Assembly (NCBI GenBank): GCA_016932715.1
Contig: JAFGCG010000035.1
Span: forward strand, 1 to 52,663
Source of the DNA: Anaerolineales bacterium
Lineage (GTDB): Bacteria; Chloroflexota; Anaerolineae; Anaerolineales; Villigracilaceae
Reading direction: 5' to 3'
Length of the DNA: 52,663 bases
The notes beneath the pieces are model-generated. The model did not search any database. It was not told the DNA's origin and saw nothing but the letters and a program-made list of their open reading frames with translations. Numbering within the stretch: the stretch's first letter is position 1; every line of letters starts with the position of its first letter. Both the position numbers and the translations under genes were made by a program. Shown piece by piece: positions 1-52,663 of this stretch.

Positions 1-12
1 CCTATCGCCGGG

Positions 13-56
13 TTACGATCTGAGTAAACATCCCTGGGTCACGATCTGAGTAAACA
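13..56. repeat. Tandem terminal-type repeats, probable right end of an insertion sequence
   Basis: Two 18-base direct copies (13-30 and 39-56) share the core ACGATCTGAGTAAACA and differ at one base. Read from the right, the outer copy begins TGTTTACTCAGATCGT, so the element would end in TG/CA, as many transposons do. Spaced internal copies of the terminal repeat are typical of IS21-like elements. The transposase would lie left of the window, so this is an inference from the end alone. Confidence 0.4.
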
Positions 57-73
57 GTACAGATCTTGTCTAT

Positions 74-112
74 GAATGTGCCCTTTTTGCCGAAAGGGCA
101 CATTCCCTTTTA
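74..112 (+). terminator. Hairpin terminator-like structure
   Basis: A perfect 13-bp stem (74-86 with 93-105) encloses a 6-base loop and is followed by a short CCTTTT tract. It could end a transcript entering from the left of the window. Confidence 0.5.
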
Positions 113-490
113 ATTGGCGCTACTTTATCACTTCTTTCCCATACCGTCAACTCTAGACAACAAAAGAACCATCTTCCCTTTCATTCCAGCCAGAAAGGGG
201 CGCAGCAATCCGAAACAGTTCTATCCATGATCGTAGACACAGTTATCCATCAGGTATTGGGCTATTTCTCCTTTTGCCATCATCCTCCCCCAACTACTTC
301 CTGGATCAGGAATACCATTTATTGTCTTACCAGCCCCGTTTGGACCGGGAAACCAAAAATATTGCACCCTTGACTTCGAAACTCAAATCGACGACAGCCT
401 TGATCTTGCCGTATGATTTGGAAAGATACTTCACTCAAATCACACCTGCGAGCGACCGGTTTGCCGAGACATCCATTTGCTCTACTCCTT
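113..490. other. Intergenic region with no supported gene
   Basis: Short reading frames occur on both strands, but none has a ribosome-binding site or a recognisable product. The stretch lies between the possible IS end and the stop codon of the first leftward gene. Confidence 0.5.
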
Positions 491-898
491 CTAGGAATCG
501 AAAGCAGGACACCGGAACACCAGCAAAACAACCAGAATGGCCAGGTTGATGAGAATGCCAACTCCGCCTTTGTTGTCGAGATGTTGGAAGCCAGCATCCC
601 AAAGCAGCAAGAAAACCATGGATGAAAATATGGCAGTGCCCACAACCAGAGCGCGCCACCAGGTTTGCTGGAAGAACACGCCTATGCCACCGGCAATAAA
701 TCCGATGGCAGCCAGGATCAATAAAATACTTGCCAGATTTCTGATCATTGCATCGCCCAAAACCTTTGAGAAAGCCCAAGAGCCGCTTGGCCAAACCATC
801 CCAGGTTGCAACTCGAAATAGTGGGCACTCTTACCAAAGTACAGCAGATGGACCAGGCCATGAAGCACAAAGAATACGCCAAGTAAGATGCTGAGCAT
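491..898 (-). CDS. Small four-helix membrane protein of regulatory module 1
   Basis: The product is 135 residues with a very hydrophobic N-terminus (MLSILLGVFFVLHGLVHLL) and about four membrane segments in all. I do not recognise the family; the HGxVHLxYF start recalls DoxX-like or small stress membrane proteins, but that is weak. The ATG at 898 is chosen because AAGGAG lies 7 bases before it; a longer open frame upstream overlaps the preceding gene and lacks such a site. It is the last gene of the leftward operon that follows the LuxR regulator at 1972-4725, 38 bases after the gene at 937-1611. Confidence 0.75.
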   Translation of the reverse strand: MLSILLGVFFVLHGLVHLLYFGKSAHYFELQPGMVWPSGSWAFSKVLGDAMIRNLASILLILAAIGFIAGGIGVFFQQTWWRALVVGTAIFSSMVFLLLWDAGFQHLDNKGGVGILINLAILVVLLVFRCPAFDS

Positions 899-936
899 GA
901 AATTTCTCCTTTCGATAAAACGATTCATCTGGCAGT

Positions 937-1611
937 TTAAGAACTTCGTTCCATACGTCCCAATTCGTGACCGAAACCAGCGATGAAAGACAGGGCGTAC
1001 AGAATAGCAGCCGTCAGCACAAAGAGCATGGTGGTGTCTTGGACTGCGACAGGCTCCGTAACTCCAGGGAAATAGCCAAAAACCGCCATCTCCAACCCGA
1101 TCGTCATAACGGCTGTAGCCAGTATGAGCAGGAAAACCCACAGTTTGGACAGGAACGGCCAGGAACTGCGCGGCAGGACTTTCCGCCACCAGGTCAGCGG
1201 TTTGTCCATGCGCGTGGCAAAGGCCCAAGCTGGAATAAAGAAGGCAATCTGCCCGATGCCGCCGCCCACCAGGAAACTCAGGATGAACAATCCCAGGAAC
1301 ACAGTCCGCCCGTGTTTGGCAGGAAGGAACCAGATCGACCAGATCACAATCGCCAGACCCACGATGATAGAGGCGGTCCCGGTGGCCAGAAAGTTGGGAA
1401 TGAGGGTAAAAGCATCCTCGGTGCCAAGAAGCCAAAATCTCTGTGCTTCGCCGATGGCGTGAATGAGGAGACCATGCGTTGGTTTGTTGCCCTGCAAGAT
1501 TTCAAAAACTCCGTGATTTATTCCCGAGAATAAGCCGAAGTAGACGCCGATCGTTGTCGCGATCACGCGCGTGGCGCTCCGATTCGTAAAGGGTGACGTT
1601 TCTGCTATCAT
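937..1611 (-). CDS. Polytopic membrane protein, unknown function, module 1
   Basis: This 224-residue protein has about six predicted membrane segments, including stretches around SIIVGLAIVIWSIWF, GLFILSFLVGGGIGQ and VFLLILATAVMTIGL. No catalytic motif is visible and I cannot name a family with certainty. The start at 1611 has AAGGAAT 9 bases upstream; the longer open frame extends over the small gene to its right and was not used. It sits between the two other genes of the operon and is probably co-transcribed with them under the nearby LAL regulator, an inference from gene order only. Confidence 0.75.
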   Translation of the reverse strand: MIAETSPFTNRSATRVIATTIGVYFGLFSGINHGVFEILQGNKPTHGLLIHAIGEAQRFWLLGTEDAFTLIPNFLATGTASIIVGLAIVIWSIWFLPAKHGRTVFLGLFILSFLVGGGIGQIAFFIPAWAFATRMDKPLTWWRKVLPRSSWPFLSKLWVFLLILATAVMTIGLEMAVFGYFPGVTEPVAVQDTTMLFVLTAAILYALSFIAGFGHELGRMERSS

Positions 1612-1643
1612 TTTTACAAATATTCCTTTTGAAAAGCAGGGCC

Positions 1644-1853
1644 TTATTTGCGAAGTAGCGACAGGAGCACAAAACCCTGGTGGTGGATGTGCCGTATCAA
1701 GCCGACGAGCCCCGATTGGTCGGTGTGCACAATAAACGTAGTGGTTTCCGCATCCGTCTGTGCCACCTTCACACTGAGCGGGCTGCTTGCGTTGAAGGCT
1801 TCTTCGTCTACTGCATCTTGTAACTTGATATGGTAAGTAAAACTCTCTTGCAT
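1644..1853 (-). CDS. Small conserved protein (DQSGL family), copy 1
   Basis: The product is 69 residues with no membrane segment or signal. Its C-terminal half reads VHTDQSGLVGLIRHIHHQG and then VLLSLL. The same core occurs in two other small proteins of this window (6317-6553 and 13741-13971), each also beside a LAL regulator, so the three form one family. The N-terminal half suggests beta strands (YHIKLQD, LSVKVAQ, TTFIVHT) followed by a helix. Function is unknown; a ligand-sensing or partner role for the regulators is only a guess. The ATG at 1853 is used because a purine-rich GGAGAAGG precedes it. It is the first gene of the module 1 operon. Confidence 0.75.
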   Translation of the reverse strand: MQESFTYHIKLQDAVDEEAFNASSPLSVKVAQTDAETTTFIVHTDQSGLVGLIRHIHHQGFVLLSLLRK

Positions 1854-1911
1854 TTTCTCTGACCTTCTCCAGCAGGGAACTGCCGGTCCAAATGTATTTT
1901 GCCCCAACATG

Positions 1912-1946
1912 AAAAAGCGCAGACCACATGAAGATGTAGTCTGCGC
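1912..1946 (-). terminator. Rho-independent terminator of LAL regulator 1
   Basis: On the minus strand a stem of about 12 bp (1946-1935 with 1928-1917, one wobble) is followed by five T residues (1916-1912). It lies 26 bases past the stop codon at 1972 and separates the regulator from the next operon. Confidence 0.85.
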
Positions 1947-1971
1947 CTGAAATTGATGTAGGATTCTACGC

Positions 1972-4725
1972 TTACAGGAGCTGAAGTCCGCGTGCTTTCT
2001 TGATGGCTTGTGTTTTGTTACTGACGTTCAACTTGCCATAGATCGATTTAACATGATACCGCACCGTATTTTGGGAAATGAACAACTTCTCGCCAATTTC
2101 CTTATATTTCAGGCCTTCAGACATCGCGCGCAACACGTCCAATTCGCGCCCGGTCAACGGTTCGATCAGGGCTGCGGATCGGGTCCTGGCTGACGAAACG
2201 GGAGCAGGTCGCTCGCGGAGGGGGCGGCGCACCTCCGAAAGTGCAGCCAGGATGCGCTTGACGTAATCCAAATGAACCTCCTCAAGCTGCTTCCGTTTAA
2301 CCATCTCCATCAGGGCTTCCGCCGCGGGCTGTCCATGCTCGATGAAGACAGCGATGAAGCCTTCCGGCTCGGCCAGTTCCAACGCCTTGCGGTAATCCGC
2401 CTGGCTGGCCCCATGATCTCCTTGCACGGTGTGCATCTGGGCGCGCAGCAAAAGCGTTTCCAGCGCGAGCGAGATCAATCCGTTAACCAATGCCATATCG
2501 AGCAACTGGTCTGCCAGTTCGAGTCCATTTTTTGGTCCTGCCAGGTTTCTCCCGTCCTGAGCCTTATCAAGCAGGAAGCACAGGCTGCTGTTGTACAAAA
2601 GCCCGAGCGAATAAGACAGGTTCGGCGCCGGAGGAAGATCTGGATAGCAGAATTGGTCTCCAAAAGAAAACCCTTCGGATTGAAGTGCCCTCTCAGCAGC
2701 GGCCGGGCGATTCCGGGCAAGATCGACCCGTGTCTGATAAGCAAGCGTCTCCTGCCGGACGTAATCAGGGGTGTCCACCTGCAGCAATTCAGACGATTTC
2801 TGGATTTCCTGCGCGGCGGCATCTGGATCGCCTTCCAATAAGAAAAGACGTGCGAAAAATGTGTGGCAGCCGATGATCCCTGAGTTGTATCCACCGAGGA
2901 TGCTCAGCTGCAGGGCGCGTTCGTAAAAATGCCGGGCACGTTCCAGCTGATGCCATTGATAACAAATCTCTCCAAGAATGCCAAATATGACAGTGCTGAT
3001 CGGAGGCAGCGAACTTGATTTCTCGATTTGGGCACTCACCGGGGAGGCTGTTTCATAAGCCTGGTGCAATTGTCCATGTTCAAACGCCATCTGGGCCAGT
3101 CCGCAGGTGCTGAGCATTTCGACAATGGTGTTACCGGCAACGCGGCTCGCCTGTAGGGCACTCTGGAAGGCGTCGATCGCACGTTCATTTTTTCCTGTTG
3201 CCTGGTAAAGGGTCGCCAGACAAAACTGGGTCAGGCTGCGCACACGATCATCATCACTTGGAACGAGCTTCAAGGCTTCTTCAGCCATCGCGAGACTTTC
3301 CTGTGTTTTTCCCTGCCTGTTCAAAAGCAGAGACTGCATGACCAGCCACTCCGTTTTGAGCGATTGCCTTTCCGCTTCTTCTTCCTGAGAACCGGAAAAG
3401 AAACTCTCCAACCGCTCAAGATATGGGGAAGCTTGCACGTATGTTCCGCGCAGGAGATGCGCCCATGCCAATGCCAGATTGCTGCGTGGACTTTGGGAGC
3501 ACCAGTCCGCAGGCAGCGCCTTTACCCAATCGTTCACGGTTTTGGCATAGCCCTGCATGACCATGTCCAGGGCATAGCCCTCGAGCAGATCTACGGCGAA
3601 CGGATAATCTTCCGCGTCCAGGGCATGCTGGATGGCATCGGTCGCCATGTCAGATTCGGCAAACCAATGACCGGCGCGCCGGTGTAGTTCAGTTGTCTTT
3701 TCTGCCTGATGCGACTTTTGGAGGCTACGCAATAGGTCGGCGAACAGGTGGTGATAGCGGTACCACTCCCCCTCGTAATCCAGAGGGACCAGGAACAGAT
3801 TAGCGTGAAACAATCGCTCCAAGACAGCGCGGCTATCAACGCGACCTGTCACCGCGTTGCAAAGATCAGCGGTTAACTTGTCCAGGATAGAGGTCTGGAG
3901 CAAGAACGCCCGGATATCCTCTGGCTGTCGATCCAGGACCTGCTCGGTGAGATACGCCAGGATGTGTCGGTGGCTGCCGCTCAAATTAGCGATGAAGTCA
4001 GATGGATTGTCCTGATCACGGATGGACAAACCCGCCAGTTGCAGCCCGGCGATCCAGCCCTCCGTCTTGTCTTCCAAGACGCCGATATCTGATGGGGAAA
4101 TGGAAACCCCCATGACTTCTCTCAAAAAGCGCTCGATATCCTCCTTCTTGAAGCGCAAGTCCAACACCCGGATCTCAGTCAGGCGGTTGTTCGCCCGCAA
4201 CTGGGCAAGTGGCAGGGACGGGTCTTCACGTGTGATCAGGATCAAGCGAAAGCGTGGAGGGAAGTTCGCCAGCAAGTTCTCGAAGAATTCGAGGATGAAC
4301 ACTTCCTGGATGACATGAAAATCATCCAGAACCAGAAAAAATTCTCGGTCAAACTTTAACATATCGTTGATCAGGGTTATGCTGATGACTTCCGCCGGAG
4401 GCAGCTGCCCGGCGCGCAAAGTGCCTGCAATTTCCTGGCCGATGTGTTCATCTAGCTTTTGTAATGCAGCCAACAAATAGGCAAAGAACCGACCCGGATC
4501 GTCATCGGCGGGATCCAGCGATAACCAGGTTACCGGGAATTTCTTTAATGTGTTTACCCACTCACTGACACAGGTGGTCTTCCCGAACCCGGCTGGGGCC
4601 GATACGAGGAAGATCTGATAGCCAGACTCCAATCCGGCGTTCAGTCGCTGGAGGAGTTGTGAACGCTTGACGCTTTTTGTGAGGGAAGCAGGTTGGTGCA
4701 GTTTTGTCGCAAGCAAGGCATCCAT
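1972..4725 (-). CDS. LAL/MalT-like LuxR-family transcriptional regulator 1
   Basis: A 917-residue cytoplasmic regulator of the STAND ATPase type. It has a Walker A motif (APAGFGKTT, residues 43-51), a Walker B-like segment (FFLVLDDFHVI), a long helical TPR-like middle region and a C-terminal LuxR helix-turn-helix of about 60 residues (LTGRELDVLRAMSEG through NVSNKTQAIKKAR). Proteins of this class are ATP-dependent activators that bind an inducer through the TPR part. The ATG at 4725 is preferred; a TTG at 4740 would add five residues. The first ~45 codons are almost identical at the DNA level to regulator 2 (7209-9944), although the rest has diverged. It lies just upstream of the operon 1853-491 and is its likely regulator. 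Confidence 0.9.
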   Translation of the reverse strand: MDALLATKLHQPASLTKSVKRSQLLQRLNAGLESGYQIFLVSAPAGFGKTTCVSEWVNTLKKFPVTWLSLDPADDDPGRFFAYLLAALQKLDEHIGQEIAGTLRAGQLPPAEVISITLINDMLKFDREFFLVLDDFHVIQEVFILEFFENLLANFPPRFRLILITREDPSLPLAQLRANNRLTEIRVLDLRFKKEDIERFLREVMGVSISPSDIGVLEDKTEGWIAGLQLAGLSIRDQDNPSDFIANLSGSHRHILAYLTEQVLDRQPEDIRAFLLQTSILDKLTADLCNAVTGRVDSRAVLERLFHANLFLVPLDYEGEWYRYHHLFADLLRSLQKSHQAEKTTELHRRAGHWFAESDMATDAIQHALDAEDYPFAVDLLEGYALDMVMQGYAKTVNDWVKALPADWCSQSPRSNLALAWAHLLRGTYVQASPYLERLESFFSGSQEEEAERQSLKTEWLVMQSLLLNRQGKTQESLAMAEEALKLVPSDDDRVRSLTQFCLATLYQATGKNERAIDAFQSALQASRVAGNTIVEMLSTCGLAQMAFEHGQLHQAYETASPVSAQIEKSSSLPPISTVIFGILGEICYQWHQLERARHFYERALQLSILGGYNSGIIGCHTFFARLFLLEGDPDAAAQEIQKSSELLQVDTPDYVRQETLAYQTRVDLARNRPAAAERALQSEGFSFGDQFCYPDLPPAPNLSYSLGLLYNSSLCFLLDKAQDGRNLAGPKNGLELADQLLDMALVNGLISLALETLLLRAQMHTVQGDHGASQADYRKALELAEPEGFIAVFIEHGQPAAEALMEMVKRKQLEEVHLDYVKRILAALSEVRRPLRERPAPVSSARTRSAALIEPLTGRELDVLRAMSEGLKYKEIGEKLFISQNTVRYHVKSIYGKLNVSNKTQAIKKARGLQLL

Positions 4726-4808
4726 GACACTATATCCCAAAATATATCACGAATGTGCTGCGTATTTTTCCAGGTAAAAAGGGATTGACACCTGCAAATG
4801 AGACGATC

Positions 4809-4842
4809 AAAGGGCTTTTCCCTTTACTGAGAAAAGCCCTTT
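4809..4842. repeat. Inverted repeat between module 1 and module 2
   Basis: A perfect 12-bp stem (4809-4820 with 4831-4842) lies downstream of the gene at 4864 and upstream of regulator 1. No T tract follows on either strand, so it may be a weak terminator or a 3' stabilising hairpin for the module 2 operon. Confidence 0.5.
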
Positions 4843-4863
4843 GGATCTGCATGTCAGAGACGG

Positions 4864-5640
4864 TTATGCGGGGATAGCCTGTTTTCCTTCCGTTTTATAC
4901 TGTCGATCTCCTGACTTGTACAGTCGCAAGAAATCACGGACCAGCATAGGGAACCAGATCAGGTAGAAGGGACCGGCGCTTCTCAAGATGACCTCGGCCA
5001 TAGAGGGCAGGAAGGGGTGTAGAAGATGCTGCGTAAGGTCCAGGCCATTGCCTATGAGTCCTGCAATTGCAGTGATCTTACTGAACTCGCTGTTTCGCAG
5101 CATAATGATCGAGAGCAACATGCCAGCACCCTGCAAGAACAGCCCGGACATATAGGCACCAGAACTATTCCACATATCGGAAGCTACGATAGCCTCCCCC
5201 GCAGCCAGAATTTGCGATCTCTGGGCTTCTGTTGCTGCACCTGCATATTCTTTGCTGAGGTGGAACATCGAAAAGTCGGAGTTGGTTCCAAAGCAGAGTG
5301 CTACTGCAATCAGGGTCAGTAAACCTGCAAAGCCCGCTCCGACTGGATCGACATTTCTAAGCGCCAGAAACATACCCGGGACCAAGCCAAGATAGAATGC
5401 CACGATCAACAGGCTGAAGAGGTCGCCGCGCAAAAATGCTTCCAGCGGACTATTTTGGAATAAGGCGAAATACTCTTCCAGGCTGGCTGGCTTTCCGCCC
5501 AATGCCGCCACAACAAAGAAGTACACGATCATAATCGCCAACTGCAGGAGAGCCGCGATCGCGCTGATTTTGTAGAGTGTGATCCAGTAAGTCGTGGAGA
5601 ATTTATGAGACGCTTTTGAATATTGGTTTACGTTTGACAT
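4864..5640 (-). CDS. DUF4386-like polytopic membrane protein, module 2
   Basis: A 258-residue protein with about six membrane segments, e.g. ISAIAALLQLAIMIVYFFV near the N-terminus, LFSLLIVAFYLGLVPGMFL and FAGLLTLIAVALCFG, and a C-terminal basic tail. Overall layout resembles DUF4386 proteins, a family of unknown function often linked to regulators in Chloroflexota and Firmicutes; this assignment is from memory of the layout. The start has AAGGAAAAT upstream. It is the last gene of the leftward module 2 operon, 24 bases after the flavodoxin gene. Confidence 0.8.
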   Translation of the reverse strand: MSNVNQYSKASHKFSTTYWITLYKISAIAALLQLAIMIVYFFVVAALGGKPASLEEYFALFQNSPLEAFLRGDLFSLLIVAFYLGLVPGMFLALRNVDPVGAGFAGLLTLIAVALCFGTNSDFSMFHLSKEYAGAATEAQRSQILAAGEAIVASDMWNSSGAYMSGLFLQGAGMLLSIIMLRNSEFSKITAIAGLIGNGLDLTQHLLHPFLPSMAEVILRSAGPFYLIWFPMLVRDFLRLYKSGDRQYKTEGKQAIPA

Positions 5641-5664
5641 CTTATTTTCCTTTTGTGCTTTTTT

Positions 5665-6327
5665 CTAATCGACCTGCTTGGCCAGCAGTGGGTACAAGTT
5701 TTCGGTCCAAGAACGGACCGTTTTAAAGTTGCGAAAGTCCATTGTGGGGATCAGACGCGCCAGCAAATCTGGCAGCATAAGTGCAGCGCCACGGCGGTCG
5801 AACTTTCCAGCAAAATAAACTTCGTCTACCGCATGAAGCAAAGAGCGCACCTGATCCACAAATGAGTGTCGGGCTTGGGTGCTCGCAGGGTCATTCCCCA
5901 GATTGGTGATATGGACGGTAAACAGCGCCACCGGAACATCGTTGAGAGCATGCTGGTTGGTTTTAACAAACTCCACTGCTTCCGGCAGCCAGTTGCCATG
6001 GCGTACTGCACTACCAAGAAGCACCGCTTGATAATCGGCGATTTGTGGGTTTTCCCGGACCGGCCGTACATCGACTGGTATGCCTTGAGTTTCCAGTGTT
6101 TTGCCAATTTCAACTGCAATTTCGGCAGTGGAACCCAATCCGCTGGCGTAGACTACCAGGATACGATTGGACATGTTTTTTCCTCCAAAAAAAGTTGATG
6201 GCAGATCGACTTCCGATTCATCGATGGGGATCGCAGCGCCGACCCCGCAAACCGCCATACTTGCGGCTGCTGTGGCGAGACAGCCGATTTTGAGAAAATT
6301 CCTGCGAGAGACAGATTTATGGGACAT
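5665..6327 (-). CDS. Flavodoxin-fold protein with Tat signal, possible dual start
   Basis: The full-length product is 220 residues. The N-terminus carries a twin-arginine signal (SRRNFLKIG followed by an Ala-rich hydrophobic stretch). After it comes a flavodoxin domain starting MSNRILVVYASGLGSTAEIA, whose phosphate-binding loop fits FMN-binding long- or short-chain flavodoxins and HemG-like protoporphyrinogen oxidases. The ATG at 6327 has AGGAG upstream and overlaps the previous gene by 11 bases. A second ATG at 6174 has a perfect GGAGG 7 bases before it and would give a 169-residue cytoplasmic form, matching the paralogue at 14726 that has no signal. Both forms may be made. The electron partner is unknown. 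Confidence 0.85.
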   Translation of the reverse strand: MSHKSVSRRNFLKIGCLATAAASMAVCGVGAAIPIDESEVDLPSTFFGGKNMSNRILVVYASGLGSTAEIAVEIGKTLETQGIPVDVRPVRENPQIADYQAVLLGSAVRHGNWLPEAVEFVKTNQHALNDVPVALFTVHITNLGNDPASTQARHSFVDQVRSLLHAVDEVYFAGKFDRRGAALMLPDLLARLIPTMDFRNFKTVRSWTENLYPLLAKQVD

Positions 6328-6553
6328 GTGATTCTCCTGATTGTTCCAGGTTGCTGCTGATAGACAGAAACACAAGGTTGCGAGTGTGCAGGTAGCGCAG
6401 CAGTCCAATGAGCCCGGATTGATCGGTTCGAACGATACATTGCGTGGTGCCGTCCTTGGGTGTGACGACCATCTTGATCGGGCTGCTGGCGTTGATCGTC
6501 TCTGCACTGACATGCCCGGCAATCTGAACGAGATAGAGTCTGGTATCGCTCAC
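6317..6553 (-). CDS. Small conserved protein (DQSGL family), copy 2
   Basis: A 78-residue protein starting at GTG 6553, two bases after the stop codon of the previous gene, with GAGGAG correctly spaced upstream. Its core VRTDQSGLIGLLRYLHTR is clearly homologous to copy 1 (1644-1853), including the preceding NASSPIK segment (NASSPLS in copy 1). It ends 11 bases inside the flavodoxin gene, so translation of the two is likely coupled. It has no membrane segment and its function is unknown. Confidence 0.8.
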   Translation of the reverse strand: MSDTRLYLVQIAGHVSAETINASSPIKMVVTPKDGTTQCIVRTDQSGLIGLLRYLHTRNLVFLSISSNLEQSGESHVP

Positions 6554-6555
6554 GG

Positions 6556-7056
6556 TTAGACGCTCCTCTTTTCTTCGCGCAGCTTTTGGAGCGTAAAGAT
6601 GTAAATGAGGATCCCCACCATGAGTGTTCCATATTCTCCGATGTTGATTCCAAGTTGCGTACTCCACAGTCCAAGACCAACGGTCGGTGAACCATCGAAG
6701 AGAAGTGATAGACCGGTGTCGCCGGGAAAAGCTGCGGTCATGGGATGAGAAATGAAATCTATGATCCAGTGACTGAAGACAAGCGCCCCGATGACCAGGC
6801 TGGTGTAGCGATCCCTGCTGACCAGCATCATGAGAAAACCGGACAGCAGCGACCAGATCACTGCCATCAAGAGTCCGTGCGACCAGGGATTGGTCGTGGA
6901 AGAGTCGAGAGCGGGCAATTGTTCGATCCCTGCAAAAAAGAAAATCCCCCAGACTATATCGATCACATATGCAGCGATCAATAGAATCCAGACCGGGACT
7001 TTAGGCGCAATTCGTTTGCTCGCCAGTGCGACGCCTGCGTGTGCTAAGGCTGCCAT
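6556..7056 (-). CDS. Membrane protein resembling YdjM/DUF457-type metal-dependent hydrolases
   Basis: A 166-residue protein with about four membrane segments. Histidine and aspartate residues at membrane borders (AALAHAGVAL, YVIDIVW, NPWSHGLLM, SHWIIDFISH) match the pattern of the YdjM/YbcI family of inner-membrane putative hydrolases. No activity is established for most of that family. The start has GGAGGT upstream. It is the first gene of the leftward module 2 operon, directly after the region 7105-7201 that contains candidate operator repeats. Confidence 0.75.
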   Translation of the reverse strand: MAALAHAGVALASKRIAPKVPVWILLIAAYVIDIVWGIFFFAGIEQLPALDSSTTNPWSHGLLMAVIWSLLSGFLMMLVSRDRYTSLVIGALVFSHWIIDFISHPMTAAFPGDTGLSLLFDGSPTVGLGLWSTQLGINIGEYGTLMVGILIYIFTLQKLREEKRSV

Positions 7057-7106
7057 TTCGACCTCCGTAACAGAATTGAGAGTGGTTCATCGATGAGACG
7101 ATCTTC

Positions 7107-7201
7107 ATGATGTGCGCTCATTCTAGCGAAAGCACATCGCGCAGTCAGCGGGCGAAAGTGTAGTTTTTTCGGTTTTCAGGAAAAAAGGGGTTACTCGAAA
7201 G
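7107..7201 (-). promoter_or_regulatory. Candidate operator region for the module 2 operon
   Basis: The block (G/T)CGAAAG recurs at 7126, 7152 and 7195; the last two continue as GTGTARTTTT. A separate 7-bp inverted repeat (GATGTGC and GCACATC, about 16 bases apart) covers the first block. The region lies between regulator 2's stop codon and the first gene of the operon, where a regulator site is expected. No clear promoter was identified. Confidence 0.35.
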
Positions 7202-7208
7202 TGTAATT

Positions 7209-9944
7209 TTACAAAAGACCCAACTGTCTTGCCCTGGCAACGGCCTGCGTGCGGCTGCTGACCCCCAGCTTGGTATAAATATTGCTGCTGTGTTTTTTGA
7301 CGGTATGCAGGGTGATGAACAGCCTTTCGGTGATTTCCTGGTTCGAAAGACCCTCGCCGATCAACTGCAGGATTTCCAACTCGCGTTCGCTCAGCGGAAC
7401 GACCAGGCTCTCTTTGACGGAATCAGCTTCCGGCTTCGTCCGTGCTGCGGGTCGGTCGTTCACCGGGAAAGCCTCCAAAATCCTTTGGATGTACTCCGCC
7501 TCAACCGACTCACGGTCGAACTGCTCCAGCAATCCTGACAGGGCTTCCACTGTCGACGGGCCCGCTTCGACGAAAACGCTGATGAAGCCTTCCGGCTCTC
7601 CCAACCCGATCGCCTGAAGATAATCGTTTCGGCTGGCACGTTCGTCCCCGAGTACAGCAAAAGACTGGGCGCGCAGCAACAACAATTCCAGTGTAAGGAG
7701 GATGTATCGATGTCGAAGCGCATCATCGATCAGCCGCCCAGCCAGTTCGATCCCCTGCTGCAAGGTTTCCAACTCGCCTCGGGACGTGGCGCGATACAGA
7801 AGGATGCGCAGTGCACTGACATATAGCAGTCCCATCGGACGGGTGATATTTTCTTTGAATTCTGGAAATGAAAACTGCTGCCCAAAGTGAACCCCCCGGC
7901 TTTTCAGCGTAGCTTCGGCAGCCGCCAAACGGTCCTGGGCAAGAGAGACACAAACTTGCTGGGCAATGATCTCTTCTCCCACCACCGAAGGGGTTTCCAC
8001 ATACATCAAGTCAACGGTCTTTTGAACTTCGCGGATTGCCCCATCCAGGTTCCCGGCAATTTGGAAAAGGCGCGAAAGGATCACCCCGTAATACAATTCA
8101 GCATCGGCATAACCGCTGAGCTTGCTGACTTTGATCGCGCGCTGGAAGTTTTCGTGCGCCTGGTCGAGCTGGTGCCACTGATAATGGATCACTCCCATCT
8201 CGCCATACAATGCCATGCTGACCGGGGGCATCACATCCAACTTTTCCATCCGTTCAATCCCTGCGGAGATGATCTCGAATGCAAAATGTAATTCGCCCTG
8301 TTCGATGGCAAACAGTGCCATGCCGGCAATTCCCAGCATCTCGGAAACAGAATCTCCGGACTGCCTGCTGTGCTGCATGATCCGTTGGAATGCCTCCAGC
8401 GCCCGGGGATAGTCGTTCAACTGCTGATAGGCATTCGCCATACCCAGATAGATTTGGCTTGTGGTGAGCATGTCGGCCTGAGAAACAACCTCTAGTGCTT
8501 GACGAAGCAAAACCAGACTCTCTGCTGCTTTCCCCTCTGCACTCAGTAACATGGACTGTAAGACCAGCCACCGGGCATACAGTGCGGGATTCTCTTCAAA
8601 ATCCTGCGACAGGCTTTTCAGCCGTTCCAGGTAGGGAAATGCCGAAACAGGATTGCCGCGTATGATAGATAACCAGGCAAAGACCAGATTCGCCTTAGGA
8701 CTTTGCGCAATCCACTCTGCAGGAACAGCCTGCATCCAGCCTTCCACAGTCTTCACATGCCACTGCATGAGCAGGTCCATAGCATGGGTTTCGATCAGAT
8801 GGATCGCTGTCTCGTAATCGGATCCAGCCAGGGCATGTTGAACGGCTTCATTTACCATCTCGTTCTGTGCATACCAATGGGCAGCCCGCTGGTGAAGTTC
8901 AACCACAACTTCTTTGTTCTGTCTGTACTGCATGTCTCGCAACAGGTCGGCAAATAAATGGTGGTAGCGATACCAGCAGCCTTCCTCGTCCAAAGAGATG
9001 AGGAACAGATTGCCGCGAAACAGTCTTTCCAGCATAGAGTCGCTGTTATTCTGTCCGGTAACTGCATTACACAAATCTGCGCTCAATTTGTCCAGGATGG
9101 ATGTTTCCAGCAGAAAGCCCCGAACATCTTCCGGCTGCCGGTTGAGAACTTCTTCGGTCAGGTAGCTCAAAATGAAGCGCTGGCTGCCGCTCAACCTGGC
9201 GATGAATTCGGAAGGAGAACTTCGGTCCCGAAGGGATAAACCGGCCAGGTGCAGGCCGGCAGCCCAGCCCTCCGTCTTTTTTTCCAGGACACTCATCTCC
9301 TCCTGAGAAAGGACAAGCCCTAAAACGTCGATCAGGAATTGCTCCGTTTCGAGCCTCGTCAGGTGCAGATCTCCGGAACGGATCTCGGTCAATTGATTCC
9401 TGGCGCGCAATCTGGCCAGCGGCAAGGATGGATCTTCGCGAGTCGATAAAACTAAACAGAGAGCCTCAGGCGGATTAGCGATCAGCTTTTCCAACACGGC
9501 CAGGATAAAAGCATCCTGAATCATTTGCAAATCATCCAGAACCAGCAGGAACCGTCCATCGATTTTCAGGATGTCATTGATCAACGTGGTACTGATGATT
9601 TCTTCGGGAGGCAGCTGCCCGGCGCGCAGAATTCCTTCGATCTCGCGCCCAATTCGGCGGTCAATGTTTTGAAGTGCAGCGATGCAATAAGTGAAAAAGC
9701 GCCCAGGATCGTCATCGGCGGGATCCAGGGACAACCAGGCAAACGGCATCTCCAGTGTATGCAGCCATTCGGTAATGCAGGTGGTCTTGCCAAATCCGGC
9801 TGGGGCCGATACGAGGAAGATCTGATGGCCGGACTCCAATCCAGCGTTCAGTCGCTGGAGGAGTTGTGAACGCTTGACGCTTTTTGTGAGGGAAGCAGGT
9901 TGGTGCAGTTTTGTCGTAAGTAACACTGAGATTAGATGTTCCAT
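7209..9944 (-). CDS. LAL/MalT-like LuxR-family transcriptional regulator 2
   Basis: A 911-residue paralogue of regulators 1 and 3. Visible parts are Walker A (SAPAGFGKTTC near residue 45), Walker B-like FLLVLDDLQMI, a TPR-like middle with many AxxYxxAxxxF-type helices, and a C-terminal LuxR domain (LSERELEILQLIGEGLSNQE through VSSRTQAVARARQ). It should act as an ATP-dependent activator; the inducer is unknown. Its neighbours fit control of the operon 7056-4864. The N-terminal 119 bases are about 97% identical to regulator 1 while later parts are far more diverged, suggesting gene conversion or a recent partial exchange. Confidence 0.9.
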   Translation of the reverse strand: MEHLISVLLTTKLHQPASLTKSVKRSQLLQRLNAGLESGHQIFLVSAPAGFGKTTCITEWLHTLEMPFAWLSLDPADDDPGRFFTYCIAALQNIDRRIGREIEGILRAGQLPPEEIISTTLINDILKIDGRFLLVLDDLQMIQDAFILAVLEKLIANPPEALCLVLSTREDPSLPLARLRARNQLTEIRSGDLHLTRLETEQFLIDVLGLVLSQEEMSVLEKKTEGWAAGLHLAGLSLRDRSSPSEFIARLSGSQRFILSYLTEEVLNRQPEDVRGFLLETSILDKLSADLCNAVTGQNNSDSMLERLFRGNLFLISLDEEGCWYRYHHLFADLLRDMQYRQNKEVVVELHQRAAHWYAQNEMVNEAVQHALAGSDYETAIHLIETHAMDLLMQWHVKTVEGWMQAVPAEWIAQSPKANLVFAWLSIIRGNPVSAFPYLERLKSLSQDFEENPALYARWLVLQSMLLSAEGKAAESLVLLRQALEVVSQADMLTTSQIYLGMANAYQQLNDYPRALEAFQRIMQHSRQSGDSVSEMLGIAGMALFAIEQGELHFAFEIISAGIERMEKLDVMPPVSMALYGEMGVIHYQWHQLDQAHENFQRAIKVSKLSGYADAELYYGVILSRLFQIAGNLDGAIREVQKTVDLMYVETPSVVGEEIIAQQVCVSLAQDRLAAAEATLKSRGVHFGQQFSFPEFKENITRPMGLLYVSALRILLYRATSRGELETLQQGIELAGRLIDDALRHRYILLTLELLLLRAQSFAVLGDERASRNDYLQAIGLGEPEGFISVFVEAGPSTVEALSGLLEQFDRESVEAEYIQRILEAFPVNDRPAARTKPEADSVKESLVVPLSERELEILQLIGEGLSNQEITERLFITLHTVKKHSSNIYTKLGVSSRTQAVARARQLGLL

Positions 9945-10004
9945 CCGAATAATATCACGTTTATCCTGCTGGACCCCGGGAGTGAGAGCACGCCGCTAAA
10001 CTGA

Positions 10005-10029
10005 CTTGCGCTACAGAGCGTTGTATAAT
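10005..10029 (+). promoter_or_regulatory. Probable promoter of LAL regulator 3
   Basis: A perfect TATAAT (10024-10029) lies 80 bases before the preferred start at 10109 in the divergent spacer between regulators 2 and 3. The -35 is weak (about TGACTT with 16 bases spacing), consistent with a promoter that needs an activator. Confidence 0.5.
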
Positions 10030-10108
10030 ATTTCCGAACTTCAGGCGGACACTATTAAACATTAGTATGTCAGTTATACTGGCTTTGGGCCTGAGGCGAA
10101 ATCGCCCT

Positions 10109-12748
10109 ATGCAAACATCTGCCCCTCTCATCCATACCAAACTGCGTATGCCCTTCATCCGGCCGCGTCTGGTCTCCCGGACGCGGTTGAAGGAACGCGT
10201 CGCGGCGGGGCTCCAGGGGCCGCTGACGCTCGTCATTGCTCCGGCCGGTTTCGGCAAGACGACTCTCGTGGCAACCAGCATCGTGGATTGTCGAATGTCG
10301 ATCGCCTGGCTGTCGCTGGACCAGAACGACAATCAGGTGGGACGTTTTCTGAGCTACCTGATCGCAGCCGTACGCGAGACTGACAACCCGATCGGACGAG
10401 AGGCGGCGCAGCTCATGGCGGGAGTGCAGCAGGCTTCACCGGAAGCGGTGTTGACCAGTCTGATCAACGACCTGGATGCCGCAGACAGGGAAATTGTTCT
10501 CGTACTGGACGACTATCAGTTTATTCATAATCAGGCAGGGCATGAGGTAGTGACTTTTTTGCTCGAGCATTGCCCGAGCACGTTTCACCTCGTGATCGCG
10601 ACCCGTTCCGATCCCCCGCTACCCTTAGCGCGCCTGCGTGCCCGCGCGCAGATCGTTGAACTGCGTGCCGCTGACCTTCGCTTTACCGAGTCCGAGGCAA
10701 GTCGATTCCTGAATGAAGTCATGGGGTTCCAGCTGGACGCCGAGTCGGTGGCGGTGCTCGAGGCGCGCACGGAGGGCTGGATCGCCGGTTTGCAGATGGC
10801 TGCGCTCTCCATGCGCGATCGGGAAGATCTCCCCGGATTTATCGCGGGCTTCTCCGGAACGAACCGCTACATCCTGGATTACCTCTTGGAAGAGGTGCTG
10901 GGGCGCGAGCCGGAAGATGTTCAAACCTTTCTACTTCAAACCTCGATCCTCCACCGACTCAGCGGGTCACTGTGCGATGCGGTCACCCGCGCCTCGGACG
11001 GACAGGAAATGCTTGCGAGGCTGGAGAAGCGCAACCTCTTTGTTGTTGCCCTGGATGACCATAGCTGCTGGTACCGCTATCACCATCTCTTTGCCGACCT
11101 GCTGCAGGCAAAGCTTCAGCAGTCGAGACCGGATCGGGTCGCGCAGTTGTTCGCACGTGCCATGGAATGGTGTGAGCAACAGGGGCTTGTGACGGAAGCC
11201 GTCGGCTATGCTCTCGCCGCTCAGGAGATCGACCGGGCCGCGGACCTGATCGAGCGCTATGGACCAGCATGCTGGGCAGAGAACGATCTTTCGGTCATCC
11301 AGCTGGCGGACAGCCTGCCGCATGAAACGTTCATCTCCCGGCCGAAACTGGGCATCTACCAGGCATGGCTCCTCATTTACCAGGGACATATCGAAAGAGC
11401 CATCCCGCTATTGAAGGACCTGGCACAGCAGCCTGTCATTGCAGAATCCGATTCTGAGTCGCGCTGGATGCAGACGATGACCACACTGGCGCTTGCTTTT
11501 CTTTCCCGGTCTTATCCTCTCCCCGCTGAACAGTCGCTGGATGAGATCCCTGTCAGCGAGCCAGTCCTGCGTGAGACGGCCGATCTTCTCTATGGGATGG
11601 CTTTGGGAAGGCGCGGGGAAATCGATCGCGCGGTTGAGTTTGCTGCGGGGTGTGTTCAAAAGACAAGGCAGCATCATGGGACGGCGACTATCCCTGCTCT
11701 GGTCCCTTTCCTGGCGCGTCTCTATCTGATGCAGGGACGTTTGGGCGCGGCTGAATCTCTGTGCCGCAAATTTCTGGATCCCGTCCAGAAAAAAGGTGTC
11801 CGTTTCAACGATTCGGCTGGCGGCATGCAGGTTGTCCGGGGGGAGGTGCTGTACGAACGGAATTGCCTGGACGAGGCTGAGAAACATATTCGGGCTGGAT
11901 TGCAGTCCAGCGAGCCCTGGCACAATATCATGGCCGATGCCTTCGGGTTTTTGGCCCTGATGCGCGTTCTTCAGGCGAAGGAAGATTATGCCGAGGCGAT
12001 GCAGACCGTGGAGACATTCGAAGCCAGATTACAGGGACATTCAGGTCCGTTTGAATTTGCAGAAGACTTCCGTACCGTGCGAATCCGCCTGCAGTTGGCC
12101 AGCGGGAACATCCAAGATGCTTCTACTTGGGCGGATCAGATTCAATCCAGTGAGGATTTCCGACGACACAAGGAATATTACCAGCTCGCCCTGGCGCACA
12201 TCTACCTGGCACAGGGCAGGTATGCCGATGTAGAAGAAATGCTAACCGGGGTGGTGTCCGCGATTTCCGCCGGGAATCGAATTACCCGGCAGATCGAAAC
12301 AAATTTGATCCTGGCTGCTGCATTTGCCGGACAGCAGCGTTCTCCGGAAGCCTTTGCGTTGGTCGAAACCTGTCTCGCACTGGCTGAGCCGGAAGGATAC
12401 ATCCGCAGCTTTTTGGATGTCGGGGAACCGGTCCGGGTATTGCTGGATGCCTATCTGCGGTTGGATGCTCCCGGTCATAAGGCTTATGCTCAGAAAATAT
12501 TGGATGCATTTCCGCTCGTGAACCAGACACATTCTCCTCAACGCGGCTTGATCGAACCGCTTTCAGAACGTGAATTGGAAGTCCTTCGGCTTATGGCGTT
12601 AGGCAAAACGAATCAGAAGATTGCACGACAGCTCATCATTGCCCCTGGTACTGTGAAAGCCCACACCGCCAGCATCTATCGCAAGCTCGGCGTCACCAAC
12701 CGGACCGAGGCAGCCGCGCGCGCCCGGCAGCTTGGACTTCTCTCCTAA
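10109..12748 (+). CDS. LAL/MalT-like LuxR-family transcriptional regulator 3
   Basis: An 879-residue regulator if started at ATG 10109 (MQTSAPLIHTKL), or 893 from ATG 10067, which lacks a ribosome site. It has Walker A (APAGFGKTTL, near residue 44), Walker B-like IVLVLDDYQFI, a TPR-like middle region and a C-terminal LuxR domain (LSERELEVLRLMALG through TNRTEAAARARQLG). It belongs to the same class as regulators 1 and 2 but is richer in G+C and more distant in sequence. It is transcribed away from regulator 2, toward the operon 12854-16892, which it probably controls. Confidence 0.9.
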   Translation: MQTSAPLIHTKLRMPFIRPRLVSRTRLKERVAAGLQGPLTLVIAPAGFGKTTLVATSIVDCRMSIAWLSLDQNDNQVGRFLSYLIAAVRETDNPIGREAAQLMAGVQQASPEAVLTSLINDLDAADREIVLVLDDYQFIHNQAGHEVVTFLLEHCPSTFHLVIATRSDPPLPLARLRARAQIVELRAADLRFTESEASRFLNEVMGFQLDAESVAVLEARTEGWIAGLQMAALSMRDREDLPGFIAGFSGTNRYILDYLLEEVLGREPEDVQTFLLQTSILHRLSGSLCDAVTRASDGQEMLARLEKRNLFVVALDDHSCWYRYHHLFADLLQAKLQQSRPDRVAQLFARAMEWCEQQGLVTEAVGYALAAQEIDRAADLIERYGPACWAENDLSVIQLADSLPHETFISRPKLGIYQAWLLIYQGHIERAIPLLKDLAQQPVIAESDSESRWMQTMTTLALAFLSRSYPLPAEQSLDEIPVSEPVLRETADLLYGMALGRRGEIDRAVEFAAGCVQKTRQHHGTATIPALVPFLARLYLMQGRLGAAESLCRKFLDPVQKKGVRFNDSAGGMQVVRGEVLYERNCLDEAEKHIRAGLQSSEPWHNIMADAFGFLALMRVLQAKEDYAEAMQTVETFEARLQGHSGPFEFAEDFRTVRIRLQLASGNIQDASTWADQIQSSEDFRRHKEYYQLALAHIYLAQGRYADVEEMLTGVVSAISAGNRITRQIETNLILAAAFAGQQRSPEAFALVETCLALAEPEGYIRSFLDVGEPVRVLLDAYLRLDAPGHKAYAQKILDAFPLVNQTHSPQRGLIEPLSERELEVLRLMALGKTNQKIARQLIIAPGTVKAHTASIYRKLGVTNRTEAAARARQLGLLS

Positions 12749-12853
12749 TCAACCCCACTCCTAAACCTGGAAATAAACCCTGAATATCCCGTTTGGCAGA
12801 TGCGGGACTCCTCCCCGCGCGCTACACTACAGTCAAGATACAAGGAGAAGACT

Positions 12854-13705
12854 ATGACAGCAATTAAGAAGTATCCAGTGCTAACCTACTTTGCCCTCGC
12901 ATTCATGATCTCCTGGGGCTGTATCCTCATTGTGACTGGCCTTGACGGATTCATGGGCACAAGGGAGATATCCGAAGCGCAGTTGCCGTTTGTTTACCTG
13001 GCAGTCCTGGCAGGTCCCAGTATCGCGGGCATCCTGTTAACCGGCCTCGTCGATGGAAAGACGGGCTTTCGCGAGATGGGAGTCCGGTTGTTCAAGGGAC
13101 GGGTGGCTGTCCGTTGGTATGCTGTTGCGCTTCTCATCGCCCCGCTCCTGATGACCGCGATCCTTTGCCTGCTTTCACTGGCGTCTCCAGTGTTTCTCCC
13201 TGCTATAGTTACCGCAGACGACAAGCCTGGACTTCTGTTGACTGGCACCGTGATGGGATTGGCTGTAGCCTTCTTCGAGGAACTGGGCTGGACAGGCTTT
13301 GCCATTCCTCGACTTCGACAGCGCTATGGCATTATGACTACGGGACTCATCACAGGCATCCTGTGGGGGCTATGGCACCTGCCTCTTTTCCTGGGAAGCA
13401 TCCGTTCCGCTGGAACGTTTCTGCCGGGGCTTTACCTGTCCGTAATGCTCTTCTCTTTTCTGCCAGCCTATAGAGTGCTCATGGTATGGGTCTATGATCA
13501 GACCGGGAGCCTATCTCTAACAATGCTTATGCACGCGCCTCTGACAGCCAGCCAGTTGATCCTCAACCCTCCGGCGATTTCTGGGACATCTCTCGTAATC
13601 TACAATCTCCTGTTCACTGCCGCGTTGTGGATCATCGTTGCCATAGTTGCTGTGCTCAACAAGAGACAGCGCTCGCAACTGCTGCTCCAGAGACCGATGA
13701 TTTGA
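12854..13705 (+). CDS. CPBP-family intramembrane protease homologue (CAAX protease-like)
   Basis: A 283-residue polytopic protein. The CPBP motifs are visible: FFEELGWTGFAIP (motif 1), ILWGLWHLPLF (motif 2) and a late histidine in LMHAPLTAS. Motif 1 normally reads EExxxR; here the arginine position is threonine, which may alter activity. The family includes Rce1-like prenyl-protein proteases and bacteriocin-immunity proteins. The ATG at 12854 has AAGGAG upstream; the longer frame from 12800 has none. It is the first gene of the module 3 operon, after regulator 3. Confidence 0.85.
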   Translation: MTAIKKYPVLTYFALAFMISWGCILIVTGLDGFMGTREISEAQLPFVYLAVLAGPSIAGILLTGLVDGKTGFREMGVRLFKGRVAVRWYAVALLIAPLLMTAILCLLSLASPVFLPAIVTADDKPGLLLTGTVMGLAVAFFEELGWTGFAIPRLRQRYGIMTTGLITGILWGLWHLPLFLGSIRSAGTFLPGLYLSVMLFSFLPAYRVLMVWVYDQTGSLSLTMLMHAPLTASQLILNPPAISGTSLVIYNLLFTAALWIIVAIVAVLNKRQRSQLLLQRPMI

Positions 13706-13740
13706 AAATCCAGCAACAAGTTCTTGTAAGGAGCACTGCG

Positions 13741-13971
13741 ATGCCGGAATACTATGAAATCAAGATCAAGGGTCACCTGGACCCGCGCTGGTCGGAATGG
13801 TTTGCAGGCTTGACGTTGACACACTTGGAGGGCGATATGACCCTGCTTTCCGGCTCACTACCCGACCAGTCCGCGATCCACGGATTGCTCGAGCGTATTC
13901 GCGATCTCAACCTGACACTGGTCTCCGTGACCAGTGGCGGTCCACCCGCCCAACCTTCCGATCAGGAATAG
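13741..13971 (+). CDS. Small conserved protein (DQSxxxGL family), copy 3
   Basis: A 76-residue protein, start supported by AAGGAG 9 bases upstream. It begins with a strand-rich part (YYEIKIKGHLDP) and ends LPDQSAIHGLLERIRDLN followed by LTLVSV. The DQS-x3-GL-x2-R core and following hydrophobic strand align with copies 1 and 2. This copy keeps the GHL segment seen as GHV in copy 2. Function is unknown, but its recurrence beside each LAL regulator is the strongest clue. It lies 35 bases after the CPBP gene. Confidence 0.85.
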   Translation: MPEYYEIKIKGHLDPRWSEWFAGLTLTHLEGDMTLLSGSLPDQSAIHGLLERIRDLNLTLVSVTSGGPPAQPSDQE

Positions 13972-14036
13972 TGTAAAGCACCTCCCGGCGCAGACGGTTC
14001 GATCATTTTGAAATTCGATCATGAAAGGAACTAACG

Positions 14037-14216
14037 ATGAAATCCAACAATCCCTCCTCTTCAGAAAAGGCATTTGGCTGTGAAACCTGCCCCATGCGGA
14101 AAAAGGCAGAAGCCAATCCAAAAACCCTGGTGGCGCGGCTGTGGCGCTGGCATACGGGCTGGTGCCCCGGCTGGAAAGCGTACCAGGCACACCTGGCTGA
14201 ACAGGCAAAATCGTAA
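14037..14216 (+). CDS. 59-residue CxxC microprotein
   Basis: A short gene with GAAAGGA upstream. The protein has a cysteine pair in GCETCPMRKKAEANPKTL and a very tryptophan-rich C-terminal block (LWRWHTGWCPGWKAYQ) with a third cysteine. I recall similar short conserved proteins in other bacteria, without a known role; the three cysteines could bind a metal. It sits between the small DQS protein and the nitroreductase, with the same orientation and short spacers, so it is probably part of the module 3 operon. Confidence 0.8.
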   Translation: MKSNNPSSSEKAFGCETCPMRKKAEANPKTLVARLWRWHTGWCPGWKAYQAHLAEQAKS

Positions 14217-14245
14217 TTGATGCAGACAAAGAGAAGGAGATCGAA

Positions 14246-14689
14246 ATGTCCCAACCAGCAACTGTTCCACCACTTGTCAACAAGACCATGAAATTCATGC
14301 TGCGTTCCCCTCTGCACGGGATCGTCAGCAAGAACTTCCTGCTGATCACGTTCACCGGACGCAGGAGCGGCAAGACTTACACCACGCCGGTCAGCTATTC
14401 ACGCGATGGAGACTACCTGTACGTTTTCACGCACGCCACCTGGTGGAAAAATCTGCATCCCGGTGTGCCGGTCACCATCCGCCTCCGAGGACGGGACGTC
14501 CAGGGTCTGCCGGAACCGGTGGCCGAAGACAAGCAAGCAGTGGCCGCCGGTTTGATGGATCACCTGCAGCGATCACCTTACGATGCCAGCTTTTATGGCG
14601 TGACCTTTGACGAGAACAAAAACCCGAAGGCAGAGGACGTGGAGAAAGGCGCACAGACGGCTGTGATGATCCGCATCCGGCTGTGCTGA
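14246..14689 (+). CDS. Deazaflavin (F420)-dependent nitroreductase family protein
   Basis: A 147-residue split-barrel protein. The segment LLITFTGRRSGKTYTTPVSY followed by DGDYLYVFTHATWWKNLHP is characteristic of the DUF385/Ddn family, which binds F420 (or FMN) and reduces quinones or nitro compounds. The ribosome-binding site GAAGGAGAT is strong. Its presence implies that the host makes or uses F420, as many Chloroflexota do. It is located in the module 3 operon next to a flavodoxin, suggesting a redox theme. Confidence 0.88.
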   Translation: MSQPATVPPLVNKTMKFMLRSPLHGIVSKNFLLITFTGRRSGKTYTTPVSYSRDGDYLYVFTHATWWKNLHPGVPVTIRLRGRDVQGLPEPVAEDKQAVAAGLMDHLQRSPYDASFYGVTFDENKNPKAEDVEKGAQTAVMIRIRLC

Positions 14690-14725
14690 TAAGCTAACGC
14701 GAATGGAAAGAATGTGAGAACAAAA

Positions 14726-15325
14726 ATGAACAAAAGAATCCTCGTAACGTACGCTACGATGTCCGGTTCCACTGTCGAAGTCGCCAGAACAGTTGCAGAA
14801 GGATTAACCCGGGATGGGATTACTGTGGACTTGCAGCCCATTTCCCAAGTCAAGGATCTTTCATCTTACAGCGCCATTGTTTTGGGTGCGCCCATGATCC
14901 TGGGTTGGCACCGCGACGTCGGCAATTTCATCGTTCAGCATCAGGATGTGTTGGCACGGATTCCTGTAGCGTGCTTTACGACCCAGTTACACCTTACGAA
15001 ACTCCCGGAAACCGAAGTCAGCGGGGTTCCCATTTTTCTCGACCCAATGCTGGCGAAACCACCGATCAACCCAGACAAGATGAATATTTCCGAGAAATAT
15101 GGCACCCCGGCAAGTTGTGTGGGACCTGCGTTGGAAAAAGCTTCACGGATAAGACCCGTCAGTATCGGCTTTTTCGGCGGCAGGTTGGATTACAGCAAGC
15201 TGAAGCTCTTGCCCACGTTGTTTGTCAAACTCATCATCCGGGCCGTAGAAGGCGACTACCGCAATTGGGATGCAATCCGCGAGTGGGTGGAAATTATTCG
15301 CCCCCGGCTCGAAAAGGCGCAATAA
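14726..15325 (+). CDS. Flavodoxin-domain protein, module 3
   Basis: A 199-residue cytoplasmic protein starting MNKRILVTYATMSGSTVEVA, with a flavodoxin phosphate-binding loop and the second loop VLGAPMILGWHRD. It is paralogous to the flavodoxin domain at 5665-6174 but has no signal peptide. The family includes menaquinone-dependent protoporphyrinogen oxidase HemG, though a haem role is not shown. A GTG at 14714 would add four residues; ATG 14726 aligns with the paralogue. It lies 36 bases after the nitroreductase. Confidence 0.85.
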   Translation: MNKRILVTYATMSGSTVEVARTVAEGLTRDGITVDLQPISQVKDLSSYSAIVLGAPMILGWHRDVGNFIVQHQDVLARIPVACFTTQLHLTKLPETEVSGVPIFLDPMLAKPPINPDKMNISEKYGTPASCVGPALEKASRIRPVSIGFFGGRLDYSKLKLLPTLFVKLIIRAVEGDYRNWDAIREWVEIIRPRLEKAQ

Positions 15326-15353
15326 ACGAATTATTCAGAAGAGAGTAAATATC

Positions 15354-16892
15354 ATGAAGATAAAGAATTTCCTTTTTCCGGCATTGCTGGTTGGTACTGG
15401 GCTGGCACTTATTTTTCAAGGATTCGCTAGAACCGCCTCGGCAAAACCGGCAATAAACAACGTATCTTATGATGCCATTGACGCTTATATCGAAAAGCAA
15501 ATGCGAAGTCTGAACATTCCGGGCGTATCATTAGCGATCGTCGAAGGTGATCAAATCGTGCACCTGCGCGGCTTTGGCCACACACAACCCGGTGGAGAAG
15601 CGCCAAAACCTGAAACACCTTTTATCATCGGTTCGCTCTCGAAATCGTTCACCGCCCTGGCCGTGATGCAACTGGTCGAAGCCGGGAAGATCGACCTGGA
15701 TGCGCCTGTCCAACGCTATCTGCCCTGGTTCCGGATAGTCGATCCCCAGGCATCTGCCCAGATGACCGTGCGCCACCTGTTAAATCAAACAAGCGGTTTG
15801 CCCACGTCAGCTGGTGAGATCCAGTTGGCCGATTTCGATGATCGCCCAGACGCTGCCGAACGCCAGGCACGCGCCCTGGTCGCACTCAAGCTTACCCGTC
15901 CAGTCGGATCAGAGTTCGAATACAGCAACGCTAATTACAATCTGTTGGGGCTGATCATCGAGTCCGCCAGTGGTGAATCCTATCCTGACTATATCCAAAC
16001 TCACATTTTCACCCCGTTGGGCATGAGTCATAGCTATACTTCGCATGCCATTGCTAAACAGAATGGTCTCGTGGTTGGGCATCAATACTGGTTCGCCCAT
16101 CCTTTCGCCGTGCCAGATATGCCCGCTCCGCGCGGTTCACTGGCAACCGGTCAGCTCATTTCCAGCGCTGAAGATATGTCTCGTTATATGATCACCATGC
16201 TGAACGGAGGGCGTTACGGAGAGACACAGATTCTCTCGGAAGACGGGATCGCTGAGTTGCATCATGGGGTGGCGGAATTCAGTCAGATGGGTGTTTCGTT
16301 TGGAAAGTATGGGATGGGCTGGTTCGTGGATGAGAGCGGCCCGACCAGGATGCTCTGGCACAGCGGCACGACCCCCGATTTTGGCGCCTTTATGACGCTG
16401 CTGCCGGAGCAAAATAGAGGCATGATCCTGCTGTACAATGCCAATCATCATTGGATGGTCCCTGTCTTGTCAGATTTTGGAAGCGGTGTGGCTGCGTTGT
16501 TAGCTGGTGAACAGCCCGAGCCGATCCCGTTCATAGGCATCTTCCCCTGGCTGCTGCGTGGCCAACTACTCATCCCATTCCTCCAAATTGTTGGCGTTGT
16601 CACAACCCTGCGGCTGTTACGCCGCTGGCGTCTTGATCCGGGGCGCCGCCCGGGCGGTGGGCATTTGTGGAGCCGGCATATCCTGCTCCCGCTGATTCCT
16701 AACCTGTTGATAGCCAGCACCTTGATCCCCATGCTGGGTAAAACGCGCGGCTACCTGATGCTCTACATGCCCGACTATTCGTGGATCGCCTTGCTGTGTG
16801 GCAGCTCTGCCGGGATTTGGATGTTCCTGCGTACCTCCCTGATCCTGCGAGTTCTCCGGAGGCCCGGCAATGTACAACAATTAGTTGTGTGA
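15354..16892 (+). CDS. Membrane-anchored beta-lactamase-fold serine hydrolase
   Basis: A 512-residue protein with an N-terminal signal or anchor (residues about 5-30), a class C beta-lactamase/DD-peptidase-like domain with the SxxK motif SLSK at 94-97, a YSN motif (FEYSNANYN, near residue 187) and an HSGTTP motif replacing the usual KTG region. After residue about 400 come four probable membrane helices. This layout matches the Beta-lactamase (PF00144) family with C-terminal membrane domain; substrates could be peptides or esters. Start at 15354 is chosen for the signal peptide. A relic of a second copy's C-terminus occurs at 18098-18328. Confidence 0.9.
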   Translation: MKIKNFLFPALLVGTGLALIFQGFARTASAKPAINNVSYDAIDAYIEKQMRSLNIPGVSLAIVEGDQIVHLRGFGHTQPGGEAPKPETPFIIGSLSKSFTALAVMQLVEAGKIDLDAPVQRYLPWFRIVDPQASAQMTVRHLLNQTSGLPTSAGEIQLADFDDRPDAAERQARALVALKLTRPVGSEFEYSNANYNLLGLIIESASGESYPDYIQTHIFTPLGMSHSYTSHAIAKQNGLVVGHQYWFAHPFAVPDMPAPRGSLATGQLISSAEDMSRYMITMLNGGRYGETQILSEDGIAELHHGVAEFSQMGVSFGKYGMGWFVDESGPTRMLWHSGTTPDFGAFMTLLPEQNRGMILLYNANHHWMVPVLSDFGSGVAALLAGEQPEPIPFIGIFPWLLRGQLLIPFLQIVGVVTTLRLLRRWRLDPGRRPGGGHLWSRHILLPLIPNLLIASTLIPMLGKTRGYLMLYMPDYSWIALLCGSSAGIWMFLRTSLILRVLRRPGNVQQLVV

Positions 16893-17208
16893 AAATCCAA
16901 CTCGAAGAATCATTAATTGCCTTTAAATTTGGCACCAACCAGGCTGATATTTTCGTTTTCGAGTGGCGATGGTAACGAAAGACTGTTGTTTGATTATCAG
17001 AGCAAGTAAAATGAGATTGTTGTTTTCCGGTGGCGGTGCCTACCAATCCAACATCACCATTGACCCGCCAATAGCGGGATGTGAGCAGTGCATTTTGAGA
17101 AAATTCAGTTCAGGGTTCGCAATGGTCGCAAGTAAAACCTCGGCTGGCAGGTTTTGTAACCGTTGGGTCGCAAAATAGACTAGGCTGCGGACGGTAAAGG
17201 AGCGATTA
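16893..17208. other. Intergenic region before the alpha/beta hydrolase
   Basis: No credible gene is seen. Near its right end GGTCGCAA occurs at 17122 and 17164, 42 bases apart, possibly operator-like copies upstream of the hydrolase. No strong promoter was recognised. Confidence 0.4.
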
Positions 17209-17979
17209 ATGTTTGTACAAGAGAGCGGAACAATCGGCAAACCAACGATCGTATTTCTTCACGGAAATGGAGCGAATTGGAGCATGTGGAAAACTCACAT
17301 GGATCGATTGGATGATTATCATTGTTTAGCGCCTGATTTTCCGGGTTACGGACAGAGTAATGATCAGGAATGGGTCTCAATCACTGAGACCACCAAACAG
17401 ATCGCAGAAATCATTCGTGATCGTGGTTTGAATGGACGGGCGCACATAGTTGGTTTATCTTTGGGAGGAAGTATCACAATATCACTGCTGAGCAAAGCAC
17501 CGGATTTGGTAGATCATGCCATAGTCGATGGTGCGGGTGTTTTGCCGATGATTGGTGTACCATTGATGAAAATAGGTTTTCGGCTGTTGCAGCCGTTTCT
17601 ACACACTGATTTTGTGATAAAAATGATTGCTCGGATGACGAAGATTAGTGAAGATGAATATCCGGGATTTAGGCAGGGGATGCTGTCGATGTCTTCCGCA
17701 TCGTTTACGCGTTCATTCACAGAGGCCATTTCGATGAGGCAACCACCTGGTCTCAACGATGTAACAAATCCGATTTTGTTTGTTTCAGGAGAAAAGGAGC
17801 CCGAGGCGGTCAGACGATCAAATGTAATGTTATCCGATACCATGCCAAATGCCCAAAGCCGCATGATTAGCGGTATGGGGCATGGATGGCTAGCCGAGGC
17901 ACCTGATATACATTATCGGATGGTTCGAGCTTGGTTGAATAACGATTTCTTGCCAGAAGAATTAGTAGAAGTGGTTTAG
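17209..17979 (+). CDS. Alpha/beta hydrolase
   Basis: A 256-residue hydrolase with the oxyanion motif VFLHGNGANWSMW, the nucleophile elbow GLSLGG (serine near residue 85) and a late GMGHGW with the catalytic histidine. The aspartate is probably in the VSGEKEPEA region, where the sequence is unusual. Substrate is unknown. AAAGGAG lies 8 bases before the ATG. It is not tightly linked to neighbours; it may have arrived with the accessory region. Confidence 0.88.
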   Translation: MFVQESGTIGKPTIVFLHGNGANWSMWKTHMDRLDDYHCLAPDFPGYGQSNDQEWVSITETTKQIAEIIRDRGLNGRAHIVGLSLGGSITISLLSKAPDLVDHAIVDGAGVLPMIGVPLMKIGFRLLQPFLHTDFVIKMIARMTKISEDEYPGFRQGMLSMSSASFTRSFTEAISMRQPPGLNDVTNPILFVSGEKEPEAVRRSNVMLSDTMPNAQSRMISGMGHGWLAEAPDIHYRMVRAWLNNDFLPEELVEVV

Positions 17980-18011
17980 ATAGTGTCTGGGAGCAGCCTA
18001 ACCCCAGTTAT

Positions 18012-18042
18012 TATGAAACAGCTCGGTTCTAACTGTTTCATA
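18012..18042 (+). terminator. Inverted repeat after the alpha/beta hydrolase
   Basis: A perfect 10-bp stem (18012-18021 with 18033-18042) lies 32 bases after the stop codon. There is no T tract, so it may act as a weak terminator or a 3' protective hairpin. Confidence 0.45.
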
Positions 18043-18097
18043 TAGGAGAAAGGAGGGCGGGCCTTCCTCTGGAGTGTAGCTGATCGGGGCTACGCCC

Positions 18098-18328
18098 TAG
18101 CAGTTGGTGTAAGTGGGGCTGTATATCCTGCTCCCGCTGGTTCCCAAACTGTTGGTAGCCCTCACCCTGATCCCTCTGCTGGGCAAAACGCGCGGTTACC
18201 TGATGCACTACATGCCCAACTATTCGTGGATCGCCATCATCTGTGACAGCTTCGCCGGATTATGGGCATTCCTGCACACCGGTTTAATCCTTCGGACCTT
18301 TCGAAAACTATCGTTGTCAATCGACTGA
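18098..18328 (+). pseudogene. C-terminal relic of the beta-lactamase-fold hydrolase gene
   Basis: The reading frame here encodes LLPLVPKLLVALTLIPLLGK followed by a close match to the last 60 residues of the hydrolase at 15354-16892 (TRGYLM.YMP.YSWIA core). DNA similarity begins near 18098 in the region matching the Gly-rich linker and stops near the end. The catalytic domain is absent, so this is a remnant of a second copy or a partial duplication. The 71-residue open frame from 18113 is unlikely to be a functional gene. Confidence 0.8.
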
Positions 18329-18464
18329 CTTCGGCAACAAAGTTCGGTTCAGTGACGAAAGAGACCTGGCGACATGAGACTTGTGAGATTTCCGCCATGC
18401 CAATCCCCCTGCTGGAGCACATGAGTATAATCGTTTTCAAAATCCATTGAAGTGAAGTGACAAC

Positions 18465-19031
18465 ATGAAAATTCTTACATTATGTGGAAGTCCGAGGAGA
18501 AAAGGAAACACGTCGACGGTGTTATCGGCTTTTGAGCAGTTAGCCAGTAAAAACAACTCTCTGGAGCGAGTAGATATCGTTGCTCAGAACATTAAAGGAT
18601 GTATAGGCTGCGATAACTGCCAAAAAAATAAGCGCCATCCAGCCTGTATTCAAAAAGATGATCTGAACAATCTGCTTCAAAAGATCATTACAGCCGATTT
18701 AGTAGTGTATGCGGCTCCCGTTTATGTCTGGGATTTCCCCGCGCAAATGAAAGCGGTGATCGATAGACATTATTGTCTTTTAAAATGGAAGGGCGGTAAA
18801 GAAAGCTCTCTTGTCGAGAACAAAAAGACAATGTTGTTGGTGACCTGCGGAGGCGATGCAGAAAATAACGCTGATCTAATCCGGTTGATCTTTGAAAGAG
18901 AAATGAAGTATTTGCACTGTCAAGTTATAGACGAATTTGTCGTTCCGAACTGTACATTGCCATCGAAGCTGAGTTCGATTAAGGATGAAATGGCGACTAA
19001 GATGAATGAGGCTGTCGTAAACATATCATAA
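18465..19031 (+). CDS. Iron-sulfur flavoprotein / NADPH-dependent FMN reductase family
   Basis: A 188-residue flavodoxin-fold protein. It begins MKILTLCGSPRRKGNTSTVL, the FMN phosphate-binding loop of this family, followed by a cysteine cluster GCIGCDNCQKN typical of archaeal-type iron-sulfur flavoproteins, and AAPVYVWDFPAQMKAVIDR. It probably transfers electrons through FMN; an Fe4S4 cluster is possible. It is more AT-rich than the module genes. Its last 35 bases overlap the 3' end of the oppositely oriented gene at 18997. Confidence 0.9.
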   Translation: MKILTLCGSPRRKGNTSTVLSAFEQLASKNNSLERVDIVAQNIKGCIGCDNCQKNKRHPACIQKDDLNNLLQKIITADLVVYAAPVYVWDFPAQMKAVIDRHYCLLKWKGGKESSLVENKKTMLLVTCGGDAENNADLIRLIFEREMKYLHCQVIDEFVVPNCTLPSKLSSIKDEMATKMNEAVVNIS

Positions 19032-19437
19032 GAGAATGAGCCATAAAGCTGTAAAAGTACACCTCACGCAACATGCGCCGCCGGGTTGGGATTCGCCCGC
19101 CTGAAAAGACCAGACGCCATCCTCGATGATGGCTGAAACGGAAAGAGATGCGCGCTGTATAGATTGCGCCTGCCACCACCAGAATAATCTGGCTGGCGTC
19201 TTCGATGACGCGAACAACACGCACCCAGCCAGGTAACATCAGCCAGGCTTTATGATCATGAGCGCTTCCTGTATGGAACTCACGGGAGCACAGATCGACA
19301 ATGACTGCGCTGTTGTCTGAAAAACGCAGGCGGAGTGTCTGGTTCTCCTCATCGAGGAAGAGCGCATTCACTTCACGCCCTTCGATCACAGATGCAAGAG
19401 CAGGCTTTCGCCGCGGACGGCTGAAGGGCCACATCAT
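18997..19437 (-). CDS. Hypothetical protein, last gene of the clamp/RadC cassette
   Basis: A 146-residue product beginning MMWPFSRPRRKPALASVIEG. A DUF2442-like appearance is suggested by EGREVNALFLDEENQTLRLR, which recalls small domains with paired strands, but I do not assign a family. It starts with an ATGA overlap at the stop of the preceding gene (19434-19437), so the two are translationally coupled. Its last ~16 residues run into the opposite flavoprotein gene, which may mean the 3' end is not original and marks the edge of the inserted cassette. Confidence 0.6.
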   Translation of the reverse strand: MMWPFSRPRRKPALASVIEGREVNALFLDEENQTLRLRFSDNSAVIVDLCSREFHTGSAHDHKAWLMLPGWVRVVRVIEDASQIILVVAGAIYTARISFRFSHHRGWRLVFSGGRIPTRRRMLREVYFYSFMAHSLMICLRQPHSS

Positions 19438-19850
19438 GCCTCCGCGTTTCGACCAGGCTCAACGCGAACTTTCCGGATGGCTGCTTTGATCCTCCGCTCG
19501 ATCTGGCGGAGCCTCTTACGAAGCATGGTCAATGGATTAATATCGAGAACCACCGCGCGTTCAAGCGCAATGTCGATATCCTTTCGCAATCCACACTCAA
19601 AGTTTGCCGAGTGCGCGTCCATGTCCAGGGTCTCGGAAAGCAGGGTCCAATCATCATCCCTGAAAACCACCGCCACCTTTTTACCCTTACAGATGTTAAT
19701 GGTGATCTCAATACTCTGGCGCGTTTCCCTGATAAATTCCAGGAGAGACACAGCGGAACGAAGTGGGATAAAAGAGGGAATCTTGTAGACCTTTTGCACA
19801 CGGACTGCATCAAGCGTTTCGTCGCAAGGTGAATCAGGTAATATAGTCAT
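19434..19850 (-). CDS. Hypothetical protein of the clamp/RadC cassette
   Basis: A 138-residue protein of unknown family. The middle contains alternating hydrophobic strands (IEITINICKGKKVAVVFRDD) and the C-terminus is a basic helix (LRKRLRQIERRIKAAIRK) that could bind nucleic acid. Its start carries the motif GAGGTATGCC before the ATG, nearly the same as those in front of radC and the clamp gene, linking the three. It overlaps the next gene by four bases. Confidence 0.65.
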   Translation of the reverse strand: MTILPDSPCDETLDAVRVQKVYKIPSFIPLRSAVSLLEFIRETRQSIEITINICKGKKVAVVFRDDDWTLLSETLDMDAHSANFECGLRKDIDIALERAVVLDINPLTMLRKRLRQIERRIKAAIRKVRVEPGRNAEA

Positions 19851-19886
19851 AGGGCATACCTCGTAGTGATATGTGATCGTCAGCGA

Positions 19887-20579
19887 TCAGGCAAATGCAA
19901 GACCACGCTCCTTCAAAGATGCATAGCAACCACCGCGACCAATCACGATATGATCCTGGACCGCAATCTCCATCAGGTTCCCAACTTGTATTGCTGCACG
20001 AGTTACAGCCACATCTTCGGGAGAGGGCGTTGGATCGTTACTGGGGTGATTGTGTGCCAGGATGATCATAGGCACATTACGCTGGATGGCGGGTCTAAAA
20101 ACTTCCGAGAGCCGGACTTGCGCCTTATTCACTGCTCCCACATAGACCTCAGCCACACCTACGGAGCGCAACCTGCTGTCCAGCAGGATCACGCGGAGGT
20201 GTTCCTGATCGAACGTTTCCATTTCTCGCAACAATGCGTACGCATCCGCCGGAGAATTGATATGCGGCATCTCTGCAGCAGGGCGATTGAACATCATTCC
20301 CAGCGCAAGTGATGCTTTGATGCGCGCAGCCAGTCGTTTTCCAATTCCGTCCACCTTGCAGAGTTGTTCCGGACACGCGTTGAAAAGCCTGTGAATATCT
20401 CCCTCAAAGTGAGACAGTAGACTTCCAGCAAGTTCGATCTGATGCGGTCCACCGATAATGGCGGCAAGCAGCTCCATCGTATTGCATGCTGAAGGGTTGG
20501 TCGAGACGCGGTATACAGGTTGATCGTGCAATGCCAGGTTTTTGACCAGTGGGATTTCTGATTTAATAAGTGAAGTCAT
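19887..20579 (-). CDS. RadC-family JAB/MPN domain protein
   Basis: A 230-residue RadC homologue: an N-terminal helix-hairpin-helix-like part (CKVDGIGKRLAARIKASLAL) and a C-terminal JAB domain with LAHNHPSNDPTPSPED, where the two histidines and the aspartate are the expected zinc ligands; the usual HPSGD reads HPSND. Despite the name, repair function is unproven, and RadC homologues are common on plasmids and integrated elements. GAGGTATGTC precedes the ATG. It lies between the clamp homologue and the 138-residue gene, same strand, in an accessory cassette. Confidence 0.9.
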   Translation of the reverse strand: MTSLIKSEIPLVKNLALHDQPVYRVSTNPSACNTMELLAAIIGGPHQIELAGSLLSHFEGDIHRLFNACPEQLCKVDGIGKRLAARIKASLALGMMFNRPAAEMPHINSPADAYALLREMETFDQEHLRVILLDSRLRSVGVAEVYVGAVNKAQVRLSEVFRPAIQRNVPMIILAHNHPSNDPTPSPEDVAVTRAAIQVGNLMEIAVQDHIVIGRGGCYASLKERGLAFA

Positions 20580-20654
20580 TTGACATACCTCAAAGTGTGA
20601 TAATAAAAAACTCCTCCCCCATTTCTGTGGTCAGGAATGGGCAGAGGGTTCTTT

Positions 20655-20705
20655 TGGAAAAAGTGGAGAGGCGTCCTTCGTCTTCGCTCAAGATGGCGCC
20701 TCTCC
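20655..20705 (-). terminator. Terminator after the sliding-clamp gene
   Basis: On the minus strand a 9-bp G+C-rich stem (20705-20697 with 20673-20665) is followed by ACTTTTTCC. It begins 7 bases past the clamp stop codon. It suggests that radC has its own promoter or relies on read-through. Confidence 0.75.
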
Positions 20706-20711
20706 AGTTGG

Positions 20712-21845
20712 TTAGATCAGAGTGGGTTGCAGCTTTGCGAAGGGGCTTGTCTTCAGATCATTGACCAGCGGCATGGCGATGACGGAAGCTGCACTTTCGA
20801 TCAGCATAGGCGCGTGGCTTTCAGGCGGAAAGTTCAACGTAACACGACCATTTGCCGCACATGCTTTTAGCACATCTCTCAGCATGGACTCGTTGTAGTG
20901 CATCACGGCACTTTGTCTTTTTGTCTCCACGGCAATCGAGTCTATGGATTTGTTTTCCTGCTTTTCACCGCTCACTGCCATCATCCACAGATGACCATTG
21001 ACGACCTGCATGTATATGTGCCCGTCAATAGCTTTTGCACGCTTGAGAAACGTATCGAATGCGCGGGTTTCGATCTCGACCGTGACCTCTTTTCGGCAAC
21101 CATCAATGATGGGCTGGTAATTCACGAAGGCGTCATGGATGCGCGGGACCTGGAAATTGATGGTTGCGTTTCCGCGTTCAACCGACAGGACAATACAGCT
21201 ATCGCGAAAGGCGATCGCGATATCCTCATCCTCTTCAGGTTTGATCGCACGCCTGGCGCTGTTCAATGCAGCAGCGGAATACACCCCATCCTTAACCTTG
21301 AGTTTCCTAGCTTCAATCGATTTGAAGGCAAGGATGAAACCATCCGCGGCCGCCACCTTCAATCCCCCGGTTTCTGCAGCCAGGAAAATCCCGTTCAGTG
21401 TCGGACGTGTTTCATCCGTACTTGCTGCCTCGGTCATTAGTGAAAGCAGGGCAAGATCCTTGCCCTTGATGGTTGACGATTTGCGATCAACGCTGACCGC
21501 TTCAACTGCTTCAAGTGGGAAGCCCAGCTGTTCGCGGCGGAGTTCGCTCGTCGAACCGGGGGACTTGAGCATCAAGCCGGTTTCGGTAAAGCTTATGTCG
21601 ATTGATCCTTCATGAATAGCCTTCACTAACTCGTACAATGTGGGGCCATTTATGAATATCCAGTCATGATCCGGTGCTTTTTTGCACGGCACGCGCGCAA
21701 GTGCACTGCCATGCTCGACCCTGTGTATGAACAGTTCGAGCATCTTGTCCTTCACGCGGATGCCCATGCTCAAACAGCCTGTCATGTAGGGAGACAGGAC
21801 AGACAATACCTCTGCCAGTTCTGATTGTTCGATTTTTATGGTCAT
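20712..21845 (-). CDS. DNA polymerase III beta-subunit (sliding clamp) homologue, accessory copy
   Basis: A 377-residue protein with the three-domain clamp layout. Family features include TRPTLNGIFLAAETGGLKVAA with DGFIL in domain 2 and a C-terminal IESAASVIAMPLVNDL, matching the family's conserved MPL end region but with extra residues after it. It is diverged, and it is clustered with radC rather than dnaA/gyrB, so it is probably an element-borne clamp, not the chromosomal dnaN. Such clamps may help an element replicate or recruit repair enzymes. ATG 21845 is chosen for GGAGGT seven bases upstream; the frame extends to 21899 without a site. Confidence 0.85.
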   Translation of the reverse strand: MTIKIEQSELAEVLSVLSPYMTGCLSMGIRVKDKMLELFIHRVEHGSALARVPCKKAPDHDWIFINGPTLYELVKAIHEGSIDISFTETGLMLKSPGSTSELRREQLGFPLEAVEAVSVDRKSSTIKGKDLALLSLMTEAASTDETRPTLNGIFLAAETGGLKVAAADGFILAFKSIEARKLKVKDGVYSAAALNSARRAIKPEEDEDIAIAFRDSCIVLSVERGNATINFQVPRIHDAFVNYQPIIDGCRKEVTVEIETRAFDTFLKRAKAIDGHIYMQVVNGHLWMMAVSGEKQENKSIDSIAVETKRQSAVMHYNESMLRDVLKACAANGRVTLNFPPESHAPMLIESAASVIAMPLVNDLKTSPFAKLQPTLI

Positions 21846-22432
21846 AACATACCTCCATGATTTAGCGGTAAAAACAAACAGACCGCTTCGCCTGTCCACC
21901 TGGAAAGAGGAAGATGGGCACGCGAAACGGACGATTTTTGCAGTTTGACAGTCTGCTTTGTATTGCAGTGAGCTTCCTTAATGGGTCATGCGAGCCGCTT
22001 TCCTCTGGGAGTGACAGAAACCATTCTCGAAAATTGGCTAATCGGTGGAATGGGATATCTTACGCTGCCCGGCCTGTTCAAATCTACTGATTCGATGAGA
22101 CTGGCTCTGTCCTACTCCCGGGGCTTCTTTTCTCCAATGGTTAAATCACCCGCTTGTTACTCATTTTTTGGACACGAACTAGTTAATGTGACATTTGTCA
22201 CTTGTATGTGTGATTGAAAATTTTCATAATGGTTTTGTTGAAATAGAGGCAGGCAATTTACTTCGAAGTGGGAACGTCATCGCAACCCCAAACGTAGTAG
22301 AAAAGTGTATTCGGGGCCCAGGGTTTGGTATTCTTTTTACAGGAATATGTTAGCCTGTTTTGATCAAAGAAGACGTGCCGCGACTATAAAAGTAATCTCT
22401 CAATAGTATGTCTGGATAATTCCATTGCGACA
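21846..22432. other. Intergenic region between divergent accessory genes
   Basis: About 590 bases without a convincing gene. A 78-residue frame at 21981-22217 (+) has no ribosome-binding site and no recognisable product. The region should hold the promoter of the leftward clamp cassette and of the rightward 22439 gene, but no consensus promoter is obvious. It is AT-rich toward its right end. Confidence 0.4.
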
Positions 22433-22438
22433 TTGGAA

Positions 22439-23464
22439 ATGACCAAAACATCGATTTCCCCATCACAACGCAAATCTTCCTTCAGGTTGATTTTTTTCAT
22501 CCTCTTATTGAGCTTGCCAATATTGCTTTATTACGGCTATTGTTGGGGCTGGTGGGCACGACAAAGTTTATTGTTACAGTATCTTTTTCAGTGCAGTTGC
22601 CCGGCTGCCAGTGAAGAGGCACGTTATCCGGATGAAGTGGATGTGATCGTATCTGCCTGCAAATATAGCAGCTCAATTCTATCGCCCAGTGGACGTTTGT
22701 TGTATGTACGGGAAAAGAGATCTCCACCAGATGCCACTTATTTGTTGAATTTGCAGACGGGCGAGAAAAGACAATTTGTTCTTCCCGAGGGGTCAAACTA
22801 TTTTTTAACAGACGAATTCATTTTTCACTCGTATTATGGAGCCGATGAATATATTTTAGATATAGAGACTGCAAGGCAATATCCTGTACGCGGGTTCGGG
22901 AGTGTTCGTTCAGATGCATTTATAAATGGTGAATTAAACCTTATGGTACTTGCTGAAGAACTACGAGACATGGACGATAACTTTTTAATTGATGATGACA
23001 TGATTGTTGCATTAACAATAGACTTTTCTGGCAATCCAGAACGCAGTTTTAGCGTCCTTCGAGGAGATTTTCCGGGGCGCACTGCAAATCGAGCGGAAAG
23101 TTTTCTACAACAAAATGAAATTAAATTTCACTATGTCCAAGATGCTTTTCCCAATGAAGTACTATCCTCAGATGGCAGATTCATAGCGCGCCATGAGGGA
23201 ATCTATCTGGTGGAGACAAATCAAAGGATCGTCGAAGGCTATTCAGCCAGTGGACTTTATCGTTCGTACAGTGGGAAATATTTTTCAGTACGAGGCTGGA
23301 TTAACAATAACACTGGAGTGCTCTACTCCCCATTTTTCGAACCTTGCATACTTGAGACAGGCTTTTTCATTTCTGAGTATCCCGGATGTTTTATCCGAGT
23401 ACCGCAACCACTCCTGAAACTCAAAGTGCCAAAGGAATATTTGTTGCCAACAAAGAAACCTTGA
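22439..23464 (+). CDS. Membrane-anchored extracytoplasmic protein, unknown
   Basis: A 341-residue protein (two more residues if TTG 22433 is used). An N-terminal helix (LIFFILLLSLPILLYYGYC) anchors or exports it. The rest has repeated short strands such as ILSPSGRLLYVREK, ATYLLNLQTGEKRQF and VLSSDGRFIARHEGIYLVE, which look like degenerate beta-propeller blades. No family is recognised. It is AT-rich (visibly below the flanking modules) and isolated, consistent with acquired DNA. Confidence 0.75.
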   Translation: MTKTSISPSQRKSSFRLIFFILLLSLPILLYYGYCWGWWARQSLLLQYLFQCSCPAASEEARYPDEVDVIVSACKYSSSILSPSGRLLYVREKRSPPDATYLLNLQTGEKRQFVLPEGSNYFLTDEFIFHSYYGADEYILDIETARQYPVRGFGSVRSDAFINGELNLMVLAEELRDMDDNFLIDDDMIVALTIDFSGNPERSFSVLRGDFPGRTANRAESFLQQNEIKFHYVQDAFPNEVLSSDGRFIARHEGIYLVETNQRIVEGYSASGLYRSYSGKYFSVRGWINNNTGVLYSPFFEPCILETGFFISEYPGCFIRVPQPLLKLKVPKEYLLPTKKP

Positions 23465-23749
23465 TGTGTGGATAATCCAAAAAGAGTTAGCATGCTTGTA
23501 GCTTGTCTTTTACCATTAAATGTCTCAAGTCTAGCTTTAATTCAAGCAGTTGTTGGAGGTTTTTATGGGCTGACAATATATAATTTTCACATGGCTTGCG
23601 ATCTTTGCGCAAATGTTCGCTTGGCAGTTTTCATTTCTCCAGATGAAACTTCAACGAGAAACATGGTGGTTTGGTCTCCTTGATCAGAGCCAAGTAAACC
23701 ATGTTCAAGCCTTTTCACGAACTGCTGACAATAGATTAGGAGGACTAAC
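23465..23749. other. AT-rich spacer, no supported gene
   Basis: A 71-residue GTG-started frame (23468-23683, +) is open but has odd composition and no ribosome-binding site. I see no terminator or promoter that I trust. Confidence 0.35.
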
Positions 23750-24079
23750 ATGTACAATATCGTTTCGCCACTCCATAGTGGATGGATAGTTAAATGGCTT
23801 AAACAATCCTTAAATAAATATCATTTTCTCAATATCTTTGTTGTTCTGGCAATGTTAATTCCTACCTCTGATGCAACTTCCCCACAAACTAGCCTGCTAG
23901 AAGTCAGCCTGACATCCGAGGCGGTCACTTCGCCGTCAACTATTTGGAGACGGCATCCAGGCGCAGTTCCACCTCACGATCCAATTGCTGTTTTTTCAGC
24001 CAGGACCGTACAGAAAGAATCACGAGCGCGAGGACAATGGAAGCTACTGCGAACAACATGTGAGCACCTCTCGGTTTAG
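23750..24079 (+). CDS. Possible truncated secreted-protein gene
   Basis: A perfect AGGAGG stands 6 bases before the ATG. The first ~45 residues look like a signal sequence (NKYHFLNIFVVLAMLIPTS). After about residue 60 the composition changes to Arg/Pro-rich sequence that overlaps the opposite 39-residue gene, so the real protein probably breaks off near 23940. I interpret it as the 5' remnant of a secreted protein, with low certainty. Confidence 0.35.
   Translation: MYNIVSPLHSGWIVKWLKQSLNKYHFLNIFVVLAMLIPTSDATSPQTSLLEVSLTSEAVTSPSTIWRRHPGAVPPHDPIAVFSARTVQKESRARGQWKLLRTTCEHLSV
23940..24059 (-). CDS. 39-residue single-span membrane microprotein
   Basis: GAGAGGTG lies at a proper distance before the ATG at 24059. 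The product has one hydrophobic helix (MLFAVASIVLALVILSV) followed by a charged amphipathic tail (RSWLKKQQLDREVELRLDAV). This pattern is common in small regulatory membrane proteins and type I toxins, but no partner is identified. Its reading frame overlaps the doubtful opposite frame at 23750-24079 and is the better supported of the two. Confidence 0.55.
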   Translation of the reverse strand: MLFAVASIVLALVILSVRSWLKKQQLDREVELRLDAVSK

Positions 24080-24117
24080 AATCGGGCGGGTGGCCCGGGC
24101 AGGCGGATCGTTTGATC

Positions 24118-24198
24118 TACCTCCCTGTGAGAAAGCATTAAATTAGCCATGCTTTTCCATAGGGAGGCAGCGAACATCTCTGCTCGCTGCCTGTTGAG
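24118..24198. repeat. Structured intergenic segment with two inverted repeats
   Basis: CCTCCCT and AAAGCAT near 24120-24140 pair with ATGCTTT and AGGGAGG near 24148-24167. A second hairpin follows at once, AGGCAGCGA pairing with TCGCTGCCT about ten bases later. The segment lies between the leftward microprotein and the rightward gene at 24246 and might be a terminator/leader or a small RNA. Confidence 0.4.
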
Positions 24199-24245
24199 AG
24201 GCGCAGCACACATGGCGACCAGATAAAAATTCGGCTGGGCGTAGC

Positions 24246-24743
24246 TTGTCAACGCAGAGTCCCCATACGAAGAAAAACTCCAACGCAGTTGATTTGTACC
24301 GACTTGCCTTACGCAAGAAATATCCTTTGAGCAAGGTAGTCAAGCGAGTGCCGCTTGGTTTTGATTGGTCAATAGATACCCCCTGGTGGGGCTATGCTCT
24401 TAGCAGTATCCCCTGTCAAACCTGCAATGGCAGCGGAAAGTCATCTTCCCCTCTCACAGTAGGAATTCTTGGGAAAGATCACCTCTGGTATATCGCTCAT
24501 TCGGAGGGTTGCCCGACTTGCCACGGAGCAGGGCGGATCCAGCCCAAAATCGAAATCCCACAGGGTCCTGGCTATCAGTTGTGGGACACAACAGAAGGGA
24601 GTCCAATTTCTCCAGTCTTTACTACGCCAGAAGACCTGGCACAGTGGCTAGCCTACACAAAGAAATACCCTGTGGGCTATCTGACGCTTTCGTATGAGAC
24701 CTGGCTTGATTTCATCATCGATACAGGTGGTCCCCCAGAATAG
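24246..24743 (+). CDS. Phage/plasmid-type protein with DnaJ-like zinc knuckles
   Basis: A 165-residue protein with two CxxCxGxG-type knuckles, CQTCNGSGK near residue 57 and CPTCHGAGR near residue 88, which together could hold one zinc ion. Downstream is GPGYQLWDTTEGSPISPVF followed by TPEDLAQWL, a segment I recall from hypothetical proteins of phages and mobile elements. It starts at TTG 24246; there is no in-frame ATG upstream and no strong ribosome site, so the start is uncertain. It is followed by several structured RNA-like elements. Confidence 0.75.
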   Translation: MSTQSPHTKKNSNAVDLYRLALRKKYPLSKVVKRVPLGFDWSIDTPWWGYALSSIPCQTCNGSGKSSSPLTVGILGKDHLWYIAHSEGCPTCHGAGRIQPKIEIPQGPGYQLWDTTEGSPISPVFTTPEDLAQWLAYTKKYPVGYLTLSYETWLDFIIDTGGPPE

Positions 24744-24753
24744 AAAACAACAT

Positions 24754-24773
24754 AGCGTGTCTGCAGACACGCT
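24754..24773 (+). repeat. Perfect 20-base palindrome
   Basis: The sequence AGCGTGTCTGCAGACACGCT is a full dyad centred on CTGCAG, 10 bases after the stop of the zinc-knuckle gene. It could be a protein-binding site or part of a termination structure; a hairpin would need to break the central pairs. Confidence 0.6.
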
Positions 24774-24790
24774 TTCGAATATTAAGCTTC

Positions 24791-24866
24791 CCCACCCCGC
24801 GACAGGTCGCTGCTTGTAGCGGCCTGTCAGTTCCCATTGGGACTTGGCTAGCAGGGTGGGTTTCTT
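24791..24866 (+). ncRNA. Three-way-junction RNA element ending in a terminator
   Basis: An outer helix (24791-24797 with 24854-24860, seven G-C-rich pairs) encloses an 11-bp hairpin (24801-24811 with 24818-24828, one wobble) and a 6-bp hairpin (24829-24844), and is followed by TTTCTT. The nested layout is more elaborate than a simple terminator. It lies in the 3' region of the zinc-knuckle gene, so it may be a 3' UTR structure or processed RNA. No known class is recognised. Confidence 0.5.
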
Positions 24867-24893
24867 ACGCAAAAACGCGGTTTGCCAGATTTG

Positions 24894-24922
24894 TTGACTT
24901 AGCCTGCCTTATTTTGTATAAT
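24894..24922 (+). promoter_or_regulatory. Strong sigma70-type promoter of a small RNA
   Basis: TTGACT (24894-24899), exactly 17 bases, then TATAAT (24917-24922). Transcription should begin near 24929. The only thing downstream before the convergent gene at 25024 is the candidate small RNA. Confidence 0.85.
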
Positions 24923-24928
24923 GTGTGT

Positions 24929-25022
24929 GTAATAAAACGGTTCGACCGTTTTACCCGCCGCCGACGACAAGGTAGCCAAGTGAGGCTGTCTTTCTCTCCG
25001 GAGAATAGTCGGGGGTGTTTTA
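24929..25022 (+). ncRNA. Candidate free-standing small RNA, about 95 nt
   Basis: A textbook promoter is followed by an 8-bp 5' hairpin with TCG loop (24934-24952), a closed multibranch domain (24956-24965 with 25008-25017, one mismatch) containing an AGCC/GGCT hairpin (24974-24987) and a TCTC/GAGA element (24995-25004), then a TTTTATTT tract. No start codon with a ribosome site occurs. The transcript is convergent with the DUF3800 gene and ends over its stop codon. I cannot match it to a known RNA family. Confidence 0.7.
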
Positions 25023-25023
25023 T

Positions 25024-25638
25024 TTAAGGCAGTTCCCATAGATCTACAAGCCGTTCAGAAATAGAATAGAAATGCTCTCGGGATCTGCCCATTGCATAGA
25101 GACGGATCGCGCCTGCAATCATGTCCGCCATCTGCAAACCATCCTCATTCCTGGAGTTTGCTCCAATGATATTCTTAAAGGGGCGAATGCGCTGTTCCTG
25201 TTTACAGCGTTCAGTGAATGATACGCGCAAATGTCGGCAGAATGCTGGCGTTCCCCCATCTATGACCAGAATTTCATTAGAGATATCCAGTTCACTGGCG
25301 CGGAATGTCAATCCGATCAGCAACTCAGTCGTCAATTCTTGAGGTGACAGGGTCCGCCAACTGAGATCAATTTGCCTCTTGTTCAATACCACGGCCCGCG
25401 TGCGAAAGTGAACTGCCATCACATCCCTGAAGAAGCAATCTTTTTGGTCCTCCGTGGTTTTGTGATATTTGAACTCAAAAGCCGATGGCAGCTGTAGTGT
25501 TTTTCGCAAATTCACTAGTGGCTGGAGGGGTACACGATTAGGTAGCTGCACCATAGTGATTACAAAGTAGCTCGAAGAGCTTGCCTGCCCACCCAACCCG
25601 GCATCGCCAGATTCATCAACGAAGAAATATTGTGTCAT
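25024..25638 (-). CDS. DUF3800 domain protein
   Basis: A 204-residue protein beginning MTQYFFVDESGDAGLGG and ending with GLQMADMIAGAIRLYAMG, the two signature blocks of DUF3800. The family has an RNase H-like fold with acidic residues and is common in mobile islands and near defence genes; its activity is not firmly established. GGGAG precedes the start. It follows the integrase by 33 bases on the same strand and was probably acquired with it. Confidence 0.88.
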   Translation of the reverse strand: MTQYFFVDESGDAGLGGQASSSSYFVITMVQLPNRVPLQPLVNLRKTLQLPSAFEFKYHKTTEDQKDCFFRDVMAVHFRTRAVVLNKRQIDLSWRTLSPQELTTELLIGLTFRASELDISNEILVIDGGTPAFCRHLRVSFTERCKQEQRIRPFKNIIGANSRNEDGLQMADMIAGAIRLYAMGRSREHFYSISERLVDLWELP

Positions 25639-25671
25639 GGGTTTCTCCCTGGTTTTCAGCCGTTAGGGCGC

Positions 25672-26670
25672 CTAAAGCCGCCAGTTATCAGCCGGGCTGG
25701 CTTTGCGATGAGCCTGTTCGACATCGACTTCCGCGATCCGGGCATAATGCTCCACCATTTCCAGACTGCCATGCCCCAGCAGCGATTTCAACGTGAAAAT
25801 ATCGCCGCCAGAACGCAGATAAGCGATGGCAAACGTGTGCCTGAAACGGTGAGGATGGCATTTCTTCACCCCGACTTTCGCCCCCAGCGAGTTGATCAAC
25901 TGGCGCAGCGCGTCACGGTTGAAGGGCCTGTGGAACTTACCAAGGAAAAGCGGCGCATCCGGATCGTCACCGTCCTCGCGTTCTGCCAGGTAGCGCCAGA
26001 GAAACCTGCGGGCAGATTTTCCCATAAAGACAATCCGCCCCTTACCTCCTTTCGCTTTCCCGGCTTCGCCAGGCCTGACTTGGACCCTGCCTGATTTCAG
26101 ATCTACATCTGCTATCCGCAACGCACACAGCTCACCAGCTCTCAACCCGGTGTCCAACAGTGCAAGGAGGATGGCTTTATCCCGTTTGCCCGTAGATCGC
26201 TGCATAGTGAACTTACAGCGCCTGTCAGTGTTGGCTTCTTCACAAAAGTTACAGGCTTTGATCAACAATTCGATTTCTTCTTTCTTGAAAGGCTCAACCG
26301 GCGGGTCTTCCGGCACGCCCGGGCGTGGGATATCCTTCATCGGATTCGACAAATTGAATTCGCGGGTTGCCCAGGTGAAAAACGAAGCTACACTTACATA
26401 GAGGTTATAGACGGTTTTGGGAGCAAGTTTGCGCGAATTCCCCCCGGTGATCCGGCGCGGCACATAGTCGGTCCGCAGGTAGTTCAGGAAAGATAATATG
26501 CGCTGCGATCCAATCTCATAGATGTCCATATCCCCCTGATACTCGATCCAGAGCTTCAGGTCTCGCTCGTAGCCGGAGACGGTGACCGGCGCGAGTCCTT
26601 CGGCACTTTTATATTGCAAAAACCCGCTAACCGCTTTACTGACATTCAAGCCTTGAGGTCGTTGGTTCAT
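25672..26670 (-). CDS. Tyrosine recombinase / integrase
   Basis: A 332-residue XerC/D-type integrase. The N-terminal SAM-like core-binding domain covers residues ~10-110. The catalytic domain shows LLDTGLRAGELCALRI (first arginine), HPHRFRHTFA (HxxR), LLGHGSLEMVEHYARI (histidine and the nucleophilic tyrosine). AAGGAG precedes ATG 26670; an open frame to 26733 has no site. It starts 91 bases from an initiator tRNA gene on the same strand, the usual position for an element integrated at a tRNA 3' end. Confidence 0.92.
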   Translation of the reverse strand: MNQRPQGLNVSKAVSGFLQYKSAEGLAPVTVSGYERDLKLWIEYQGDMDIYEIGSQRILSFLNYLRTDYVPRRITGGNSRKLAPKTVYNLYVSVASFFTWATREFNLSNPMKDIPRPGVPEDPPVEPFKKEEIELLIKACNFCEEANTDRRCKFTMQRSTGKRDKAILLALLDTGLRAGELCALRIADVDLKSGRVQVRPGEAGKAKGGKGRIVFMGKSARRFLWRYLAEREDGDDPDAPLFLGKFHRPFNRDALRQLINSLGAKVGVKKCHPHRFRHTFAIAYLRSGGDIFTLKSLLGHGSLEMVEHYARIAEVDVEQAHRKASPADNWRL

Positions 26671-26700
26671 TGAAAATCTCCTTTTTGGGGAGGCTCTCTG

Positions 26701-26752
26701 AATCAAAGACCGCCGGGCTAGCCTGATTGACATAGCCTGGCGGTCTTTGATT
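26701..26752. repeat. Large inverted repeat between tRNA-fMet and integrase
   Basis: A perfect 14-bp stem (26701-26714 with 26739-26752) continues with five more pairs after one mismatch (26716-26720 with 26733-26737). It may terminate the tRNA transcript, regulate the integrase or serve as an arm-type recombinase site. Its position 10 bases from the tRNA 3' end favours a link with integration. Confidence 0.7.
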
Positions 26753-26761
26753 GACTTTTAG

Positions 26762-26833
26762 TAGCGGGGGCAGGACTTGAACCTGCGACCTTCGGGTTAT
26801 GAGCCCGACGAGCTGCCACTGCTCCACCCCGCA
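26762..26833 (-). tRNA. Initiator tRNA-Met (CAT)
   Basis: A full cloverleaf on the minus strand: acceptor pairs at positions 2-7 only, with an unpaired 1-72 position typical of initiators; D arm GAGC/GCTC; anticodon stem ending in GGG/CCC around loop CTCATAA; T arm GCAGG/CCTGC with loop TTCAAGT. The three G-C pairs below the CAT anticodon identify it as tRNA-fMet. No CCA is encoded. Confidence 0.93.
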
Positions 26834-26853
26834 TCGCTTAGTTGAGCCCGCCG

Positions 26854-26882
26854 ATAGTACCATACCTGCAATGCGAAGTCAA
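26854..26882 (-). promoter_or_regulatory. Promoter of the tRNA-fMet gene
   Basis: On the minus strand TTGACT (26882-26877), 17 bases, TACTAT (26859-26854), 21 bases before the tRNA. The same TTGACT-N17 layout drives the small RNA at 24929 and the leader at 31631. Confidence 0.85.
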
Positions 26883-27090
26883 GTTGAGAGTGTTAATTTT
26901 TTGTAATAGCTCCTTGGTATATATTTCGTGGATTTCATCTTGAAAATATTTTGAGTTTGTAGTTTAATCAGCGCTACCTTAAAAATTTCAATCGCCTTAC
27001 AAATGAACTTTTGTTAAGATTTAAGGTATAATGATTTTGCAGCGGCAATCCCAACTCATGGCAACCTGACCTGGACTTATTCTTACAACA
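26883..27090 (+). promoter_or_regulatory. AT-rich upstream region of the response regulator
   Basis: Contains TATAAT at 27027-27032 with no good -35 and a TATTCT 7 bases before the ATG at 27091, which could give a leaderless transcript. No ribosome-binding site precedes the ATG. Confidence 0.35.
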
Positions 27091-27747
27091 ATGAAAAAAG
27101 CCACGCTCTTGCTAATCGAAGGACGACATGCAGAAATCCCTTCTTTTGCATCTGATTTGCAGAAGAAGGGATTTGATGTTGTTTCCGCTCAAAATGGAAG
27201 TGAGGCTGTTTCCAGGTTGAAGCAGACCAACCCAAGCCTGGTCATTGTCAATGCTCCATCCCTGCGCAGTACCGGCATACGCATTTGCCTTTCACTCCGC
27301 AAAAAAGATTCGAAGATCCCGATCATATTAATTGTGGAGAAAGAAAAATCCATTGACAAGGATCTGGTCGATTCCATTCTGGTGCTGCCTTTCACCGTAC
27401 AAAAGCTGGTCAACCGCACCAAAGCGCTCATGCCGGGGGATGGCAATAACATCCTCAGTGTAGGGCCCATCCGCCTGGATATCGAGAATCGCCGCGTGCG
27501 TGCCCTGGGCAAGAATGCAAAGCTTACACCCAGATTGATCACATTGCTGAAAATCTTAATGGATAAGCACGGCGAGGTCGTGGAACGGGAAGCTTTGTTT
27601 AAAAAGGCCTGGGAGACAAACTACACGGGCGACACCCGCACGCTGGATGTTCACATTTCCTGGCTGCGGCGCGCCATCGAGCTCGACCCGGATAACCCCA
27701 AATTCCTCAAAACCATTCGCGGCGTCGGCTATCGCTTAGATGTTTAG
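27091..27747 (+). CDS. OmpR/PhoB-type response regulator with degenerate receiver
   Basis: A 218-residue protein: an N-terminal receiver-like domain (1-120) and a C-terminal winged helix (about 125-215: LTPRLITLLKILMDKHGEVV through TLDVHISWLRRAI, ending FLKTIRGVGYRLDV). In the receiver the phospho-acceptor aspartate is asparagine (VIVNAPS, N54), the acidic pair near the start is reduced to one Glu, and the conserved Lys before ProPhe is Leu (VLPF). It probably does not respond to phosphorylation. No histidine kinase is adjacent. Function is likely as a phosphorylation-independent DNA-binding protein. Confidence 0.9.
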   Translation: MKKATLLLIEGRHAEIPSFASDLQKKGFDVVSAQNGSEAVSRLKQTNPSLVIVNAPSLRSTGIRICLSLRKKDSKIPIILIVEKEKSIDKDLVDSILVLPFTVQKLVNRTKALMPGDGNNILSVGPIRLDIENRRVRALGKNAKLTPRLITLLKILMDKHGEVVEREALFKKAWETNYTGDTRTLDVHISWLRRAIELDPDNPKFLKTIRGVGYRLDV

Positions 27748-27775
27748 CTGATATTGTTTTCCCTGGGTGGTAACC

Positions 27776-27811
27776 AGCCGGATGCAGACCCTGCTTCCGG
27801 CTTCTATTTTT
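27776..27811 (+). terminator. Rho-independent terminator after the response regulator
   Basis: AGCCGGA-T-GCAG pairs with CTGC-T-TCCGGCT around a 3-base loop, followed by TCTATTTTT. Confidence 0.9.
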
Positions 27812-27862
27812 AATTCACAGGGAATATTTCCGCTGCGCGCGCAAAGCCGGATTGCTCAATAA

Positions 27863-28417
27863 CTACCTACGCCGCTTAAGCCCTTTTAGAACCAAAAAAG
27901 CTTGATCTAGTGTTCCACCGCATGGGATAAGCCATTCAGGCGGAGAAGCTGGATTTACTGTTATCCACGAGGTATCCTGCCCGCTCATTCCGGTATGCTG
28001 CCCTAGATGTCCAATCACATATTTCTGAAGTAAATTCTTGCTTATGACCCAACAATGTGCTTCAAATGGTGAAATACCTAGACAAACGGCATACTCATAA
28101 TTCTGATCTCTAATTTGTTGAAACTTATAAATCCCAGACTTCCACAAAGTAGAGAATTTCACTTCTATCCGGTGACCGTTAACAAGCATATCAGCCTGGC
28201 TATCAGGGCTTCTGTCAACTGACAGTCCTTTAACAGCACACCATTGATATATTAAGTGTTTCCCTAGTTTTCCTTTAGATCCTGCAGGCAATCGTAATAC
28301 CCATTCAAAAGGACTATTCCGCCAAGACAAATAATCTTTTTCCAGATCTTGCCTTATATAGGTGGCTGAAGAAGATAAAAGATTAAAATCAGCAGTAGTG
28401 TCAGCATGTTGTTTCAT
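27863..28417 (-). CDS. Putative type II restriction endonuclease, PD-(D/E)xK fold
   Basis: A 184-residue protein (or 191 from TTG 28438). The segment ADMLVNGHRIEVKFSTLW supplies D76, E85 and K87, spaced as in D-X8-ExK nucleases. Almost the whole protein aligns with residues 299-467 of the adjacent methyltransferase at about 60% identity over the central 110 residues (my estimate by eye), but only this copy keeps both acids. It follows the methyltransferase by 30 bases on the same strand, so it is most likely the endonuclease of the pair. The gene is visibly AT-rich compared with flanks, as restriction genes often are. Confidence 0.8.
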   Translation of the reverse strand: MKQHADTTADFNLLSSSATYIRQDLEKDYLSWRNSPFEWVLRLPAGSKGKLGKHLIYQWCAVKGLSVDRSPDSQADMLVNGHRIEVKFSTLWKSGIYKFQQIRDQNYEYAVCLGISPFEAHCWVISKNLLQKYVIGHLGQHTGMSGQDTSWITVNPASPPEWLIPCGGTLDQAFLVLKGLKRRR

Positions 28418-28447
28418 AGCTATGTCCAAAACAGTCAATATTGATGA

Positions 28448-29851
28448 TTATCGAAGTGTTCTCTTCAAGACAACTGTAGCATCAATCAATGAACCACCAT
28501 AATCTCGCAGCCAATCCTCGGGCTTATCAGGATTTATAGTCAGCCAGTATTCCGACCCTTTAGCACCTTTGTGCTGAACTGTAGCGTACGTAAGTATAGT
28601 TTTTCGGTCAACAATCCAACAATGTGCATCATTGGGCGATATTCCTAAACAGATAAGATAATCATAACCGACACTTCTTATTTGTTGAAATTTATATATC
28701 CCTCCAGACCAAAGTGTTGAAAACTTAGTCGCAACCCGATGGCCATTTACAACAAGGTTTGCGTCTTTATTGCCTATACGATCAACGGACAATCCATTGC
28801 TAACACACCACGTAGCAATCAAATGCCGACCTAATTTTCCCTTTGCGGCTGGAGCTAAACCTAAGACCCAGAATAACGGACTATTCTCCCAGCCCTCTAC
28901 GTCAGAAACCAGATCACTTTGAATATAGGTAGCCGCGGATGCAAGCAAATGAAAATCTGGGGTATCTTGAGGCTGAACAACTGTTTTTTTCTTGCCCTGA
29001 AACGGTAAAGGATCAAAGTTCTCCCATTTGACATTAGAAATGCCAGAAAATCTTTTCGCCATTGTTTCTAGTGCTTCGAAATTGTTGTCTATGAGAATAA
29101 AATTTCTGCCTAATTTCAAGCAACTCTCACCCACCGTTCCACTTCCCGCAAAAAAATCAAGAACACTGTCACCTGGATTAGACGATGCCTGAACCATTCT
29201 GTTAATAATTCCAACTGGTTTTTGGGTAGGATAACCAGTCCTCTCCCTACTATTTGTACCTACAATAGTATGCCACCAGGTGTCGGTTGGCAGTTTTCCT
29301 CTTTCAGCTTTTTCTGGTCCAACCAATCCTGGAGCCATATATGGCTCTCTGTCAATTGCAAATGCGTTAAACACATAATTTGACGGATTTTTTACATAAA
29401 GAAAGATGTTATCGTGCTTAGTCGGCCATTTAGATTTGGACTTCGCACCATAGTCATAGGCCCAAACGATCTCATTCAGGAAACATTCTCGCCCAAAAAT
29501 CTTATCAAGTACAATCTTACAGTAATGGGATTCTCGATAATCGATATGGAAATACAAGCTGCCATGTGGGGCTAGAACTCTATAAGCCTCTTGTAACCTG
29601 GGGAAAAGAAAACTATCAATGTAACCATCCCCATACGAATCTGAGTATTCTTTTGTCCCGACTAGGATCGACTGATATTTATTTCCCTGAAAACCAGCTC
29701 TATCCCCATTTTTAGATCTGACTGTCTTTATCTTTGCCATTTTTTGGTTCTTGCCGGTATTAAATGGCGGATCTATATATATTAAATCTATAGATTCTGT
29801 AGCAATACTTCTTAGAACCTCAAGATTGTCTCCAAAGATAATCCTATTCAT
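28448..29851 (-). CDS. DNA adenine/cytosine-N4 methyltransferase fused to an inactive nuclease-like domain
   Basis: A 467-residue protein. Residues 1-290 are an amino-methyltransferase of the class with motif IV first: IDLIYIDPPFNTGK (DPPF at 27-30) and later VLDFFAGSGTVGESC (motif I, near 232-245). Residues 299-467 are homologous to the separate endonuclease at 27863-28417. In this fused copy the two catalytic acids are replaced (N365 for Asp, A374 for Glu) and only K376 remains, so it should bind but not cut DNA. It probably provides target recognition shared with the nuclease. AT-rich; first gene of the pair. Confidence 0.88.
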   Translation of the reverse strand: MNRIIFGDNLEVLRSIATESIDLIYIDPPFNTGKNQKMAKIKTVRSKNGDRAGFQGNKYQSILVGTKEYSDSYGDGYIDSFLFPRLQEAYRVLAPHGSLYFHIDYRESHYCKIVLDKIFGRECFLNEIVWAYDYGAKSKSKWPTKHDNIFLYVKNPSNYVFNAFAIDREPYMAPGLVGPEKAERGKLPTDTWWHTIVGTNSRERTGYPTQKPVGIINRMVQASSNPGDSVLDFFAGSGTVGESCLKLGRNFILIDNNFEALETMAKRFSGISNVKWENFDPLPFQGKKKTVVQPQDTPDFHLLASAATYIQSDLVSDVEGWENSPLFWVLGLAPAAKGKLGRHLIATWCVSNGLSVDRIGNKDANLVVNGHRVATKFSTLWSGGIYKFQQIRSVGYDYLICLGISPNDAHCWIVDRKTILTYATVQHKGAKGSEYWLTINPDKPEDWLRDYGGSLIDATVVLKRTLR

Positions 29852-29961
29852 ATGTTGTATCAGTATCCATGAAAAAACTCAGGTAGAACTTAAGTTCTAC
29901 CTCATTGTAACCAGTATCGTTATTTAGCGCAACATTAGAAAGGTTATATCATTTGGGAAAC

Positions 29962-31011
29962 CTAGTAATGAATCTGCACCAGCGTGCCATAACCACGGTT
30001 GGTCGCCTTGCCAATTTCATGTTTTGGGAGCGCCCAGCGGAACAGCCATTTGGCATCCTCGTTGCGCATGTTGATACAGCCGTGGCTCATTGGCGCGCCA
30101 AAGTTTTCGTGCCAGTAGGTGCCGTGGAAGGCGTGCCCCTCAGTCGTGAAAAAAAGCGTCCACGGGACACCAGGGAGCTCGTAATCCTCCGCTTCTGCAA
30201 AGAGATTTCCATTGCCCATGTGTTTGGCGGGATCCTTTTCAAGAATGCGGAAGTCGCCCTGCGGCGTTTTTGTATCGCCATTCGGGATTCCCGAAGAAAA
30301 GGTCGTTTTGAGGACCTGCTTGTCATACTCGTAAGCGATCAAGGTCTGCGTTGCCAAATTGACATCGATGCGCTTCTTTTCCAGGGAAACCTCAGGGGTA
30401 ATGGGGGCAAGTTCTTCCAGCGGGATGGGCCGCACGTGCAGCGGGTTGACGTAGTAGTAGGGTGGACCGGTCAAGTCGTCATAGATGTGATACCACGGCT
30501 CGCCGGTGGGGCCTGCTTCGATCGCCTGCGCCAAATGCACGGATCCATAATATAGGCGGAAACCAAGCTTTTGCCAGCCGTAAGCCTTGCTTGTTTTCCA
30601 CGGCTCGGTAAAGGGAACGGTCACTTCGACCGGGCGCCGCAGGCCTTCGTCAAGGCCCAGCGAAGATAATGTCTCGTTATACAGAATCTTTACTCTCTGC
30701 AAACGCGCCCGGTGAACATACCCGCCCCAGACACGATACCAGACCGGGTTATGAGCAGGTTCATCAACAGTGACTTCGTCATACACACGCAGTAACTCAT
30801 CCCGATACCATGTCGAGATGATGGAGCTTTTATCCGACGGCCTGCTATAAACGCTGACCGAATTTGTCGCTACACGCACAAGGAGGCTGTCATCAAAACC
30901 AGTGAAGTTTTGCAGGGCTGAAGAAAATGCCAGGGTTCCGAGGCTCAAGCCGCCAAGCTTCAGGAACTCGCGCCGGGACAAGCGAAGCCGTCCTGTGGAT
31001 AAGGTGGACAT
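29962..31011 (-). CDS. Tat-exported L,D-transpeptidase (YkuD domain)
   Basis: A 349-residue protein. A twin-arginine signal (SRREFLKLGGLSLG) is at residues 12-25. A middle region with short strands (VRVATNSVSVYSRP, WYRVWGGYVHR) resembles SH3-like cell-wall binding domains. The C-terminal YkuD domain contains HAFHGTYWHENFG and the active-site motif MSHGCINMR with the catalytic cysteine. It should form 3-3 peptidoglycan cross-links or attach proteins outside the cell. ATG 31011 places the Tat motif normally; an upstream ATG at 31059 would add 16 residues. Confidence 0.9.
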   Translation of the reverse strand: MSTLSTGRLRLSRREFLKLGGLSLGTLAFSSALQNFTGFDDSLLVRVATNSVSVYSRPSDKSSIISTWYRDELLRVYDEVTVDEPAHNPVWYRVWGGYVHRARLQRVKILYNETLSSLGLDEGLRRPVEVTVPFTEPWKTSKAYGWQKLGFRLYYGSVHLAQAIEAGPTGEPWYHIYDDLTGPPYYYVNPLHVRPIPLEELAPITPEVSLEKKRIDVNLATQTLIAYEYDKQVLKTTFSSGIPNGDTKTPQGDFRILEKDPAKHMGNGNLFAEAEDYELPGVPWTLFFTTEGHAFHGTYWHENFGAPMSHGCINMRNEDAKWLFRWALPKHEIGKATNRGYGTLVQIHY

Positions 31012-31079
31012 AGTTCGAAAATTGTAATCGAAAACGACTGCTTTTTGCCGCGGTCTCATTAATCTCTAATTAACTCACC

Positions 31080-31209
31080 TTACGCAGTTTCACCACGGAG
31101 TGCACAGGGAACACAGAGAAAACTCTTTGAAAATCTCCGTGGACTCCCCCGGCACCTGCACCCGGGGCAGGTGTGTGTTCTCCGTGGTGAAGGTACTTTA
31201 CCTGCGTAA
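31080..31209. mobile_element. MITE-like palindromic element
   Basis: Ends are the inverted repeats TTACGCAG (31080-31087) and CTGCGTAA (31202-31209); inside, a longer pair CACCACGGAG (31091-31100) and CTCCGTGGTG recurs near 31180-31189. The octamer TAATTAAC flanks both sides (31067-31074 and 31216-31223), possibly a target duplication. No coding capacity is present. It could be a non-autonomous transposon or a REP-type palindrome. Confidence 0.55.
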
Positions 31210-31227
31210 CGTCAGTAATTAACACAA

Positions 31228-31251
31228 CTGCCCTCCAGGGCCGGAGGGCAG
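31228..31251 (-). terminator. Hairpin after the SWIM gene
   Basis: A 9-bp stem (31228-31236 with 31243-31251) lies 30 bases past the stop codon at 31282; on the minus strand TTGTGTTAATT follows. It is a plausible weak terminator. Confidence 0.6.
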
Positions 31252-31281
31252 TCGCTAACAGATTCAATTGTCGGCTGGAGG

Positions 31282-31518
31282 CTAGACCGCCTCAGGAACC
31301 ATCCCCTGGAACTTGATCTCAATCGCCATTGTGTGGGCGCAGCGTTGATGGGTCATGAAGAATTCACAGTCACAGCTAAACACGCCATTATCGAAGGTCA
31401 CATGGTGATTATTATTGTCACCATGAAAGGTAACATCAAACTTGTTGAAGAGGAAACGATCCGGCTCTTCAGCATAGCGTTTCGCTTTTTCTCGTTTTCC
31501 GATCATTCCATAGTCCAT
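31282..31518 (-). CDS. Small SWIM-type zinc-finger protein
   Basis: A 78-residue protein whose C-terminal half reads FSCDCEFFMTHQRCAHTMAIE, the CxC-x(n)-CxH pattern of SWIM zinc fingers, which bind DNA or proteins. The N-terminal half (KAKRYAEEPDRFLFNKFDVTF) forms the usual strand region before the finger. A strong AAGGAG site precedes the ATG. Upstream there is an intrinsic terminator and a consensus promoter, so expression may be controlled by read-through of a leader. Confidence 0.85.
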   Translation of the reverse strand: MDYGMIGKREKAKRYAEEPDRFLFNKFDVTFHGDNNNHHVTFDNGVFSCDCEFFMTHQRCAHTMAIEIKFQGMVPEAV

Positions 31519-31540
31519 CGTTTATCTCCTTTCAGGATAG

Positions 31541-31571
31541 GAAAATAAAAAGCACGCGAACACACGCGTGC
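31541..31571 (-). terminator. Intrinsic terminator inside the leader of the SWIM gene
   Basis: On the minus strand a 7-bp stem of alternating G/C (31571-31565 with 31558-31552) is followed by TTTTTATTTT. The SWIM gene's ribosome-binding site begins about 8 bases later, so this either ends a separate small RNA or acts as an attenuator. Confidence 0.85.
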
Positions 31572-31631
31572 CTGCTGGCTAGGTTATAACTTCCTTGTAG
31601 GTATCTGCTCGCATAGGACATGTACCTCAAT
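31572..31631 (-). ncRNA. Leader or small RNA upstream of the SWIM gene
   Basis: Transcription from the promoter at 31666-31638 should start near 31631 and reach the terminator at 31541, giving an RNA of about 90 nt. AGGTA near the 5' end can pair with TACCT about 20 bases later. There is no evident reading frame. It resembles the unit at 24894-25022 in length, promoter type and lack of coding. Confidence 0.5.
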
Positions 31632-31637
31632 GGTTGT

Positions 31638-31666
31638 AGTATATGCCCAATCAAAGTGCAAGTCAA
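31638..31666 (-). promoter_or_regulatory. Strong promoter of the SWIM leader
   Basis: Minus strand TTGACT (31666-31661), 17 bases, TATACT (31643-31638). It is the only consensus promoter found for the SWIM gene. Confidence 0.82.
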
Positions 31667-31715
31667 CACCCAAATGGGCGCTGTCACCGAATCGTACAGG
31701 AATCGTAAGGTAGGC

Positions 31716-32960
31716 TTAATCCGCAGGGGCACCCGCGGGAAGATGCTCATCTCCGTTGTAGGTAAGCAAAAGGGGCCATTTACGGATAATCAGCCCCAAA
31801 CCAACGATGCAACCGATCCCACCGGTGATAATCGCCAGCGGCGCGCCGAACAACTGCGCCATGACACCCGCCTCCACCTCCCCCAGCTGCGGACCGCCCT
31901 GGAAGAAGATCTGATTCACGCTCGTCATCCGTCCGCGGATATGATCGGGAGTCTGCAATTGGCGGATCGTGTTGCGGATAATCGTACTGACCGAATCGGC
32001 GGCTCCCGTGACCGCCAGGGCGAACCAGGCGAGGACCAGAGAGCTGCTCGCGCCAAAAACGACGGTCGCGAGGCCGAAAACGACCACCGACCCCAGAAAA
32101 AGCTGGCCCTGCCTGCGAAGTTCGTGAAGCTGTGAAACGATCAGCGCGGCAATCACCGCGCCCACGGACTGCGCCGCGGAAAGCCACCCATACTCCAGCA
32201 CACCGACATGCAGAACATCGCGCGCGATGATGGGCATCAACGTATTCGCCGATGCGAAAAAAGTCGCCACAAAGTCCAGCAGCATGGTGGCAAGAATGAT
32301 CGGTTTATTGACGATGAACTGGATCCCCTCCCTGATCGAATTCCAGCTCACTCCGGCGATGCGATCGGTCTTCGTCTGTGAGACAGGCCCAATCAGGATC
32401 AAGGCGACGATCACCGCCAGATAGGAAATCGCATTGATGTAATAGACCGCTTCCTGCCCCCCGAACGCGATGACAAACCCCGACAGCGCCGGACCGAGGA
32501 TCGCGCCCGTCTGCCAGGCAGTGGAGGTCATGCTGAAGGCATTGGGCAGGTCTTTTGCCGGGACCAGGTTCGGGACGAGAGCCTGGCGCGCCGGGCTGTC
32601 AAAAGCAATGGCAACCGCCTGCAGCGCGGTCAAAGCATAGATCAGCCAGATCGTAATTTGTCCAGATTGGGTCAGCAAACCCAGGGCGAGGGCCAGCAGC
32701 GCAGCCGCAGACTGGGTAATGAGCAGGATCTTCCGGCGGTCGAACGAATCAGCGATCACGCCGCCGACCAGTGAAAAAAAGACAATCGGCAGAATGCGCG
32801 CCAGGCCTACCCCACCCAGCGCAATCGGCTGGTCCGTCAGGGTGCGGATATGCCAGAACAATGCCCAGATCTGCATCTGCGTTCCCGCGATGGAAAGCAA
32901 TTGCCCCAGCCAGAGATAGAAAAAGCGGCGATGTTTTAATGAGGGTGGAATACGAATCAT
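31716..32960 (-). CDS. MFS transporter, EntS-like exporter
   Basis: A 414-residue carrier with about 12 membrane helices. The segment GGVIADSFDRRKILLITQ is the conserved loop 2-3 motif, and FDSPARQALVPNLVP is typical of the enterobactin-exporter-like/DHA3 group, whose members export siderophores, drugs or macrolides. The substrate here is unknown. It stands alone: a terminator separates it from nadE upstream, and the SWIM leader promoter lies just past its stop. No strong ribosome site precedes the ATG. Confidence 0.9.
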   Translation of the reverse strand: MIRIPPSLKHRRFFYLWLGQLLSIAGTQMQIWALFWHIRTLTDQPIALGGVGLARILPIVFFSLVGGVIADSFDRRKILLITQSAAALLALALGLLTQSGQITIWLIYALTALQAVAIAFDSPARQALVPNLVPAKDLPNAFSMTSTAWQTGAILGPALSGFVIAFGGQEAVYYINAISYLAVIVALILIGPVSQTKTDRIAGVSWNSIREGIQFIVNKPIILATMLLDFVATFFASANTLMPIIARDVLHVGVLEYGWLSAAQSVGAVIAALIVSQLHELRRQGQLFLGSVVVFGLATVVFGASSSLVLAWFALAVTGAADSVSTIIRNTIRQLQTPDHIRGRMTSVNQIFFQGGPQLGEVEAGVMAQLFGAPLAIITGGIGCIVGLGLIIRKWPLLLTYNGDEHLPAGAPAD

Positions 32961-32980
32961 GGAAAGCCGTTACAACAGAA

Positions 32981-33003
32981 AGCAGAAGGCATAACCTTCT
33001 GCT
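32981..33003 (-). terminator. Terminator of the NAD synthetase operon
   Basis: A 9-bp stem (32981-32989 with 32995-33003) about 22 bases past the nadE stop codon, with T-rich sequence on both sides, so it may work in both directions. Confidence 0.75.
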
Positions 33004-33024
33004 TCTTTTGTCTGTGAAGATTGG

Positions 33025-33846
33025 CTATGTTCCCCAGTCTCTCAGATAGAGGAAATCATATCCAATCGTGCGATTGCTCAACTTTGCAATCGGCGGAAGC
33101 ATGCGCTTGAATTGACTGCGCCGGGTACGGTCAAGGACAGCCTCGACAAAACCCTTATCGAATCCCTCTTCGATGCATTCCTGCGGGCTATAACGCTGAT
33201 CCACAAGCAGGAACAGCAATTTATCCGCCTCTTCGTACGTAAAACCGAGCTCACCCTCGTCTGTCTGACCGATCCACAGATCGCCAGACGGAGGCTTATC
33301 CACAATTGCTGCTGGAATCTCCATCGCACGTGAAAGCTGCCGTACCTGTGTCTTGTACAGGTCTCCCAGCGGATTGACTGCGGAAGCCATGTCGCCCCAC
33401 AGCGTGCTGTAGCCAAGCAACAATTCGGTCTTGTTACTTGTGCCGATCACCAGCCCGCGAAACGCCTCGGACCGGTCATAGAGGACGACCATCCTCTCGC
33501 GCGCCATAATATTGCCTTTACGCTTCTTGTTCATTTCCGGGTCATATCGCAGCAATGGTTCAACCATATCGGTGATCTCGATCGTCTCGCTGGGAACTTT
33601 ATAGCGATCGATGAGCATTTGAGCGTGTTCCAGCGAATCGGCCGAGGACGATTTATAGGGCAGCCGCACAGCCAGCACATTCTCTGCCCCCAACGCTTCG
33701 ACCGCGAGCACAAAAGACAGTGCCGAGTCGATCCCGCCGGAGAGACCGATCACCGCACGTGAAAAACCGACGCGCGTTAATTCACTCTTGATAAAGCCTG
33801 TCAGGATTTGACGGGCAACATCGGTGTTGATAGTAAGATCGAGCAT
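33025..33846 (-). CDS. nadE: NAD synthetase, ATP-pyrophosphatase subunit
   Basis: A 273-residue enzyme that amidates deamido-NAD to NAD. SGGIDS (36-41) is the pyrophosphatase P-loop; GTSNKTELLLGYSTLWGD and KPPSGDLWIGQTDEGELGF are conserved substrate- and ATP-binding segments. It has no glutaminase domain of its own. The gene starts 2 bases after the amidohydrolase at 33849, so the two are surely co-translated and together equal the fused glutamine-dependent enzyme. Confidence 0.93.
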   Translation of the reverse strand: MLDLTINTDVARQILTGFIKSELTRVGFSRAVIGLSGGIDSALSFVLAVEALGAENVLAVRLPYKSSSADSLEHAQMLIDRYKVPSETIEITDMVEPLLRYDPEMNKKRKGNIMARERMVVLYDRSEAFRGLVIGTSNKTELLLGYSTLWGDMASAVNPLGDLYKTQVRQLSRAMEIPAAIVDKPPSGDLWIGQTDEGELGFTYEEADKLLFLLVDQRYSPQECIEEGFDKGFVEAVLDRTRRSQFKRMLPPIAKLSNRTIGYDFLYLRDWGT

Positions 33847-33848
33847 GT

Positions 33849-34697
33849 TTATTTTTGCAGTATCCTTTGCAATTCTGCCATCGTCAAATGAGTCCGTTCG
33901 TCGCGCAACAGGGGCAGTCTGGCACGCGTACGACGCAGCTGGTTCAGGTCCAGTTGAGCCATGGTGAGCGCCTCTTCGAAGTATGGACCCTGTGCGATCA
34001 GTTCGCCATTCGGGTCATTGACCGTCGCCCCGCCCCAGAAGTTCAAACCGTCTTCATAACCGACGCGGTTGCAGTGCACCACAAAAGACGTAAACATGCT
34101 GGCATAGGCTTTGCTGACACGTTCCACCCAGCGCGCCGATTCGAGCTTCTCGCGGTCGGTCAGGCCGCGGCCCGGAGAGGCAGAGGAGAACAGCATAATA
34201 TCTGCACCGTCGAGCCAGAGCAGGTACGGAGGCGAGGCGTGCCAGAAGTCTTCGCAGATGAGCAAGCCTGCGCGCCCAAAGCGGGTGTCAAACGAACGGA
34301 TCGCATCCCCCCAGGCGAAGAAGCGCCCTTCGTCAAACAAGCCATAGGTTGGCAGATAGACTTTGTGGTGGACGTGGAGAACGTGTCCGCCCGAGAGGTA
34401 GGCGGAGGCAATATAGAAGCGGTGGCGAAAGTCTTCATCAACGAAGCCCACCACAATGTCCAGGTTTTGACTGGCTTCGAGAATATATTTGAAGATGGGA
34501 TCATCTTCCCTCGGCCGGTGGGCGACGGAGGCAACCAGGTCCTGTACGACATACCCTGTCAAAGACAGCTCGGGGAAGACGATGAGGTCGGCTTTTTCCT
34601 TCCTGGCTCGCTTGATGTAGTCCAAATGTTTTTCGCAATTGGCTTCAACGTCCCCCAGCTTTGGGGCGATCTGTGCAAGAGCAAGATTCATTTTCAT
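33849..34697 (-). CDS. Nitrilase-fold amidohydrolase, probable glutaminase subunit of NAD synthetase
   Basis: A 282-residue carbon-nitrogen hydrolase with the Glu-Lys-Cys triad: FPELSLTGY (E43), HHKVYLPTYG (K112) and LLICEDFWH (C148). The sequence YLPTYGLFDEGRFF is characteristic of the glutaminase domain of NAD synthetases. It likely supplies ammonia to the next gene's product; in most bacteria both are one protein, here they are separate. A TAAGAT lies 7 bases before the ATG at 34697 and no ribosome site is present, suggesting leaderless translation; a second ATG at 34691 is possible. Confidence 0.9.
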   Translation of the reverse strand: MKMNLALAQIAPKLGDVEANCEKHLDYIKRARKEKADLIVFPELSLTGYVVQDLVASVAHRPREDDPIFKYILEASQNLDIVVGFVDEDFRHRFYIASAYLSGGHVLHVHHKVYLPTYGLFDEGRFFAWGDAIRSFDTRFGRAGLLICEDFWHASPPYLLWLDGADIMLFSSASPGRGLTDREKLESARWVERVSKAYASMFTSFVVHCNRVGYEDGLNFWGGATVNDPNGELIAQGPYFEEALTMAQLDLNQLRRTRARLPLLRDERTHLTMAELQRILQK

Positions 34698-34723
34698 CGC
34701 CCAAATCTTACCACCAAATAAGA

Positions 34724-34754
34724 GACCCCAATGGTCCGATTGACCATTGGGGTC
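34724..34754 (-). terminator. Terminator of the small membrane protein gene
   Basis: A perfect stem of 13 bp including 34724-34736 and 34742-34754 with a 5-base loop; the minus strand continues TCTTATTTGG. It overlaps the probable promoter area of the following amidohydrolase gene. Confidence 0.8.
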
Positions 34755-34781
34755 AGAAGCGATTTGAAGGATAATCCGGGA

Positions 34782-35174
34782 TTAGCTTTCCTCCGCCTTG
34801 CCGAACAGTCTTCTCTTTTCGAACCACGGCTTGAGAACGAGATACAGGCCGAGGATGATGAGCAAGAAAGCGCCATTCAGGTCTCCCCAATCGAGCCAAT
34901 CACCACAGATCACACCAACCACGAGCAGGATGCCCAGTATGGTAGTAAAGCCACTCATGCGGATCCCGCAGAAGTAGCGGGTCATGTTCAAACCGAGCAT
35001 GAGGAGACCCACCCCAATCGACCAGGCGCCTTCCGGGATTGTTTCCTCAGGAACCAATGCCCATCCGCCCAGCATGATGAGAAACAGACCCCAGAAGCTC
35101 GTTTCCAGCCGTTTGTTCAGCGCAACCTTTTCGGGATCTTGAACCACGACTTGTTCTGCATCTTGTGTTGTCAT
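34782..35174 (-). CDS. Small membrane protein, unknown
   Basis: A 130-residue protein with a hydrophilic N-terminus, then four membrane segments (SFWGLFLIMLGGWALV, IGVGLLMLGLNMTRYF, TILGILLVVGVICGDW, GAFLLIILGLYLVLKPWF). It resembles LiaF/DUF5668-type membrane cores, which is a weak link. AAGGAG precedes the start. It stands alone between terminators. Confidence 0.75.
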   Translation of the reverse strand: MTTQDAEQVVVQDPEKVALNKRLETSFWGLFLIMLGGWALVPEETIPEGAWSIGVGLLMLGLNMTRYFCGIRMSGFTTILGILLVVGVICGDWLDWGDLNGAFLLIILGLYLVLKPWFEKRRLFGKAEES

Positions 35175-35245
35175 ACCTTCTCCTTATTGAACAGGAAACC
35201 GGATGCGGCAAACGGTCATTTGTATTGTAGCATTTTTGCCAAATA

Positions 35246-35280
35246 GAAAGACCCGACAGTAATTACATGTCAGGTCTTTC
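35246..35280 (-). terminator. Terminator of tRNA-Ser
   Basis: An 8-bp outer stem (35246-35253 with 35273-35280) with further inner pairs (GACA/TGTC); on the minus strand the T-rich TATTTGG follows. It starts 4 bases after the tRNA. Confidence 0.75.
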
Positions 35281-35283
35281 CAG

Positions 35284-35370
35284 CGGGAAGGGAGGGATTC
35301 GAACCCTCGGTGGACCGGAGCCCACAACGGTTTTCGAGACCGTCCCATTCAACCACTCTGGCACCTTCCC
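35284..35370 (-). tRNA. tRNA-Ser (CGA)
   Basis: An 87-base class II tRNA on the minus strand. The acceptor GGGAAGG pairs with CCTTCCC; the anticodon loop is CTCGAAA (anticodon CGA); a long variable arm (about 17 bases) and the T loop TTCGAAT are clear. No CCA is encoded. Confidence 0.94.
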
Positions 35371-35374
35371 AATT

Positions 35375-35452
35375 CGATTTACGATTTACGATTGTTGATT
35401 TACGATTGATGACTGCAAAATCGAAAATCGTAATTCTGAAATCGTAAATCGT
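35375..35452. repeat. (ATTTACG)-type heptamer repeats with inverted copies
   Basis: The unit ATTTACG or its close variants recurs about four times in one direction (35377-35405) and as the reverse complement CGTAAAT/CGTAATT further on (35428-35452), allowing a fold-back. The same unit occurs at 41612-41643. It lies between tRNA-Ser and the nuclease gene. Confidence 0.8.
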
Positions 35453-35467
35453 GGGCGCGATTATAAC

Positions 35468-36862
35468 TTAAATCTCCACGCTCGAATGCAGTTCGGGGTA
35501 GTACACCGCGCGCATGTTCCTGTCAGCCAGTTTTTCAGTGAGTGCGGCTGCAGGTTTTTCTTCACCGTGCACAAGAAACACCTTCTTTGCGGTCTCTTTC
35601 GTGGCCCTGGCATAATTCACAAGCAAATCCTGGCCCGCGTGACCGGACAAGCCGCCGATCGTTGCGATCTCCGCCTTGACCGTATAAGGCTCGCCGAAGA
35701 TCTTGATGCGTTTCTCGCGATCCGCCAGGCGGCGCCCCAGCGTGTAGGGCGCCTGCCAGGAAACAATGCAAACCGTATTCAAGGGATTTTCGATGTTATT
35801 CTTCAGGTGGTGCAAGATCCTGCCCACTTCGGCCATGCCTGAAGCCGAGATAATGACCATCGGGTCCTTCCGCAGATTCAGTGCTTTGGATTCCTCCGCG
35901 GATTGCACGTAGGTCAGCATCTTGAAATCCAGCGCAGGATGGCGTGCCTGCTGAACGAACCAGCGCGTCTCGGCATCGAAACACTCGGGATGTTTTCTGA
36001 ACACATTGGAGGCGTTGACCGCCAGCGGGCTGTCCACAAAGACCGGCACCGGCGCAAGGTGATCTGCATACATCATGATATTGAGGTGATAGACCAGTTC
36101 CTGGGTGCGTCCCACAGCAAAGGCCGGGATGATCACCTTGCCGCCGCGTTTGATCGTGCGCTCGACGACCTCACGAAACTCTCTAAATGCCAGGCTGGGA
36201 TCGTTATGCGGCTTATCGCCGTAGGTACATTCCATCAAAAGATAATCGACTTCCTCGGGCATGACAGGGTCGCGCAGCAGCGGCAGTTTGTAACGGCCGA
36301 TGTCCCCGGAGAACCACAACCGTATCTTGCGGCCCTTTTCTTCGATCTCCAGCGAGATCGCGGCGGAACCAAGAATATGACCTGCTTCGACAAAACGAGC
36401 GATCACGCCGGGGACCGGCTCGAAAGGCTCGCCATAATCCACGCCGCGGAACAGGTCGGCTGCGCGGGCCGCATCCGCTTCGGTGTAGAGCGGCTCGATC
36501 GGCGGCTCGCCGCGCTTCAGGCGTTTCCTGTTCACATACTCCGCATCCGATTCCTGGATGCGGCCCGAATCAGCCAGCATGATCGTCGCCAGGTCAACGG
36601 TCGCCGGCACGGCATAAATGGGTCCCTCATACCCGTCCTGGACAAGGTTGGGCAGGTTGCCGCAATGATCGATATGCGCGTGCGAAAGGACCACGGCATT
36701 CACGCTGCGCGGCTCGTAGGCAAAATTCAAGTTCCGGATATAGGTCTCGCCGCGCCGGCCCTGATACAGCCCGCAGTCCAGCAGGAGGCGGTGTCCATTG
36801 ATCTCCAACAGGTGCTGGCTACCTGTCACCGTCTGTGCTGCGCCGTGAAAATGGATCTGCAT
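35468..36862 (-). CDS. Metallo-beta-lactamase/beta-CASP RNA nuclease
   Basis: A 464-residue enzyme with the MBL motif HAHIDH at 61-66, EAGHILGSAAI, an FSGDIGR metal-binding motif and the beta-CASP motifs IIPAFAVGRTQE and SGLSGHAGQ near the C-terminus. It belongs to the CPSF73/YSH1-like family of RNA-processing nucleases found in bacteria and archaea. The start codon lies one base after the rnd stop, and its AGGAGG site lies inside the last codons of rnd, so the two are translationally coupled and may share RNA maturation work. Confidence 0.9.
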   Translation of the reverse strand: MQIHFHGAAQTVTGSQHLLEINGHRLLLDCGLYQGRRGETYIRNLNFAYEPRSVNAVVLSHAHIDHCGNLPNLVQDGYEGPIYAVPATVDLATIMLADSGRIQESDAEYVNRKRLKRGEPPIEPLYTEADAARAADLFRGVDYGEPFEPVPGVIARFVEAGHILGSAAISLEIEEKGRKIRLWFSGDIGRYKLPLLRDPVMPEEVDYLLMECTYGDKPHNDPSLAFREFREVVERTIKRGGKVIIPAFAVGRTQELVYHLNIMMYADHLAPVPVFVDSPLAVNASNVFRKHPECFDAETRWFVQQARHPALDFKMLTYVQSAEESKALNLRKDPMVIISASGMAEVGRILHHLKNNIENPLNTVCIVSWQAPYTLGRRLADREKRIKIFGEPYTVKAEIATIGGLSGHAGQDLLVNYARATKETAKKVFLVHGEEKPAAALTEKLADRNMRAVYYPELHSSVEI

Positions 36863-36863
36863 C

Positions 36864-37991
36864 CTAACCTCCTAAAAGACGATAAATCTGCTCGCCATAT
36901 TGGTTGAACCGCGTCGGCGATTCTCGCATAACCGCCTCCAACTCGGGGAGACTCTTTGGCGGACGTTCCGCCAGTTTGTTCAAATACGTTTTCGGCAGGA
37001 CGATGTCTGACTCAACTCTTAATTGCTCTGCGATCCTCTTTCGCCAATTCTTGAGCTTCTGCAGGCGCTTGAGCATCGCATCATTCGGACGTTTGGCCTG
37101 CCCCCGTTCCACGAGCGGAGCCACGGTCCCGCGCTTGACCGCCTCCAGGATTTCATCCCCCCACAAGCGGATCTGTTTAGGGCTTAATCCCAAACCCGCA
37201 AGATCGACATCCTTCTCGGGCAGATTGCGCGCGATATCGATCAGAAGAGTATCAGAAACAACCTTGAAAACGGGTCGGTTCATCCGCTCAGCGATCTGGT
37301 CGCGGGCGATGCAAAGCGTGCTCAAAATAGTCAGCTCACGCGCAGAAATGTCCTTGCGCGTGCTGAAGCGCTTCCATGACGTGCCGTTGCCTCTCTCCTC
37401 CGGGAGGTCCACGTTACAGGCGCGCATAAAATCCTCATGGGCAATTTGCAGGCGGTCTTTTTCCTTCAATTCTGCTTCCAATACATCGCGCAAGTCGGAC
37501 AGAAAATGAGTATCCAGGCGCGCGTAATCGAGCTGCGCCGGAGTCAGCGGCCGCATGGCCCAATCCGCTTTTTGGTGGCGCTTATCCAGTTCGAACTGGA
37601 ACTTCTCCGCCAACAGGTTATCCAATCCCACAAACGGATACCCCAACACACGCGCGGCGTGCATGGTATCGAACAGGTTCGAAAACTCGAAACCGAAATC
37701 GCGCCGCAAACAGATCAGGTCGTATTCGGCAGCATGGAAAATCTTTTCAATCCCGGGATTCTCGAAAATCGTCCCCAGCGAACTCAAGTCATCGAACGCA
37801 AGCGGATCGACGACATAATCCGTCTTGCGGGTTGAGAACTGGATCAGGCACACCTGTTCACGATAGGCATGCAGACTGTTCGATTCGGTATCGACTGCCA
37901 CGCGGATTTGCCCATTTAAATCCGCGATCATGTGTTTGAGGAGGTTTGGTTTATCCACCCAAACGGGCGGCGGGAGAACTTGATTCGTCAT
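36864..37991 (-). CDS. rnd: Ribonuclease D
   Basis: A 375-residue 3'-5' exoribonuclease. The DEDDy motifs are visible: VAVDTESNSLH (exo I), IFHAAEYDLICLRRDF (exo II) and LDYARLDTHFLSDL (exo III, with the tyrosine). An HRDC-like region follows (about 210-300). RNase D trims tRNA and other stable RNA precursors. TATAAT lies 8 bases before the ATG with no ribosome site, so the mRNA may be leaderless. Operon with the beta-CASP nuclease. Confidence 0.92.
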   Translation of the reverse strand: MTNQVLPPPVWVDKPNLLKHMIADLNGQIRVAVDTESNSLHAYREQVCLIQFSTRKTDYVVDPLAFDDLSSLGTIFENPGIEKIFHAAEYDLICLRRDFGFEFSNLFDTMHAARVLGYPFVGLDNLLAEKFQFELDKRHQKADWAMRPLTPAQLDYARLDTHFLSDLRDVLEAELKEKDRLQIAHEDFMRACNVDLPEERGNGTSWKRFSTRKDISARELTILSTLCIARDQIAERMNRPVFKVVSDTLLIDIARNLPEKDVDLAGLGLSPKQIRLWGDEILEAVKRGTVAPLVERGQAKRPNDAMLKRLQKLKNWRKRIAEQLRVESDIVLPKTYLNKLAERPPKSLPELEAVMRESPTRFNQYGEQIYRLLGG

Positions 37992-37999
37992 TGACCTGC

Positions 38000-38005
38000 A
38001 TTATA
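38000..38005 (-). promoter_or_regulatory. -10 element placing the rnd transcript start at or near its ATG
   Basis: TATAAT on the minus strand ends 8 bases before the start codon. The usual 6-8 base distance to the transcription start would leave no 5' leader. Confidence 0.6.
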
Positions 38006-38030
38006 TCCCACCCGCAAAGAGGGCGGCGCT

Positions 38031-38480
38031 TCAGGCGCTGCGCAATACTTTTTCCATGACCAGGCCATCTTCGCCGTCGTTATAGTACTTCCTCCAGATA
38101 TCCACAGAGCGATAACCCTCTTTTTCGTACAAAGCGATCGCAGCCTGATTGGACATCCGCACGGTCAGTTTGACGCGCGGCAGCCGGAGGCGCTCAAGCC
38201 GCTCCTCGCAGGCGCGCAGGAGGGCGCGTCCGATCCCGCGGCGCTGGTAGCGCGGATCCACGCCGATCGTGGCGATCCAGCTCGCACCTTCGGAGGAACG
38301 CGGGTCGCCTGCCACGAATCCAATCATCTCGTTATCTTCCACAGCTTTCAATTTGATCACATCGGGCCAGGCCAGCACAGCCATCAAATCCAAAAGAGGC
38401 CAGGCGTCTTTTTCGAAGCAGGCGTGTTCGAGCCGCCGCAGGGCTGCAAGGTCACGGAGGCTCGCAGTCTGAATTTCCAT
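38031..38480 (-). CDS. rimI: GNAT N-acetyltransferase, RimI-like
   Basis: A 149-residue acetyltransferase. VDPRYQRRGIGRALLRA is the acetyl-CoA binding motif A, followed by NQAAIALYEKEGYRSVD, typical of RimI-type enzymes that acetylate ribosomal protein S18 or other N-termini. Similar GNATs with other substrates cannot be excluded. TACAAT lies 7 bases before the ATG and there is no Shine-Dalgarno sequence, so this gene may also be leaderless. Confidence 0.8.
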   Translation of the reverse strand: MEIQTASLRDLAALRRLEHACFEKDAWPLLDLMAVLAWPDVIKLKAVEDNEMIGFVAGDPRSSEGASWIATIGVDPRYQRRGIGRALLRACEERLERLRLPRVKLTVRMSNQAAIALYEKEGYRSVDIWRKYYNDGEDGLVMEKVLRSA

Positions 38481-38524
38481 GCAGGCGATTGTATCAACAA
38501 ACGAAGTAGTCCTGTGGACAAAAA

Positions 38525-38556
38525 AGTAGAAAGTGGAGTTTGCTCCACTTTCTACT
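38525..38556 (-). terminator. Terminator of the slipin/NfeD operon, made from TTTCTAC repeats
   Basis: A perfect 14-bp stem (38525-38538 with 38543-38556) with a 4-base loop; the minus strand continues with six T residues. It is embedded in a run of TTTCTAC heptamers (38547-38580). Confidence 0.85.
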
Positions 38557-38582
38557 TTCTACTCTCTACTTTCTACTTTCTG
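38547..38582. repeat. (TTTCTAC)-type heptamer repeats
   Basis: TTTCTAC or CTCTAC occurs five times in tandem downstream of the slipin gene. The array overlaps and supplies half of the terminator hairpin at 38525-38556. Confidence 0.8.
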
Positions 38583-38592
38583 CTTTTGCTTC

Positions 38593-39498
38593 TTACTTCT
38601 TTCCGTCCCCACCCAGGAAGTTACCCAGCATGCTTGTGAACTCCAGGGGGAAGATGTACTTGGTGGATGGGCTTGCGCCAATGGTCTTCAGTGTATCGAA
38701 ATATTGCAGAGTCATCGTCTTCTGATCGACGGTCTTGGCGGTATTGAAGATATGCTCGAGAGCTTTCGCAAAGCCCTGCGCCTTCAATTCCTGCGCCTGC
38801 TGCTGACCTTCAGCCTCCAGAATAGCAGACTGCTTCGATCCTTCTGCACGCAGGATCGCAGCCTGCTTTTCGCCTTCCGCCACATTGACGGCAGCTTCGC
38901 GCGTACCCGTCGATTCGGTCACGACCGCCCGGCGGATGCGCTCAGCAGACATCTGGCGGTTCATGGCTTCCTGGATCTCACGCGGCGGAATGATCTCGCG
39001 GATTTCCACGTTGGTTACTTTGACACCCCAACGCTCCGTGACTTCATCCAGGCGGGTGCGCAGCATATTGTTGATATGTTCGCGTTCCGAGAGAACATCG
39101 TCCAGCGGAATACCACCGATGACCGCGCGCAGCGTGGTGGTCGCCATACCCTGTGCAGCCACTTCAAAATTGCCTACAGCCAGGACCGATTCAGTCGGGT
39201 CTAGAACTTTGTAGTACCAGATGAAATCCACCGAAATACCGGCATTGTCCTTGGTGATCGCGGTCTGATGCGGGATTTCGCGGACCTGCTCGCGCAAGTC
39301 TACTCTCACCGCGCGGTCGATGACAGGGATAAGCAAAACAATGCCAGGTCCCTTTGCGCCGATGCTCCGGCCGAGTCGAAACACAACTAGGCGCTGGTAT
39401 TCGGGGACGATGCGGATGGCATTGGCTAAAAAGACAAAGCCAAGGATTAAGATCGCACCGAAAAGACATAAAGCAGTAGTTCCGCCAAGAATATCCAT
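38593..39498 (-). CDS. Slipin/stomatin-like SPFH protein
   Basis: A 301-residue protein: one N-terminal membrane helix (CLFGAILILGFVFLANAI), the SPFH domain (about 25-200, starting IVPEYQRLVVFRLGR) and a coiled coil rich in Ala/Glu/Gln (about 200-255). Slipins form large membrane-associated oligomers and are usually paired with NfeD, which precedes it here by 29 bases on the same strand. The AAGGAG site is strong. Confidence 0.93.
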   Translation of the reverse strand: MDILGGTTALCLFGAILILGFVFLANAIRIVPEYQRLVVFRLGRSIGAKGPGIVLLIPVIDRAVRVDLREQVREIPHQTAITKDNAGISVDFIWYYKVLDPTESVLAVGNFEVAAQGMATTTLRAVIGGIPLDDVLSEREHINNMLRTRLDEVTERWGVKVTNVEIREIIPPREIQEAMNRQMSAERIRRAVVTESTGTREAAVNVAEGEKQAAILRAEGSKQSAILEAEGQQQAQELKAQGFAKALEHIFNTAKTVDQKTMTLQYFDTLKTIGASPSTKYIFPLEFTSMLGNFLGGDGKK

Positions 39499-39527
39499 AT
39501 TACTCTCCTTTTTTAGATGAATGGGTC

Positions 39528-40121
39528 TCAGCCATTTTTCTCGACGATCAGAATAAAGCCATCACGACGAATGACACGAATTGCACTCCCTGCAGGGATG
39601 GACTTTTCACTCCGCGCCGACCACAACTCTCCATCGACCTGAACGCTTCCTTCTTCATGCACCTTTGTCTTGGCTTCCCCAACCTGGCCGACCAGCCTGT
39701 CAAGACTATGTGACGGTCGCGCGTACGCGGCTTCCAAAGATTTACGGACAGCAATCCACAAAAAACCTGTGACTAATCCTGATGCCACAATGGCAATCAG
39801 GGGATTGACAAGCGGCTGCTCTTCTGTGCGCGGGAACATGAACACCGAGCCGATCACCAGCAGCAATATGGACAAAGCCAGGTAGAGTTCGCGTTTGGGT
39901 TTCTGTATGGCATAAACAAAGGGAACGATGCTTAACGCCAGAATGACCAACGCCCACCAGTTAACGGACAAGTTATAGATCGCGTATCCTGCCAGGACGA
40001 TACAAAGGAGTGCGCCGATTTCAAAAAAGCCAGTCCCTGGTGTGACCAGTGCCATCATTGCCAGCAGGACACCCCCAAGCAGAAAGAGATATGCGATGTT
40101 AGGGTTGAGCAGAAAGTCCAT
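39528..40121 (-). CDS. NfeD-like membrane protein
   Basis: A 197-residue protein with about five membrane helices (residues 8-130) and a C-terminal OB-fold domain (GQVGEAKTKVHEEGSVQVDG through AGSAIRVIRRDGFILIVEK). This is the short NfeD without protease domain, the usual partner of slipin. It probably helps anchor or shape the slipin assembly. TATAAT and GGAGGAG precede the start. Confidence 0.92.
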   Translation of the reverse strand: MDFLLNPNIAYLFLLGGVLLAMMALVTPGTGFFEIGALLCIVLAGYAIYNLSVNWWALVILALSIVPFVYAIQKPKRELYLALSILLLVIGSVFMFPRTEEQPLVNPLIAIVASGLVTGFLWIAVRKSLEAAYARPSHSLDRLVGQVGEAKTKVHEEGSVQVDGELWSARSEKSIPAGSAIRVIRRDGFILIVEKNG

Positions 40122-40235
40122 TACTCCTCCAGTTCATTATACAACAAGATGACCGGTTTCGATTCTATTTTGTATACGAAATTCAGCCTGCCCAGGTTGT
40201 GAAAGCAGTTCCACCTCCAGGCTTTATAATAGGCG

Positions 40236-40306
40236 CGGCATTGCCCTCTCCCCACCCATGCCGCAGGCAGGGTGTCCCGCGCAGCGGGCGGAGAGGGCGG
40301 GCAGGA
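40236..40306 (+). promoter_or_regulatory. Structured leader before wecC
   Basis: GCCCTCTCC (about 40241-40249) pairs with GGAGAGGGC (about 40290-40298), enclosing other G+C-rich hairpins. A TATAAT at 40225-40230 lies just upstream. The block resembles dispersed CCTCTCCC palindromes and may be a repeat element serving as the gene's 5' leader. Confidence 0.4.
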
Positions 40307-40312
40307 GACTCA

Positions 40313-41620
40313 ATGAACTTTCGAAAAATCTGCATTCTCGGGCTGGGATACATCGGACTCCCAACCGCCGCCACCTTTGCCACGCACGGATGGAACGTCG
40401 TCGGCGTGGACATCAATCCACATGTCATCGAAACACTGCGAGCGGGGAACATTCACATCCACGAGCCGGGCTTGCGGAACGTGGTCCAGGCTGCACTGAC
40501 TTCCGGCAAGCTGACCGTTTCTCCCAGACCGGAAAAGGCAGATGCATTTTTGATCGCGGTCCCCACTCCCTTTTACGAAGACAAGTATGGCGAATATGAT
40601 GGCCGGAAATATAAACTGGCTGATATGCGTGCTGTGATCTCTGCCGTGGAAGCCATCCTGCCGCACCTGCGCAAAGGGAATCTCGTCATCCTCGAGTCAA
40701 CCTCTCCCCCGCGCACAACCATCGATCTGGTGCAGCCGATCCTGGAGAGGTCCGGCTTGAAAGCGGGAGTTGATTTCTATCTCTGCTATTCTCCGGAACG
40801 CGTCCTGCCCGGACAGATCCTGCGTGAATTGATCGAGAACGCGCGTGTCGTCGGCGGCGTGACACCGGAATCGGCTAAAGCCGGGCATGCTCTCTACGCG
40901 ATCTTTGTCAAAGGGCAGATCATCGAGACCGACGCCACGACCGCCGAAATGGTCAAGTTGATGGAAAACACCACCCGCGACGTCAATATTGCCATCGCGA
41001 ACGAGTTTGCGCGGCTCGCCGAAAAGCTCGGCGTGGATGTCTGGGAAGCCATTCGCCTTGCCAACCTGCACCCGCGCATCGACATCCTCAGCCCGGGTCC
41101 GGGAGTCGGCGGTCACTGCATCAGCGTGGACCCGTGGTTCTTTGTGGAGACCGCTCCCGAACTGACGCCGCTGATCTATCAGGCGCGGCGAGTCAATGAC
41201 GAGCAGCCGCATTTCGTCGTGAAGAAGGTCGAACAGGCGCTTGGTCCGCTGCAAGGCAAAAAGATCGCCGCCCTCGGATTGGCATATAAACCGGATGTCG
41301 ATGACCTGCGCGAAAGCCCAGCCGCCGAAGTTGTTCATTTGCTGCAAAAAGAAGGCGCGCGGGTCAAAGTCTGGGAGCCATTCAAGCCGGACGCGCGCAT
41401 GCAGGGCATTGACACGGCGGCAAACCTGGAAGATGCGCTCAAAGAGGCAGAGGCAATCCTGCTGCTCGTCCGGCACACGGATTTTGTCAACCACAGACCT
41501 GATGAATTGGCGTCAAAGACAGCCGCGCGCATCGTGGTGGATTGCGTGAACGCCTGGGATGCTGACCTTTGGAAGGAAGCAGGTTTCACAGTCCATCGCC
41601 TGGGCGTCAACAAATCGTAA
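40313..41620 (+). CDS. wecC: UDP-N-acetyl-D-mannosaminuronate dehydrogenase
   Basis: A 435-residue UDP-sugar dehydrogenase. GLGYIG (10-15) is the NAD-binding loop; YSPERVLPG and SPGPGVGGHCISVDPWF (with the catalytic cysteine) are conserved. It oxidises UDP-ManNAc to the uronate for surface polysaccharide. AGGAG precedes the ATG; upstream open frame is not used. It is followed after 15 bases by wecB, which makes its substrate. Its last codons (Asn-Lys-Ser-stop) fall in an AAATCGT repeat. Confidence 0.92.
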   Translation: MNFRKICILGLGYIGLPTAATFATHGWNVVGVDINPHVIETLRAGNIHIHEPGLRNVVQAALTSGKLTVSPRPEKADAFLIAVPTPFYEDKYGEYDGRKYKLADMRAVISAVEAILPHLRKGNLVILESTSPPRTTIDLVQPILERSGLKAGVDFYLCYSPERVLPGQILRELIENARVVGGVTPESAKAGHALYAIFVKGQIIETDATTAEMVKLMENTTRDVNIAIANEFARLAEKLGVDVWEAIRLANLHPRIDILSPGPGVGGHCISVDPWFFVETAPELTPLIYQARRVNDEQPHFVVKKVEQALGPLQGKKIAALGLAYKPDVDDLRESPAAEVVHLLQKEGARVKVWEPFKPDARMQGIDTAANLEDALKEAEAILLLVRHTDFVNHRPDELASKTAARIVVDCVNAWDADLWKEAGFTVHRLGVNKS

Positions 41621-41643
41621 ATCGGAAATCGTAAATTGAAAAT
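41612..41643 (+). repeat. AAATCGT repeats at the wecC-wecB junction
   Basis: AAATCGT and variants occur in tandem across the end of wecC, the spacer and the TTG start of wecB. The unit is the complement of the one at 35375-35452. Confidence 0.75.
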
Positions 41644-42778
41644 CCTCTCCGTTTTTGGCACACGCCCCGAAGCCGTGAAAATGGCTCCGATCGTCCGGCG
41701 GCTGAAGGAAACCGCCGGGATCGAATCGCGCGTCTGCGTCACAGCCCAGCACCGGCAGATGCTCGACCAGGTTTTGGATCTCTTCCAGATCAAGCCGGAC
41801 TATGACCTGGACCTGATGCGCGAGGACCAGTCGCTTGCGCAGATCAGCGCCTCCATCTTCACCCATCTTGATCCCGTTTTGACAGATTTCCAGCCCGACT
41901 GGGTGCTGGTGGTCGGCGACACCACCACAGTTGTCACGACTTCCCTGCTCACCTACTTTCGCCGGATCAAGCTGGGTCACGTGGAAGCAGGTCTGCGCAC
42001 ACACAACAAATGGCACCCGTTCCCGGAGGAGATCAATCGCCGTATCGCAACCGTCATTGCCGACCTGCATTTTGCTCCCACCGAATGGTCAAAGGGAAAT
42101 TTACTGTGTGAAGGTGTCGCGGAAGACCGGATTCTCGTCACAGGCAATTCGGTGATCGACGCCCTGGACTTCGTGGCAAAACAGGATGAGCCGCGGGAGA
42201 TCACGGAACTGCTTGAGAGACTAGAGACCAGAGGACCAGAGACCAGAAGATTAGTGCTGGTCACCGCCCATCGACGCGAAAACTTCGGGCAGCCGCTCGA
42301 GAATATTTGTCACGCGCTCAGGCAGCTGGCTGCGCGCGGCGACGTGGAAATTGTCTATCCGGTGCACCTCAACCCAAATGTGCAGGAGCCCGTCAACCGG
42401 ATCCTGAAAGGCGCCCCGCATATCACTTTGCTGCCGCCGCTGGACTACCTGCCCATGGTGCATTTGATGAAACACGCCAAATTACTGCTCACCGATTCGG
42501 GCGGGCTGCAGGAGGAAGCTCCATCCTTCGGCGTGCCGGTGCTGGTATTGCGGGAGACCACCGAGCGCCCGGAGGGAGTCGAAGCCGGGACACTGAAAGT
42601 TGTCGGAACAGAGACAAGCCATATCCTCCACATGGCGGAGCGGCTGTTGGACGATCCGGCTGCCTACCTGGAGATGGCAAAAGCCGCAAATCCCTACGGC
42701 GATGGCCATACCGCCGAGCGGATTGTCGCGGCGCTGACGAGCGCGTACCCTGCTGGCACGCCGCCGCACCGGGCTTGA
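41636..42778 (+). CDS. wecB: UDP-N-acetylglucosamine 2-epimerase (non-hydrolysing)
   Basis: A 380-residue epimerase converting UDP-GlcNAc to UDP-ManNAc. GTRPEAVKMAPIV near the N-terminus, HVEAGLRTH, VTAHRRENFG and LTDSGGLQEEAPSFGVPVLVLR are the family motifs. The only plausible start is TTG 41636, which is within repeat sequence and has no ribosome site; coupling to wecC is likely. An 8-residue insertion (TRGPETRR), coded by an AGACCAG-type repeat, stands before the HRREN motif. Confidence 0.92.
   Translation: MKILSVFGTRPEAVKMAPIVRRLKETAGIESRVCVTAQHRQMLDQVLDLFQIKPDYDLDLMREDQSLAQISASIFTHLDPVLTDFQPDWVLVVGDTTTVVTTSLLTYFRRIKLGHVEAGLRTHNKWHPFPEEINRRIATVIADLHFAPTEWSKGNLLCEGVAEDRILVTGNSVIDALDFVAKQDEPREITELLERLETRGPETRRLVLVTAHRRENFGQPLENICHALRQLAARGDVEIVYPVHLNPNVQEPVNRILKGAPHITLLPPLDYLPMVHLMKHAKLLLTDSGGLQEEAPSFGVPVLVLRETTERPEGVEAGTLKVVGTETSHILHMAERLLDDPAAYLEMAKAANPYGDGHTAERIVAALTSAYPAGTPPHRA
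42216..42250 (+). repeat. AGACCAG-type repeat inside wecB
   Basis: AGACTAG, AGACCAG, AGGACCAG and AGACCAG follow one another, keeping the reading frame and encoding the insertion before the HRREN motif. Confidence 0.65.
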
Positions 42779-42840
42779 CCTGCACGAGATTATCTAATCT
42801 GGAAGGCACGCGGCGCTCCCATTTGAGTATAATGAGTCAA

Positions 42841-43773
42841 ATGAAAGCGGTTTGGCGCCTCGCCGCGTCTTTTCTGGTTCTGACAATTTCGCTGACGCAA
42901 TGGGGAACGGCAAGTGCACAGTCGGCAGATGTACAATTTTTCGCAGAGACGGGCCATACTGTCCAAGGGGACTTTTTGCGTTTCTACAAAAGCGTCCGCG
43001 AACCCGGATTGCTGTTTGGCTACCCCATCACAGAACAGATCACCTCGAAGGATGGAAAGACCGTTCAATACTTTCAGCGCGCCCGCTTCGAAATGCCTGC
43101 GCCTCAGCGCGTGCAGCTCACTCCACTCGGGCAAGCCACCTACAAGCCAGGCAGGCAATTAATCTTGAGCAATTTAGCAGGGTGTGATTTGTTTCCCACC
43201 GGCTACCCGGTCTGTTTTGCCTTCCTTGATTTCTACAAAGCCAACGGCGGCGCGCTGCAGTTTGGCAATCCCATTTCACCGTTCGAGTTCCACGAAAATC
43301 TCATCGTGCAATACTTCGAAAGGGCGCGCTTCGAGTGGCGCGCCGACCGGCCCGAAGGTCAGCGCGTGGTCCTCACCGACCTCGGCCGCCTGTATTTCGA
43401 CCAGTTTGGCGAGAACCCGTCACATCTCAAACCGGTCGATCCACTGGACGCGACGATCAATCCGATTCTCTCCATAAAAGTCCGCGCCTTCGTGGCAAAA
43501 TCGGTCACACAACCAACTGGCCAGCAGACCGTTTATGTGATCGTCCAGAGCCAGACGGGACAGGCTGTTTCCAATACAAGCGGGCAAGTCACGGTTCATT
43601 GGCCCGACGGTCGAACCGACCCTTATTACTTCACTACAGACGGCGTGGGCCTTGGCAGGGTCACATTCAATTTCGAAAACCAAAAGCAGGGGGAACTCGT
43701 CCTCATCGATGTTGCTGTCTCCTATCAAGGGCTACCAGGCAGGACGAGGACTTCCTTTCGGATCTGGTACTAA
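42841..43773 (+). CDS. Secreted protein with FLxFY/GYPI repeats and Ig-like C-terminus
   Basis: A 310-residue exported protein (three more residues from ATG 42832). The signal sequence is residues ~1-25 (ending SAQSAD). Two copies of a ~95-residue unit follow: FLRFYKSVREPGLLFGYPIT with VQYFQRARFEM, then FLDFYKANGGALQFGNPIS with VQYFERARFEW. This unit is common in Chloroflexota secreted proteins. The last ~90 residues (IKVRAFVAKSVTQ through FRIWY) look like an immunoglobulin-like fold. TATAAT lies 7 bases before ATG 42841, so the mRNA may be leaderless. Function may be cell-wall binding. Confidence 0.82.
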   Translation: MKAVWRLAASFLVLTISLTQWGTASAQSADVQFFAETGHTVQGDFLRFYKSVREPGLLFGYPITEQITSKDGKTVQYFQRARFEMPAPQRVQLTPLGQATYKPGRQLILSNLAGCDLFPTGYPVCFAFLDFYKANGGALQFGNPISPFEFHENLIVQYFERARFEWRADRPEGQRVVLTDLGRLYFDQFGENPSHLKPVDPLDATINPILSIKVRAFVAKSVTQPTGQQTVYVIVQSQTGQAVSNTSGQVTVHWPDGRTDPYYFTTDGVGLGRVTFNFENQKQGELVLIDVAVSYQGLPGRTRTSFRIWY

Positions 43774-44504
43774 CCCACCTCATTCCAATCAAAAACGGGA
43801 CCCTCTTTACAAGCCAGCTTCCAATCGGATTTCAGGTTGACCGCGCACACGCCGCAGTCTGCGACTCCTCCGCAGGGGACTGGAGTACGGATGAGGGCTT
43901 GCGCTGCCTTCCCCGCCGCCAATTGATTCAGTTTTCCCAGGCGTTCCCTCAACTGATGAAGCTTCTCACGCCTCACATCAAACGCGAGATAATCAGCCCA
44001 TTCGACGATCTCCGGCAAAGCAGAAAGGGGCTGCACTTCCACATCGTCAGGCAGGCTGTCGGGCGTGGAACTGCAGACCAGCACCACCGCGGCCTCCTGC
44101 TGCAACGCCGGCTGGATCAAACCCCTCAGGCGCGCCGGACCGCTTCGCTTGTCATCGAACGCGACCAGCCCAACCTTGCGCGCAGAAAGTGGCAGCGCGA
44201 AACCACGTCCCAGCGGACCGCGCAGGGTCAGCACAAGGCCCGGGCTCCAGGAATCCGGTACAGGCGCCGCGGCGACAAGCGTACTCGTAGTCCTGTGGAC
44301 AAGCGTACTCGCAGTGCTGTGCACAAAACCATCAGGTGCAGAATCCGTATGGAAAAGTGGAACAGGCAAAGAGGCGTCGGACCCGTCGCCCGCCAGCAGG
44401 TACTGGCCCGGAGACGGGATCAAACTCGAGGCGCAGGAGAGGCGCATATGGCGGCATCCATCCTCGAGAAGGAGTTCAAGTATCTGTCCTTTCCCTGTAT
44501 TCAT
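43770..44504 (-). CDS. PyrK-like iron-sulfur electron-transfer protein
   Basis: A 244-residue protein. The C-terminus VPCGGVADCGVCAVNLKSDW followed by KLACKEGPVFDWNEV carries four cysteines in the pattern of the [2Fe-2S] site of PyrK, the dihydroorotate dehydrogenase electron-transfer subunit. The N-terminal FAD/NAD reductase parts are weak (the RxY/S-T FAD motif is not evident). No pyrD lies beside it. An irregular repeat STASTLVHRTTSTLV occurs in the middle. It overlaps the previous gene tail to tail by four bases. Role in pyrimidine synthesis is possible but unproven. Confidence 0.7.
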   Translation of the reverse strand: MNTGKGQILELLLEDGCRHMRLSCASSLIPSPGQYLLAGDGSDASLPVPLFHTDSAPDGFVHSTASTLVHRTTSTLVAAAPVPDSWSPGLVLTLRGPLGRGFALPLSARKVGLVAFDDKRSGPARLRGLIQPALQQEAAVVLVCSSTPDSLPDDVEVQPLSALPEIVEWADYLAFDVRREKLHQLRERLGKLNQLAAGKAAQALIRTPVPCGGVADCGVCAVNLKSDWKLACKEGPVFDWNEVG

Positions 44505-44525
44505 ATTGCTATGCTATCATGGCGG

Positions 44526-44531
44526 TATAAT
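44526..44531 (+). promoter_or_regulatory. -10 box before the band-7 gene
   Basis: TATAAT 26 bases before the ATG, with no clear -35. The TTGGAGGAA ribosome site lies between. Confidence 0.5.
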
Positions 44532-44557
44532 ATTTTCAACCTAGATTTGGAGGAACC

Positions 44558-45601
44558 ATGAATATCGTTGATGTCATTCGTGCAGTGGCTGGTTTTGCGT
44601 GGCTTGCCGCAATTGGGCTGGCTGTGCTGGCACTGACTCGCGTGGGCCGCAATCAAAGCTCAAAGGGCATAGGCTCCACAGCCATCGTGGTGCTTGTCAT
44701 CGCGGCAGTACTTTCCATAGTGGGAGCAAGCGCGGTCTATATAGAATCGACCGACCGCGGTGTCGTCAGGTCGGTTCGAGCAGGAGGCGTTCGGCCCGAG
44801 GCGCTCCAGCCTGGTCTTAATTGGATCGTTCCGATTTTTGAGCAGGTTGAGGCCTACTCGATCTCGAACCAGAATTACACCATGTCGGTTGCGCCAGGTG
44901 AGGGACAAAGGCAGGGTGATGACTCGATCCGTGCCCGCACCAAGGATGGGCAGGAAGTCATCCTGGATGCTTCGGTCATTTATAAAATCGACCCAAACAA
45001 AGTTGTGCAGCTTCACATTGCCTGGCAGAACCGTTATGAAGATGGGATCGTGCGCCCCGAAACGCGCGGCGCGATCCGTAACGCGGTTTCCCAATATGGC
45101 GTGGAGGAAGTAGTTTCCACCAAACGCGAGGAAATGGTGCAACGCATTACTGACGAACTCGGCGAAAGTCTGTCAAAAAACAATTTAGTACTGATCGATT
45201 TCGTCCTGCGCGATATCCACTTCAGTGAAGCATATGCTCAGGCAGTAGAAACAAAACAGATCGCCGAGCAGCAGGCGCAGCAGGCTGCATTTGTCGTCGA
45301 ACAAAAGAAACAGGAAGCGGAACAGGCCCGTCAGGAGGCGCAGGGTAAGGCAGACGCAGCTGTGATCGCGGCGCAAGGCGCGGCAGAAGCGCAAATCATT
45401 CAGGCAGAGGCGCAGGCAAAAGCCAATGAATTGATCGGGCAGTCACTGCAACAAAACCCGGAGATCCTGCAGTACCAATACATTTTGAAACTGGCTCCGG
45501 GCGTCCAAACGATATTTATCCCAAGCGGCAATCAATTTATTTTGCCATTGCCGAATACAACGACAACGCCAACCCCCACAGTCCCCACAACCACCCCATA
45601 A
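44558..45601 (+). CDS. SPFH/prohibitin-like band-7 protein
   Basis: A 347-residue protein with two N-terminal membrane helices (about 8-28 and 42-62), the SPFH domain (about 65-235, starting YIESTDRGVVRSV), an Ala/Gln/Glu coiled coil (about 235-295) and a Thr/Pro-rich C-terminal tail. It resembles bacterial prohibitins that assemble at the membrane. GGAGG lies before the ATG. It stands alone and ends at a strong terminator. Confidence 0.9.
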   Translation: MNIVDVIRAVAGFAWLAAIGLAVLALTRVGRNQSSKGIGSTAIVVLVIAAVLSIVGASAVYIESTDRGVVRSVRAGGVRPEALQPGLNWIVPIFEQVEAYSISNQNYTMSVAPGEGQRQGDDSIRARTKDGQEVILDASVIYKIDPNKVVQLHIAWQNRYEDGIVRPETRGAIRNAVSQYGVEEVVSTKREEMVQRITDELGESLSKNNLVLIDFVLRDIHFSEAYAQAVETKQIAEQQAQQAAFVVEQKKQEAEQARQEAQGKADAAVIAAQGAAEAQIIQAEAQAKANELIGQSLQQNPEILQYQYILKLAPGVQTIFIPSGNQFILPLPNTTTTPTPTVPTTTP

Positions 45602-45621
45602 TTAGGAATATATTTAGTGTA

Positions 45622-45657
45622 AAATGACCGGCAGCCGGAGATGGCTGCCGGTCATTT
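45622..45657 (+). terminator. Strong bidirectional-type terminator
   Basis: A 12-bp stem (TGACCGGCAGCC with GGCTGCCGGTCA) between AAAA and TTTT tracts, 20 bases past the band-7 stop codon and just before selD. Confidence 0.9.
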
Positions 45658-45672
45658 TGATTGAGGAGGCTT

Positions 45673-46734
45673 ATGCCGATTCCGCAAACGGGACGCGAGA
45701 TCCGCCTGACGACCCTTTCGGCCTGCGCAGGTTGAGCGTCCAAACTAAGCGCTGAGGCGCTGACGCAGGTACTGCGTCCGATCCAAGATATCTTCGAGGC
45801 TGCTTCCTTCCCGGACCTGCTGGTGGGTCTGCGGGAACCTGACGACGCGGCTGTCTGGCGTTTGGATGACGAACGCGCCATCGTGGTGACCACAGACTTC
45901 TTCACGCCGGTGGTGGATGACGCCTACGACTACGGCTCCATTGCCGCGGCGAACAGCCTCTCGGATGTCTACGCGATGGGCGGACAGCCCTTCCTGGCAC
46001 TGAACGTGGCGGCATTGCCGGATAATTTACCGGCGGAAATCTCAAGCGAGATCATCCGCGGCGGCGCAGAGAAGGCGCGCGAAGCGGGGGTTGTCATCGC
46101 GGGCGGGCACACGGTCAAGGATAAGGAGCCCAAGTACGGGCTGGTCGTCATTGGTTTTGTCGATCCGCGCAGGATGCTGAGCAAAGGCGGATTGAAGGCC
46201 GGGGATGCGCTCGTGCTGACGAAGCCCCTGGGATTCGGTGTAACCACCACAGCTTTGAAGCAGCAAAAAGCCGATGAAAAAGATGTGCTCGAAGCAGTGG
46301 ACTGGATGAAACGGCTGAATAGAACAGCCAGCCAGCTGGCAAATGAGTTTGGCTTGCGCGGCGGGACGGACATCACAGGCTACAGCCTGCTGGGCCATGG
46401 CATGGAAATGGCCGAGGCATCCGGCGTATCGTTGAAGCTTGATTTTTCAACTATTCCCTTCATTTCCGGCGCACGCAAATACGCCGAACAGGGGCTCTTC
46501 CCTGGCGGCGCGTTCGACAACCAGGCACACGCGGAACCGAACGTGAGATTCCCCGCTGACATGGACGAGCCGAGCCGAATGCTGCTGTTCGATCCCCAGA
46601 CGAGTGGAGGTCTGCTGCTCGGCGTTCCGCCTCAACAGCTCGACCCCTTCCTGAGGCGTTCAGAAGAACTGGACCAGGCCGTCTGGGTGATCGGTGAAGT
46701 GAAATCAGGCGCGGGGATCGAGATACTTGGTTAG
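45673..46734 (+). CDS. selD: Selenide, water dikinase, selenocysteine-containing
   Basis: A 353-residue enzyme that makes selenophosphate from selenide and ATP. The reading frame runs from ATG 45673 (GAGGAGG 4 bases upstream) through an in-frame TGA at codon 21 (45733-45735) in the context SACAG-U-ASKLS, which aligns with the active-site Cys/Sec and Lys of SelD. After it come EPDDAAVW, TTDFFTPVVDDAYDYG, AGGHTVKDKEPKYG and the usual C-terminal domain. A hairpin directly after the TGA fits a SECIS. Reading only from the later ATG would remove the catalytic residue and Lys. The next gene starts 9 bases past the stop. Confidence 0.92.
45736..45766 (+). promoter_or_regulatory. SECIS-like hairpin for selenocysteine insertion
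   Basis: GCGTC (45736-45740) pairs with GACGC (45762-45766), and AGCGC (45748-45752) with GCGCT (45757-45761), leaving a 7-base one-sided bulge and a TGAG loop. It begins at the base after the TGA, where bacterial SECIS elements lie. Confidence 0.7.
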
Positions 46735-46743
46735 GAGATCAGG

Positions 46744-46893
46744 ATGATTAGTACAGGTTTTGGCATTGCAGAACTTTTGATCGGTCTCATTGCAGCGGCG
46801 CTCAGCCTTGCATTCCCACTTGCGATTGTTTTCCTTTTGTACAAAATCCACACCAAGCTGAAAGACATCGAAGAGCAGCTCAAGAAAAACTGA
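46744..46893 (+). CDS. 49-residue membrane microprotein
   Basis: TAGGAG stands 8 bases before the ATG. The product has one long hydrophobic segment (ELLIGLIAAALSLAFPLAIV, then FLLYKI) and a charged C-terminal helix (HTKLKDIEEQLKKN). No family is known to me. It follows selD by 9 bases and could be co-transcribed, though a link to selenium metabolism is not shown. Confidence 0.75.
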   Translation: MISTGFGIAELLIGLIAAALSLAFPLAIVFLLYKIHTKLKDIEEQLKKN

Positions 46894-47140
46894 AAATGCC
46901 GGAGCGGGAACAGGCATAAGAGTGTCATAAGTTTCCGGAAGGAAAATAAGAGACAATTTGTTTATCCATAGTACAATATAGGGAACTTGGAAAAGTTGAT
47001 TGGATCATGGAAGACGTTCCCCCAGATAGTCATATAAAACATTATTCCGCCGATCCGGGCCGGCGACCTGGCCGGGCATTTTTGAATCCCGGTGAACTTC
47101 AACGCGCAAGGTTCTCTCACATACAGTGCAAGTGTTTTCG

Positions 47141-48460
47141 ATGAATATAACCTCAGAAATACTAATTATCCTGGCGATTATCCTGGTCAATGCAATATTT
47201 GTTCTATCAGAAATGTCTGTTGCGTCCTCGCGCAAGGCGCGTCTTCAACAACGTGCCAACGAAGGAAACAAGGGGGCAAACACAGTCTTACACTTGATAG
47301 AGAATCCAAATCTATTCCTCGCCACTGTCCAAATCGGCATTACCCTGGTCGGCGTATTCGTGGGTGCGGTTGGCGGCATAACGTTAGCCAAACCGTTGAG
47401 CGAACTCCTGGCTCGCGTCCCCTGGCTTGCCAACCATGCCGATTCGGTTGCTCTCGGAATTGTGGTGATTGCGATCACATTCGTATCGATCGTGCTGGGA
47501 GAACTGGTCCCAAAACGTATAGCGCTGCATAATCCTGAACGAATTGCCTCCGTACTGGCCGGCCCGATGATCGTAGTGTCCAAGTTGTTCAAGCCATTGG
47601 TCTGGATTTTGGGACGGGTGACAGATTTCATTCTGAAACTGATGGGCATCAAACCTGGAAGCGAACCACCAGTCACAGAAGAGGAAATCCAACTGCTGAT
47701 CGACCAGGGAACCCAGGCCGGTGTCTTTGAAGAATCGGAACATGATATGGTGGAAGGTGTCTTCAGCCTGGGAGATCAGCGCGTCTATTCACTGATGACT
47801 CCGCGTCCGGATATCGTCTGGCTGGATGTTGACGACTCGCTAGAAGACATCCGCCAGAAAATATCCGAAAGCAATTTTTCGCGTTTCCCTGTCCGGCAGG
47901 GCTCATTGGATACGATCGTGGGGATTGTCAAAGCCAGGGACCTGCTCATGCGAAGTCTGAATGACGAACCCATTGTGCTCAAAGACCTGCTCAAGCCGGC
48001 TTTCTTCGTACCCGAGACCATGTTCGCCTCCAAGGCGCTGGAGGTACTCAAGGAAAAAGGCACGGATATGCTGCTGATCATAGACGAGTTCGGAGCCTTA
48101 CAAGGACTACTGACGATCAACGACATTCTCGAAGAGATCGTCGGCGCCATGGAAATCGAAGAACCACAAGCGACACAACGACAGGATGGCTCCTGGCTGC
48201 TGGACGGCATGCTGGAAATAGACGAGTTCAAAGAGATATTTGAACTGCCTGTACTGCCGCACGAAAACGAGTATGAGACGCTGAGCGGGTTTGTCATGGT
48301 GTCGCTTGGGCGCGTGCCGCAGCCTACCGATCATTTCGAATGGCACAGCTTGCACTTTGAGGTGATTGATATGGATGGCCGCCGTGTCGATAAGGTGCTT
48401 GTTACCACACTCCCACAACGACCATTGACTGCGGAACCCCGTGGGAATAATTCGCAGTGA
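47141..48460 (+). CDS. CNNM/CorC-like membrane protein with CBS pair (HlyC/UPF0053)
   Basis: A 439-residue protein: DUF21/CNNM membrane domain (residues 1-170, about four helices, with GELVPKRIALHNPERIA), a CBS pair (about 205-325, starting VYSLMTPRPDIVWLD) and the C-terminal CorC_HlyC domain (about 345-425). Homologues take part in magnesium or cobalt efflux. A GTG at 47126 would add five residues. No strong ribosome site is seen. Confidence 0.92.
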   Translation: MNITSEILIILAIILVNAIFVLSEMSVASSRKARLQQRANEGNKGANTVLHLIENPNLFLATVQIGITLVGVFVGAVGGITLAKPLSELLARVPWLANHADSVALGIVVIAITFVSIVLGELVPKRIALHNPERIASVLAGPMIVVSKLFKPLVWILGRVTDFILKLMGIKPGSEPPVTEEEIQLLIDQGTQAGVFEESEHDMVEGVFSLGDQRVYSLMTPRPDIVWLDVDDSLEDIRQKISESNFSRFPVRQGSLDTIVGIVKARDLLMRSLNDEPIVLKDLLKPAFFVPETMFASKALEVLKEKGTDMLLIIDEFGALQGLLTINDILEEIVGAMEIEEPQATQRQDGSWLLDGMLEIDEFKEIFELPVLPHENEYETLSGFVMVSLGRVPQPTDHFEWHSLHFEVIDMDGRRVDKVLVTTLPQRPLTAEPRGNNSQ

Positions 48461-48521
48461 GCAGAGCCAGAAGATGTAACTCCGTCCACAGCGCAGCCTC
48501 TTCTCCAATTTCATAACTCTT

Positions 48522-49271
48522 ATGCCCCGCAATTTCCTTCGCGCAGTAATCTTCGACCTGGGCGGAACGCTCATGTATGAGCGCGCCGCCTGGGAGCCCC
48601 TCATCGCACAGGCCGATGAAGCCCTTACCAATTATCTGCGCGCGCAGGGCATGGAATTGAATCTGTCCAGCTTCCCGCGCGAATTTCGCAAGCGGCTCGA
48701 TCGCTATTTCAGGAAGCGCGAAAAGGATCTGCTCGAAACGACGTATTCCTTTGTCCTGCGCGATGTGCTCGCGGACAAGGGCTACAGCGATGTCCCGGAA
48801 ACCATTGTACGGAATGCGCTGGATCGTTTATTCGCCATCACACAAACGAACTGGGTGCTCGAAGAAGACACTCTGCCAACCCTGAAGAAACTCGAAGAGG
48901 ATGGTTACCGTCTCGGCCTGGTCTCCAATGCCGGCGATGACCAGGACGTCCAGCAACTTGCGCGCCGCTTTGGTATCTCGCAATACTTTGACTTCATCCT
49001 CACCTCCGCCGCCTGCAGTTACCGCAAACCGCACCCGCGCATCTTCGAACTGGCGCTCTCGAACTGGTACTGCCTCCCCTCGGAAGCCGTCATGGTCGGC
49101 GACAATCTGGATGCCGATATACGCGGCGCAAAAAGCGCCGGATTGTACGCGGTCTGGATCAGCCGCCGCGCCGGCCCAAACAACGGCGACCCGCTGCCGG
49201 TCCCGCCGGATGCGGACCTGTCCGCGTTGAACGAGCTTCCCGCGGTCCTTGACCGCCTCCAGGTGCAATAA
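48522..49271 (+). CDS. HAD-superfamily hydrolase
   Basis: A 249-residue phosphatase-like protein. HAD motif I is VIFDLGGTLMY, in which the second aspartate of DxD is replaced by glycine; motif II is GLVSNAG, and motifs III/IV are YRKPHPRIF and MVGDNLDADIRGA. The DxG change is shared with some YjjG/HAD-IA members and may limit phosphatase activity. Substrate is unknown. It lies between the CorC-like gene and the EamA transporter on the same strand. Confidence 0.88.
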   Translation: MPRNFLRAVIFDLGGTLMYERAAWEPLIAQADEALTNYLRAQGMELNLSSFPREFRKRLDRYFRKREKDLLETTYSFVLRDVLADKGYSDVPETIVRNALDRLFAITQTNWVLEEDTLPTLKKLEEDGYRLGLVSNAGDDQDVQQLARRFGISQYFDFILTSAACSYRKPHPRIFELALSNWYCLPSEAVMVGDNLDADIRGAKSAGLYAVWISRRAGPNNGDPLPVPPDADLSALNELPAVLDRLQVQ

Positions 49272-49304
49272 GAAATCGAATATCACAGTACGGATTCCGT
49301 CGCA

Positions 49305-50201
49305 ATGATTCAAAACAAAACCCTGCTGGCTTATCTCGCGCTGGGTACAGGCATTCTTGCGCTCAGTTTCTCTGCCATGTTTGTGCGCTGGGCAAACGCA
49401 CCTGGACCTGTCACAGCGTTCTACCGCCTTTTCTTTTCCACATTTTTGCTGCTGCCGTTTTTTGCACCGCGCATCAGAATGAATTCAGCGATCGCGTCGC
49501 CATCCATTGCCTTTCCCCTGCTGGCTGGTATTTTCACGGCCCTTGATCTCGGACTGTGGACCGCATCCCTCACCTACACGACCGCTTCCAACGCCACGCT
49601 GCTCGGCAATACCGCGCCGTTGTGGGTCGCATTGGGAGCCTGGCTGATCCTGAAGCAAAAATTGACCCCGGTTTTCTGGCGCGGACTTGTACTTGCTTTG
49701 CTTGGCGCGGCGCTGATCATGGGAACCGACTTCATCCTTCACCCGCGCTTCGGTATCGGAGATGCGATGGCGGTCACCACAGGTCTTTTCTACGCCGGAT
49801 ATTTTCTCTGCACTGAAAAAAGCCGCGTTCACTTCGATGCCGTCAGCCACATCTGGATTGTGGGAGTTAGCGCGAGTATTTCCCTTTTTGTGATAAACAT
49901 GGTGCTTCACTATCCTCTATCCGGCTATCCCGCGCAAACCTGGCTGATCTTTCTCGCAACGGCGGTCGTTTCGCAACTGATCGGATATATATCGCTTGCC
50001 TATGCCCTCGGGCATCTTCCAGCCTCGGTTGTCTCACCCACGATGATTCTTCAGCCTGTCGTGACGACCCTTTTGGCAATCCCCCTGCTGGGCGAAGTTC
50101 CCGGCATCTGGCAGGGAGCCGGCGGCGCGCTCGCGCTGGTTGGGATTTACATCGTCAATCAATCACATAACCAAAGCCAGGTCGAAACTCCCAACGCATA
50201 A
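49305..50201 (+). CDS. EamA-family (DMT) transporter
   Basis: A 298-residue protein with ten probable membrane helices in two EamA repeats: the first includes FVRWANAPGPVTAFYRLFF and TTASNATLLGNTAPLWVAL, the second IGYISLAYALGHLPASVVS and LLAIPLLGEVPGIWQ. DMT carriers export amino acids or other metabolites; substrate is not predictable here. It follows the HAD gene by 33 bases. Confidence 0.9.
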   Translation: MIQNKTLLAYLALGTGILALSFSAMFVRWANAPGPVTAFYRLFFSTFLLLPFFAPRIRMNSAIASPSIAFPLLAGIFTALDLGLWTASLTYTTASNATLLGNTAPLWVALGAWLILKQKLTPVFWRGLVLALLGAALIMGTDFILHPRFGIGDAMAVTTGLFYAGYFLCTEKSRVHFDAVSHIWIVGVSASISLFVINMVLHYPLSGYPAQTWLIFLATAVVSQLIGYISLAYALGHLPASVVSPTMILQPVVTTLLAIPLLGEVPGIWQGAGGALALVGIYIVNQSHNQSQVETPNA

Positions 50202-50239
50202 GGCTTGTCTTGAGCTTGTCGACACTTGCACCTGGCGCA

Positions 50240-50275
50240 CACTTGCCCCGATTTGCTTAGCAAATCGTGCAAGTG
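50240..50275 (+). terminator. Hairpin after the EamA gene
   Basis: CACTTGC pairs with GCAAGTG, and inside it GATTTGC with GCAAATC around a TTA loop. No T tract follows, so termination strength is uncertain. Confidence 0.55.
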
Positions 50276-50353
50276 CCGGGGAGTGCAGATGAAGGCTTGA
50301 AATTTATTCCACACTTCTATATACTATCCCTATCCCAAGTGACCTTAGAGACT

Positions 50354-50491
50354 GTTTCTTAAAGACTTCTCAGGACACGGACAATACAGTTTACACGGAG
50401 TTTCACGGAAAAATTCCTAAAAAAGCCGCTCTTTTCCGTGCTGCCCGCGAAATCCGTGTACCAAAAAGCAAGCGGCAACGATTTAAGAAAC
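50354..50491. mobile_element. Second MITE/REP-like palindromic element
   Basis: The outer inverted repeats are GTTTCTTAAA (50354-50363) and TTTAAGAAAC (50482-50491). Inside, TACACGGA near 50392 pairs with TCCGTGTA near 50455, and CACGGAAAA with TTTTCCGTG. The interior motif CACGGAG also occurs in the element at 31080-31209. No gene is encoded. Confidence 0.5.
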
Positions 50492-50524
50492 ACTCACTAG
50501 GGAAATAGTTTCGTGGAGGAGAAC

Positions 50525-50929
50525 ATGGAAATCAAAGTGTCAATTGAAAATGGCCGTGTTCCGATTACCATTTTGCATGTGGATGGCGACCTCGACGCCT
50601 CAAGTTACCAGGATTTCCAGTCCACAGCAAAGGAACTGGTCGACAAAGGGGCGCGCTACATCCTGGTCGATCTAGCGCATGCCCCGTTTGTCAGCAGTGC
50701 GGGATTGCGCGCCCTGCATATGCTCTTCAAGGAACTTCGCTCCCGCAACCCCGATCCCAATCTCAGTGATGAGCAGATGAAAAAGGGAATCAGCGCAGGC
50801 ACCTACAAATCCCCTCATTTGAAATTAGTCAACTTATCTCCGCAGACCAAGGCAGCTTTTGAAACAAGCGGCTTTGACATGTACATCGATACATTCACGG
50901 ACCTGAAGGCAGCCATCGCTTCCTTTTAA
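50525..50929 (+). CDS. STAS-domain anti-sigma-factor antagonist
   Basis: A 134-residue STAS protein. Core strands are VPITILHVDGDLDASSYQDF and YILVDLAHAPFVSSAGLRAL; the SSAG serines are at the site phosphorylated in SpoIIAA-like proteins. A 20-residue loop (RNPDPNLSDEQMKKGISAGT) is longer than usual. It would sequester an anti-sigma factor or act in a partner-switching system; no kinase lies beside it. GGAGGAG precedes the ATG at 50525. Confidence 0.88.
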   Translation: MEIKVSIENGRVPITILHVDGDLDASSYQDFQSTAKELVDKGARYILVDLAHAPFVSSAGLRALHMLFKELRSRNPDPNLSDEQMKKGISAGTYKSPHLKLVNLSPQTKAAFETSGFDMYIDTFTDLKAAIASF

Positions 50930-50984
50930 CCCGCAATCCGCTGGTCAAACCGTCTTCTATCATTTTGACATTAAGGAGCAAAGC

Positions 50985-52364
50985 ATGAACCTGGGCGCCA
51001 TTATCGAAGTTGCCATCGGCTTGATATTCGTTTGGATCGTGCTCAGTCTGACGATCATCCAAATTCAGGAATGGATCAGCACCCGGCTGGATAAACGGGC
51101 GCGGGATATGGAGGCCGCCATCCAGGAGATGCTCGCCAACCCCAATCTCAAAGCCCAGTTCTATGACCATCCTGTCATTCGCGGATTGACTGCCAAAAAG
51201 AGAAAACAACCCTCCAGGACACCAGCCTGGTTCTATAACCATCCACTCGTGCGTGGCTTCACCAAGGAAAAACGAAAGTTACCCTCCTATATCCCTTCAC
51301 AGCAATTTTCTCTTGCTTTGTTTGATGTTGCAATGACTGCCGGGACTGAGTCATCGCTAATTCAACAGGGCATCCTGAAAATTCGCGATGATCTTGAAAA
51401 TGACAAAAAGATGACCGTGGAAGAGGCTGTGATCGAAGAGCTGAATCTATTAGCAGAATTCGCCCGCAGTGCAGCCGCCACAGAAGCGGGCACAGCCGTC
51501 ACGAAAGCAAGCCTGACGACGCTCAAAAGAGAGGCGAAAAAATTTACCGAGAAGCATCCCGAACTGGAAGGGCTTGTAGACGCCGCGCTGAAAGAAGCAG
51601 ATCGGCTGAAGGGCGAGATCGACGATGTTTTGGAAAAGCAGCCCAAGCAGAAAGCGACCGATGCGGGCCTGTCACAAGTCAGGCGCGGGGTCGCCGCTTT
51701 GAGTGTGATCAGTCCCGAAGTGAATCAGACTCTAAACGCTTTATTGCTGAATGTGGAGGAGTATGTCACGCAGGGTGAAACAAACCTGGCCAGGGCGCGC
51801 AAGAACGTCGAAACATGGTTCGATGATTCGATGGATAGGGTCAGCGGAGCATTCAAACGGTACGCCCAAATGATGGCCTTGATCATCGGTTTTGTTGTTG
51901 CACTATTATTAAATGTTGATTCGATAGACCTCACACTTTATCTCTGGCGTGAGCCTGCTGTTCGCCAAGCATTGGCAGAAAATGCAGCAAAATTCGAACT
52001 CCCGCAAGATCAGCTTGAAACCGATCCTGAACAGGCCCTGCAGGACTTCAGAGATCAATTCGTCGGTCTCAGTCTACCGATAGGCTGGGGGATCACCGGA
52101 GGCACGGGCCCGGCAGTGAACGATGCCAATTGTCAGTTATTTCCCGGTGTTGATCAAACCTTCGGTATCCCCATCTTTGGCAGTACGAAATGCATTGTTC
52201 CACCTCAATCGAACAACCAGAATAATCTTGCCGTCAAGCTGTTAGGTATCTTTCTTACAGCTCTTGCCGCCAGGCAGGGCGCGCCTTTCTGGTTTGACAT
52301 TCTCAAGAGAGTGGTAAATCTGCGCAGCACAGGCGCAAACCCGAACGAAAAGGCCGCGGGGTAA
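50985..52364 (+). CDS. Large membrane protein with internal repeat, unknown
   Basis: A 459-residue protein. An N-terminal helix (IIEVAIGLIFVWIVLSLTII) is followed by a duplicated motif, FYDHPVIRGLTAKKRKQPS and FYNHPLVRGFTKEKRKLPS (about residues 59-105), then a long charged alpha-helical/coiled-coil region (about 130-285), a membrane helix near 300 (MMALIIGFVVALLLNVDSI) and a last hydrophobic segment near 425. I recall similar hypothetical proteins in other phyla, often with the PSYIPS segment. AAGGAG precedes the ATG. It follows the STAS gene by 55 bases and could be its partner. Confidence 0.8.
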   Translation: MNLGAIIEVAIGLIFVWIVLSLTIIQIQEWISTRLDKRARDMEAAIQEMLANPNLKAQFYDHPVIRGLTAKKRKQPSRTPAWFYNHPLVRGFTKEKRKLPSYIPSQQFSLALFDVAMTAGTESSLIQQGILKIRDDLENDKKMTVEEAVIEELNLLAEFARSAAATEAGTAVTKASLTTLKREAKKFTEKHPELEGLVDAALKEADRLKGEIDDVLEKQPKQKATDAGLSQVRRGVAALSVISPEVNQTLNALLLNVEEYVTQGETNLARARKNVETWFDDSMDRVSGAFKRYAQMMALIIGFVVALLLNVDSIDLTLYLWREPAVRQALAENAAKFELPQDQLETDPEQALQDFRDQFVGLSLPIGWGITGGTGPAVNDANCQLFPGVDQTFGIPIFGSTKCIVPPQSNNQNNLAVKLLGIFLTALAARQGAPFWFDILKRVVNLRSTGANPNEKAAG

Positions 52365-52382
52365 TGTAGAAAGCACTTCCAT

Positions 52383-52415
52383 AATGGGCTGTCTCGCACA
52401 GCCCATTTATTTTTC
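52383..52415 (+). terminator. Rho-independent terminator
   Basis: A 10-bp stem (52383-52392 with 52398-52407) with a 5-base loop, followed by TATTTTTC, 18 bases past the stop codon at 52364. Confidence 0.92.
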
Positions 52416-52462
52416 AATCGGCGGCGAACGCTCAAAAGGCAAAACTCTTTTATAATCACCTC

Positions 52463-52663
52463 ATGTCTGATCTCTTTGACCATGCCATGCAGGAGCGCAT
52501 GAAACAGGAAACTCCGCTCGCGGCGCGCATGCGCCCGCGGAGCCTGGAGAAATTTATCGGCCAGGAGCACATCGTCGGGGAGGGCAAGCTGCTGCGCCGC
52601 GCGATCGAAGCCGATAGGTTGTTCTCGTCCATCATTTTGTGGGGACTGCCTGAGACCGGCAAG
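52463..52663 (+). CDS. rarA: Replication-associated recombination protein A, 5' part
   Basis: The first 67 residues of a RarA/MgsA/WRNIP1-type AAA+ ATPase, cut by the window end. [20 protein letters not shown] followed by [20 protein letters not shown] is the family's N-terminal signature. The Walker A motif reads GLPETGK instead of GPPGTGK; it still fits GxxxxGK, but two normally constant residues are changed. TATAAT ends 6 bases before the ATG and there is no Shine-Dalgarno site, suggesting a leaderless mRNA. Confidence 0.9.

Follow-up and report, generated by a model that had tools for sequence, protein, structure and literature searches.

The beta-class DNA methyltransferase of a Type II restriction-modification locus in the window (the whole stretch of DNA analysed, 52,663 nucleotides) ends in a copy of its partner nuclease that lacks both catalytic acids, and the same arrangement was found in 11 distinct loci. 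Judging from the sequences, this state is the outcome of a single fusion event that has been long maintained and persists across many genomes.

The fused methyltransferase and its partner nuclease

The methyltransferase gene (467 aa, 28448-29851, minus strand) has the nuclease gene next downstream on the same strand (Table 1), and the open reading frames, strand and coordinates given in the initial annotation are correct. Motif IV (DPPF) lies ahead of the SAM motif (FAGSGT) and the catalytic domain matches Pfam N6_N4_Mtase (E=9.4e-45), the features of a beta-class N6/N4 methyltransferase; PADLOC assigns residues 2-281 to PDLC03300 (MTase_II, E=1.3e-133). The separate nuclease matches PDLC03515 (REase_II, E=2.4e-59) and so does the methyltransferase itself at residues 293-456 (E=1.4e-41), while no convincing Pfam or NCBIfam match was obtained for the separate nuclease. 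The locus thus has catalogued Type II nuclease and methyltransferase families side by side, as in a Type II restriction-modification system.

Table 1. Features of the restriction-modification locus and of its conserved neighbours in the window.
Feature	Position	Strand	Remarks
Winged-helix response-regulator gene, conserved neighbour	27091..27747	+	Pfam Trans_reg_C E=1.5e-24
Separate nuclease, 191 aa from TTG (28438) or 184 aa from ATG at 28417	27863..28438	-	PDLC03515; AlphaFold2; Foldseek
Q112 codon, separate nuclease	28103..28105	-	Third residue lost in fused copies
K94 codon, separate nuclease	28157..28159	-	
E92 codon, separate nuclease	28163..28165	-	
D83 codon, separate nuclease	28190..28192	-	
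Fused nuclease-like domain, residues 297-467 and stop, active-site acids missing	28448..28963	-	52% identity to separate nuclease; PDLC03515; same predicted helix/strand order
K376 codon, catalytic Lys kept	28724..28726	-	
A374 codon, replaces catalytic Glu	28730..28732	-	
N365 codon, replaces first catalytic Asp	28757..28759	-	
Linker, about residues 282-296	28964..29008	-	Gap between end of PDLC03300 match and start of nuclease-like match
Methyltransferase domain, residues 1-281	29009..29851	-	Beta-class N6/N4 DNA methyltransferase; DPPF (27-30), DFFAGSGT (232-239)
YkuD L,D-transpeptidase gene, conserved neighbour, other side	29962..31059	-	Pfam YkuD E=2.5e-23

BLASTP aligns nuclease residues 15-185 with methyltransferase residues 297-463 at 89 identities in 171 positions (E=2e-61), without gaps in the core and with four gap positions near the end, in agreement with the ungapped core alignment reported in the initial annotation. 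The same alignment places N365, A374 and K376 opposite the D...ExK residues of the nuclease, as had been claimed; these are D83, E92 and K94 in the 191-residue reading used here, and D76, E85 and K87 in the 184-residue reading of that annotation.

The AlphaFold2 model of the separate nuclease (mean pLDDT 87.5, pTM 0.78, 30 aligned sequences) retrieved I-Ssp6803I first in Foldseek (E=3.8e-4, TM 0.49 by query) and NhoI next, with Hjc, PvuII and EcoRV lower. All of these are PD-(D/E)XK enzymes, I-Ssp6803I being a homing endonuclease. The separate nuclease therefore has the predicted fold of the PD-(D/E)XK superfamily, as first supposed, by a match that is modest because only four Foldseek matches reached E<=0.001. 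The model of the whole methyltransferase (mean pLDDT 79.3, pTM 0.54, 21 sequences) has M.RsrI and CcrM as its best Foldseek matches. The pTM value leaves the relative placing of its two domains uncertain, and the target-recognition region is poorly predicted, with pLDDT <50 at residues 169-177, 185-191 and 193-209. In the tail of this model, helices and strands follow each other in the order seen in the nuclease model; the fold of the fused copy is assigned from that order together with the sequence match.

Forty-six domains, comprising 35 separate nucleases and 11 fused copies, were aligned. Position 83 is aspartate in all 35 separate nucleases and in no fused copy, where it is threonine (five copies), asparagine (two) or F, S, M or K. 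At position 92 the separate nucleases have glutamate in 33 cases and glutamine in two, the latter being the Arthrobacter-type loci L023 and L024, and the fused copies have alanine (9/11) or serine (2/11). Lysine 94 is present in all 46 domains, so that D83 and K94 of a D...(E/D/Q)-x-K site occur together in 35/35 separate nucleases, whereas D83 and E92, the acids of an active PD-(D/E)XK nuclease, occur in 0/11 fused copies. Glutamine 112 shows the same split, being found in 35/35 separate nucleases and 0/11 fused copies. The initial annotation had proposed that the nuclease gene was duplicated and that one copy, fused to the methyltransferase, lost its catalytic acids; this proposal is supported, and it survived both of the refuting conditions named there, as the nuclease model matches PD-(D/E)XK enzymes and none of the 11 fused tails keeps either acid.

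Most of the other invariant residues are preserved. Thirteen columns are invariant in 34 of the 35 separate nucleases, the divergent L028 being left out of the count; in the fused copies D83 and Q112 are lost, and each of the remaining 11 columns, the polar S96, Q107, Q108 and R110 among them, is kept in at least nine of 11 cases. Q147 and H148 are kept in every fused copy. Losses do extend beyond the active site: the 13 nearest nucleases have 76 conserved columns in common, and the mean retention of these in fused copies is 0.67 (in this comparison L028 was again left out, from the 22 single-locus nucleases), and 15 of these columns, including the deleted loop 141-144 and T156, are kept in at most 20% of copies. 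The catalytic motifs DPPF and FAGSGT are intact in all 11 fused methyltransferases, and a live nuclease gene, with an intact site, lies directly downstream in each of the ten fused loci whose contig continues.

Distribution, neighbourhood and descent

In four overlapping samples, PDLC03515 was found in six of 101 relatives and in 13 of 400 genomes from the order, 15 of 396 from the class and 16 of 400 from the phylum; none of 14 control genomes had it. The scans yielded 18 loci on GTDB contigs and four on viral contigs. The 18 comprise nine fused loci, one locus with two methyltransferases (L018) and eight others (L021-L028), of which L027 begins at a contig end and shows the nuclease only. 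After removal of repeats, the distinct fused loci number 11 (the window, L011-L017, L019, L020 and L069), nearly all of them labelled Chloroflexota or related to the window's genome. There was no fusion among the four viral nuclease loci. A second viral scan, for which the methyltransferase served as query, gave 104 loci, and the 80 of them that were kept likewise contain no fusion. Plasmids gave no match to the nuclease and nine records matching the methyltransferase at 32-37% identity, none of which covers 80% of it. Among phages, 13 cyanophage records match the nuclease at 31-35% identity; nothing annotated as a methyltransferase lies within 4 kb of the nuclease match in the two that were opened.

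Relatives with a single methyltransferase occur in Chloroflexota, Planctomycetota, Actinomycetota and viral contigs. Their methyltransferases end near residue 290 and none of the 21 carries a nuclease-like domain. The tail is thus an addition and not a requirement of the family.

Several other candidates were considered and rejected. An assembly artefact is ruled out by the presence of the fusion in 11 distinct loci from separate assemblies. A single-chain enzyme of Type IIC/IIG, with an active nuclease in the methyltransferase chain, is incompatible with the absence of both acids from all 11 fused copies. No fused copy with an intact site was found among the loci; the one match that resembled such a fusion (L057/L070, a 531-aa frame) is in fact a separate nuclease, and its frame, read from stop to stop, runs over the methyltransferase, which is encoded in a different frame.

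The nuclease-domain tree contained 46 rows. Repeats of one genome were left out of it, as were L029, which nearly duplicates L031, L032, in which the nuclease frame is truncated, and 11 distant nucleases near which no methyltransferase was found (L050-L053, L060-L066). In this tree the 11 fused copies form one clade (support 100/99), which points to one fusion, long maintained. They join the nucleases of the fused and two-methyltransferase loci in a group whose stem measures 0.63 changes per column (100/100). L023 and L024 also fall inside this group, on a branch of 1.8, and are probably misplaced, since their methyltransferases sit elsewhere in the methyltransferase tree. The methyltransferases of the fused loci are likewise one clade (97/89), with a stem of only 0.08, and are sister to the first methyltransferase of the two-methyltransferase loci (95/91). 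The nuclease of L019 groups with that of the two-methyltransferase locus L068 (99/95), and its methyltransferase is of the fused kind; these different groupings suggest an exchange of partners.

Fused copies are more divergent from each other than are the nucleases (mean p-distance 0.512 versus 0.352), the distance being larger for the fused copies in 44 of 45 pairs. The similarity of a fused copy to the nuclease of its own locus (0.425) is practically that to the nucleases of other loci (0.423; permutation p=0.37), and the matched pair is the best one in 1/10 cases. There is thus no sign of ongoing co-adaptation or gene conversion between the dead copy and the nuclease. For pairs of fused copies dN is 0.19-0.45 and dS exceeds 2 where computable (3/8 pairs) and is otherwise saturated; the dN/dS ratio of about 0.10-0.15 in three of the eight pairs is only rough because of these high dS values.

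The fused system occupies a recurrent chromosomal position. The same winged-helix response-regulator gene adjoins it in 10 of 11 loci, although it is only 44% identical in L019, and the YkuD gene lies on the other side in nine of 11; neither neighbour is within the contig of L069, and the contig of L019 ends just past the nuclease. In the window, L011 and L012 the system is oriented towards the regulator gene, and in seven loci it has the regulator's direction; this difference matches the two main branches of the fused methyltransferases. Seventeen regulator loci from relatives of the same family were examined. Between the regulator and YkuD genes, 14 of them have a distinct beta-class methyltransferase (about 420 aa, 36-42% identical to that of the window), two have the fused system, and the remaining one is interrupted by a contig end. 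No close copy of this resident methyltransferase was detected in seven genomes with the fused system (best matches 35-44%), except for one 93-residue stretch at 55% in a 655-aa frame of G242. In five comparison genomes without the fused system, the resident methyltransferase is present in two (73-79%) and as a partial copy in one (69%), and was not found in the other two (G004 and G010). From this pattern of occupancy, one of the two, the fused system or the resident methyltransferase, seems to have displaced the other.

In three loci (L018, L067 and L068) two methyltransferase genes, M1 and M2, precede the nuclease. M1 has DPPF, the SAM motif and the GYPTQKP stretch in all three loci and in none of them the Y-x-x-P-x-L stretch of the target-recognition region, which is present in 21/21 single and 11/11 fused methyltransferases. 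M2 shows the opposite pattern: DPPF, an intact SAM motif and GYPTQKP are each missing from all three, and Y-x-x-P-x-L is present in all three. By its motifs, M2 looks enzymatically dead but retains the recognition stretch missing from M1. Considered together with the fused copies, the M1/M2 motifs mean that both lineages carry an extra disarmed relative of one of the two enzymes, and the sister lineage, with its live and dead methyltransferases, offers an independent comparison for the fused system.

Possible roles of the disarmed domain

The reading that we favour, at a probability of about 0.5, relies on analogy with CcrM: the dead copy would be a DNA-gripping C-terminal tail of a dimeric beta-class methyltransferase. 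In the CcrM dimer, the C-terminal domain of the second subunit binds the non-target strand (PMC6787082). In the present case, a single fusion event would have joined a copy of the nuclease gene to the methyltransferase gene at its 3' end, the original nuclease gene staying adjacent, and the fused copy would have lost its cutting residues. The catalytic domain of one subunit would work on the target strand while the C-terminal domain of the other held the DNA; the dead domain would bind DNA in the manner of the partner nuclease without cleaving it, and so may help the methyltransferase to engage the sites that the nuclease would cut. The sequences themselves show that fusion happened once, that the acids went and that the lysine stayed together with most of the other invariant residues; that the domain binds DNA, sits in a dimer and shares the specificity of the nuclease is what we infer.

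The selective nature of the losses argues for such a grip on DNA, the acids being gone while K94 and the polar Q108, R110, Q147 and H148 are kept. Restriction enzymes mutated in a catalytic acid often remain able to bind their site. The single clade of fused copies, their rough dN/dS of 0.10-0.15, the intact methyltransferase motifs in all 11 loci and the intact nuclease next door in 10/10 argue in the same direction, as do the Foldseek matches to M.RsrI and CcrM and the role of the second-subunit domain in CcrM; the domain order of the modelled methyltransferase is compatible with a CcrM-like dimer. Against the DNA-gripping tail stand the single-methyltransferase relatives, which do without the domain, the faster divergence of the fused copies than of the nucleases, the lack of closer similarity in matched pairs and the losses beyond the active site (15 of 76 columns, loop 141-144 and T156). 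Moreover, the methyltransferase keeps its own target-recognition region, and the placing of its domains in the model is uncertain. The idea in the initial annotation that one fold supplies matched specificity to both enzymes is weakened in its simplest form by the 21 tail-less methyltransferases and by the absence of any excess similarity in matched pairs. A search for avoided palindromes, which might reveal the target sequence, compared 0.29-0.40 Mb stretches of four genomes that carry the system and of two that lack it; none was specifically depleted in the carriers, the best differences being slight.

PD-(D/E)XK restriction enzymes usually act as dimers, and the dead copy might instead be a docking or control module that pairs with the live nuclease in mixed dimers, which would keep the latter in a complex with the methyltransferase, block or delay double-strand cutting, or turn it into a nicking enzyme. 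We regard this as a serious but rather unlikely alternative. It would account for the live gene directly downstream in 10/10 assessable fused loci, for the retention of the fold and of most invariant residues, and for the stable chromosomal locus, where taming of the nuclease would be useful; however, the faster divergence of the dead copy does not point to a tight shared interface, matched dead copies and nucleases show no excess similarity, and the partners have apparently been exchanged in L019. That divergence, along with the loss of a loop common in near nucleases, would suit a domain serving dimerisation or solubility only, with no part in DNA binding or nuclease control. Such a limited role is nevertheless decidedly unlikely in view of the catalytic lysine kept in 11/11 copies and of the polar residues resembling DNA contacts, kept in 10 or 11 of the 11. 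The raised divergence and the missing catalytic site could even be taken as signs of a functionless, decaying passenger tolerated at the C-terminus. This explanation is already disfavoured, and we consider it highly improbable: the frame is open and the conserved fold residues are present in 11/11 loci that differ at about half of their residues, and the rough dN/dS is 0.10-0.15 in three of eight pairs. There is also a small chance that some other explanation holds.

The trees evoke a broader and more doubtful scenario for the origin of the disarmed domain. The nuclease stem is long (0.63), the corresponding methyltransferase stem is short (0.08) and the dead copies are nested among the changed nucleases. 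Conceivably, then, the nuclease of this clade changed its reading of DNA and a disarmed copy of it, grafted on the methyltransferase, re-matched the latter, whereas the sister lineage used a disarmed second methyltransferase; the re-matched system would have taken over, or been kept in, the resident's slot beside the response regulator, with a methylation that may be regulatory.

Relation to known systems

In restriction systems as usually described, the nuclease and the methyltransferase recognise the same sequence by unrelated means, and how new specificities arise in both enzymes simultaneously is an old puzzle. A methyltransferase carrying a cleavage-dead copy of its own nuclease would offer a natural way to keep the two in step. 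The component families are already known. In the open-licence literature, searched with narrow terms, no account turned up of a methyltransferase that bears a dead copy of its cognate nuclease, which is weak evidence that the arrangement is new.

Pairs of live and dead methyltransferases are exemplified by the METTL3-METTL14 type. The sister lineage resembles them in that a live beta-class methyltransferase adjoins a dead one, but it is prokaryotic, concerns DNA and lies beside a restriction nuclease, and any pairing of its two methyltransferases would be putative. Ordinary Type II systems in which PDLC03515 occurs with PDLC03300 share both enzyme families with the fused system, but their methyltransferases carry no nuclease domain. 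A 2014 review of Type II enzymes describes nucleases and companion methyltransferases as dissimilar in all such systems (PMC4081073). Type IIC/IIG enzymes such as the TspGWI family combine a nuclease fold and a methyltransferase in one chain as here; their fused nuclease cuts, whereas in the present system the acids are missing and a separate nuclease is retained. Should the dead copy pair with the live nuclease, heterodimeric Type IIT enzymes such as BbvCI would be comparable in having two related nuclease chains, but there each chain has a catalytic site and neither is joined to a methyltransferase (PMC4081073). Close parallels in architecture are CcrM and those other beta-class methyltransferases that end in a DNA-binding domain: they likewise consist of a beta-class catalytic domain, a short linker and a C-terminal domain (PMC6787082). 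The latter is an 88-residue SAND-like, non-specific DNA binder in CcrM (PMC6787082), whereas the C-terminal domain described here is of nuclease fold and was copied from its partner, the restriction enzyme.

Loci with two methyltransferases

The three loci with separate M1 and M2 methyltransferases (L018, L067 and L068), a sister lineage of the fused loci, share one gene order, in which a live M1 is followed by a degenerate M2 and then by the nuclease. Each M2 carries IKPP or a similar sequence at the DPPF position and a broken SAM motif. In the target-recognition region, the parts missing from M1 are complementary to those missing from M2. Judged from the sequences, these losses resemble those of a dimer with a division of labour.

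Coordinates of the loci and genes discussed
Feature	Position	Remark
M1, M2 and nuclease restriction locus	L018:3345-4972	
M1, M2 and nuclease restriction locus	L067:1220-2838	
M1, M2 and nuclease restriction locus	L068:1866-3515	
Separate nuclease-like protein, 3' of an unfused methyltransferase	L243:3363-3851	4-kb viral-collection contig
Fused system	window 27863-29851	
Regulator-YkuD slot holding the fused system	window 27091-31059	
DUF3800 and tyrosine-recombinase genes	window 25024-26733	on the far side of the regulator gene, at a distance of about 1 kb or more

Variation in the fused methyltransferases and the nuclease family

Eight of the 11 fused methyltransferases (L013-L017, L019, L020 and L069) carry an insert near the TDTWW stretch of the target-recognition region, and their methyltransferase part measures 318-344 aa versus 289-290 aa in the other three. 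By its sequence the insert looks like tandem copies of this stretch, up to four of them in L015.

At alignment position 60, a helix acid, glutamate is present in 18/22 separate nucleases of single-methyltransferase loci, and lysine in 9/10 nucleases of fused loci and 2/3 of those of two-methyltransferase loci. Possibly this substitution signals that, on the clade's stem, the active site or the way of binding DNA was altered. In the Arthrobacter-type nucleases L023 and L024, the catalytic glutamate is replaced by glutamine (D...QxK). The active site of the nuclease-like protein of L243 looks broken, as in the fused copies; the contig ends right after its gene, and a further nuclease beyond this point is possible. 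Eleven distant family members (L050-L053 and L060-L066) retain E/D-x-K and have FxFNHxR instead of FQQIR, and some also match the REase_II model PDLC03498. No methyltransferase of the type described here was found within about 1.5 kb of these nucleases.

The slot between the regulator and YkuD genes

The fused system occupies one slot in two opposite orientations (L011-L017, L019, L020 and the window): it runs towards the winged-helix response-regulator gene in three loci and along with it in seven, a split that agrees with two branches of the methyltransferase tree. The neighbourhood of L013 (DYSN01000153.1), labelled Draconibacterium orientale (Bacteroidota), is of the Anaerolineales type, its regulator and YkuD (L,D-transpeptidase) being 76% and 51% identical to those of the window; this contig is probably misassigned. 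Beyond the regulator gene of the window, the DUF3800 and tyrosine-recombinase genes possibly constitute a small mobile element.

In 14 of the 17 same-family loci fetched (L072, L073 and L076-L087), the slot holds another conserved beta-class methyltransferase, which, together with the response regulator, could possibly form a methyltransferase-regulator pair like CcrM and CtrA.
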